Of a stretch of 35,532 bases of DNA, positions 1 to 35,532 are shown piece after piece (the first letter of the stretch is position 1; every line of letters starts with the position of its first letter). Where the stretch lies: contig VIQU02000036.1 of the NCBI GenBank assembly GCA_010206225.2, positions 4,613 through 40,144 on the forward strand. Direction: 5' to 3'. The notes under the pieces are model-generated. The model was not told where the DNA came from. It saw only the letters and a list, made by a program, of their open reading frames with translations, and did no database searches. Origin of the DNA: Lachnospiraceae bacterium MD308 (GTDB taxonomy: Bacteria > Bacillota > Clostridia > Lachnospirales > Lachnospiraceae). A program made the position numbers and the translations under genes.

Positions 1-271
1 GGGCAGCCCAGTCGGTGATGGAATCCACCTTAAAATCAATAGACAGCAGATAGGAACGGTGCATACAGGAAGGAGTTCTGGGTTTAGGACCAAAGACGGA
101 ATATTTGCTGCGGAGCAGTTCATCTGTATAAGTCAGGTCAAGAGTCCAGAATCGTTCCATAATATCCCGGGTAGAAGAGGGAAAAGAGGAAGGGTCAGGA
201 TAATATTTACGGAGATTTTCAATAACAAAGTTTTGATAGGCGGAATGACCGCCAGAATTAACAGGTAACAT
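1..271 (-). CDS. IS transposase, N-terminal part (cut by window edge)
   Basis: The minus strand is open from an ATG at 271 to the left edge, giving about 90 residues beginning MLPVNSGGHSAYQNF, with a GGAGG about 7 bases before the start. The sequence (aromatic-rich, with FWTLDLTYTDELL and SYLLSIDFKVDSITDWAA) resembles the amino end of a transposase family that is common in Clostridia; I recognise the style but cannot assign an IS family from this fragment. The catalytic part lies outside the window. The gene points away from the amidohydrolase operon. It is taken as host-genome content unrelated to the prophage. An alternative is an uncharacterised repeated host protein. Confidence 0.55.
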   Translation of the reverse strand, partial: MLPVNSGGHSAYQNFVIENLRKYYPDPSSFPSSTRDIMERFWTLDLTYTDELLRSKYSVFGPKPRTPSCMHRSYLLSIDFKVDSITDWAA

Positions 272-310
272 AAAATCGCCTCCAATCGAAAAATATGTCT
301 TATAAAAAAG

Positions 311-323
311 GGCGCGAAGCGCC
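311..323. terminator. Bidirectional hairpin terminator between IS and amidohydrolase
   Basis: GGCGC-GAA-GCGCC forms a tight 5-bp GC stem with a 3-base loop. A run of five T follows on the plus strand (327-331) and a run of six T follows on the minus strand (complement of 304-309), so it can stop transcription from either side. It lies upstream of two divergent genes, so it most likely shields the IS from outside transcription. Confidence 0.45.
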
Positions 324-454
324 GCATTTTTCGATGGATTTGTCAAGTGTTTTTGGCAAAAAAGTGGGGGATTTTAATAAAAAAGGAATCTGAAAGCCTG
401 ATATTTACTGGATTAAAGATTCCGAGAGATTATTGTATAAAAAAGGAGGAGAAA

Positions 455-2104
455 ATGATTTTTGATTATTCTTACATTGACAAAGCGTTTATTAATGGGC
501 GCATCATTACAGTAAACGCTCGAGATGATATCTGTGAGGCAGTTGGAATTAAGAAAAATAAAATTGTATTTATTGGTTCAAATGAAGAAATAAAAAGCCT
601 GATAGATGAGAACACGGAGATTATAGATTTAAAAGGCCGGGCCATGACTCCGGGATTCATTGATAGTCATTATCATCCCATTTTATCCGGCTTTATGAAT
701 GGAGCAATTTTCGATGCCACATATCCGAAATGCAAAAGCATTGAAGATATAAAAGAACTAGTGAGAGAGAGAGCAAAAGTGACCCCGAAAGGTGACTGGA
801 TTAAACTGTGGGGATATGACAATAATAAGCTGGTAGAAAAACGTCATGTTACATTGGAAGATTTGGATGCTGCGGCTCCGGACCATCCTGTGCAGTGTAT
901 GCGAACATGTGGACATGTGTGCATATATAATACGCTGGGATTAGCAGCTGGAGATATTAAAATGCCAGAAGACATCAAAAGATTTGGCGAGGGCGAGATA
1001 GAGGTTGTTGATGGGAAATTTACTGGATTAACAAGAGATTTGAGCGCATTTTATTTGTGGAGTAAGGTAAAATATACAGATGAAGAACTTAGAGAAGCGA
1101 TTGAACGTGCGAATAAAGTGTGCCTAGAAGGCGGAATCACTTCTGTACATGATTGCGGCGAATGTGATGCACCGGCATACAGTATGATGTTTAAAGCAGC
1201 TAGAAATGGATGGTTTAAACCAAGACAGTTTATGATGCTTCACAGCATTTTCGGAAAACCTTTTTCAAAAGAGGATAACGAGCACTTTTTGAATCTTGGA
1301 TTTCATACCGGACTGGGGAATCAACGGTTTAGAATCGGAAGTTGTAAGTTCATGGTAGATGGAGGAAGCAGTGGACCCACCATGGCAACAAGAGAACCTT
1401 ACTCTCATAATCCTGACCTCCCAAGAATTTTATCATGGGAGCGAGAAGAGGTTGCCAGCTATATCGACTATATTAATAAACATGACTGTCAAGCTACGGC
1501 ACACGCAGAGGGTGATCTTGCAGTTGAATTTATGGTAGAGGGATATGAGAAAGCATTGAAAAATTACTACCGAAAACCAGAAGAACACAGGCATAGAATT
1601 GAGCATTGCGTAATTGTGGACGATGATCTGATACAAAGAATGAAAATAATGGGAATTATTCCTGTTGCTAATACTCATTTTATCCCCTTAAATGGTAGTG
1701 ATTATCATCGTTATTTCGGAGAACGTATTAACTATTTATTTGCATTAAGAAGCTTTATAGATGCCGGTTTAAAGCCAGCAATTGGATGTGATGCTCCGAC
1801 AGCAATGTGTGATGCAATAGCAGGATTGGACGGAGCTGTTAATCGTATAGACAGGGGAACTGGTGAAATATGCGGACCAGAACAGAGAATTTCCATGTTG
1901 GAAGCTATTCGATGTTATACTATAAATGGTGCATATGCTAGCTTTGAAGATGATATCAAAGGAAGCATTGAGATAGGAAAACTAGCCGATTTTACAGTAT
2001 TTTCAGATGATATTTTAGCAATTGATCCGGTAGATATCGTAAAAACAAAGGTTGATTACACTATTATTGATGGTGAGATTTGTTATAAGCGAGGTGAAAA
2101 CTAA
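455..2104 (+). CDS. Metal-dependent amidohydrolase, Amidohydro_3 / YtcJ-like
   Basis: A 549-residue cytoplasmic hydrolase of the amidohydrolase superfamily. The start at 455 is chosen because AAAAGGAGG ends 5 bases before it; the frame is open further upstream without such a site. Visible features are the N-terminal beta-sandwich strand (FINGRIITVNA), the metal-binding HxH in GFIDSHYHP (H72, H74), later histidines in HAEGD and HRIEH, and a C-terminal Asp in GCDAPTAMCDA. The length is typical for YtcJ-type members. Substrates of this family are usually unknown amides or cyclic ureides. The gene overlaps the next one by a single base (TAATG) and sits in front of a YhdT/PanF-like transporter pair, so the enzyme probably acts on the imported compound. 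The specific substrate cannot be read from the sequence. Confidence 0.85.
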   Translation: MIFDYSYIDKAFINGRIITVNARDDICEAVGIKKNKIVFIGSNEEIKSLIDENTEIIDLKGRAMTPGFIDSHYHPILSGFMNGAIFDATYPKCKSIEDIKELVRERAKVTPKGDWIKLWGYDNNKLVEKRHVTLEDLDAAAPDHPVQCMRTCGHVCIYNTLGLAAGDIKMPEDIKRFGEGEIEVVDGKFTGLTRDLSAFYLWSKVKYTDEELREAIERANKVCLEGGITSVHDCGECDAPAYSMMFKAARNGWFKPRQFMMLHSIFGKPFSKEDNEHFLNLGFHTGLGNQRFRIGSCKFMVDGGSSGPTMATREPYSHNPDLPRILSWEREEVASYIDYINKHDCQATAHAEGDLAVEFMVEGYEKALKNYYRKPEEHRHRIEHCVIVDDDLIQRMKIMGIIPVANTHFIPLNGSDYHRYFGERINYLFALRSFIDAGLKPAIGCDAPTAMCDAIAGLDGAVNRIDRGTGEICGPEQRISMLEAIRCYTINGAYASFEDDIKGSIEIGKLADFTVFSDDILAIDPVDIVKTKVDYTIIDGEICYKRGEN

Positions 2105-2400
2105 TGGAAAATAAAAAAGAAAAGGAAGAGCTCAGTTATAAAGAAAAGTTTATTCAGATAAATAAAGAGGCTAAAGCAACCTGGATTGTGGGCGCAATTG
2201 CATTTATCGTTTGGCTGGCAGGGGGCTTTGGTGTGTATTTGTTAGTTGGAAACAGCTGGACAATATTAGGAATGCCCGCATGGTTTATTTTAGGAAGTTT
2301 TGGCTGTTGGTTTGCAGGAATTATAGGAGTTGTGTATTTGTTGAAATTTGTATTTAAAGATTTTGACTTGGAAAGTGATGAGGAGGATACAAATGAGTGA
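2104..2400 (+). CDS. yhdT: YhdT-like (DUF997) small membrane protein
   Basis: A 98-residue protein with a charged cytoplasmic N-terminus and two hydrophobic spans, roughly residues 27-48 and 55-80. The pattern ATWIVGAIAFIVWLAGGFGVY and a C-terminal acidic tail match the YhdT/DUF997 family, which is found next to PanF symporters and is thought to be their small partner. The start overlaps the stop of the amidohydrolase (TAATG) and the stop overlaps the symporter start by 8 bases, so all three should be translated as a coupled unit in the membrane transport operon. Confidence 0.7.
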   Translation: MENKKEKEELSYKEKFIQINKEAKATWIVGAIAFIVWLAGGFGVYLLVGNSWTILGMPAWFILGSFGCWFAGIIGVVYLLKFVFKDFDLESDEEDTNE

Positions 2401-3886
2401 TTCGGTATTAAGGCTGATTCCAGTAATTGTCTTTTTTGCAGGAGTTATGGGAGTTGGAATATATGTACAGAGAAGATCTGCTGACGCTAAGGCGCAAAAT
2501 TTTTCAAAGGAATACTTTATCGGCGGAAGAAGTCTAGGTGGTTTTGTATTAGCAATGACATTGGTAGCGACTTATGGCTCTGTTAGTTCCTTTTTGAGTG
2601 GAGCTGGAAAAGCTTGGGAGACTGGATTTGGATGGGTATACTATGCTACTTCTAATGTTGTTGCAGCATTTCTGATTCTGGGAGTGCTTGGTAAGAAGAT
2701 GGCAGTTATAGGGCGTAAGACAGATTCCGTAACAGTAATTGACGTATTGAGGGCAAGATATAATTCTAACGGATTGTCCTATATTTGTACGGTTGCTATT
2801 TTGATATTTTTCACTACTCAGATGGTGAGCCAGTTTATTGGAGGTGCGCAACTTTTTGCAGCATGCACAGGATTTGACTATACTATTGGCCTGCTGATTT
2901 TTGCAACTGTGGTTGTAATATATACGACTATTGGAGGATTTACAGCAGTTGCTATTACAGATACTGCCTGTGCCATTGTCATGGTTATAGGAACGATTCT
3001 TCTCGGAATTGCAGTAATTCAAAGAGGGGGAGGATTGGAGGCTATTATGGAAAGCATTACTGCTCAGTCTGCTCAGGCAGTAGTTACGGGAGAAGGGATT
3101 GATCTTCTGGATCCAAGAGCCAGTGGTCAGATTCCATTCCAGCTTTATCTGTCACAGTGGCTTTTGTGTGGATTTACCACAATTGGACTTCCGCAGTCAC
3201 AAGTAAGATGTCTGGGGTACAGAGACACGAAATCTGTACATAAAGCAATGATTTATGGAACAGTGGTTGTAGGAATTATGATGATAGGTATACATCTTAT
3301 TGGTATATGGTCCAGAGGCCTCTTTACGGCCATAGATGGATCTACAGATACCGTTATTCCTGTTGTAATTGTAAATTATATGCTTCCTATTCTTGGAGGT
3401 GTAGCGATTATAGGGCCTTTGGCAGCAGCCATGTCTACCGTATCTTCTCTGCTTATTGCAGGATCCTCTGCAATCGTAAAAGACATGTACTTGCATTATA
3501 AAGCAGAAAAAAAGGAAGAACCGAATCAGAAACTGGTAGCTAAGATTTCTTTTGCAGTAACGGCAATTATGGGCATTTTAGCTGTTGTTATTGCAGTTAA
3601 TCCTCCGGATTTGATTGTATGGATTAATATGTTTGCTTTTGGTGGTTTACAAACAGTGTTCTTTTGGACAATGCTTTTTGGCCTGTTTTGGAAGACGGCT
3701 AACAAAGTGGGGGCAATAGCCAGTGTAATCGGTGGCTTAAGCTCTTATTGTATTACGATGGCATTAAATATTTCCATCGGATCTTTCCACAATATTATTA
3801 TCGGATTAGTAGTTGCTCTTGTCTGCTTTATTATTGGAAATAAATTTGGAGCTCCTATCGATGATAAATGTAGACTACCAAAATAA
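2393..3886 (+). CDS. panF: PanF-like sodium:solute symporter (SSF family)
   Basis: A 497-residue polytopic membrane protein with about 13 hydrophobic segments. It aligns by eye with E. coli PanF across its length: EYFIGGRSLGGFVLAMTL near the N-terminus, the SSF core, GLPQSQVRCLGYRDTK in the middle (PanF has GLPHTAVRCISYKDSK) and NPPDLIVWINMFAFGGLQ near the end. The family couples sodium influx to uptake of pantothenate or other organic acids. The start at 2393 has AGGAGG 7 bases upstream; an in-frame ATG 45 bases earlier lies inside yhdT and lacks a ribosome site. Pairing with an amidohydrolase instead of coenzyme A genes suggests the substrate may not be pantothenate. Confidence 0.8.
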   Translation: MSDSVLRLIPVIVFFAGVMGVGIYVQRRSADAKAQNFSKEYFIGGRSLGGFVLAMTLVATYGSVSSFLSGAGKAWETGFGWVYYATSNVVAAFLILGVLGKKMAVIGRKTDSVTVIDVLRARYNSNGLSYICTVAILIFFTTQMVSQFIGGAQLFAACTGFDYTIGLLIFATVVVIYTTIGGFTAVAITDTACAIVMVIGTILLGIAVIQRGGGLEAIMESITAQSAQAVVTGEGIDLLDPRASGQIPFQLYLSQWLLCGFTTIGLPQSQVRCLGYRDTKSVHKAMIYGTVVVGIMMIGIHLIGIWSRGLFTAIDGSTDTVIPVVIVNYMLPILGGVAIIGPLAAAMSTVSSLLIAGSSAIVKDMYLHYKAEKKEEPNQKLVAKISFAVTAIMGILAVVIAVNPPDLIVWINMFAFGGLQTVFFWTMLFGLFWKTANKVGAIASVIGGLSSYCITMALNISIGSFHNIIIGLVVALVCFIIGNKFGAPIDDKCRLPK

Positions 3887-4160
3887 ATGACAAATATCGA
3901 GAGTCAACTAGATGATCTGAGAGTATCCGGGAAATGACGGGAAACCACGATAAATAAAGGGATTCGGCGATTTACTGTATAAAAAATTGTCAAATATTTT
4001 GAGAAAAAAATGCATTTTTAGGGTTGCAGAACGAGAAACGAAGCTGAAAGAGGAAGAAATGCCGTAAAATCAAGGGTTTCGGGAAATATTTAAAGAAAAT
4101 TAAATTATGGTATGCTCGTCATCAGTGAGTAGTAGCCAAATAATAAATTGATAAGACTAA

Positions 4161-4245
4161 AGCGTTATAACGTGATGTTATAGCGTTATTTTTTTGCAAA
4201 GAAATCTGAAAAAACTTAGTGTTTACAAGCGTTACAATGCGTTAT
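4161..4245 (+). repeat. GCGTTAT-type direct repeats at the prophage left end
   Basis: Four direct copies of an 8-mer (A/T)GCGTTA(T/C) lie at 4161-4168, 4182-4189, 4228-4235 and 4238-4245. The first pair is 21 bases apart and the second pair 10, that is close to two and one helical turns. Placed between host DNA and the repressor, they are candidates for transposase-binding end sites (equivalent to Mu L1-L3) or for another phage DNA-binding protein. A near copy of the 4161-4189 block occurs in inverted orientation at 19841-19868. Confidence 0.5.
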
Positions 4246-4324
4246 GAATTTATGATGATAAAAAGTTTTGGTAAAATAAATGGCCGCTTTTTGATAATAT
4301 GCAAAGAGTCGTTTTGGATCATGT

Positions 4325-4396
4325 AAAAAATTGTGACGTATTGGCTTAACCATGCGGTTTAAGGAGTTTTTTTATAAAAAAAGCAATACGTCACAA
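4325..4396 (-). terminator. Large branched terminator of the repressor transcript
   Basis: A perfect 13-bp inverted repeat (TTGTGACGTATTG at 4331-4343 and its complement at 4384-4396) encloses two smaller hairpins: CTTAACC-ATGC-GGTTTAAG (one bulged base) and the 16-base palindrome TTTTTTTATAAAAAAA (4367-4382). Reading leftward, the outer stem is followed directly by six T (complement of 4325-4330), so it fits a rho-independent terminator for the repressor gene. The three-way shape is unusual for a plain terminator. Confidence 0.6.
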
Positions 4397-4430
4397 AATG
4401 ATTAATTAAATAATCAAAATAGGTAAAAAA

Positions 4431-4829
4431 TTATGCCGAAATATTTGTGTTATCGGTAGTCTGAGAATAAGATGATTTTCGTGTTTTTCCTTTTGCCCTT
4501 TGCAGCTTTATGTTTGCAATATCTAATAGTTCTTCCTGATCTGATAAAGGTAGCTCAGTGAAAAGATCCAACAACTCGATTTCACGAGCAGATAGTGCTG
4601 TTTTGACTGACTCGGAATTTGGAGTTTCTCCAAATAAAATCCAATCTACTGAACAATTAAATAATTTAGATAATTTAAGTAATGTGGGTGTTGAAGGAAG
4701 AGATTTACCATTTTCCAATTCAGACAAGTGTCCAGTGCGTATACCTACCAGTGCATTTACATTATTAGGTGTTAGTCCAAGTTCATTTCTTTTTTCTCTT
4801 ATTCTTGTTCCAATCATATCTGTATTCAT
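4431..4829 (-). CDS. XRE-family phage repressor
   Basis: A 132-residue protein with an N-terminal helix-turn-helix of the lambda Cro/CI (XRE) type, residues about 5-65: IGTRIREKRNELGLTPNNV...GIRTGHLSELENGKSLPSTPTLLKLSKLF. The C-terminal half is helical and charged and contains no LexA-like peptidase motif, so removal of the repressor may not be by RecA-driven self-cleavage. GGAGG lies 5 bases before the ATG. It is the only leftward gene of the prophage in this window, apart from the silent fibre cassette, and faces the early operon across overlapping promoters and inverted repeats, the position of the Mu c repressor. It is inferred to keep transposition genes off and to control its own synthesis. 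Confidence 0.82.
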   Translation of the reverse strand: MNTDMIGTRIREKRNELGLTPNNVNALVGIRTGHLSELENGKSLPSTPTLLKLSKLFNCSVDWILFGETPNSESVKTALSAREIELLDLFTELPLSDQEELLDIANIKLQRAKGKTRKSSYSQTTDNTNISA

Positions 4830-4843
4830 GCGACCTCCAGTCC

Positions 4844-4910
4844 TTTTAACTCGAAAAAAATAGATTATATCGTAATTTCTAGTTGACTAGCTACAAGTTA
4901 CGAGTTAAAA
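4844..4910. promoter_or_regulatory. Candidate repressor operators (inverted repeats)
   Basis: TTTTAACTCG (4844-4853) is repeated in perfect inversion as CGAGTTAAAA (4901-4910). The right arm overlaps the early -10 box and the left arm falls in the repressor leader. Between them is the palindrome CTAGT-TG-ACTAG (4879-4890), which covers the early -35 box. This arrangement would let one dimeric repressor block early transcription and its own gene. Which of the two motifs the repressor binds is not decided by the sequence. Confidence 0.5.
4864..4869 (-). promoter_or_regulatory. Repressor promoter -10 box
   Basis: The minus strand reads TATAAT at 4869-4864, about 35 bases before the repressor start. 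No good -35 is seen at 17 bases; the nearest, TTGTAG, is 21 bases away. The promoter may therefore be weak or need an activator. Confidence 0.4.
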
Positions 4911-4911
4911 T
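4883..4911 (+). promoter_or_regulatory. Early rightward promoter
   Basis: TTGACT (4883-4888) and TAAAAT (4906-4911) are separated by exactly 17 bases, a near-consensus sigma70 promoter. It is directed into the early genes beginning at 5018, and both boxes lie within palindromes expected to bind the repressor. Confidence 0.7.
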
Positions 4912-5017
4912 ATATTTAGGTTAATAAAATAATCAATTTGATTTTAGCACATTCTTTAATAGAAGTGTATTGAAATTAACCTTGCTATTTTAGGTTTTAC
5001 AAGAAAGAAGGGATGAA

Positions 5018-5191
5018 TTGAAAAACGGGAAAAAACCAACCAAGAGACAGAAGCTTATCATGAAAAGTCAGGGACTGGATCCGGCGTGCTGGTTGGTAGT
5101 CAAGAATCTTGGTAGCAGCATTGAAGTGGTAAGTAAGATTGCGTTGAAGAAAGGAGGAAAGGCAAGGACTCGGATTTTAAATATTGAGTAG
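5018..5191 (+). CDS. Small early protein, DUF6906-like
   Basis: A 57-residue basic protein translated from a TTG start with AAGGG about 5 bases upstream; the nearby ATG at 5013 is followed at once by a stop. The sequence MKNGKKPTKRQKLIMKSQGL followed by DPACWLVVKNLGSSIEVV is the pattern of a small protein family frequent in Firmicutes phages (recalled as DUF6906). Its function is unknown. It is the first gene behind the early promoter. Confidence 0.6.
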   Translation: MKNGKKPTKRQKLIMKSQGLDPACWLVVKNLGSSIEVVSKIALKKGGKARTRILNIE

Positions 5192-5396
5192 GCAAGGACA
5201 AGGACATGATGAAGGCAATTGAAAAGGAGCTGCAGCAACAGCTCCCGGAATAATGAGTGGGTATTAATGTCCGATAGAACAGAACCAATCTACTAATCAG
5301 ACATGTACCACATTAATTATCTTAACACACAATGCCGAAAAATTGTAGTTTTAAAACAGGATTTTATGGAAAACAAAAATGAAAGGGACATTGAGT

Positions 5397-5528
5397 ATGA
5401 AAAGAATTGAAGAGATTAAGCGGCTACAGGCTGAAATGGATCACAGACAGCAGGTTGAGGATGAAGCAGTCAGGCTTATATCAGAATGTAGGTTTGAAGA
5501 GGCTATAAAAATCTTAGAAACTATTTAA
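5397..5528 (+). CDS. Very small charged early protein
   Basis: A 43-residue helical, strongly charged protein (MKRIEEIKRLQAEMDHRQQV...FEEAIKILETI). An AAAGGGA sequence lies about 9 bases before the ATG. No family is recognised. It follows a 205-base stretch (5192-5396) with no convincing gene and is co-directional with the other early genes. Confidence 0.45.
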   Translation: MKRIEEIKRLQAEMDHRQQVEDEAVRLISECRFEEAIKILETI

Positions 5529-5587
5529 TAATGGCAATATGAATATTGGCTGGAATACAGAAGTAAGCAAGAAAGGATAGGTGACAA

Positions 5588-5764
5588 ATGGAGATTATTT
5601 TATTTATTGCAGTAATTATCTGTGCGGCTGGCTGGTACATGAGGTACATATCATGCTTGGCACTCCTTTATTACATAGGTGAGAAAGGTTATGAATTCCC
5701 GAATGATGAAGACGTAAAAGAATGCACGGCTTATGTTACCAAACGCTTGATAAAAGGAAGGTGA
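5588..5764 (+). CDS. Small single-span membrane protein
   Basis: A 58-residue protein with a hydrophobic N-terminal segment (IILFIAVIICAAGWYM, then a second weaker stretch) and a hydrophilic acidic C-terminus. GGATAGGTGAC provides a modest ribosome site. It precedes the next gene by 5 bases. The function is unknown; such small membrane proteins are common in phage early regions, and roles in superinfection exclusion have been shown for others, but nothing here proves it. Confidence 0.5.
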   Translation: MEIILFIAVIICAAGWYMRYISCLALLYYIGEKGYEFPNDEDVKECTAYVTKRLIKGR

Positions 5765-5769
5765 GATAA

Positions 5770-6186
5770 ATGGTCAAAGTAAGGAGTAGCCAAAGTGTGG
5801 AAATTCCGATGGCAAAATTTATGAAGACAGAAGCCGGAGCAGAGCTGGAAGAGACGATCCGCTGTTGGGACAAGGCGATTGAAGAGAGGGGGAAAACGAC
5901 GCCGGGGCGCTTGTATGACGATACGGAAGGACCTGACTGGCCGGGCTTCAGGTACTGGGACAATACATGCAGAAGCTGTCAGGACAGATGGGAAGTGTTC
6001 AAGTTGATGATTCAGCAGTTTTATGGCATAGAATTTAGCTTCACACGGACAGATAAATATTTTGGCTTGTGTACGGAGGATGAAAAGCTGTGGTTGATGC
6101 GAGTAGAAAGGAAAGGTGATATTCATGGCAGGGCGGAGACAGCATCTGACCCCGCTGGGGAAAGAGATAAAGAAAAAATTGATTGA
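5770..6186 (+). CDS. Hypothetical early phage protein
   Basis: A 138-residue soluble protein. A central CRSCQDRWEVFK segment and aromatic-rich FGLCTEDEKLWLMRVER give it two spaced cysteines but no clear metal site. The last 62 bases overlap the following HTH gene in another frame, and the final 20 residues (from about GDIHGRAETASD) look like low-conservation read-on, so the ancestral stop may have been near 6115. No function is assigned. The start has a GGTGAGAT ribosome site. Confidence 0.55.
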   Translation: MVKVRSSQSVEIPMAKFMKTEAGAELEETIRCWDKAIEERGKTTPGRLYDDTEGPDWPGFRYWDNTCRSCQDRWEVFKLMIQQFYGIEFSFTRTDKYFGLCTEDEKLWLMRVERKGDIHGRAETASDPAGERDKEKID

Positions 6187-6343
6187 TAAGAATATGACTA
6201 ATGTGATGTTAGCGGCAGAACTTGGAGTAAAACCACCATACATTTCAATGATTATGACAGGGGAACGTAGTGGAGCTAAGTATATTTTGAAAATATGTAC
6301 TATCCTTGATATTGACTACCGAAAGTATGAACGAACAGCGTAG
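6125..6343 (+). CDS. Ner/Cro-like HTH DNA-binding protein
   Basis: A 72-residue protein, almost entirely one XRE helix-turn-helix (GKEIKKKLIDKNMTNVMLAA...VKPPYISMIMTGER...ILKICTILDID). The ATG at 6125 is chosen over the GTG 9 bases earlier because GAAAGG lies at good distance. In Mu the Ner protein, just upstream of the transposase, tunes early transcription and repressor synthesis; the same place and size suggest the same role here. It is 13 bases from the transposase gene and so co-expressed with it. Confidence 0.7.
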   Translation: MAGRRQHLTPLGKEIKKKLIDKNMTNVMLAAELGVKPPYISMIMTGERSGAKYILKICTILDIDYRKYERTA

Positions 6344-6356
6344 GGAGGGAGAGAAA

Positions 6357-8468
6357 ATGACTCAGATAGCATATGTCACATTAGAAGAAGCGGCAGAACT
6401 TGAAGGAATAACTTATAATGCAATGCAATTACGAGGAAATCGAGGAAATGTAGAAACCAAATTAATCCCTCAGAAGTCCGGAGGAAAGCCCCTTGTACTG
6501 GTGGCAGTCAACTCTTTATCCAAGATGGCACAGAACGCCAAGGCAGAGCGTGACCGGCTGATGGAGATTGCTACGCAGCCCGCCGATCCGGATGATGGTA
6601 AAGTGCCGGAAGGGAAACAGGAGCACCCCTGGTACGTGGATGTAGACTACGAGTGGTTCATGCACCAGTACCAAAAAAAGTATTATGAAGCAGCGGAGCT
6701 TGGCAACGTGATACGGAGGTTCCTGCAGGAGAGCCGGAAGCATAAAGGCGACTTGACAGGGTTTACTGACCAGTTCGCAAGGGACAACCTGTCGAAGAGC
6801 GGCAGGACATTCCGGCGCATGGTGGAAGCCTATCAGGAGGCGGAGAACTGGGCGGCGGTGCTCGGGAAACGGGACGGGTGCAGTTATGATTATTTCAAAG
6901 TGATCGCCCTCTGCCGGAAGCCGAAGACCGTCGGGACATTCCCCTCCATCCCGGAGGACATGAAGCAGGCAGTCAAGAACATCTGGTTTGAAAAGGAATT
7001 CGCGCAGAACCGGAGGAACCGGCAGGATCTGTATGAAATATTGGAAGAAATAGCTGTCAGGATGGACTGGAAGAAGCTTCCCTCCTACCAGACAGTGAAC
7101 CGTTACATATCATGGCTCATGGAGCATGAGGGGTTAAGGAACGCCTACGATTACCAGCGGAACGGATCCCGTGAGTGGAAGAACAAAAACATGGTCAAGC
7201 GCATCCGGGACACCAAGGGGCTTAAGGTGCTGGAGATGCTGCAGGGAGATGAGCATACCTTTGACCTGTGGGTGATGTACAAGACGAAAAGCGGGAAGGA
7301 GATCCCGGTCAGACCGAAGCTGGTGGCGTGGATCGACACCCGCAGCAGGATGATCCTGGGGGATATCATCTGCCGGGACGCGGACAGCCAGGTCCTGAAA
7401 GAGAGCCTGGTCAAGCTGATGTATGTGGATCTGCCGGGGCAGGTGCCGAAGTATTTGTACATAGACAATGGAAAAGACTACACCAGCAGGGAGATGATCG
7501 GCGTTGACCGAAAGGACCGGCATAACCAGGAGGCAAAGGATCGGTTCTTTGATATGGAGTTTGACCGGGCGACCAGGGGGTTCTACCATGACATAGGGAT
7601 CCAGGATGAACATATCTCCATGCCTTATGAGCCATGGACAAAGGCACAGATCGAGCGTTCCTTCCGGACAGTCATAGAGAAGTTCTCGAAGAAATTCGCG
7701 AGTTATACCGGGACACTGACAGGTTCAAGTACAGATGCCAAGGTCAATAAGGAGATCAAACGGATGGCGGAACGCGGGGAACTTCTCACCATGGAAGAGT
7801 TCTATGGGGAATGGAAGAGATTCAAGGAAAAGTATAACAGCCGGATCCACGGTGGGTTGAAACGTGCCGGGGAAATTTATAAGACTCCGAGGGAAGTCTT
7901 TGAGAACGAAGAACGGTATCTGAAGCCAGCGCCGCCAAGGAGCTTTGCAGTGATGGCCCTCATGAAGTCCGAGAAAGCCCGCGTCAACAACGTCGGCATC
8001 CGCAGGAACGGATATTATTACATGGCAGACGAGCTGCTCCCCTATATCAACCAGGAGGTGGATATCAAGATAGACCCGTATGATGTTACGGGGATCTATG
8101 TGATCAATAAGTTTGGGCAGACGGTATGCAGGGCAATGAGCCAGGAACTCCTGCAGTTCGGCACGGTATCCGATGATACGCTCAAAGAACACCGGAAGCA
8201 GCAGAACCGGCAGCTTAGGGAAGTCCGGAAAGCCATTGAAGAGGCAACTGTTCCCTTTGACGGGGATGTGCAGGCGGCGCATAAGGGCATGGTCGGCGGA
8301 GTGAAGCTCACCATCGGGAAGGAACCGGCGAAGAACAAGGTGGTCGCCATGCCGTCAGAGGGCTTAAGGAGGCAGAAACGGCAGGTACAGGATATTGACC
8401 ATTCTGGGTACATGAAATCACAGGCGGAAAAAGCCATGGAGAAGCTGCGGCAGATCCAGGACGCATAA
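6357..8468 (+). CDS. MuA-type DDE transposase
   Basis: A 703-residue transposase (MuA is 663). An N-terminal MerR-like/winged HTH (TLEEAAELEGITYNAMQLRG) is followed by a helical DNA-binding region and the RNase H-fold catalytic core. The acidic triad is visible: D298 in QGDEHTFDLWV, D370 in YLYIDNGKDYTS and E433 in KAQIERSFRTV, matching MuA D269, D336 and E392. A C-terminal beta-rich domain and a basic tail (to contact MuB) follow. It cuts and joins the phage ends to target DNA during lysogenisation and replicative transposition. The start at 6357 has GGGAGGGAG upstream. The gene is clearly richer in G+C than the genes before it. Confidence 0.95.
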   Translation: MTQIAYVTLEEAAELEGITYNAMQLRGNRGNVETKLIPQKSGGKPLVLVAVNSLSKMAQNAKAERDRLMEIATQPADPDDGKVPEGKQEHPWYVDVDYEWFMHQYQKKYYEAAELGNVIRRFLQESRKHKGDLTGFTDQFARDNLSKSGRTFRRMVEAYQEAENWAAVLGKRDGCSYDYFKVIALCRKPKTVGTFPSIPEDMKQAVKNIWFEKEFAQNRRNRQDLYEILEEIAVRMDWKKLPSYQTVNRYISWLMEHEGLRNAYDYQRNGSREWKNKNMVKRIRDTKGLKVLEMLQGDEHTFDLWVMYKTKSGKEIPVRPKLVAWIDTRSRMILGDIICRDADSQVLKESLVKLMYVDLPGQVPKYLYIDNGKDYTSREMIGVDRKDRHNQEAKDRFFDMEFDRATRGFYHDIGIQDEHISMPYEPWTKAQIERSFRTVIEKFSKKFASYTGTLTGSSTDAKVNKEIKRMAERGELLTMEEFYGEWKRFKEKYNSRIHGGLKRAGEIYKTPREVFENEERYLKPAPPRSFAVMALMKSEKARVNNVGIRRNGYYYMADELLPYINQEVDIKIDPYDVTGIYVINKFGQTVCRAMSQELLQFGTVSDDTLKEHRKQQNRQLREVRKAIEEATVPFDGDVQAAHKGMVGGVKLTIGKEPAKNKVVAMPSEGLRRQKRQVQDIDHSGYMKSQAEKAMEKLRQIQDA

Positions 8469-8510
8469 CCAGAATAAATGACAAAAAGTAAAAGGAAAGG
8501 ACGGTACGTT

Positions 8511-9527
8511 ATGGGAAACGTAAATATGACCGCAAAGGCGGAGGGGCAGCCGACAGAACTGGCGCTCCAGGTAATTGAAAGGCTGAAAAGGATGAGGGGG
8601 AACAAGGCAGAGATCGCCATACGTTATAACTGCAGCAGGGCGATGGTCAGCCAGTACCTGAACGGGAAATACCAGAGCAACCCGGAGAAGATTGAGGGGA
8701 TCCTCAGACAGTTTCTTGCAGATAGTGAGGCTGAGTATGGGGACAGTGCTGCCGGAACAGCAGAAGGAATGCCGGAAAACAGATTAGGGCAGGCTGCTGT
8801 TACACTGACATTTCCGGAGAAGCGGGAAGCGTTTGAAAGCTCCGATTACATGTATGTGATGAGTGTGTGCCAAAGCTGCCAGGAGAACCGTGCGCTTGGG
8901 ATCATCATAGGGAAGAGCGGCTTCGGCAAGACCTACGCACTCAGGCAGTACGCAAGGCTTCAGAGGGTGGCATATCTTGAGTGCGACGGGACCATGAGCT
9001 GCAAGGACCTTGTGGAGGATATCGAGGCGAAGCTCGGCATTGGCGGCATGTCCAGCGGAACGGTCCGAAGACGGGTTAACCGGATCCGGGAGTTCTTAAA
9101 TATCAACAAAGGGTATCTTATCATCATTGACGAGGCGGACAAGCTTATTAATAAGTACACAACAGCTAAGATGGAGATCATCCGGAGTATCTTTGACCAG
9201 AGCAGCGTCGGTATTGTGATTGCCGGGGAACTGCGGCTGGAGGTGGAGATCAAAAGTTATCTGGACCGTTTTGCAAACAGGCTTGACTTTTATTACCGGA
9301 TGCATGGACTGGATACGAAGGAACTTAAACGTTACATGGAAGGCTGGGATATTACGGAGGACGCTGCAAGGGAACTGGCGGAACGTGCACTGGAGGCGAG
9401 GAACGGGTGCTTCCGCTTACTGGACAGGACGCTGAACAACGTGATCCGTATCCTGAAGGGAAGGCAGGAAACGAAAGTGACCATGGAGATCGTAAGGGAA
9501 GCTTCCAGCCTGATGATGCCGAGATAG
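8511..9527 (+). CDS. MuB-type AAA+ transposition target protein
   Basis: A 338-residue ATPase (MuB is 312). The N-terminal HTH (NKAEIAIRYNCSRAMVSQYL, residues 31-50) is followed by an AAA domain with Walker A GKSGFGKT (134-141) and Walker B YLIIIDEAD (202-210). MuB forms ATP-dependent filaments on target DNA, brings target to the MuA synaptic complex and gives target immunity. The start at 8511 is preferred because GGAAAGG is about 10 bases upstream; the ATG at 8478 has no ribosome site. It follows the transposase with no promoter visible. Confidence 0.92.
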   Translation: MGNVNMTAKAEGQPTELALQVIERLKRMRGNKAEIAIRYNCSRAMVSQYLNGKYQSNPEKIEGILRQFLADSEAEYGDSAAGTAEGMPENRLGQAAVTLTFPEKREAFESSDYMYVMSVCQSCQENRALGIIIGKSGFGKTYALRQYARLQRVAYLECDGTMSCKDLVEDIEAKLGIGGMSSGTVRRRVNRIREFLNINKGYLIIIDEADKLINKYTTAKMEIIRSIFDQSSVGIVIAGELRLEVEIKSYLDRFANRLDFYYRMHGLDTKELKRYMEGWDITEDAARELAERALEARNGCFRLLDRTLNNVIRILKGRQETKVTMEIVREASSLMMPR

Positions 9528-9537
9528 GAGGGGCAGG

Positions 9538-9720
9538 ATGATCAAGATTGAAGTAATGTTAAACGGCGAGGAGGAAAAGAAAGTTGCAAGGCAGATCCAG
9601 AGCGGCATCTACAGGGCAATCTCAGATGCGGACTATATCAGCATGTCCATAAAGTCAGGCCGGATCCCGGATGAAGGGGAGCTGAGTATCATCGGGGAGG
9701 TGCAGGCATGGGAAGCATAA
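9538..9720 (+). CDS. Small early protein of unknown function
   Basis: A 60-residue mixed alpha/beta protein (MIKIEVMLNGEEEKKVARQI...PDEGELSIIGEVQAWEA). GGAGGGG is well placed before the ATG. It overlaps the GemA gene by 13 bases, so translation is coupled. No family is recognised. Confidence 0.6.
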   Translation: MIKIEVMLNGEEEKKVARQIQSGIYRAISDADYISMSIKSGRIPDEGELSIIGEVQAWEA

Positions 9721-10130
9721 GCTTAAGGACGGTATTTGGGATAGCGAAAAGCCCGGAGCTTCAGCTTAATGATGATGAGCTGCACTGGCTGGTAGCGGCG
9801 CATACCGGGAAGGACAGCTTAAAGGAGCTGAACTACCGGGAGCTGCAGACTGTGGTGCGTGTGCTGGGAAGTATGAGGGACTCTGCAAAAAGAGCGCGGC
9901 GCGGGGAAGCGGGCAATGCAGAAACGGCAGCACAGCGCAGGAAGATCTACATGCTGGCGCAGGAGCTGGGCTGGGACAAGCCCGCGAGGATCAACGGGAT
10001 GTGCCGGAGGATGTTTAAGGTAGACCGGGTGGAATGGCTGAGCTATAAGCAGTGCTCCGACCTGATCGAGGCGCTTAAGAGCATGGTGAAAAGGAAGGAG
10101 GAAAAGGATGGCAAGTATATCAGATTATGA
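9708..10130 (+). CDS. gemA: GemA / Mu gp16-like regulatory protein
   Basis: A 140-residue protein with the GemA (gp16, DUF1018) signature in its C-terminal half: AQRRKIYMLAQELGWD, then ARINGMCRRMFKVDRVEWLS and YKQCSDLIEALKSM, preceded by a variable N-terminal region with its own helices (residues 1-60). In Mu, GemA modulates host gene expression and DNA topology. Gene position, after MuB and before the late regulator, is as in Mu. Start and stop overlap the genes on both sides. Confidence 0.85.
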   Translation: MGSISLRTVFGIAKSPELQLNDDELHWLVAAHTGKDSLKELNYRELQTVVRVLGSMRDSAKRARRGEAGNAETAAQRRKIYMLAQELGWDKPARINGMCRRMFKVDRVEWLSYKQCSDLIEALKSMVKRKEEKDGKYIRL

Positions 10131-10398
10131 AGAATGGATACATCTTGGGGTAGCTGGCGGAAAAGTGAAGACGTTGTTTGAGCATGTCAGCTTGGAAAGC
10201 CTTGGCATCCTGACAGGGCATCTGCAGGTTTCAGCAGGGATGATACTGGTAAAGGAGAGAGGGATGGATATTGAGGACGTCAAGAGCGCCCTGTGGGATA
10301 TTTATGACGCAGCAATGGCATCCCTGGAAGACAATCTCAGGAAAGGAAACGGTAATGGCGAAGAGAAAACGGATGACGGCCAGAGAGAAAAAATGTAA
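10108..10398 (+). CDS. Hypothetical early protein
   Basis: A 96-residue acidic, mainly helical protein (MASISDYEEWIHLGVAGGKV...ALWDIYDAAMASLEDNLRK). AAGGAGGAAAAGG precedes the ATG. It overlaps GemA by 23 bases and the next gene by 44 bases. No family is recognised. Confidence 0.6.
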   Translation: MASISDYEEWIHLGVAGGKVKTLFEHVSLESLGILTGHLQVSAGMILVKERGMDIEDVKSALWDIYDAAMASLEDNLRKGNGNGEEKTDDGQREKM

Positions 10399-10738
10399 AG
10401 CCGAGTGGAAGAAACGAATGCAGGAGGAAGGTATCCTCCCGCCGGACAAGCCGAAGCTTAACAGGAAGAAATATATTGAGGAAGCACAGGAAGAGTGGAA
10501 CGGCAGGGACACAGAATGTTATGTATGGGATGCCTATCTTATGGAGGCAATATCGATCATGTTGTCCCGCACGGAAAGGAACAGCTTAAGGGTATCTTTA
10601 GAGGCGGTGGGCGTAGCCAAGGCTTTAAAGATGGCGTTAAGGCTCAGGCAGTTTTATGAGAAGCTGAAGGAGGAAGGGAGAGACAGGTATAAGGTATATG
10701 AACAGTATGAATTTATCAGGGATATCTTTGAAGCGTAG
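10355..10738 (+). CDS. Hypothetical basic early protein
   Basis: A 127-residue, mostly helical protein with a very basic N-terminus (MAKRKRMTAREKKCKAEWKK) and a C-terminal helical region ending in YEFIRDIFEA. The ATG at 10355 has GGAAAGGAAAC upstream; longer in-frame starts lie deep in the previous gene. Basic charge suggests a nucleic-acid or protein partner, but no domain is recognised. Confidence 0.6.
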   Translation: MAKRKRMTAREKKCKAEWKKRMQEEGILPPDKPKLNRKKYIEEAQEEWNGRDTECYVWDAYLMEAISIMLSRTERNSLRVSLEAVGVAKALKMALRLRQFYEKLKEEGRDRYKVYEQYEFIRDIFEA

Positions 10739-10747
10739 GAGGAGATC

Positions 10748-11050
10748 ATGAGAGAGATAAGGTATGAGCCGCAGAAAGAGGCAGCGGTAGAAAAATTTAC
10801 AGTCCATTATGACGATGGGACTTCTAAGGAAGTTGTAAACGGCCTGATGTTTGATATGGACAGCGAAGGGCTTTCAACAGTATATTTTACGAATGTAAAT
10901 GCGGAGAGGGTTGTAAACGCAGCAGTCAGCGTAATATCACTTTGTGAGCAGTTTGGGCTGATTGAAGAAATGATAGAAGTTATCAAACATGGAGGCATGA
11001 AGCAAAGCATTAAGGATATGGAGGTGGTAATTGATGAAGAACCAGTATAA
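10748..11050 (+). CDS. Hypothetical early protein
   Basis: A 100-residue acidic protein. The first half looks beta-rich (EKFTVHYDDGTSKEVVNGLM) and the second helical (VVNAAVSVISLCEQFGLIEE). AGGAGGAGA lies before the ATG. It overlaps the AbrB-like gene by 17 bases. The function is unknown. Confidence 0.6.
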   Translation: MREIRYEPQKEAAVEKFTVHYDDGTSKEVVNGLMFDMDSEGLSTVYFTNVNAERVVNAAVSVISLCEQFGLIEEMIEVIKHGGMKQSIKDMEVVIDEEPV

Positions 11051-11303
11051 GAAACTGACGAGCCATGGTTCCGTCAGCATCCCGGTGGCCATGCGCAGGG
11101 AACTGGCATTGGAGCCGAAGGATCCGCTGGAACTGGAAATAAAAGAAGGGGAAGTGCATATCAGGCCGTACAACCTCAGATGCCAGATCTGTGGGGAGAC
11201 AAGCAGGGTGAAGCCAATTGGAGGAAAAGGAATCTGCTATGCGTGTGCATATGCCGCATGGGGAACACATGGAGGTTTTAAAGATGCTGGAAGGACTAAA
11301 TAA
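11034..11303 (+). CDS. AbrB/MazE-like DNA-binding protein with zinc ribbon
   Basis: An 89-residue protein. Residues 1-45 have the swapped-hairpin AbrB/SpoVT pattern (KLTSHGSVSIPVAMRRELAL...PLELEIKEGEVHIRPY), a DNA-binding fold. Residues 50-71 form a four-cysteine zinc ribbon, CQIC (C50, C53) and CYAC (C68, C71), 14 residues between pairs. It may act as a small transcription regulator of the middle genes. The ATG at 11034 is 9 bases from GGAGG; a TTG one codon earlier is also possible. It overlaps both neighbours. Confidence 0.7.
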   Translation: MKNQYKKLTSHGSVSIPVAMRRELALEPKDPLELEIKEGEVHIRPYNLRCQICGETSRVKPIGGKGICYACAYAAWGTHGGFKDAGRTK

Positions 11304-11958
11304 AGTAGATACAAGAACACTGATCTGCCTGTGTATAGATAATGACCGCAGGATGAAGGATATGAAAAAGGAGATGGATGCCCTGAAGGCCGAGCTGCAG
11401 GCAAGGGGGGTACGGGAGATGGAAGACCATAATGTGAAGTTCGTAAGATATTACGGCTTGGAGGGAAACGCGTCAGTTACGGAAAGCCTCTCCCTGGATA
11501 TCCTGAATCCGGATCGGCTGAAGGAAATCGTCGGATCCGGTGTATGGGATATGAAAGTGAAGCGGACGGAGGATATAAAGTATAAGTGCAATCCGAAGTT
11601 CGAACAGATGCTGAAGGCGGTATTTACCGGGGATTATACTTTTGATATGACGCTGGAAGAGTTGTTTGACCAAATGAGTATTGTCCCTGATTCCAAACAG
11701 CGGGCAGTTCTTAAGAAAAAGCTGAAGGGGGATTTCCGGAAGGATTATGAAACGCTCAGGAGCGTGCTGGCTCCGGGTACAGATACAGCATTTGAAGAGG
11801 AGCTGTGGTATATTTATCGGATCAAGAATGCAGAGTTGATACGGGCATTCCTACCGGAGGAGCTGTTAGACCGGACGCTGGAAGAACTCCGTAAATGTAT
11901 CCTTGTAGAGAATAAGCTGTCAGTAACGATTGATTATGATGAAGAGAAGGAGGGTTAG
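11284..11958 (+). CDS. Hypothetical early/middle phage protein
   Basis: A 224-residue acidic protein. The ATG at 11284 is 8 bases after GGAGG and is preferred to in-frame starts further up, which lie inside the AbrB-like gene. A short coiled coil (RRMKDMKKEMDALKAELQA) is followed by a mixed domain with KYKCNPKFEQMLKAVFTGDY and a helical C-terminus. I know this as a type of unannotated protein in Firmicutes Mu-like phages, without a function. Confidence 0.6.
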   Translation: MLEGLNKVDTRTLICLCIDNDRRMKDMKKEMDALKAELQARGVREMEDHNVKFVRYYGLEGNASVTESLSLDILNPDRLKEIVGSGVWDMKVKRTEDIKYKCNPKFEQMLKAVFTGDYTFDMTLEELFDQMSIVPDSKQRAVLKKKLKGDFRKDYETLRSVLAPGTDTAFEEELWYIYRIKNAELIRAFLPEELLDRTLEELRKCILVENKLSVTIDYDEEKEG

Positions 11959-11961
11959 GCC

Positions 11962-12228
11962 ATGGCAAGGAGAAAAACAGAACAGGCAGTCCCGGGCGGG
12001 AATCCCGTCTGCCAGAAGGGACGGATGATAGAAACTATCGTAGAATATTTAAGGGTGCGGGCCGGAGCCGGAACTCATTATGCGGAAGTTGCCATATTAA
12101 ATGAACCAGAAGGGAAGAAAAAGCAGCACTATATCGTAAAGGAGAAGAAAGGCTGGGGGCTTCTTAAGGAATACCAGGAGCATGAGAACGGATGGATCTG
12201 CCTGGAATTTACCCGCACTGTTGGATAA
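11962..12228 (+). CDS. Small protein with bacterial SH3-like domain
   Basis: An 88-residue protein without signal peptide. Residues about 24-85 fit a bacterial SH3b barrel: YLRVRAGAGTHYAEVAIL (compare the typical NVRSGPGTxYxVI start), then KKGWGLLKEY and a final NGWICLEF. Such domains usually bind cell-wall peptides in secreted enzymes, so a free cytoplasmic copy just upstream of the Mor gene and 355 bases before the endolysin is unusual. It starts 3 bases after the previous stop. Confidence 0.55.
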   Translation: MARRKTEQAVPGGNPVCQKGRMIETIVEYLRVRAGAGTHYAEVAILNEPEGKKKQHYIVKEKKGWGLLKEYQEHENGWICLEFTRTVG

Positions 12229-12239
12229 GGAGGATACCG

Positions 12240-12566
12240 ATGGTAACAGATAAGATCACGAGGGAGCTTATTGAAGAGACTACGATTGAGGATATATCTG
12301 AGAGCTACAGGTCAGTTGTTGGGATTATCGGGATAGAGAAATTTATTGAACTTTCTGATTATGCAAAGGGTGATGAGCTGTATTTCCCCAAAGTGGAGAA
12401 CGTCATCGCCCCGGCGCGGAATCGCCGCATCAAGAAGGAATGGAACGGATATAACATGAAAGAGCTTGCAGACAGGTATAACCTGACAACAAAACAGATC
12501 GGGAACATCCTAAAGGATGAACCGGTATATGGACAGATGTCGTTTGAAGACTACGGGCTCTGCTGA
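12240..12566 (+). CDS. mor: Mor-family activator of middle/late transcription
   Basis: A 108-residue protein. Residues 20-55 hold the helical dimerisation part with IIGIEKFIELSDYAKGDELYFP, and residues 60-92 the helix-turn-helix RRIKKEWNGYNMKELADRYN, then LTTKQIGNILK, as in Mor and C of Mu. These dimers bind dyad sites just upstream of promoters lacking a good -35 and recruit RNA polymerase. AAGGAGG is upstream of the ATG at 12240. It is the last gene before the lysis and head genes, where such an activator is expected. Confidence 0.85.
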   Translation: MVTDKITRELIEETTIEDISESYRSVVGIIGIEKFIELSDYAKGDELYFPKVENVIAPARNRRIKKEWNGYNMKELADRYNLTTKQIGNILKDEPVYGQMSFEDYGLC

Positions 12567-12582
12567 AGGAGGAATGATATTT

Positions 12583-14025
12583 ATGGCAAAGAAGATACCA
12601 GATATCTCGCACCATCATCCGGTACGGGATTGGAACCGGGTAAAAAATAATGTGGAGGTGCTGATATCCAAGGCAACGCAGGGGACAGGGTACACGGATT
12701 CGACCCTAGACAGTTTCATCAGGAACTGTGAGGAAAATAAGGTCCCATATTGGCTGTATACTTTTTTAGTCAGAGGAGATGGAGCGGCCCAGGCTAAATA
12801 TATGGTTGATGGATGTAAGGGGAAGCTCGGAAAATACTTTGTTGGATACATAATTGACGCGGAGAAGAACCCAGGCACAGGGACAAAGCCGACAGACAGC
12901 CAGGTAAAAGCCGCTTTGGATTATTTGGCATCGCTTGGAATCAAATGGGGGCTGTATACAGGATATGCAGACTACTCCTATTTCAAAGAATCTATTACAA
13001 AAGCAAAGAACGCTTCAAATGGATTCTGGTGGGAGGCGCGTTATGGGAAGAATGACGGGACATACAGCCCCCATTATCCATGCAACAAAGGGGCGTCTCT
13101 CCACCAGTTCACATCCCTTGGGAGATGCGCCGGCATCAGTGGGAATATTGACCTGAACCGCATCACCGGGCAGGGAAAAACATTAGAATGGTTTAAAACC
13201 CCGGCAGGGAAAAAGACGGATGCTAAATCTCCGGCGGTAAATACGCTGGCAACAGAGAAGACCATCACCATCTGTGGACACGGATCGGGGAGGCCGTCTA
13301 CAAAGGTGATGCATACTTATCTGGAGGCACGGTATAAGAGCAAAGCCCCGAACGGGAAACGAAAAGGCGCAGTGAAGGTCATGAGGCTTCGAGACCTGAC
13401 GGACACAGGCCGTATGAAGTTCCATGATTATTACGGGATTATCCTCGGGCGCAATTATTACAGCCAGGGAAAGCGGGAGTATGTATTCCGTAAAGCGGCT
13501 GACGGTAGGTACTACAGTGACTGCAGTTCTTCAGGCATGGCAGCACTCCAGAGGAGCGGATATGGCGTCACGCTGCTGAACACGGCAGGGATCTACCAGT
13601 CCCCTTTATTTGAAACGGTTCCGGTAACGATAAAGAACGGGCATATCACTAACCCGGAGATACTGAAGGTGGGGGATGCGGTCCTTTTTGTTGGAAATGA
13701 TCCAAAGCGCCCGCTGCAGATCGGGCATGTGGAATGGGTATATGAGATCAAGGGCGGCACGAAAGACAGCACGCCGGAAAAAAAGTCAGGAGGTACATAT
13801 AAGGTGGAGTTTGGTTTATTAAAAACAGGGACAAAAAATAAGCAGGTCATTACTTTTGAGCTTTGTATGAAGGCAAAGGGATATTATTCAGGAAAGATTG
13901 ACGGGGACTATGGGGAGCAATGTGCCTCAGCCTGCAAAAAGCTTCAGAAAGCAAAGATGGGGCAGAAAGAAGCAGACGGGAAATGCGGGGAGAAAACATG
14001 GCCGTATGTCCTGGGGCTTAAGTAG
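12583..14025 (+). CDS. Three-domain endolysin (GH25 muramidase, NlpC/P60-like, PG-binding)
   Basis: A 480-residue lysin without signal peptide. Residues 1-200 are a glycoside hydrolase 25 muramidase: IPDISHHHP at the start and the catalytic DAE at 92-94 (YIIDAEKNPG). Residues about 280-400 look like a cysteine peptidase/amidase of the NlpC/P60 type, with C314 in YYSDCSSSG and H382 in QIGHVEWVYEI. The last 60 residues are a PG_binding_1-like module (CMKAKGYYSGKIDGDYGE). It should cut both glycan and peptide bonds of peptidoglycan. The ATG at 12583 is 10 bases from GGAGG. It precedes the holin-like gene but is separated by a hairpin. Confidence 0.88.
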   Translation: MAKKIPDISHHHPVRDWNRVKNNVEVLISKATQGTGYTDSTLDSFIRNCEENKVPYWLYTFLVRGDGAAQAKYMVDGCKGKLGKYFVGYIIDAEKNPGTGTKPTDSQVKAALDYLASLGIKWGLYTGYADYSYFKESITKAKNASNGFWWEARYGKNDGTYSPHYPCNKGASLHQFTSLGRCAGISGNIDLNRITGQGKTLEWFKTPAGKKTDAKSPAVNTLATEKTITICGHGSGRPSTKVMHTYLEARYKSKAPNGKRKGAVKVMRLRDLTDTGRMKFHDYYGIILGRNYYSQGKREYVFRKAADGRYYSDCSSSGMAALQRSGYGVTLLNTAGIYQSPLFETVPVTIKNGHITNPEILKVGDAVLFVGNDPKRPLQIGHVEWVYEIKGGTKDSTPEKKSGGTYKVEFGLLKTGTKNKQVITFELCMKAKGYYSGKIDGDYGEQCASACKKLQKAKMGQKEADGKCGEKTWPYVLGLK

Positions 14026-14036
14026 GGGGCAGTTCC

Positions 14037-14048
14037 GGAAATATTTCC
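14037..14048. promoter_or_regulatory. Dyad GGAAATATTTCC, candidate activator site
   Basis: A perfect 12-base palindrome in the 130-base gap between endolysin and holin genes. AT-rich sequence with TATACC (14065-14070) and TAAACT (14074-14079) follows and there is no clear -35. Mor/C-type activators bind dyads upstream of such promoters, so this is a possible late promoter region. This rests on pattern only. Confidence 0.3.
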
Positions 14049-14081
14049 CCTAAACATTTATTTTTATACCAGCTAAACTTG

Positions 14082-14108
14082 AGAGCATACACAGGAAGTG
14101 TATGCTCT
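14082..14108 (+). terminator. Hairpin between endolysin and holin genes
   Basis: AGAGCATACAC and its perfect complement make an 11-bp stem around the loop AGGAA. Only a short TTATT follows, so termination may be partial; it could also be a transcript-end or processing structure. Confidence 0.45.
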
Positions 14109-14155
14109 TATTGCGCTTCAGGAAGTCTCGGAAAACAGGAAAAGGAGTGGTAGTT

Positions 14156-14482
14156 ATGTCAATTTTAATGAGCGATTTATCGGAAGTGGTCACCGTCATC
14201 GGGGTGCTGGCGTTTATTACGTCTTGCATTACGGAGGTGCTTAAGCAGTGGAAATGGTATGACAGGAAAGTCCCGACAGAGATGTCAGCGGTCCTTGTGT
14301 CCATGGTGGTAACACCGGCAACCCTGATCCGGATGGCAGCGTATTACAACGTGGTCATCGACTGGTATGCATGCTTTGCGTGTGTCATTGCAGCGTTCAT
14401 CGTTGCACTGGTATCCATGAGCGGCTGGGAACGGGTGATGGATATTTTTGACAGGTTTATGGAAAAGGGACGGGGAAGGTAA
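14156..14482 (+). CDS. Holin-like membrane protein
   Basis: A 108-residue protein with three hydrophobic segments, near residues 10-28 (VVTVIGVLAFITSCITEVL), 43-63 and 70-92 (ACFACVIAAFIVALVSM), and a charged C-terminus (FDRFMEKGRGR). Size and topology fit a class I type holin that makes lesions for the endolysin next to it. AAAAGGAG lies 9 bases before the ATG; earlier in-frame starts lie in the hairpin region. No family name can be given with certainty. Confidence 0.65.
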   Translation: MSILMSDLSEVVTVIGVLAFITSCITEVLKQWKWYDRKVPTEMSAVLVSMVVTPATLIRMAAYYNVVIDWYACFACVIAAFIVALVSMSGWERVMDIFDRFMEKGRGR

Positions 14483-14487
14483 CGCAT

Positions 14488-14853
14488 ATGGCTGAGTATG
14501 CGATTACGTTTGCGGATGTGATGAGCGGAGCCATCGGACTGGGACTGGGGCTTGTAACGTTCCTGCTCAAGCGGTGGTTTGACAACCTGAACATCCGGAT
14601 GGACAGTACAGACAAGAAAATAGCCGAGACGAATGAAAAGCTGAACGGGCGGATTGAAAAACTGGAAGAGGAAACAAATGCAGAGATTAAAGATATCCGG
14701 GAGGAGCTAAAGAGTATTGAAAAGGATTTCCCTGTAGTTTACGTACAGCGGGATGATTTCTTCCGTTCCATGAACGGTGTGGAGCAGCAGATGCGGGATA
14801 TGAACGGGAAGATGGACAAACTGCTCATGCAGAATGGATCAGGGAACAGATGA
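14488..14853 (+). CDS. Membrane-anchored coiled-coil protein of lysis module
   Basis: A 121-residue protein with one N-terminal membrane span (ADVMSGAIGLGLGLVTFLL) and a long coiled coil (residues about 36-80, DSTDKKIAETNEKLNGRIEK onward). It ends in a polar tail. Located 5 bases after the holin-like gene, it may be a lysis partner; similar proteins are found in lysis cassettes of Firmicutes phages. No enzyme motif is seen. Confidence 0.55.
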   Translation: MAEYAITFADVMSGAIGLGLGLVTFLLKRWFDNLNIRMDSTDKKIAETNEKLNGRIEKLEEETNAEIKDIREELKSIEKDFPVVYVQRDDFFRSMNGVEQQMRDMNGKMDKLLMQNGSGNR

Positions 14854-14868
14854 CAGGAGGTGAAGTGG

Positions 14869-15183
14869 TTGAACGATCTGGAAAAAGCAGAAATCAAAAG
14901 GAATAAGGCGATCCGGGGGTATATTATCCGGTGCCTTGTTAAGGGGCATAACAATACGGCGCTGACACGGCAGCTTACCAATGCTATGATCGCGTCCGGG
15001 CTTGTGGTGTCCCCGGATATCAGTAAATATCTTGATTATCTGGAAGATGCCGGATACATCGAGTTTACGGAGGATAAGGTCACTGCCTATAATGCCTATG
15101 CCAATGATGCGGTGATCAAGCTGACCAAAGAAGGTATAGACCTTGCGGAGTGTACGATTGAGGACAACGGGGTTGATATCTGA
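14869..15183 (+). CDS. Winged-helix-like protein, VpaChn25_0724 family type
   Basis: A 104-residue protein starting at TTG (8 bases after GGAGG); the GTG at 14860 overlaps the ribosome site and is unlikely. The order of helices and a beta-wing (ALTRQLTNAMIASGLVV, then KYLDYLEDAGYIEF) resembles a winged-helix domain, and the place just before gp27 is where VpaChn25_0724-like proteins (Mu gp25/26 region) are found. It may regulate or assist packaging. Its stop overlaps the next start (ATGA). Confidence 0.6.
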   Translation: MNDLEKAEIKRNKAIRGYIIRCLVKGHNNTALTRQLTNAMIASGLVVSPDISKYLDYLEDAGYIEFTEDKVTAYNAYANDAVIKLTKEGIDLAECTIEDNGVDI

Positions 15184-15746
15184 TGGGTGAAAAGAGGAAC
15201 AAGACGAGGGTCAACTCCAAGATTAACGAGCTGCCGGATGCAGTGAGGTCAGAGGTGGATATGCTGCTGGCAGATGTATCCAATACCTATGAGGAGATCA
15301 GCCAGTGGCTCAAGGAAGAGGGCTTTGAGGTATCGAAGTCCAGCGTTGGGCGTTACGCCCAGCGGACAAACCGGGTGACGCAGCGCATCATGGAGGCGCA
15401 GGCACAGACCGACCGATTAGTCCAAGCGATTCGGGAGAATCCGGAGGCAGATTATACAGAGGCAGCTATTATGGCGACCATGAACGGCCTGTTAAATAAA
15501 GTTGCCACGGCAGAGGAAGAGTGGGATGCGATGCCTCTTGATAAAGCCGGGCGTCTGATCGCCTCCCTGTCCCGGACGAAGGTCTATAAAGACAGGGTAA
15601 GGCAGGAGATGAAGAAAAAAGCAGAGGTTGCTTTTAAGGAAATGGAATCCGAGATCATGAAGGTGATTAAACAGGATGAAAGCTCCGTAAATGCCCTGAA
15701 GGAGATTCTTAAGAAGGCGAAGGACAGGATGGTGCAGGATGATTGA
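15183..15746 (+). CDS. Small terminase subunit, Mu gp27-like (DUF3486)
   Basis: A 187-residue helical protein with an N-terminal HTH (INELPDAVRSEVDMLLAD...YEEISQWLKEEGFEVSKSSV), then GRYAQRTNRV and a long helical part. This is the DUF3486 pattern of Mu gp27, the small terminase that recognises the packaging start at the left phage end. It overlaps the large terminase by 8 bases. Confidence 0.85.
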   Translation: MGEKRNKTRVNSKINELPDAVRSEVDMLLADVSNTYEEISQWLKEEGFEVSKSSVGRYAQRTNRVTQRIMEAQAQTDRLVQAIRENPEADYTEAAIMATMNGLLNKVATAEEEWDAMPLDKAGRLIASLSRTKVYKDRVRQEMKKKAEVAFKEMESEIMKVIKQDESSVNALKEILKKAKDRMVQDD

Positions 15747-17505
15747 TATGGAGGAATGGCTCCGGGTACTGGATGAAGAGGAAGACCTAGATGCAAGGGA
15801 CAATGAAACTTACCAGCAGGAGCTGTTTGAAGAATGCATATTTGCCGGAGATAATAACCCGGAAGAACGCAGACGCTTATATGCAGAATACCGGCAGGGA
15901 GCACCCCTGATGGGGGAGCATGGACTCAGGAAGGGGCTGGCAGCATTTGACCTTTCCTATTTCGGCCGGGCATACCTCCGCCATTATTTTGTCCGGAAAT
16001 CCCCGAAGTTCCATAAGGAACTTGACAGTATCTGGGAAAACGGCGTGATGAAAGGGAAGGATCCATTGTTGGAGGCAAAGAAGATCTCCCGCATGGACGG
16101 GACAAGGCAGGCGGTGGCAGCACCCAGGGGGCATGCCAAGTCTACGAACTTTACTTTTAAGGACAGCCTTCATGCTGTTTTATACGGATATAAGCATTAT
16201 ATCCTAATCCTGTCGGATTCTTCCGACCAGGCGGAAGGGTTCCTGGAAGACATCAAGACGGAGCTGGAGGATAATGCGGACATCCTTATGGACTTTGGCT
16301 CTTTGAAAGGGGAGAAGGTTTGGAGGACAGGGGTTATCCTCACCAAAACAGATGTCAAAGTGGAGGCGATCGGTTCTGGGAAGAAAGTCCGCGGGCGGCG
16401 GCACAGGAACTGGAGGCCGGATCTGATCGTGCTGGATGACATTGAGAATGATGAGAACGTCAATACGCCTGACCAGAGGAAGAAACTTAAGAACTGGTTT
16501 ACAAAAGCGGTATCAAAGGCGGGTGACACTTATACCGATATCATGTATATCGGGACGATCCTGCATTATGATTCCCTGCTTTCCAATGTGCTGAAGAACC
16601 CGAGGTATAAAGTAAAGAAATACCGGGCAGTCAATTCCTATGCAGTGAATGAAAAGCTGTGGGAGGAATGGGAAAGTATTTATATCAACCTTTTTAATGA
16701 GAACCATGAAGAGGATGCCCGCAGTTTCTATGAGGCGAATGAGGCAGCCATGCTGGAAGGGACAGATGTCCTTTGGGAAGAAAAGCTTTCTTACTATGAC
16801 CTGATGGTCATAAAGGTATCTGAGGGGGAGGCGTCCTTTAACTCAGAGCTGCAGAATGATCCGGTAGACCCGGATAATGCGACATTCAACCAGGAATGGT
16901 TTGATTATTATGAGCCGGGGCAGTTCGATTTTAAAACTTCGGAATTCATTATTATCGGGGCGAATGACCCGTCCCTTGGCAAGAATAAGAAATCCGATAC
17001 CAGCGCCATCATCAGCTTGGCATTGTCTTTAAAGACGGGGTATATGTTCGTGCTGGAGGCTTCCATTGAGAAACGGAAACCAGATGTGATCATCTCGGAT
17101 GTGTTTGAAATGAACCGAAGGTTCCGGAGGGATTATAAAAAAGGTTTTTACAAGTTCGGCGTTGAAACCGTACAGTTCCAATATTTTTTCAAGGAAGTTA
17201 TGGCAGCGTTGTCTGCGGAGCTGGGAGAGTATCTTCCGATCGAAGAGATGCAGACGTCCGTGAACAAGCAGCTGCGTATTGAGTCCTTGCAGCCTGTAAT
17301 CAAAAATAAGTACCTGAAGTTCTGCCGGGACCATAAGACGCTGCTGAAGCAGTTAGAGGAATACCCCATGGGGAAGAACGATGACGGGCCGGACTGCCTG
17401 CAGATGGCGGTACAGCTCGCACAGGCAGTCAAGGCAGTTGCCGCGCACACCTCGTACCAGAGCGTGCTGCGCCGGGCGTTAAGGTTCAGGAAAGGTGCAT
17501 GGTAG
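15739..17505 (+). CDS. Large terminase subunit, Mu gp28-like
   Basis: A 588-residue packaging motor. The ATPase part has a Walker A-like APRGHAKST (128-136) and Walker B LIVLDD (229-234). The C-terminal RNase H-like nuclease has acidic residues at GANDPSLGK, VETVQFQYF and NDDGPDCLQMA. With the gp27-like protein it would pack DNA by the headful method, cutting host DNA beyond the phage ends as Mu does. An alternative start lies at 15748; neither has a strong ribosome site, which fits coupling to gp27. Confidence 0.92.
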   Translation: MIDMEEWLRVLDEEEDLDARDNETYQQELFEECIFAGDNNPEERRRLYAEYRQGAPLMGEHGLRKGLAAFDLSYFGRAYLRHYFVRKSPKFHKELDSIWENGVMKGKDPLLEAKKISRMDGTRQAVAAPRGHAKSTNFTFKDSLHAVLYGYKHYILILSDSSDQAEGFLEDIKTELEDNADILMDFGSLKGEKVWRTGVILTKTDVKVEAIGSGKKVRGRRHRNWRPDLIVLDDIENDENVNTPDQRKKLKNWFTKAVSKAGDTYTDIMYIGTILHYDSLLSNVLKNPRYKVKKYRAVNSYAVNEKLWEEWESIYINLFNENHEEDARSFYEANEAAMLEGTDVLWEEKLSYYDLMVIKVSEGEASFNSELQNDPVDPDNATFNQEWFDYYEPGQFDFKTSEFIIIGANDPSLGKNKKSDTSAIISLALSLKTGYMFVLEASIEKRKPDVIISDVFEMNRRFRRDYKKGFYKFGVETVQFQYFFKEVMAALSAELGEYLPIEEMQTSVNKQLRIESLQPVIKNKYLKFCRDHKTLLKQLEEYPMGKNDDGPDCLQMAVQLAQAVKAVAAHTSYQSVLRRALRFRKGAW

Positions 17506-17506
17506 G

Positions 17507-19093
17507 ATGGCGAGATCAAAGAAAAAGAAGAAAAAAGAGATAAGGAAGTATGACCCGGCGGTAGATACAGGCATTGATAGGCCGGTGACGGCGCGGATCG
17601 CGGTCAGGGATATCAACGATAAATATTCGGATTATCCATCGAAAGGGCTGAACCCGGTCCGGCTGGCGAGGATCCTGCAGGAAGCTGATGAAGGGAATGT
17701 CCGTTCCCAGATGGAGCTGTTTGAGGAGATCGAGGAAAAGGACGCACATATATTCTCACAGATGCAGACAAGGAAACTGGCCGTGACCGGGCTTGACTGG
17801 GAGATACAGGCATGTTCAGAGGACGAAGCGGACCAAAGGGTAGCCGATTTTGTGAAGGGCCAGCTGGAGGGACTGGAAGACTTCGGGAGCGTGCTTTTAG
17901 ACCTGTTGGATGCCATCGGGAAGGGCATCAGCATCATGGAGATTGAATGGTCGGTGGATCCGGACGGGTACGATGTGATTGAGGATATTGCATACGTACA
18001 TCCGAAAAAGCTGGTATGGGACTACCAGACGGATGAGATGAAGGTCTGCACAAGGGAATACCCGGAAGGGATCAGCCTTCCTGAAAATAAGTTTGCCGTA
18101 CACCAGTACAAAGCAAAGAGCGGGCATGCAAGCCGGGCAGGGATCCTGCGGATCGTGGCATGGATGTATATGTTCAAGAACTTTGACATCAAAGACTGGG
18201 TCAGTTTCTGCGAAGTGTTCGGCATGCCGCTGCGCCTTGGCAAGTATGATGCCAGTGCGTCTGAGGATGACAAGAAACAGCTGATGGAGGCGATCGTCAG
18301 CCTGGGAACCGATGCTGCAGGCGTGGTGCCGACATCTACAATGATAGAATTCATTGAGGCAAATAAGACTTCATCTTCTGATGTATATGAAAAATTTGCA
18401 AGATATTGTGATGAACAGATCAGTAAAGCAATTGTAGGGCAGACGCTGACTGCGGACAGCGGGGGCGGCTCTTATGCACAGTCAAAGACACATAACGATG
18501 TCCGGCATGACCTGACAGTGGCGGATGCGGTAGCCCTGGCGATCACGGTGCGCCGCGATATCATACGTCCGCTGGTCGAGTTCAACTTCGGAAAGGACGT
18601 GGATATCCCGAAGATTAAATTCGACTGCCAGGAGCCGGAAGATTTAAGCCAGCTGGTGGGGATCTATGAGCGACTTCAGAAGATGGGGCTTGGAATCTCT
18701 GAAGACCATGTGTATGAAAAGTTTAATATCCCGAAGCCGGAAGATGGTGAAAAGATACTGGCGCCAAGGGAAGGGAACATGGCTGCAGGCTTCCGGGAGA
18801 CAGAGACGGTGCTAAAGGAGGAACTTGAACCTGATACAGAGGAGAGCCAGGCACAGGTTGATGAGATTGTAGCAATGTCCACCGGGTTGTCAAAAGAACT
18901 CTTTCAGGAGATGTTCCGCCCGGTTCTCAGGGAAATTGACAATTACGAGGATCTGGTATCGCTGCGGGATGCCCTGAAGGATGAAAAGAAACTGAAAGAG
19001 CTTTATGAGGATATGGACAGCGTAGAGCTGGATGATCTGATCAGGCAGGGGATGTATCTGTCTAAGCTGCTGGGAAGGACGATGGAGGTATGA
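17507..19093 (+). CDS. Portal protein, Mu gp29-like (DUF935)
   Basis: A 528-residue protein. The N-terminus is strikingly basic (MARSKKKKKKEIRKYDPA). The middle contains RKLAVTGLDWEIQA, GISIMEIEWS and WVSFCEVFGMPLRLGKYD, which are DUF935 hallmarks, and VGQTLTADSGGGSYAQSKTH. It should form the dodecameric ring at the head vertex through which DNA passes. The ATG at 17507 is preferred to a GTG 12 bases upstream. It ends by overlapping the F-like gene (ATGA). Confidence 0.92.
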   Translation: MARSKKKKKKEIRKYDPAVDTGIDRPVTARIAVRDINDKYSDYPSKGLNPVRLARILQEADEGNVRSQMELFEEIEEKDAHIFSQMQTRKLAVTGLDWEIQACSEDEADQRVADFVKGQLEGLEDFGSVLLDLLDAIGKGISIMEIEWSVDPDGYDVIEDIAYVHPKKLVWDYQTDEMKVCTREYPEGISLPENKFAVHQYKAKSGHASRAGILRIVAWMYMFKNFDIKDWVSFCEVFGMPLRLGKYDASASEDDKKQLMEAIVSLGTDAAGVVPTSTMIEFIEANKTSSSDVYEKFARYCDEQISKAIVGQTLTADSGGGSYAQSKTHNDVRHDLTVADAVALAITVRRDIIRPLVEFNFGKDVDIPKIKFDCQEPEDLSQLVGIYERLQKMGLGISEDHVYEKFNIPKPEDGEKILAPREGNMAAGFRETETVLKEELEPDTEESQAQVDEIVAMSTGLSKELFQEMFRPVLREIDNYEDLVSLRDALKDEKKLKELYEDMDSVELDDLIRQGMYLSKLLGRTMEV

Positions 19094-19854
19094 AGGTTCG
19101 TTATGGGAAGACGGGAGAGTTTATCTTTGACAGTGTAGTTCGGTTCCTGAAAAGAAAGCGTGTCCTGCCAGCGAAAGAATATAAGGCGCTGGATGATGAG
19201 AGCAGGGCGCTGGCATTTACCGTATCCGGTTATACTAGCCTGGAAGTCCTTCAGACATTTTTGGATACCCTTACCCAGGCTGCTGAAGAGGGAACCACAA
19301 AAGAACAGTTCCGGAAAGACATGGACAGTTTCCTGAAGGATCATGGATATGACGGGCTGAACCCATGGAAGAGCGATACGATCTTCCGGACGAACATGCA
19401 GACGGCATTTAATGCCGGGCATTATAAAAGCATGACAGACCCGATGACGAAAAGTCTGAGGCCGTACTGGCAGTATCGGACAGCAGGTGATTCTGAAGTA
19501 CGTGAGAGCCATGCGGCGATGGAAGGGAAGGTGTTCCGAGCAGATGACCCAGTATGGGATATCTGGTATCCGCCAAACGGGTTCCGCTGCAGGTGCAGCG
19601 TGGTGAGCCTAACAAAGTCACAGGTAGAGCGAATGGAGCTGCCTGTGGAGAGCCGGATCCCGTTTAACGTGGACTATGGGACGGGGGAGATCATCCCTGT
19701 AATGCCGGACAAGGGGTTCTCCAATAACCCGGCGAAGACAGTGTGGAAACCGGATATGAAAGGAATCTCCCCGGAATTGCGCAGGATATTTAATCAGAGG
19801 GATTCAAGAGGCAAAGGGGTAATTCCCCGCAAAGATAAAAATAACGCTGTATAA
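19090..19854 (+). CDS. Head morphogenesis protein, Mu F / SPP1 gp7-like
   Basis: A 254-residue minor head protein. The PF04233-type signature is in the second half: RTAGDSEVRESHAAMEGKVF, WYPPNGFRCRCSVVSLT. A helical N-terminal region precedes it. It is probably a few-copy protein inside the head near the portal. The stop codon lies within a 10-bp repeat array (19841-19868), and the terminal residues KNNAV are encoded by the repeat. Confidence 0.88.
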   Translation: MKVRYGKTGEFIFDSVVRFLKRKRVLPAKEYKALDDESRALAFTVSGYTSLEVLQTFLDTLTQAAEEGTTKEQFRKDMDSFLKDHGYDGLNPWKSDTIFRTNMQTAFNAGHYKSMTDPMTKSLRPYWQYRTAGDSEVRESHAAMEGKVFRADDPVWDIWYPPNGFRCRCSVVSLTKSQVERMELPVESRIPFNVDYGTGEIIPVMPDKGFSNNPAKTVWKPDMKGISPELRRIFNQRDSRGKGVIPRKDKNNAV

Positions 19855-19868
19855 CGCGTTATAACGCT
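19841..19868 (-). repeat. Three ATAACGC repeats at 10-bp spacing near prophage middle
   Basis: ATAACGCT, ATAACGCG and ATAACGCT begin at 19841, 19851 and 19861, exactly one helical turn apart, with the palindrome ATAACGCGTTAT across the last two. Read on the minus strand the block begins AGCGTTATAACG and ends GCGTTATTTTT, the same outer sequence as the left-end block 4161-4193. The block lies in and just after the end of the F-like gene, before the protease gene. In Mu the strong gyrase site lies in the gap before gene I. Confidence 0.6.
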
Positions 19869-19896
19869 ATTACAAGGGAAGTTAAGAGGTGACTAT

Positions 19897-20937
19897 ATGG
19901 AAAGATACGTGGCATGTGCCGCAAATGGGGTTGATGTGGGCGGAGTCCCGGAAGAGATCCGGTTGCTCCCTTTAGGTCATGTCCATTCCCAGAAGGGTGA
20001 TTTTCTGGTAGACGAAGAATCCTTCAGGATGATTGAGAAGAGATTCCTTGAAAAAAAGATAGATCTGGTTATCGACTACGAGCATCAGACGCTTAAGGAT
20101 GTGCAGGCACCTGCAGGCGGATGGATCAAGAGCCTGTCCTTCGGGACGGATGCTATCATTGCGAAGGTGGAATGGACGGACAGGGCAAAAGAGTATATTG
20201 CAAATAAGGAATACCGGTATCTGTCGCCGGTGATCATGGTAAGGAAGTCAGATAAGAGGGCTGCATACATCCATTCCGCAGCCCTGACGAACACACCGGC
20301 GATTGAGGGAATGTTCACGATTGCGAATTCCCTTGATATAAATGATTTAGAAGAGATGGAGGAAAAGCATATGGATTTGGTAAAGTTAGCAAAGAAACTC
20401 GGGCTGCCGGAAACGGCATCAGAGGAAGATGTCCTGAAAGCGCTGGACAACGCGCTGGGGCCTGAGCCGAAGAAAGCGGAAGAAGGAAAGGAGGATCCTA
20501 AGACCACGCCTGAAGACGGACCGGCAGAGATGGTTGCCAACAGCACCATCCTTGGAGCGTTGGGGCTGGAGGAAAATGCGAAGACGGAAGAGGTTACGGC
20601 AAGCATCATGCAGCTTAAGGCAGGCAATGCGGATGACCGGGCGGAGATCTTAAGGCTCAAGGGAATCCTTGCAGAGAAGGATGTGGACGAGCTGGTAGGA
20701 AAAGCGCTGAAAGCAGGAAAGATCTCAAAAGCACAGGAGCAGTGGGCGAGGGAGTATGCATTAAAAGACCAGGAAGGGTTTAAACGGTTTGTGGAGATCG
20801 CCCCGGAAGTCGTGCCGATGGATAAGCTGGAACTTAAGGATGCCCCGGAGGGGAAGGATCCGGATGTTGATATGGAGATCCTGAAGGCATGCGGAATCAC
20901 AAAAGAAGACTATGAAAAATATGGAAAGGCGGAATAG
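19897..20937 (+). CDS. Prohead protease/scaffold, Mu gpI-like
   Basis: A 346-residue protein. The N-terminal half is the Mu-type maturation protease, with IRLLPLGHVHSQKGDF, then VIDYEHQT and QAPAGGWIKSL. From about residue 159 the protein becomes a charged, helical scaffold (MDLVKLAKKLGLPETASEED to the end), rich in Glu and Lys. The protease trims the scaffold and head protein during maturation. GTTAAGAGGTGA precedes the ATG. It follows the repeat array at 19841-19868. Confidence 0.88.
   Translation: MERYVACAANGVDVGGVPEEIRLLPLGHVHSQKGDFLVDEESFRMIEKRFLEKKIDLVIDYEHQTLKDVQAPAGGWIKSLSFGTDAIIAKVEWTDRAKEYIANKEYRYLSPVIMVRKSDKRAAYIHSAALTNTPAIEGMFTIANSLDINDLEEMEEKHMDLVKLAKKLGLPETASEEDVLKALDNALGPEPKKAEEGKEDPKTTPEDGPAEMVANSTILGALGLEENAKTEEVTASIMQLKAGNADDRAEILRLKGILAEKDVDELVGKALKAGKISKAQEQWAREYALKDQEGFKRFVEIAPEVVPMDKLELKDAPEGKDPDVDMEILKACGITKEDYEKYGKAE
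20371..20937 (+). CDS. Scaffold protein from internal start (Mu Z-like)
   Basis: Inside the protease gene an in-frame ATG at 20371 stands 8 bases behind GGAGG (20358-20362), an ideal internal ribosome site. It would give a separate 188-residue scaffold identical to the C-terminal half, as with Mu I/Z or lambda C/Nu3. The evidence is the ribosome site and the known gene arrangement; expression is inferred. Confidence 0.6.
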   Translation: MDLVKLAKKLGLPETASEEDVLKALDNALGPEPKKAEEGKEDPKTTPEDGPAEMVANSTILGALGLEENAKTEEVTASIMQLKAGNADDRAEILRLKGILAEKDVDELVGKALKAGKISKAQEQWAREYALKDQEGFKRFVEIAPEVVPMDKLELKDAPEGKDPDVDMEILKACGITKEDYEKYGKAE

Positions 20938-20939
20938 TT

Positions 20940-21365
20940 ATGGGAATCAGGACAGGCCATGAAAAGATGGGGAACCAGTTCTTAAAGCTTAGTGTAAAAG
21001 GCAGTACGGAAATAGAGATGTGTACCATGGTAGCGGTCGATGGGGAAGGCTATGCCGTCCCTGCATCGAAGAAAGCCGGGCTTAAGATAGCCGGGATAGC
21101 ATTGGAATATGTGGATAACCTTAATGGCGAAGACGGCGGGGCAAAGATCTCCGTCAAGCGTGGCACCTATCTCTGGAACAATGACGGCACCATTAAGGAA
21201 ACAGACGTGCTGAAGGAATGCTTCATTTATGATGAGAGGACAGTTACGGCTGCATCTGAAGGCTCCAGCGCTGCCGGGATAGTTCTGGGGCTGGAGGGCG
21301 AGTATGTCATTGTAGACATGATGACACATATTTATAAAGAGATCACAACAAAAACTGCAGTTTAA
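20940..21365 (+). CDS. Probable head decoration/capsid stabilising protein
   Basis: A 141-residue, glycine- and valine-rich, beta-predicted protein (MCTMVAVDGEGYAVPASKKAG, KISVKRGTYLWNN, LEGEYVIVDMMT). It lies 2 bases after the protease and directly before the major head gene, the usual place of head decoration proteins. The family (possibly DUF2190-like) is not certain. Confidence 0.6.
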   Translation: MGIRTGHEKMGNQFLKLSVKGSTEIEMCTMVAVDGEGYAVPASKKAGLKIAGIALEYVDNLNGEDGGAKISVKRGTYLWNNDGTIKETDVLKECFIYDERTVTAASEGSSAAGIVLGLEGEYVIVDMMTHIYKEITTKTAV

Positions 21366-21377
21366 GGAGGTATTGAC

Positions 21378-22274
21378 ATGATTATCAATGCAGGAAATTT
21401 AAGGGCGCTTAATACGTCCTATTCAACCGCGTACAACAAAGGCTTTAACAGCGTAGAGCCTACTTATCAGAGAATCGCATCACGGATCCCAAGTTCCAGC
21501 AAGATCCAGGAGTATAACTGGCTGGGGCAGTTCCCGCAGCTTCGGGAGTGGATTGGGGAGAGGGAGATCCAGAACCTCAGCGCATATAAATATCAGATTG
21601 AAAACCTGCATTTTGAAATGACGGTTGGTGTTAACCGGGATGAGATTGAAGATGACCAGTACGGCATCTATACGCTGAATATGGAGAACATGGGCGTGCA
21701 GGCGCGCAAACACCCGGATAAACTGGTATATAAGCTGTTGATGGGTGGATTTACGAATTTATGTTATGATGGCAAGCCGTTCTTCAGTGCTGAGCACAAA
21801 TGCGGAGGGGTTACATACAGTAATGTCACGACTGAAAAGCTGTGTGCGGATTCCTATATGAAAGCCCGTACAGCAATGATGGGGCTGTGCGGCGATAAGG
21901 GGGATTCCCTGAATCTTGTGCCGGATCTTCTGGTCGTATCACCGGCGTATGAGATGGAGGCACGCAAGATTCTGAAAGCGGATCAGATAGACGGCTCGAC
22001 AAATGTCTTAAAGGATACGGCAGATTTATTAACAGTGACAGAACTTGCGGCTAACAAGGATTACTGGTTCCTTATGGATACAAAACAATTCCTGAAGCCG
22101 ATGATCTTCCAGGAAAGGAAACCTTATAAATTCGTCAATCTGAACAGGGAAACCGACCCGAATGTATTTATGCAGAATGAATTCCTGTACGGCGCGGACG
22201 GGCGGTGCAACGCGGGATATGGCTTCTGGCAGATGGCATATGGCAGCACAGGGACAGCAGATGTGAAAGGGTAG
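21378..22274 (+). CDS. Major head protein, Mu gpT-like
   Basis: A 298-residue HK97-fold capsid subunit. Typical features are the N-terminal IINAGNLRALNTSYSTAYNK, then WLGQFPQLREWIGEREI, the helix-strand SAYKYQIENLHFEMTVGVNR, and KPFFSAEH in the middle. It is a well-expressed gene with a strong AAGGAGG site. It assembles the icosahedral head. Confidence 0.92.
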   Translation: MIINAGNLRALNTSYSTAYNKGFNSVEPTYQRIASRIPSSSKIQEYNWLGQFPQLREWIGEREIQNLSAYKYQIENLHFEMTVGVNRDEIEDDQYGIYTLNMENMGVQARKHPDKLVYKLLMGGFTNLCYDGKPFFSAEHKCGGVTYSNVTTEKLCADSYMKARTAMMGLCGDKGDSLNLVPDLLVVSPAYEMEARKILKADQIDGSTNVLKDTADLLTVTELAANKDYWFLMDTKQFLKPMIFQERKPYKFVNLNRETDPNVFMQNEFLYGADGRCNAGYGFWQMAYGSTGTADVKG

Positions 22275-22281
22275 GTGACAG

Positions 22282-22740
22282 ATGATGTATTGTACCGCAG
22301 GGGAAGTTGTGGAGATGATTAAGGAAGATATGCAGAATGCGATCATTGGGGACGAATATATCGGGGATCCGGAGGAACGCAGGGAACGAATGCTTAAGCT
22401 CTCAGAGAATGCGGTAAAGGACGCATGCCTGGAGATTGACGGGTATCTTGCAAAGCGCTATGCCGTCCCATTCCGGAAGACGCCCGGTGTCCTGAACAAA
22501 TTTGCAAAAGACATCGCCGCGTATAACCTTGTGTCCCGGATGGGAGTTGATGAAAGCGACCGTGAAAAAACTTTCCTGACGCGGTACAACCAGGCAGTCA
22601 GCTTCCTGATGAACGTGGCAAAGGGACTGATTGATATTGGTGTGGAAGATTTCCCGGCAAAGGAAAGCAGTGCCGCTAATGGATTCCGGATGGAGTCTTC
22701 GGGGCGCATATTTTCAAGAGAGAGCATGAGGGGGTGGTAA
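22282..22740 (+). CDS. gp36-like head-tail protein (DUF1320)
   Basis: A 152-residue protein. The DUF1320 pattern is clear: ACLEIDGYLAKRYAVPFRKT, LNKFAKDIAAYNLVSRMG, then a helical part. It probably belongs to the head-tail connector between portal and tail. The next gene begins 2 bases after the stop. A second ATG follows at once (22285). Confidence 0.85.
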   Translation: MMYCTAGEVVEMIKEDMQNAIIGDEYIGDPEERRERMLKLSENAVKDACLEIDGYLAKRYAVPFRKTPGVLNKFAKDIAAYNLVSRMGVDESDREKTFLTRYNQAVSFLMNVAKGLIDIGVEDFPAKESSAANGFRMESSGRIFSRESMRGW

Positions 22741-22742
22741 GG

Positions 22743-23231
22743 ATGTCGTCAATCCGGGCAGAGCTATCCGGAGATACGGAGCAGCTTTTAGGGCGTTTGA
22801 AACAGTTAAGCTCTTTTGACAGGGCCGGGGTGCTGAATGCGATAGCGGAGGGCTTAAGGACATCGACAATGGAAAGGTTTTCAAGGGAGCAGAGCCCGGA
22901 AGGAGTAAAATGGGCTCCGTCAGTCCGGGCAGGCGACTCTGGAGGAAAGACGCTGACGCAGACCGCTGCGCTTAAGAATAGTATCCGGGCAAAATCGGAT
23001 GACAGCGGCGCGGCAGTGGGGACCAATGACATACGTGCAGCCACGCATCAGTTTGGCGATACCAGGACAATAAGAGCAAAAAATAGTAAATATCTTACTT
23101 TTCAGATTGGTGGGAAATGGGTCCGCAAGGCATCTGTTACAATACATATACCGGCGAGGCCGTTTCTTGGTATCAGTCAGGAGGATCAGGAAGAGATACG
23201 GGAACTATTGGAAGAGGCGATTGAGGAGTAA
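22743..23231 (+). CDS. Virion morphogenesis/tail completion protein, Mu gpG-like
   Basis: A 162-residue protein of the Phage_tail_S/gpG type: ELSGDTEQLLGRLKQLSSFD, then MERFSREQSPEGVKWAPS and LTQTAALKNSIRAKSD with GTNDIRAATHQFG. It works at the head-tail joint. The ATG at 22743 follows GAGGGGGTGG; the GTG at 22734 overlaps the preceding stop. Confidence 0.85.
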   Translation: MSSIRAELSGDTEQLLGRLKQLSSFDRAGVLNAIAEGLRTSTMERFSREQSPEGVKWAPSVRAGDSGGKTLTQTAALKNSIRAKSDDSGAAVGTNDIRAATHQFGDTRTIRAKNSKYLTFQIGGKWVRKASVTIHIPARPFLGISQEDQEEIRELLEEAIEE

Positions 23232-23233
23232 GG

Positions 23234-23716
23234 ATGAGAAAGGAAAAAGAATATTTAGTAAACAAACTGAAGGAAGCGGGCATAAATGGTAATGTGTTTA
23301 CCAGCCTTAAAAGGATGGAGATGTCACATGACCTGCGGATGGCAGGGGTGATGGTTTCTGGAGAAGTGCTTACAAGATCCGGTTCAAAAATTAAATATGT
23401 GGATGAAGAGGGACGCAGGAGAAGCAGACACAAGATCTGGAAAAGGGCCACAAAGATGCACGTTGTCATTGGTGATACCACGGATGAAAAAGTGGAAATA
23501 GTCCTTGAAAAATTCCTCCGGATCATAGGGAAAGGGATGGTGGTGGACCAGAACTGGGTGGATATCGAGATTGGGGAGTTGGACTGGGTGGATGAGAAAG
23601 ACAGCATCCTGAAAGCGAAAGTGGCAGTACAGTTTGATGTGACATTTACTGGAGGCATATATACGGATCATCTGCTGAAGACGGCAGAGATCAATATCAT
23701 ACAGGAGGTTGAGTAA
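23234..23716 (+). CDS. Tail terminator-like protein at Mu gp37 position (DUF1834 slot)
   Basis: A 160-residue protein. The N-terminal helix pair and central beta region (HVVIGDTTDEKVEIVLEKFL, then WVDIEIGELDWVDEKDSI) resemble tail terminators, and the gene occupies the gp37/DUF1834 position between gpG and the sheath. It should cap the growing tail tube. The family call rests mainly on position. It overlaps the next gene by one base (TAATG). Confidence 0.6.
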   Translation: MRKEKEYLVNKLKEAGINGNVFTSLKRMEMSHDLRMAGVMVSGEVLTRSGSKIKYVDEEGRRRSRHKIWKRATKMHVVIGDTTDEKVEIVLEKFLRIIGKGMVVDQNWVDIEIGELDWVDEKDSILKAKVAVQFDVTFTGGIYTDHLLKTAEINIIQEVE

Positions 23717-23919
23717 TGGCGGAAAAGAAAGCAGCAGCGAAAGACGGCGGGGTTATCCTGAAGCCGATTGAAGACTGGAAAAAGCTGCATAAGGTCAGGG
23801 ATGCAGTATTTGAAGGACTAAAAGCTGCAAATGGCTGGAGGAACGGCAAGCAGGTCACTGAAAAAGAATTTAAGGCGGCGCACCATGCATTTTCAAATGG
23901 TGCGGCGGATGGCAGATAG
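23716..23919 (+). CDS. Small protein between tail terminator and sheath
   Basis: A 67-residue basic protein (MAEKKAAAKDGGVILKPIED...GLKAANGWRNGKQVTEKEF). It sits where Mu-like phages carry a small DUF2635-type protein, but it does not clearly look like that family. The function is unknown. Confidence 0.6.
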   Translation: MAEKKAAAKDGGVILKPIEDWKKLHKVRDAVFEGLKAANGWRNGKQVTEKEFKAAHHAFSNGAADGR

Positions 23920-23940
23920 CGGATAGAAAGGAGGAATACT

Positions 23941-25353
23941 GTGAGAGATATTAACCTACGGGTAGAGGACGGAAATCTGGGGCTGACAAATTCAACGGGG
24001 GCTGGGACACAGGTAAAGATCGGGTTGTCAAATATCCAGAGTACAGAGCCTATTTTGATTACCAGTTCCATGAGTGCTAATGGGATTAAAGAAAAGCTTG
24101 GAAATACACCTCTTGCAGATGCATGTATAGATTCTGTGGAGAATGGAGCCAAGACGATTTACTGCATCGGTGTAAAAGAAAGCGAAGCTGGAAGCGTCAG
24201 TGATCCAGTTATCACTGCTGAAGGAAAAGGTATATTCAAGGCAGGCGGAAGACCATACAATTCATACGATGTCGTTATAGAGATTACGGAGACTGGGGAT
24301 TGTAATGAAGCATGCTACCGCCATTCTATTGATGGAGGAAAAACGTTTAGTGAAGAATATACGGTTCCAGTAGATGGGCAGACAGAGATCCCGGATACAG
24401 GAGTTTCTTTAACATTTACTGATGATGCAGAGGGGAGCTCCTTTAAAGAAGGGGATATTTATAAGTTTTCAACAATGGGACCGGCAATGAGTAACAGTGA
24501 TATACTGGACGCTGTTGAAAAACTGAAGCACCTGAAACTTGAGTTTGAATTTGTACACATCGTTGGAACAACCACAAAGGCTCTATGGGCGGCTCTGGCG
24601 TATGAAGCAAAGAATTTCCTGGAGTTTAGTAAGCGGCCGCTGCTTTTTATCTGTGAGGCAAGAAAACCTAATGAAAATGAATCTGCTGACGAGTATGTAA
24701 CGGCTCTGCAGGAAGACGGGCGGGGGATCAACAGCATGTTCATTCAGGTAGTTGCAGCATGGGGCAGATATATGAGAATGGATAGGCGGGAACAGGATAT
24801 CAATCTTGCAGGAATTGTGACCGGGTTATACTGTCAGGCAAGGGAAAGCCAGAGCATAGGGGAGGTAAGATCTTTCCCGATTTCGGAAGAAAAGCTCATA
24901 AGGCTCATTCCGGAAAGGATTGAAGAATATATAGATGACTTGGACAATAGCAGATATCTGACGTTCCGACAGTATGTAGGACTCGATGGATATTTTGTGT
25001 ACAATGCGAGAGTGATGTCTGCGGATGGCAGCGATTTCCGTTATGCGGAAGATACCCGTGTCATGAATCGTATTGTAAATGAAGTGCGGAAAAGAGCGGT
25101 CAATGAACTTCAGGCAGAAATCGATCCGGGAGCAGTAGATGTTAGTATAGCGGTGATTCAGGCAAGGCTTCAAGCTCCGATTGAAGATGCAATTCAGGAC
25201 AAGATTATCAGTTCGGGAAAAGTGACGATTAATACAGAAAATTTAAACATTCTTGTTGATGAGAAACTGGAAACGAAAGTTTCCTATGTACCGATGGGGC
25301 ACATCAGGGAGATTGATGTTGTATTCGGACTGGAAAATCCGTATGCAGGATAG
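23941..25353 (+). CDS. Tail sheath protein (Mu gpL position, DUF2586-like)
   Basis: A 470-residue protein from a GTG start with AAAGGAGG 7 bases upstream. The N-terminal part has GVKESEAGSVSDPV-type beta domains and a variable insertion (residues about 85-175, with an immunoglobulin-like YRHSIDGGKTFSEEY). The C-terminal half is the conserved sheath core, with FSKRPLLFICEARKPNE, NLAGIVTGLYCQARESQSIG, YLTFRQYVGLDGYFVYNARV. Contraction of the sheath drives the tube through the envelope. From here on the DNA is visibly more AT-rich than the head genes. Confidence 0.85.
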   Translation: MRDINLRVEDGNLGLTNSTGAGTQVKIGLSNIQSTEPILITSSMSANGIKEKLGNTPLADACIDSVENGAKTIYCIGVKESEAGSVSDPVITAEGKGIFKAGGRPYNSYDVVIEITETGDCNEACYRHSIDGGKTFSEEYTVPVDGQTEIPDTGVSLTFTDDAEGSSFKEGDIYKFSTMGPAMSNSDILDAVEKLKHLKLEFEFVHIVGTTTKALWAALAYEAKNFLEFSKRPLLFICEARKPNENESADEYVTALQEDGRGINSMFIQVVAAWGRYMRMDRREQDINLAGIVTGLYCQARESQSIGEVRSFPISEEKLIRLIPERIEEYIDDLDNSRYLTFRQYVGLDGYFVYNARVMSADGSDFRYAEDTRVMNRIVNEVRKRAVNELQAEIDPGAVDVSIAVIQARLQAPIEDAIQDKIISSGKVTINTENLNILVDEKLETKVSYVPMGHIREIDVVFGLENPYAG

Positions 25354-25365
25354 GAGGTGGGAAAG

Positions 25366-25812
25366 ATGGGAAATGCGCAGCTGATTAATGGGAAATGTTA
25401 TGACTGGTCATCCGTGACCATCAATATGCCTGGGCTGGATTATCTCGAACCTACGAAAATAGAGTATGACGGCGAGCGGGAAACGGAGGTAAGGTACGGG
25501 AAAGGCGGTAAAGAACGCGGTTTTGGAACGGGAAACCTGAAACATTCGGCGAAGCTTGAGATGGCGGAAGAAGATTTTGATGAATACTGCAGGGTAGCAA
25601 GGGCAAAAGGATATACCAATATTTTTAACTTTATCCTTGATAAAGTTACCGTGACTTATGCAGATGAAGGGGCACCAATTCAGATAGATGTTATAAACAA
25701 GCTTGTTCTGAATAAATGGGGAAAATCGGACTCACAGGGTGATAAAGGCTTTAATATCAGTTTGGAGTTCAGCGTTATTGGTGGAATCAAACTTGGTGAC
25801 ATCGACGCATAG
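25366..25812 (+). CDS. Tail tube protein, Mu gpM-like
   Basis: A 148-residue beta-rich protein (YDWSSVTINMPGLDYLEPTK, EVRYGKGGKERGFGTGNLKH, GDKGFNISLEFSVIGGIKLG). Size, pattern and position directly after the sheath identify the inner tube. The ATG at 25366 is 9 bases behind GGAGG; a GTG at 25357 overlaps that site. Confidence 0.85.
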   Translation: MGNAQLINGKCYDWSSVTINMPGLDYLEPTKIEYDGERETEVRYGKGGKERGFGTGNLKHSAKLEMAEEDFDEYCRVARAKGYTNIFNFILDKVTVTYADEGAPIQIDVINKLVLNKWGKSDSQGDKGFNISLEFSVIGGIKLGDIDA

Positions 25813-25848
25813 TTGACAAAATAAATGACAAAACAGGAGGATTACATA

Positions 25849-26241
25849 ATGGAAGTAATTGACGGAATGGGAACACGGCAGGGAGCAGGGGATGGACAGG
25901 AAGAAAAAATGTCTATTGAAAAATTAAAAGAGAAGTATTCTGGAAACGGGGAAAAAGTATATACGGTCAATACAAATGTAATGATTGATGATGATACAGA
26001 GGAAGAATTTTCTTTTGTGTTCATGAAACCGAAGACGGCATCTTATGACAGGTATGTTAAGATGCTGTCCAATTCCGCCACGAAGGCAGCAAGGACGTTT
26101 TCTGTGGATAATATTGTCCCTGAGCAGAGGGATTACCTCACGCAAACATTAGATGAATACCCGGCAATGTCCATCAGTTTAGCGGATAAGCTTCTTAGGA
26201 TGCTTGGCCTTGCGGATTCTGCGTCCGTAAAAAAGTTATAG
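25849..26241 (+). CDS. Tail assembly chaperone, short form (gp41-like)
   Basis: A 130-residue acidic protein with VMIDDDTEEEFSFVFMKPKT and helical C-terminus (YPAMSISLADKLLRMLGLAD). The ATG at 25849 follows GGAGG by 10 bases; an upstream ATG at 25825 lacks a ribosome site. It lies between tube and tape measure genes, as lambda G or Mu gp41 do, and ends just past a slippery site (see the extension). Confidence 0.8.
   Translation: MEVIDGMGTRQGAGDGQEEKMSIEKLKEKYSGNGEKVYTVNTNVMIDDDTEEEFSFVFMKPKTASYDRYVKMLSNSATKAARTFSVDNIVPEQRDYLTQTLDEYPAMSISLADKLLRMLGLADSASVKKL
26229..26235 (+). promoter_or_regulatory. -1 ribosomal frameshift site A AAA AAG
   Basis: The heptamer is in the correct phase (gtA AAA AAG before the stop TAG two codons later), a classical slippery sequence for -1 slippage. 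The -1 frame is open to 26477. The downstream stem that usually boosts slippage was not identified with certainty. Confidence 0.8.
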
Positions 26242-26477
26242 AAAAGCATAAGGAAGAGCTTCAGGAAAATTTCATCCAATATGGGATGATTTTGATTCAT
26301 CGGTATATACCGGAAAAACTCCTTCCGAAAAATGTAAGAAATGGAAGCTATGAGGACATTGCACTGGAAGAGTTCTTCAAGTTGATTGCAAAAGCAGATT
26401 TGTTGCATGAACTGGCGATTGAAGATATACATGCAGGATTTCTGAAAGCGCTAAATGAAATAATCGGAGATAATTAA
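26235..26477 (+). CDS. Frameshift extension of tail assembly chaperone (gp42-like)
   Basis: After slippage at 26229-26235 translation continues in the -1 frame for 80 residues, giving a fusion of about 209 residues (VIEKHKEELQENFIQYG...HAGFLKALNEIIGDN). The segment has no own ribosome site. This is the long form equivalent to lambda GT or Mu gp41/gp42, needed at low ratio to load the tape measure protein before tube assembly. The evidence is the heptamer, frame and position. Confidence 0.78.
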   Translation, partial: VIEKHKEELQENFIQYGMILIHRYIPEKLLPKNVRNGSYEDIALEEFFKLIAKADLLHELAIEDIHAGFLKALNEIIGDN

Positions 26478-26481
26478 AAAA

Positions 26482-26502
26482 CCTGCAGCTGTATACTGCA
26501 GG
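26482..26502 (+). terminator. Hairpin before the tape measure gene
   Basis: CCTGCAG, loop CTGTATA, CTGCAGG: a perfect 7-bp stem 5 bases after the chaperone stop, without a following T run, so it may be an RNA-stability or attenuation element and not a full terminator. A tandem GCCTAAT repeat follows (26513-26526). Confidence 0.35.
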
Positions 26503-26582
26503 CAGGCACCATGCCTAATGCCTAATGATCTATAGGTAATGTATCATAATTTTTATGAAAAAGCAAGCAGGAGATGGTGCTT

Positions 26583-29315
26583 ATGGCGATGGAATCCGTA
26601 TATAAGCTTTCGGTCCTCTTGAATATGGTCGATCAGATGTCGGGGCCATTGAGCAATTCCGGACAGAAAACACAGGATACTGTCAAAAAGATGAATGACG
26701 CGTTCGGAACAATGCAAAAAGCCGGAAGCGTTATGGCCGGAGCCGGAGTTGCAATAACGACGGCAGCTGTGTCTACTGTGACAGCGACTTTTGACACCCA
26801 GAATGCACTGGGCGAGTTGTCGTCTCTTGGGGTAAAAGACCTTGGGGCTGTTGAAAAAGCTGCAAAAAGGTTTTCAGATCAATGGGCCGGAACAACGAAA
26901 TCCGACTTTATTACAGCTGCGTATGATATTAAATCTGGTATAGCATCTTTATCAGATGAAGGTGTTGCAAAGTTCACGGAACTTTCAGCACTTACAGGTA
27001 AAGCCACGAAATCAACGACGGAGGAAATGGGCTCCCTGTTTGCAACTGGATATGGTATTTACAAGGGAATGTATGAGAACTTGTCGGATATGGAGTTCGG
27101 AGAAGTGTTTTCCGCAGGAATCTCTACAGCAGTTAAAAATTATAAGACATCTGGATCTGAGATGTCGAGCGCGATTTCTGCGCTGGGTGCGACGGCTACC
27201 AATGCAAATGTGTCTTTTGAAGAGCAGCTCGCCATCTTAGGGCAGCTCCAGACTACGATGTCAGGATCAGAAGCGGCTACAAAATATAAAAGTTTTTTGA
27301 ATCAGGCGGCATCTGCAGGCAAGAAGCTGGGCCTTGAATTTACCGATACGAATAACCAGCTGATGTCTATGCCTGAGATTCTTACAGCTTTAAAAAGCAA
27401 ATTCGGAGATACGATTGATGCTGTTGAGAAGCAGAAACTGAAGGAAGCATTCGGAACGGATGAGGCGGTAGCTGCGATTGACCTCCTATATAATAATGTG
27501 GATACTTTGGAAGGAGGCATTACAGACCTTCATTCAAGTATGCAGAAGGGCGTATCTGTAACGGAGGAAATGGCACAGGCAATCCAAAATACTCCAGAGC
27601 AGAAATTTGAACGGTTAAAGCAACAGATCCACAATAATGTAGAGGAACTGGGAAGCAGCCTGATCCCCGCATTTAATGGAACGATGGATGCAATCAGCTC
27701 AGTAATATCAAAAGGTTCCGAATGGATCAGCAATAACCAGCAGCTTGTATCTATGATAATGAAGATAGTTCTTGGACTCGGAATATTCCTGGCAATATCA
27801 GGCAGTGTTTTAATAGTTGTCGGTATATTGGGGAAAACATTTCTGGCTGTAAAAAACGCAATTTCGATCGCAGGCGGCGCTATGGGAGGCTTGAATTCTA
27901 CGTTCCTGGCTTCTCCGGTTACGTGGGTGATTGTTGGAATTGTAGCACTGGTTGCGGCATTTATATATCTTTGGAGCCGTTCGGAGGCATTCCGATCGTT
28001 TTGGATTGGGTTGTTTGACCAGGTAAAAGGTGCTGTCATTGAAGCTAAATCGCAGATAATGCCAGCTTTGTCAGAAGCCGGGCAGAGTCTGATGGAATTG
28101 TATCATACTGCTCAGCCTTTTCTACAGATAATTGCAGAAGTAGGGGCGGCAGTCCTTACAGTCATTGTGGGAACAGTTATAGGTGCAATTCAGGGAGTTA
28201 TAGCTGCACTGAACCCGATATTGAGTATTGTATCTAATATTGCAGCATTTGTGACAAATACCATAAAAGCGATTACAGCATTACTGAACGGTGACCTGAC
28301 AGGCGCGCTTGGATTTGCAGGGGCGGCATCAGAGAATTTGAAGAATATATTTGTTGGTTCTTTTAATGCAATTTTATCATTTGCCGGAGGCTTTGCTTCT
28401 GGGTTTAAGGGAGTGATTAAAGGAGCTTTATCTGCAGCAGGGGTTAATGTTTCAGGGAAAATGTCAGGTATTAAGAATGCGATAACATCAAAGCTTTCAT
28501 CCGCAGCGTCTATGGCCAAGAATACGATGAACACATGGCGTACCGGGACGGTGAGTACATTGTCAGCAATGGTAAATACCTATCGTTCTAAAGGCGGCGG
28601 AATAAAAGGAGCCGTATCGGCGACAATGACAGGAGTAAGTGGTTTCTTCAGGACAGGTTATGCAACGATTAATTCTTTGACAAATGGAAAACTTGCAGCG
28701 GTGGTGAATACTGTGAAGTCCAAAATGAATGGGGCGAAGGATGCCGTAAGAAATGCAGTTGAAAGGATGAAATCGGCATTCAGGGTGACATTTCCCAGAC
28801 CTAAAATACCTATGCCAAAGATAAATATGTCCGGTAAATTCAGCTTGAACCCGCCCAGTACACCCAAGTTTTCTATCAGCTGGCATAAAGACGGAGGTAT
28901 TTTAAAGAATGCGGCGCTGATCGGAGCCACTGGAAGTACTCTGCATGGGGCGGGGGAAGCGGGGGCAGAGGCAATTCTTCCGCTTTCCGTCCTTTGGACT
29001 AAGATGAAGGCGATTGTTTCCGGTATCGTTCAAGGGAAGGACAGGCAGGATGAAAAGCCTGATGGCTCGGAGCTCGTCCATGCTTTGAAGAAAAAAGTCG
29101 GGGGCATACGCAGAGAGCCGTCATTACCTCGTGAGAGAGACCAGGGTAACACAAAGACGGAAGGGCGGCGTACATATATCCAGACATTGAATATTCGGGT
29201 GAACATGAAGGATATGAAAGATTTAAGGATGTTGGAACGGTTGATTGATGAATTGAAGGCTGTACAGAATCAGACGGACAGCGGGGAGTCTGATGATGAA
29301 TATGTAACGGTATAG
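26583..29315 (+). CDS. Tail tape measure protein
   Basis: A 910-residue protein that sets tail length. The N-terminal part is of the TP901-core type (MVDQMSGPLSNSGQKTQDTV, ALGATATNANVSFEEQLAIL, SGSEAATKYKSFLNQAASAG). Three hydrophobic segments lie in the middle (MIMKIVLGLGIFLAISGSVL; WVIVGIVALVAAFIYLW; GAAVLTVIVGTVIGAIQGVI), as is usual. The C-terminus has GATGSTLHGAGEAGAEAILP, a conserved end motif of tape measures. The ATG at 26583 is 9 bases behind AGGAG; an ATG at 26574 is too close to it. Confidence 0.92.
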   Translation: MAMESVYKLSVLLNMVDQMSGPLSNSGQKTQDTVKKMNDAFGTMQKAGSVMAGAGVAITTAAVSTVTATFDTQNALGELSSLGVKDLGAVEKAAKRFSDQWAGTTKSDFITAAYDIKSGIASLSDEGVAKFTELSALTGKATKSTTEEMGSLFATGYGIYKGMYENLSDMEFGEVFSAGISTAVKNYKTSGSEMSSAISALGATATNANVSFEEQLAILGQLQTTMSGSEAATKYKSFLNQAASAGKKLGLEFTDTNNQLMSMPEILTALKSKFGDTIDAVEKQKLKEAFGTDEAVAAIDLLYNNVDTLEGGITDLHSSMQKGVSVTEEMAQAIQNTPEQKFERLKQQIHNNVEELGSSLIPAFNGTMDAISSVISKGSEWISNNQQLVSMIMKIVLGLGIFLAISGSVLIVVGILGKTFLAVKNAISIAGGAMGGLNSTFLASPVTWVIVGIVALVAAFIYLWSRSEAFRSFWIGLFDQVKGAVIEAKSQIMPALSEAGQSLMELYHTAQPFLQIIAEVGAAVLTVIVGTVIGAIQGVIAALNPILSIVSNIAAFVTNTIKAITALLNGDLTGALGFAGAASENLKNIFVGSFNAILSFAGGFASGFKGVIKGALSAAGVNVSGKMSGIKNAITSKLSSAASMAKNTMNTWRTGTVSTLSAMVNTYRSKGGGIKGAVSATMTGVSGFFRTGYATINSLTNGKLAAVVNTVKSKMNGAKDAVRNAVERMKSAFRVTFPRPKIPMPKINMSGKFSLNPPSTPKFSISWHKDGGILKNAALIGATGSTLHGAGEAGAEAILPLSVLWTKMKAIVSGIVQGKDRQDEKPDGSELVHALKKKVGGIRREPSLPRERDQGNTKTEGRRTYIQTLNIRVNMKDMKDLRMLERLIDELKAVQNQTDSGESDDEYVTV

Positions 29316-29325
29316 GAGATATAGA

Positions 29326-29886
29326 ATGCTATATATAACAGACAATATCATTAAGCTCGGGGGCGTTATGCTCCCGGGACAGGTACAAAGTGTGAATGTT
29401 CAGGAGTCAGCCAATATTCATACAGCACAGGATGATACAGGGGCAGTTAATTCAGTGCAGCCAAGAGGCTATGAAATATCAAAGATTACAGTAGAAGTAT
29501 TATTAGAAGAGACAAGCTCCCAATCTGTTGACCAGATGATTCGTGCATACCAGGCGTTGTTTAAAAAGCCCAAACAGAAAGCAGCAGTAAAGAGGGCAGT
29601 AGTAAATGAGGATTGTGCGGCACATGGGATCACAAGCGTATATTTTAAGTCTTTTGAAACCAAAAATATAATATCGGAAAGCAAAGTGACTGCCGCCTTA
29701 GAGCTGTGGTCTCCCAATACGGTAGCTGTTAAAGTTACTAAAAAATCTACAAAAAAGAAAAAGACAGGAAAAAAGAAGAAAAATTCTAAAAAAAGGACAA
29801 AAAAGAAAAAGTCCAAGAGTGCGGCTAAAGATAAGCGTAATACCAGCAAAGCGAAGAAAAGGGCGAAAAATATAACAAAGAAATAG
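29326..29886 (+). CDS. Tail/baseplate protein with lysine-rich tail
   Basis: A 186-residue protein at the Mu gpN position (between tape measure and hub). Residues 1-135 look like a small beta-rich tail domain (IKLGGVMLPGQVQSVNVQES, ISKITVEVLLEETSSQ, ITSVYFKSFETKNI). Residues 136-186 are an extreme lysine-rich low-complexity tail with almost no hydrophobic residues. The family is unknown; many phages have a LysM-bearing baseplate protein here instead. The basic tail may bind DNA or cell-wall polymers. Confidence 0.65.
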   Translation: MLYITDNIIKLGGVMLPGQVQSVNVQESANIHTAQDDTGAVNSVQPRGYEISKITVEVLLEETSSQSVDQMIRAYQALFKKPKQKAAVKRAVVNEDCAAHGITSVYFKSFETKNIISESKVTAALELWSPNTVAVKVTKKSTKKKKTGKKKKNSKKRTKKKKSKSAAKDKRNTSKAKKRAKNITKK

Positions 29887-29895
29887 GGTGATAGA

Positions 29896-30654
29896 TTGGA
29901 AGAAAAGAAATTACTTACACCGGAATTCCGGGTTTCAATTGGAAATTATGAAATCTCAGAAGGGCTTAAAGTAGAGTGCTTTTCTTCAAAGGAGTCAAAA
30001 TGTGATTGGGGGGCAGTTGAACTGTCCCCTGAACTGGAAGAACTCATCAGGGTGAATGATATGGAATCTGCGAAGATAGAACTGGGGTATGGAGATGATT
30101 ATGATGAGTTGATTGATGGCTACATAAAAAAGAGCGATTCAGGAATCATTGTAAAAGATGATATGACGAAATTGGAAAGGATTCTGATAAAAGCAACATT
30201 TTTGGATGCCACTCCGCAAGACATTATCCGGTATGTGCTGATCCAGGCGGGTATCTGTGACTATGAGCTTATGGAACAGAATTACGGTAAAAAAGCTGTT
30301 GTGTCAATAGAACAGAAAAATGGACTTGAAGTGATCGCAGAAGTTAATGCGATATGGGAAATATCCCAACCGTATTTTTTTAAAGGCAAAAGGTTTTACT
30401 GGGGAAGTAAAGAAGAACAAAAAGAAATGTACATTCTAGAAGAGGGTAATACGATTCTGTCTCTAAAAAAATATGGAACATTGTGGGAAGTGGAAACACT
30501 GGCTATTCCATGGATTCATCACAGCCAGCTAATAGAAGTAAGGCATAGCAGGTATAACGGAATGGCAGAAGTCGAAAAGACCGTGATCAAAACCGATCAG
30601 CGTGGCGCAGTACATATGTATATTTTTTTCAGAGGAGGGAAGCAGGATGTCTGA
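29896..30654 (+). CDS. Baseplate hub protein, gpP / late control D-like
   Basis: A 252-residue protein from a TTG start with AGGGTGATAG upstream. Pattern ISEGLKVECFSSKESKCDWG, IELGYGDDYDELIDGYIKK and LERILIKATFLDATPQDIIR is as in hub proteins (Mu gp44/P, P2 gpD), which connect tube and spike. It overlaps the next gene by 8 bases. Confidence 0.75.
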   Translation: MEEKKLLTPEFRVSIGNYEISEGLKVECFSSKESKCDWGAVELSPELEELIRVNDMESAKIELGYGDDYDELIDGYIKKSDSGIIVKDDMTKLERILIKATFLDATPQDIIRYVLIQAGICDYELMEQNYGKKAVVSIEQKNGLEVIAEVNAIWEISQPYFFKGKRFYWGSKEEQKEMYILEEGNTILSLKKYGTLWEVETLAIPWIHHSQLIEVRHSRYNGMAEVEKTVIKTDQRGAVHMYIFFRGGKQDV

Positions 30655-30940
30655 TATGTTAAAAATATTTGTGGATCAGGAACTGGATCAAAGAATCCAG
30701 AAAGAATATCCACACCTGAAATATCCCGCAGCAGTATATGCAAAGATCACAAATGTAAAAAAGGAAGCGGCATATTACAGTTACATTATCAGAATTCTTG
30801 ACAAAAATAAAAAGGAAAATTCCAAATTCCCTGAAATACCAAAAGTGAAAAGTGAATCATTATATGAGAGTGGGGATGTCGTAGTAGCGATATTTTTGTA
30901 TGGGGATGTAATGCCGTACATTGTAGGGAGGGCGGTATAA
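30647..30940 (+). CDS. Short baseplate spike-type protein (gpV OB-fold only)
   Basis: A 97-residue protein with YAKITNVKKEAAYYSYIIRI and YESGDVVVAIFLYGDVMPYI, then VGRAV, matching the OB-fold start of gpV-like central spikes. It lacks the beta-helical needle that normally follows, so it is either a shortened spike or an adaptor to which a separate tip attaches. The ATG at 30647 is behind GAGGAGGG. Confidence 0.55.
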   Translation: MSDMLKIFVDQELDQRIQKEYPHLKYPAAVYAKITNVKKEAAYYSYIIRILDKNKKENSKFPEIPKVKSESLYESGDVVVAIFLYGDVMPYIVGRAV

Positions 30941-31368
30941 TGCAATTAGCAGATATGGAATCTGCAGATATAAAGCTTGATAAGCACGGACAACCAGTGG
31001 TTGATAATGAAGGTGACTTTGAATTTGTCTCTGGAGTAAAATGTTTCCTGCAGGATCTGCGCAATGAAATTTTAACAGAACAGGCAGAATTGTTTTATGA
31101 AGACGAAGATGAGATAGACAGTTATGGGTTTGGATTATTGGAATTCATGAAAGCGGCATATAGCGAATTCTTAGAATTGGAAATTGAACAGAGGATTAAG
31201 GAGAAACTTAAAAAGAGGGAAGGGATTGCTCCGGAAAGTATCCAGACAGAGCTGTTTTTGAATGGAGAGGGATTTGTAAAAATAAAAATATATTTTAGGA
31301 TACAAGAGACAAATGAAGAATACGATGTGGAAATCAGTGAGAATCAGGTGGAGGTAATTAAAGAATGA
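30940..31368 (+). CDS. Baseplate wedge protein, gp46/gpW-gp25-like
   Basis: A 142-residue protein. DIKLDKHGQPVVDNEGDFEF is followed by a helical domain (CFLQDLRNEILTEQAELF, YGFGLLEFMKAAYSEFLELE), and LFLNGEGFVKIKIYFRIQET. This fits the gp25/gpW wedge family. It overlaps the gene on each side (TAATG at its start), as part of the baseplate block. Confidence 0.72.
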   Translation: MQLADMESADIKLDKHGQPVVDNEGDFEFVSGVKCFLQDLRNEILTEQAELFYEDEDEIDSYGFGLLEFMKAAYSEFLELEIEQRIKEKLKKREGIAPESIQTELFLNGEGFVKIKIYFRIQETNEEYDVEISENQVEVIKE

Positions 31369-32501
31369 TAGATGAAATATTACTGGACAAAGTTATTCCG
31401 GTTCCTGATGAGGAAGAGGAAATGGAAAAGCTTCAGGAAGAACTAGAAGAAGAAGGCTTTGCAGTTTCAAATTTTTCCAAAGGCGGTGTGTTTTATCATC
31501 TGGCACGGCTGCTGATTTTGTTGTACATAGAGTTGAAAGAATTTGCAAGGGAATTATTAAACTCCTGTTTTATACAGCATGCGTCCGGTGACTGGCTTGA
31601 TATCAAAGCAGCAGATTTTTCTAAGCATAGGAAAGAGGCAACACCCGTAAGAGGATATATTACAGTGTATAGATCAGAATATTCTAATGCGCTGCAGATT
31701 ACAAAAGGACATTGCTTTAAAACAAAGTCAGATACGGCGGGGATAGAATTAAAATATTATGTATTAGAAAATACAGTGATTGCAGCAGGAGAGAGTATAG
31801 GAAGAGTGCTGGTAGAAGCGGAAGAAGCAGGGAGTTATTACAATATATCAGCCGGAAGAATAACGGAATCACTGATTCATTTAGAGGGCATTGATTATGT
31901 AGTGAATGAGGAAGGATGGATTTATGAAGAGGGATCTGATGAGGAAGACGATGAGGCGTTCCGTGATCGGATTTTGGCGAGTTGGTCAGAGTTGTCAGCA
32001 GTGACGATAGAGGAAAAAATAAAAAATGCAGTGATGTCCGTGAATGGAGCATTGAACGTGATGATTGACACGCAGCATCCACGAGGACAGGGGACAGTTG
32101 ATATCATCATTACGGGTACCGCAGGGGAAGCATCGGAAAAATTAATTAAAGCTGCGGAAGAAGCAGTGTTCCCGCTGAGAGGGCAGTATGAAGATTATCT
32201 TGTGAAATCTGCAGAAATTGTGAAACAGGATTTTGATTTGGTAATATATTTATCTGAAGATGCAGTGACGGATGGAGTGCAGCAGCAGGCTATAAGTATA
32301 ATTGAGGATTTGATGAGACTGACAGGCAATGAATTGAATGTTTTGTATCATGACAGCATTATCTATGCGTTGAGCAAGAATATAAAGGATTATCGGAAAA
32401 CGGATATCAGACTGCCAGCGGAGGATGTTGTTCTGGAGAAGGAAAAGGTACTCGCTGCGGGAGAAATTAGAGTTGAGATAAGAAAGATTGGTCAGGAGTG
32501 A
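31365..32501 (+). CDS. Baseplate J-like protein (Mu gp47)
   Basis: A 378-residue wedge protein. Features: the N-terminal ARLLILLYIELKEFAREL and SGDWLDIKAADFSKHRKEAT, then GYITVYRSEYSNALQITKGH, and later DEEDDEAFRDRILASWSELS, HPRGQGTVDIIITG. These are typical of Baseplate_J. The encoded protein shapes the baseplate ring and undergoes the change that starts contraction. GGAGG lies 10 bases before the ATG. Confidence 0.9.
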   Translation: MIDEILLDKVIPVPDEEEEMEKLQEELEEEGFAVSNFSKGGVFYHLARLLILLYIELKEFARELLNSCFIQHASGDWLDIKAADFSKHRKEATPVRGYITVYRSEYSNALQITKGHCFKTKSDTAGIELKYYVLENTVIAAGESIGRVLVEAEEAGSYYNISAGRITESLIHLEGIDYVVNEEGWIYEEGSDEEDDEAFRDRILASWSELSAVTIEEKIKNAVMSVNGALNVMIDTQHPRGQGTVDIIITGTAGEASEKLIKAAEEAVFPLRGQYEDYLVKSAEIVKQDFDLVIYLSEDAVTDGVQQQAISIIEDLMRLTGNELNVLYHDSIIYALSKNIKDYRKTDIRLPAEDVVLEKEKVLAAGEIRVEIRKIGQE

Positions 32502-32505
32502 TGGT

Positions 32506-33186
32506 ATGGAAAGCTTTGTGGAATACATGTGGTATCTCCTTACGACTCCTTTCAAGCTGGTAAAAAAGTCCGTAAATCAATGGTACATATTCTGTAAGGT
32601 ATTCGGAAAGCGGTTCGATGAAGTGCATGAAGATATCATGAGAGCAAGAGATGAAGGTATGGTGGCAGCCTGCTGTGATGACATGCTCAGGGTGCATGGG
32701 GCGGATCGGGGACTTGCCAGATATGATGATGAGGACATTGAAGATTTTCGTATCAGGATAGCTATGTATGAGGAAGTATGTGCGCTTGGTGGTTTGAATG
32801 CTGGAATTATATTAGCAGTATCATCGTTGGGGTATGAAAATGTATCTATAAAAAGTGTTCCTGAATATACAGGTGATACTTCACGATGGGCAGAATTTAT
32901 AGTTTTTATTCGAATGGAGGCTGATAAAGCCCATCCGTCAACTCTTCCCACTATCAAGAAAACCGTGCGTAAATGGAAAGCAGTAGGAGCAAAGGATAAT
33001 TACCTTTTTGATTATCATATTGTTATCAATGAAATAGAGAAAACAGAGCATGTCGTACAGTATTATGAAGATATGGATTATTATGATTATGATTCGTTAG
33101 ACGGAACGTATCTGATGGATGGACAGCACTTCCTTGACTCAAATATGATAGAATTTGAATGTTGTTGGAACAGGGAGGAAATATAA
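32506..33186 (+). CDS. Tail protein, gpI/gp48-like baseplate component
   Basis: A 226-residue protein after gpJ. It has the helical MWYLLTTPFKLVKKSVNQWY start and a DDEDIEDFRIRIAMYEEVCA segment, and ends in acidic tyrosine-rich YYEDMDYYDYDSLDGTYLMD. Its position matches gpI/gp48. The start at 32506 (AGGAG 7 bases upstream) is chosen over a TTG inside gpJ. Confidence 0.7.
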   Translation: MESFVEYMWYLLTTPFKLVKKSVNQWYIFCKVFGKRFDEVHEDIMRARDEGMVAACCDDMLRVHGADRGLARYDDEDIEDFRIRIAMYEEVCALGGLNAGIILAVSSLGYENVSIKSVPEYTGDTSRWAEFIVFIRMEADKAHPSTLPTIKKTVRKWKAVGAKDNYLFDYHIVINEIEKTEHVVQYYEDMDYYDYDSLDGTYLMDGQHFLDSNMIEFECCWNREEI

Positions 33187-33563
33187 TGGCAAAGAGTGTA
33201 ATAACAAATATTGCAAGACAAAAAATGGCAAAGGCACGGTATGACGGAACGCCAATTGAAAAAGTGAAGTATATAGCGCTTGGGGACGGAGGCGTTAATG
33301 AAGCAGGGGAAGTTATTTATCCGCTCCCTGAAAATGTTAAGCTGAAGAATGAATTGATACGGAAAGAGTACAATTCATGTACGAAGATCTCAGAAACATC
33401 ATATGAATATATAATCGAATTAGGACCTATGGAACTGGCAGGGAAATTTATATCAGAAGCCGCATTGATCGATGAGGCTGAAGATGTTATTGCTTTTTCT
33501 AATTTCCTGGCCAAGGGAAAAGATGAGACAGAAGTAATATTTTCAATTCGGGATAATTATTAA
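33186..33563 (+). CDS. Tail fibre base protein (phage tail-collar, DUF3751-like)
   Basis: A 125-residue protein. The pattern VITNIARQKMAKARYDGTPI, KYIALGDGGVNEAGEV and MELAGKFISEAALIDEAEDV is the N-terminal domain of tail-collar fibres (DUF3751), which attach fibres to the baseplate. Here the domain is a separate gene and the shaft and tip are encoded in the next gene. GGGAGGA precedes the ATG, and the start overlaps the stop of gpI (TAATG). Confidence 0.78.
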   Translation: MAKSVITNIARQKMAKARYDGTPIEKVKYIALGDGGVNEAGEVIYPLPENVKLKNELIRKEYNSCTKISETSYEYIIELGPMELAGKFISEAALIDEAEDVIAFSNFLAKGKDETEVIFSIRDNY

Positions 33564-33574
33564 GGAGGGCAGAG

Positions 33575-34891
33575 ATGGGCTTATTTGACAAAACGCCTAA
33601 ATATGATATTGATTTAGACAAGTTTGAAGTCAGCGAACCGAACCATGCCGAAGTATTTAATAAAAGGGTAGAAAAGCTGGTACAGTCATTGGAGTGGATG
33701 AAGGAGAATGTATTTACTAAGGACAGGGTTCTTAAGTCAACAGATATTCAAGAAGACGGGTATGCAATGGATGGAAGAATCCTGACAGAGCATTTGAAGA
33801 ATATAGTCGCTTCATTTGAAAAGAAGTTATCTGAAGGGCTTAGGAAAAAGGTAGACAGCATTGAGGGTAAAGGATTATCTGCAAATGATTTTACAGATTT
33901 ATTAAAGGATAAGCTTGATGGTATAGCAGAAAATGCTAATAAATATATACATCCAAAACATAAAAAATATGATACAGGCTTATATAAAGTGACGGTAGAT
34001 GAAGAGGGACATGTTATATCTGCAGAACCAATATCGAAAGAGGATATAACAGAACTTGGAATTCCGGGGCAGGATACCGATACTACTTATGGCTTGGTAT
34101 CTACCGAGGCGGCGGGTTTGGCACCCAGACGAACGGGGACAACAACGAAATATTTATGTGATGATGGCACATGGAGAACCCCTCCGGATACCGATACTAC
34201 TTATGATCTGGTATCTACTGAAGCAGCAGGCCTGGCTCCGAAGCGCACAGGAACCGAAACGAAATATTTGTGTGATGATGGTACATGGAAAACCCCTCCA
34301 GATACCGATACAACCTATGGAGTGGTAAGTAAAAACGCTCCTGGCTTGGTTCCAAAGTGTACAGGAACCGAAACGAAATATTTATGTGATGATGGTACGT
34401 GGAAAGTACCTCCAGACACTGACACGACTTATGAGACTGGAAATACAAAAACGGCAGGTATAGGAAAACTATATACAGAAACAGGAGATAGCACTGATGG
34501 GAGTATGACACAGAAAGCTATATCAGAAGGGTTTGCCGAGTTAAATAGGAAGTTACCATCTGATTATTATACGGAATCAAAATCAGCGAATATCTCACCG
34601 AATAATTGGGTTACCATAAATTCTGCTGTTTTAAAAAACGGAATATATGATGTAAAAGCGAATGTATCCTATTCAGTCAGTGCAGATGTTAGTATCGTAT
34701 TGTCTATTGAAACAGATCCTTACACTAATACCGTGTCAGTCAGAGGAAGCATGGGCGGTGGCGGTGGGCTATACGTCAGTAACTTGATAGATGCAAGGAA
34801 TAGGAATATAACCGTAAATGTAAAAACACTTCATGTCAATTCCTCTGTTTCCGAAGCAACCAGTATATTTTCATACATTCGATTATGCTGA
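33575..34891 (+). CDS. Tail fibre (receptor-binding), variable C-terminus
   Basis: A 438-residue fibre. Residues 1-165 include a collar/coil region. Residues about 167-280 are three 38-residue repeats (TDTTYGLVSTEAAGLAPRRT, KYLCDDGTW), followed by a degenerate fourth. Residues 323-327 (LNRKL region) fall on the inverted repeat, and residues 328-438 form the tip (SPNNWVTINSAVLKNGIYDV, GSMGGGGGLYVS, ending SYIRLC). The tip probably binds the host surface. The tip in use can be exchanged with the cassette on the other strand. AAGGAGGGC precedes the ATG. Confidence 0.85.
   Translation: MGLFDKTPKYDIDLDKFEVSEPNHAEVFNKRVEKLVQSLEWMKENVFTKDRVLKSTDIQEDGYAMDGRILTEHLKNIVASFEKKLSEGLRKKVDSIEGKGLSANDFTDLLKDKLDGIAENANKYIHPKHKKYDTGLYKVTVDEEGHVISAEPISKEDITELGIPGQDTDTTYGLVSTEAAGLAPRRTGTTTKYLCDDGTWRTPPDTDTTYDLVSTEAAGLAPKRTGTETKYLCDDGTWKTPPDTDTTYGVVSKNAPGLVPKCTGTETKYLCDDGTWKVPPDTDTTYETGNTKTAGIGKLYTETGDSTDGSMTQKAISEGFAELNRKLPSDYYTESKSANISPNNWVTINSAVLKNGIYDVKANVSYSVSADVSIVLSIETDPYTNTVSVRGSMGGGGGLYVSNLIDARNRNITVNVKTLHVNSSVSEATSIFSYIRLC
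34073..34414 (+). repeat. Three tandem 114-bp repeats in the fibre gene
   Basis: Units begin at 34073, 34187 and 34301 with a start of a fourth at 34415, each exactly 114 bp (38 codons). They are very similar in DNA, so slipped pairing could add or remove units and change fibre length in frame. Confidence 0.85.
34541..34555 (+). repeat. Left arm of fibre-tip inverted repeat
   Basis: TTAAATAGGAAGTTA, matching the right arm (35234-35248, minus strand) at 14 of 15 bases. It lies in the fibre reading frame at codons for LNRKL and is the candidate crossover site. Confidence 0.75.
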
Positions 34892-35243
34892 TAATTACTT
34901 CATAGCATAATATTCTATATATCCAATAAGATACCCAGAAGATGAGGCATAACCTATGATGTTTCCTGAACTGTCAATAGTCACACTTGCAATACCGGTT
35001 TCTGTACCATCACTAATAATAAATGACAAGGTTTGTATAGGTCTGTATCCAGCAGGCAATGTGGCTATTGTATTTCTGCCAATATTTAGTTGCTTGATCG
35101 ATAAATTTAATATCACTTTTGCACCAATTTTTTGATAAGAGGATCCTTGATGTGTGCTTCCATTTTCAGGACTGATCATAGTAACGTCATATTGTTCAGT
35201 TATATTTGCATTATTGTATGTATCAATATCCTCTAACTTCCTA
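34546..35243. other. Predicted invertible tail-fibre segment
   Basis: The two 10-bp perfect arms (TAGGAAGTTA) frame two convergent coding regions whose stops are 3 bases apart (34891 and 34895). Inversion would join the same AGG-AAG-TTA codons in frame to the other tip: 327 common residues plus 111 now, or plus 112 after inversion. Near-equal size, shared phase and an adjacent tyrosine recombinase make a phase-variation switch the best explanation. Confidence 0.8.
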
Positions 35244-35248
35244 ATTAA
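34895..35248 (-). CDS. Silent alternative tail-fibre tip cassette
   Basis: The minus strand is open from just after a TGA (35251-35249) at the inverted repeat to a stop at 34895, 117 codons, but there is no ribosome site or start at its head; the internal ATG at 35179 has none either. Past the arm it reads EDIDTYNNANITEQYDVTMI, then GAKVILNLSIKQLNIGRNTI, TLPAGYRPIQTLSF, ending IGYIEYYAMK, a receptor-binding tip of the type found in Firmicutes phage fibres. It is silent now and would be expressed after inversion onto the fibre gene. Confidence 0.78.
   Translation of the reverse strand, partial: LIRKLEDIDTYNNANITEQYDVTMISPENGSTHQGSSYQKIGAKVILNLSIKQLNIGRNTIATLPAGYRPIQTLSFIISDGTETGIASVTIDSSGNIIGYASSSGYLIGYIEYYAMK
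35234..35248 (-). repeat. Right arm of fibre-tip inverted repeat
   Basis: Reads TTAATTAGGAAGTTA on the minus strand; 14 of 15 bases match the left arm at 34541-34555. It lies 61 bases before the recombinase start. Confidence 0.75.
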
Positions 35249-35309
35249 TCAAGTGCCTGTTATTGGATTTTGCTTTTTGTTAAAATAAAGCAAAAAGGAG
35301 TTGGAAAAG

Positions 35310-35532
35310 GTGAAAGAACAGCTGGTTAACAGAGTCTTGTACTGTATGCAGGACTTGTTGAAAGATGATGAGTTGGCAGAACTCAGGAATGTGTTGCAGA
35401 ATGTTTTGTGTACATACCATGTAGAGCCGCAGCATCAGGAATTAATGATAGTAGATGATTCGTGGCAGGATGATTTAGAGGATTATTTAATGGCCAAGGC
35501 ATTGGAAGGAAAATCTCCAGCCACTGTTAAAC
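35310..35532 (+). CDS. Tyrosine recombinase, N-terminal part (cut by window edge); likely fibre invertase
   Basis: The first 74 residues run from a GTG with AAGGAG about 9 bases upstream. The N-terminal extension (ending near EPQHQELMIVDD) is followed by WQDDLEDYLMAKALEGKSPA and TVK, the start of the SAM-like core-binding domain of XerC/D-type integrases. It lacks the YARVST start of serine invertases such as Gin. The catalytic R-H-R-Y part lies beyond the window, so activity cannot be confirmed. The gene is adjacent to the inverted repeats and runs away from them; an extended -10 (TGTTAAAAT, 35278-35286) may be its promoter, and a hairpin CTTTTTG/CAAAAAG (35273-35297) overlaps its ribosome site. 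Confidence 0.8.
   Translation, partial: MKEQLVNRVLYCMQDLLKDDELAELRNVLQNVLCTYHVEPQHQELMIVDDSWQDDLEDYLMAKALEGKSPATVK

Follow-up and report, generated by a model that had tools for sequence, protein, structure and literature searches.

The window, a stretch of 35,532 nucleotides from Lachnospiraceae bacterium MD308 (C87:4613-40144 of a 4.35-Mb draft genome), ends inside a cassette that is very probably a phage tail-tip shufflon run by a Xer-like tyrosine recombinase. Its parts are ordered as fibre gene, site-tipA> <tipB-site, recombinase, site-tipC> <tipD-site. The preliminary description had seen here a tip inversion cassette in a Mu-like phage. Its reading as a switch was supported. It proved too narrow in allowing two tips only, as two further tips (C and D) lie beyond the window and bring the number to four; the recombinase also lies inside the cassette, and the arrangement is not peculiar to Mu-like phages.

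The tail-fibre gene, its tips and the sites

The fibre gene as assembled (33575-34891, + strand) encodes a full fibre of 438 aa that ends in tip A. Its constant part of 322 residues (33575..34540) matched only PHROG families of unknown function, and a tail-collar fibre gene (PF12571) and a baseplate J gene lie upstream. The fibre shaft contains three direct repeats of 114 nt (38 residues; 34072-34413), of which repeats 2 and 3 are 81% and 71% identical to repeat 1. Tip A (34547..34891, + strand), expressed in the assembled orientation, runs for 116 codons from TTA, and the silent tip B (34895..35242, - strand) for 117 codons from TTA, which by arithmetic would give a fibre of 439 aa. The two tips stand tail to tail, with their stop codons 3 bp apart.

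Tips A and B are bounded by an inverted repeat (34541-34555 and 35234-35248) in which 14 of 15 bases match, as the preliminary description had stated. With up to one mismatch, the window contains two copies of the 15-mer, where 0.01 would be expected, and none of 100 shuffles reached two. The claim that both tips read the repeat in the same phase also held: the shared frame is open for 116 and 117 codons, and the remaining two frames are shut after 0 and 1 codons. Near-equal tip lengths were likewise found; the figures of 111 and 112 residues given earlier had been counted from a later residue. We named the repeat in the fibre gene s1 (34541..34555, + strand, TTAAATAGGAAGTTA; predicted crossover core TAGGAA at 34546-34551) and its partner s2 (35234..35249, - strand, ATTAATTAGGAAGTTA; predicted crossover core at 35238-35243). 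The exact 16-mer ATTAATTAGGAAGTTA has four matches in the 4.35-Mb genome, all at the cassette, which come from s2 and s4, each present twice in the assembly. When up to two mismatches were allowed, 7 matches were found in the genome and 7 in a reversed control, so only the exact 16-mer matches carry weight.

Past the window, the contig continues with one N and then a 299-bp copy of window positions 35234-35532, followed by the whole recombinase gene, s3 with tip C, and tip D with s4. The repeat begins exactly at s2 and is 100% identical. A true duplication of these 299 bp and the recombinase start was considered and set aside, since an unmerged scaffold overlap is the simpler account of a repeat that starts at a site, follows a single N and shows no difference. 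Site s3 and tip C (L005:3322-3592, + strand) give 89 codons from the site, which reads GGAAAT instead of GGAAGT on its tip side. Tip D (116 codons, - strand) is headed by s4, the final 16 bases of C87; both lie at L005:3924-4275 and again at L006:10952-11303, near the end of contig C30, where the tip is the same over 423 identical bases. Read outward from tip D, C30 carries s4, an adenine methyltransferase gene and a Cro/C1-type gene. The core TAGGAA is identical at all four sites, and the triplet just 5' of it is AAT in s1 and ATT in s2, s3 and s4. Between tips C and D, about 330 bp (L005:3593-3923) hold no listed ORF of at least 60 aa and are perhaps a decayed tip.

As tips A and D are 95% identical, the cassette holds three very different tips rather than four. 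Of the base changes between these two (34550-34888 against L006:10962-11300), 13 are non-synonymous and 5 synonymous; weak constraint or diversifying selection could produce such a ratio. Tip B matched PHROG 3639, a minor tail protein (E 5e-10). This match and the position of the tips suggest that they are receptor binders, and each may recognise a different receptor. No relatives of tips A, B and C were found in viral_contigs (8, 40 and 3 pattern matches, respectively) or among the other 125 tips of the scanned loci described below, and tip A was present only in its own genome across the 6 genomes of the genus. The exact cassette of this phage is therefore known in one arrangement only. A single-sequence fold of the whole fibre was uninformative (pLDDT 39.5), and the best matches of tips B and C among solved structures (E 0.008 and 0.009) look unrelated.

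The prophage and its recombinase

Genome G001, of the same genus, has an undisturbed chromosome at the corresponding locus (L160), in which window position 3868 joins L006 position 8948. This places the left end of the prophage at 3868..3869 and its other end at L006:8948 on C30, so that C87 and C30 together hold one prophage of about 35.5 kb by arithmetic. The phage is Mu-like, as had been proposed: a Mu transposase, a Mu portal and a Mu F protein are all present. The transposase (Mu-transpos_C, DDE_2) and an AAA/TniB-like ATPase gene in the MuB position (6306..9527, + strand) suggest that such a phage would not need a tyrosine recombinase for integration.

The recombinase gene starts with GTG behind AAGGAG (35310..35532 in the window, + strand), about 60 bp from the site and in line with the short distance noted earlier, and continues to C87:41211 including the stop codon (whole gene at L005:2214-3215). 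Its product is a complete, Xer-like protein of 333 residues with SAM-like and catalytic domains only in Pfam (PF00589, E 2.7e-32), which bears out the tyrosine-recombinase type proposed from its N-terminus. Three families matched at E 0.001, all of them tyrosine-recombinase domains, and no resolvase-type (serine invertase) domain was among them. The R-H-R-Y residues that the preliminary description had proposed to look for in the rest of the gene are present as R191, H280, R283 and Y315. Together with K215, K218 and H306, they are invariant in 17 aligned sequences (our own and 16 relatives of 46-83% identity), and they were aligned also to the structures 4a8e and XerD 1a0p. We take R191, K215/K218, H280, R283, H306 and Y315 to be the catalytic set, with either of the hairpin lysines K215 and K218 as the possible catalytic lysine.

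The nearest solved structures are XerC-like, XerD and XerA. The best NCBIfam model, XerA_Arch (NF040815), scored 210.3 bits, below its curated cut-off of 220, and the best PHROG families are named integrase. Seven phage records matched the protein at 32-41% identity. Only 18 residues follow Y315, and there is no extra C-terminal domain of the Rci type. Residues 1-55 (P0002), ahead of the SAM-like domain, are partly conserved in the family and have no Pfam match; this N-terminal part might fill the role of the C-terminal domain of Rci.

An extended -10-like box (TGTTAAAAT; 35278..35286, + strand) lies between s2 and the ribosome-binding site, on the recombinase segment. Of 35 dereplicated loci, 24 have such a box 5' of the recombinase, against 4.0 on average and no more than 10 in 1000 dinucleotide shuffles. 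Given this position, the recombinase gene seems to carry its promoter along when it is flipped. A conserved hairpin over the ribosome-binding site, an impression gained by eye, is not claimed, as pairing exceeded that of more than 90% of shuffles in just 10 of 35 loci (3.5 expected; mean pairing 0.52 against 0.44).

In our own assembly, both breaks within the cassette fall exactly at sites. Among relatives, contig L024 starts at the last core base, and L059 has an N within a site. As a repeat of about 15 bp would not halt an assembler unless the molecules differ, these breaks suggest mixed molecules and would fit a recombinase that acts at present in this phage. A general enrichment of contig ends near the recombinase appears weak, with 7 of 50 cases against 4.4 expected (P ~0.09) and 4 of 15 against 0.68 among closer relatives. 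This test covered contigs of listed size up to 1.5 Mb, and set aside 5 matches on contigs of unlisted size (including G873 and G820, less than 1 kb from the contig start). Adapter-like sequence is found at the end of C30 (L006:11375-11406) and at the end of L056, both adjoining the cassette; these ends are presumably untrimmed adapter (Nextera-like and Illumina-like) left in public assemblies.

Cassettes of related phages

To place the cassette among its relatives, the recombinase was searched in widening taxonomic groups. Matches were found in 2 of 6 genomes of the genus at 1e-60 and in 13 of 397 of the family at 1e-80; a profile at 1e-100 gave matches in 33 of 392 genomes at order level and in 19 of 391 at class level (own genome included throughout; the latter two counts refer to recombinase matches alone). 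Loci were taken from genome_contigs (5) and viral_contigs (3 and 58). A site motif was learned from 102 stretches adjoining the recombinase in loci of at least 43% identity and scanned in 55 loci (own included, exact duplicates removed). The scan gave 161 matches, of which 24 were discarded for lack of an open frame and 6 solitary ones were set aside, and 131 sites in 38 loci were kept. These 38 loci each have at least two in-frame sites.

The layout + - [recombinase] + - was found exactly so in 23 of the 38 loci. L059 has ++ - + -, the extra site copy being the one that contains an N, and our own contig was scanned as + - [recombinase] +, since the scan overlooked s4 at the contig end, which was established separately. 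Partial layouts account for 13 loci: + - only (5), - + - (3), + - behind the recombinase only (2), - + (1), + + - (1) and + - - (1). Nine of them end with the available sequence (L025, L046, L063, L064, L072, L078, L088, L106 and L109), and the other four (L045, L076, L079 and L080) are without one site that passes the rules. The 17 loci without two in-frame sites of this motif, some of them cut short, include L047 and L084, which have the same geometry with a different site sequence, and L022, which has two sites, one of them opening into a short frame of 41 codons; in L048 and L049, no such site pair was found. Of the kept sites, 128 of 131 open into a tip of at least 60 residues in the shared frame, which was also a selection rule except behind TAA. 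The tip behind s2 in L041 is only 9 residues long, so silent tips can decay. Since every inversion between opposite sites leaves the full layout unchanged, the layout can stay constant while the tips vary.

Siphophage Dit, Tal or minor-tail genes lie upstream in 17 of the 38 loci (L020, L023, L041, L042, L044, L057, L059-L064, L066, L067, L069, L070 and L079). L045 has a distant baseplate-J match and L022, outside the 38, a clear baseplate gene; most remaining loci gave no match to the few tail-gene probes used. The tail genes that precede the cassette are thus of Mu-like phages, of other baseplate-bearing phages or of siphophages. A system specific to Mu-like phages was rejected, as Portal_Mu was present in 1 of 10 genomes with a recombinase relative, our own.

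Related prophages were compared for swapped tips, a check proposed earlier, and cassettes with inverted or moved tips were found whose ends lie at the sites. In a comparison of 12 close loci, 87 alignment ends fell inside the cassettes, and 77 of these were no more than 25 bp away from a site core (median 5.5 bp), against 8.2% expected for random positions; the pairs are not independent, and most of these ends are those of collinear blocks where differing tips begin. Four blocks are inverted (L041/L060, L060/L069, L062/L069 and L059/L106). The C/D block of L060 is the inverted A/B block of L069 at 99.3% identity, and C/D is inverted between L059 and L106 at 97.7%. L061 and L070 also show an inversion, at lower identity. 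Inversions with collinear flanks were found between L101 and L102 (361 bp, 100%) and between L082 and L084 (427 bp, 98.8%).

Tip families occupy all four places: 14 tips in 8 loci are distributed over s1 (4, two of them in L059), s2 (2), s3 (4) and s4 (4). With the fibre position taken from an upstream frame of at least 60 codons, the fibre is at s1 on the recombinase strand in 27 loci and at s4, on the opposite strand, in L040, L073 and L046. In L073, the tail-gene homologues also lie on the strand opposite the recombinase. The longest upstream frame of L072 is at s2, and seven loci were undecided. The recombinase gene itself appears in both orientations across loci. Finally, singletons make up 62 of the 128 tips, so the import of tips must play a part too.

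In each of the 38 loci, one and the same core triplet stands at every site, and 10 different triplets occur between loci (10,000 shuffles: mean 7.4 uniform loci, maximum 16). After dereplication of the recombinases at 95, 90, 80 and 70%, uniformity held in 29/29, 27/27, 24/24 and 8/8 loci (shuffle maxima 10, 8, 9 and 6). Site columns 11-14 (Y NNN) differ from locus to locus and are always the same inside one locus. Columns 15 and 16 are AA at every site, and within-locus agreement is only 0.90 of pairs for column 10 and 0.55 for column 17. Because the motif model gives preference to AA at columns 8-9 and 15-16, these columns carry no information, and the evidence for a matched core comes from columns 11-14 only. 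We therefore predict a core of 4 to 6 bp, TAGG or TAGGAA in this phage. A core uniform within loci and varied between them is the mark that strand exchange by a tyrosine recombinase leaves. The fibre-side arm is conserved across loci and the tip-side arm hardly so.

The core triplet NNN is one codon of the fibre. TAA stands where s1 has TTA at all three silent sites in L041, L062 and L069, and at some in L056, L059 and L070. One tip (NKKVECF) follows TTA in L061 and L070 and TAA in L062 and L069, which places the exchange 3' of that codon. The core is AGG here and AAA in a relative whose recombinase is 83% identical. The cassette could be a self-contained module that moves between unrelated phages, its core being a private code that changes fast between cassettes, all sites together by conversion through recombination; we hold this to be possible rather than probable. 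If true, cassettes of different phages in one cell would be kept from recombining together. Prophages L058 and L071 of IMG genome 2910649936 differ in core (GAT, AGC); against the private code, prophages L063 and L064 of IMG genome 2840399886 share the core GGC.

Competing explanations and known systems

The tail-tip shufflon would work as follows. The constant fibre part ends at s1, the tail-to-tail blocks A/B and C/D flank the recombinase, and each tip begins at a site with the shared core. The recombinase, as the presumed agent, would exchange strands in the core between two oppositely oriented sites and thereby invert the intervening DNA; directly oriented sites would not give rise to deletions. 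Inversion between s1 and s2 would swap A and B, and that between s3 and s4 would swap C and D. Inversion between s2 and s3 would flip the recombinase gene, and that between s1 and s4 would flip everything and put C/D beside the fibre. By arithmetic, inversions alone could yield 16 arrangements and four fibres of 438, 439, 411 and 438 residues. One lysogen could then release particles bearing different tips.

The recombinase might instead be a phage integrase or a host Xer protein that lies here by chance, with the repeats as relics. Its PHROG and NCBIfam annotations point that way, but the phage has its own Mu-like transposase and ATPase, the insertion site is undisturbed in G001, complete layouts place the recombinase between both tip blocks, and breakpoints fall at the sites, all of which makes such a coincidence very unlikely. 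Tips could also have been swapped by homologous recombination between phages rather than by site-specific inversion, as the many singleton tips and the allelic tips that differ between close relatives might suggest. However, the common sequence at the sites amounts to only ~15-25 bp, inverted blocks end at the cores, and the sites of a locus agree in the core but not in flanking columns 10 and 17; we regard exchange of this kind as most improbable.

A once-active shufflon that is now locked in this phage would account for the single known arrangement and for s3, which is weaker on its tip side. Against it, the recombinase frame is intact, the four cores are identical, the four tips are open, and the two assembly breaks at sites suggest mixed molecules, so that we consider a locked state unlikely. 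We therefore favour the tail-tip shufflon run by the Xer-like recombinase. As in a shufflon, one constant 5' part is followed by at least three alternative 3' parts in frame from the same site (four tips), and the sites occur in both orientations (+ - + - here), with inversions seen between relatives.

The closest known kind is the Rin shufflon of bifidobacterial prophages integrated in dnaJ2, for which inversions were seen (2018; PMC6109161). Both have a phage-encoded, Xer-like tyrosine recombinase without an arm-binding domain, short asymmetric sites, and a constant receptor-binding N-terminal part with several C-terminal variants (PMC6109161). By that description, Rin lies beside a one-sided tandem array of tips with 11-bp TTCCCTAACCC sites (PMC6109161), whereas the cassette described here has a central recombinase, tail-to-tail pairs and a TAGGAA core. 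A further difference from Rin is that the recombinase gene occurs here in either orientation, in phages whose hosts belong to the Clostridia.

The R64/IncI shufflon with Rci is similar in its tyrosine recombinase, its sites in both directions and the exchange of the C-terminus of one surface protein, and its sites also have a conserved core with only one arm conserved (PMC11852207). The asymmetry of the R64 sfx sites was proposed there to restrict Rci to inversion (PMC11852207). R64 differs in that the protein is a plasmid pilus tip adhesin, the core has 7 bp and Rci has an extra C-terminal domain (PMC11852207), which is absent here. Gin of Mu, Cin of P1 and Min of p15B also switch phage tail fibres through DNA inversion, Min with multiple sites; they are serine recombinases (PMC6109161), whereas the enzyme here is a tyrosine recombinase. 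Prophage 03 of Pseudomonas fluorescens Pf-5 has a putative integrase likened to Rci and a contractile-type tail, and the available portion of its source describes no tip cassette or inversion (PMC2647930).

In the literature searched, which lay outside most subscription papers and all preprints, a tail shufflon with a tyrosine recombinase was described for bifidophages only. What appears new here is a central recombinase found both ways, a fixed four-site geometry and a place behind several types of tail genes. A probable second, differently built type of tail shufflon is described here in phages of gut Clostridia. It supplies new pairs of invertase and site with different cores, and gives direct access to the questions of how receptor binding is varied in these phages and how a new core comes to be shared by four sites.
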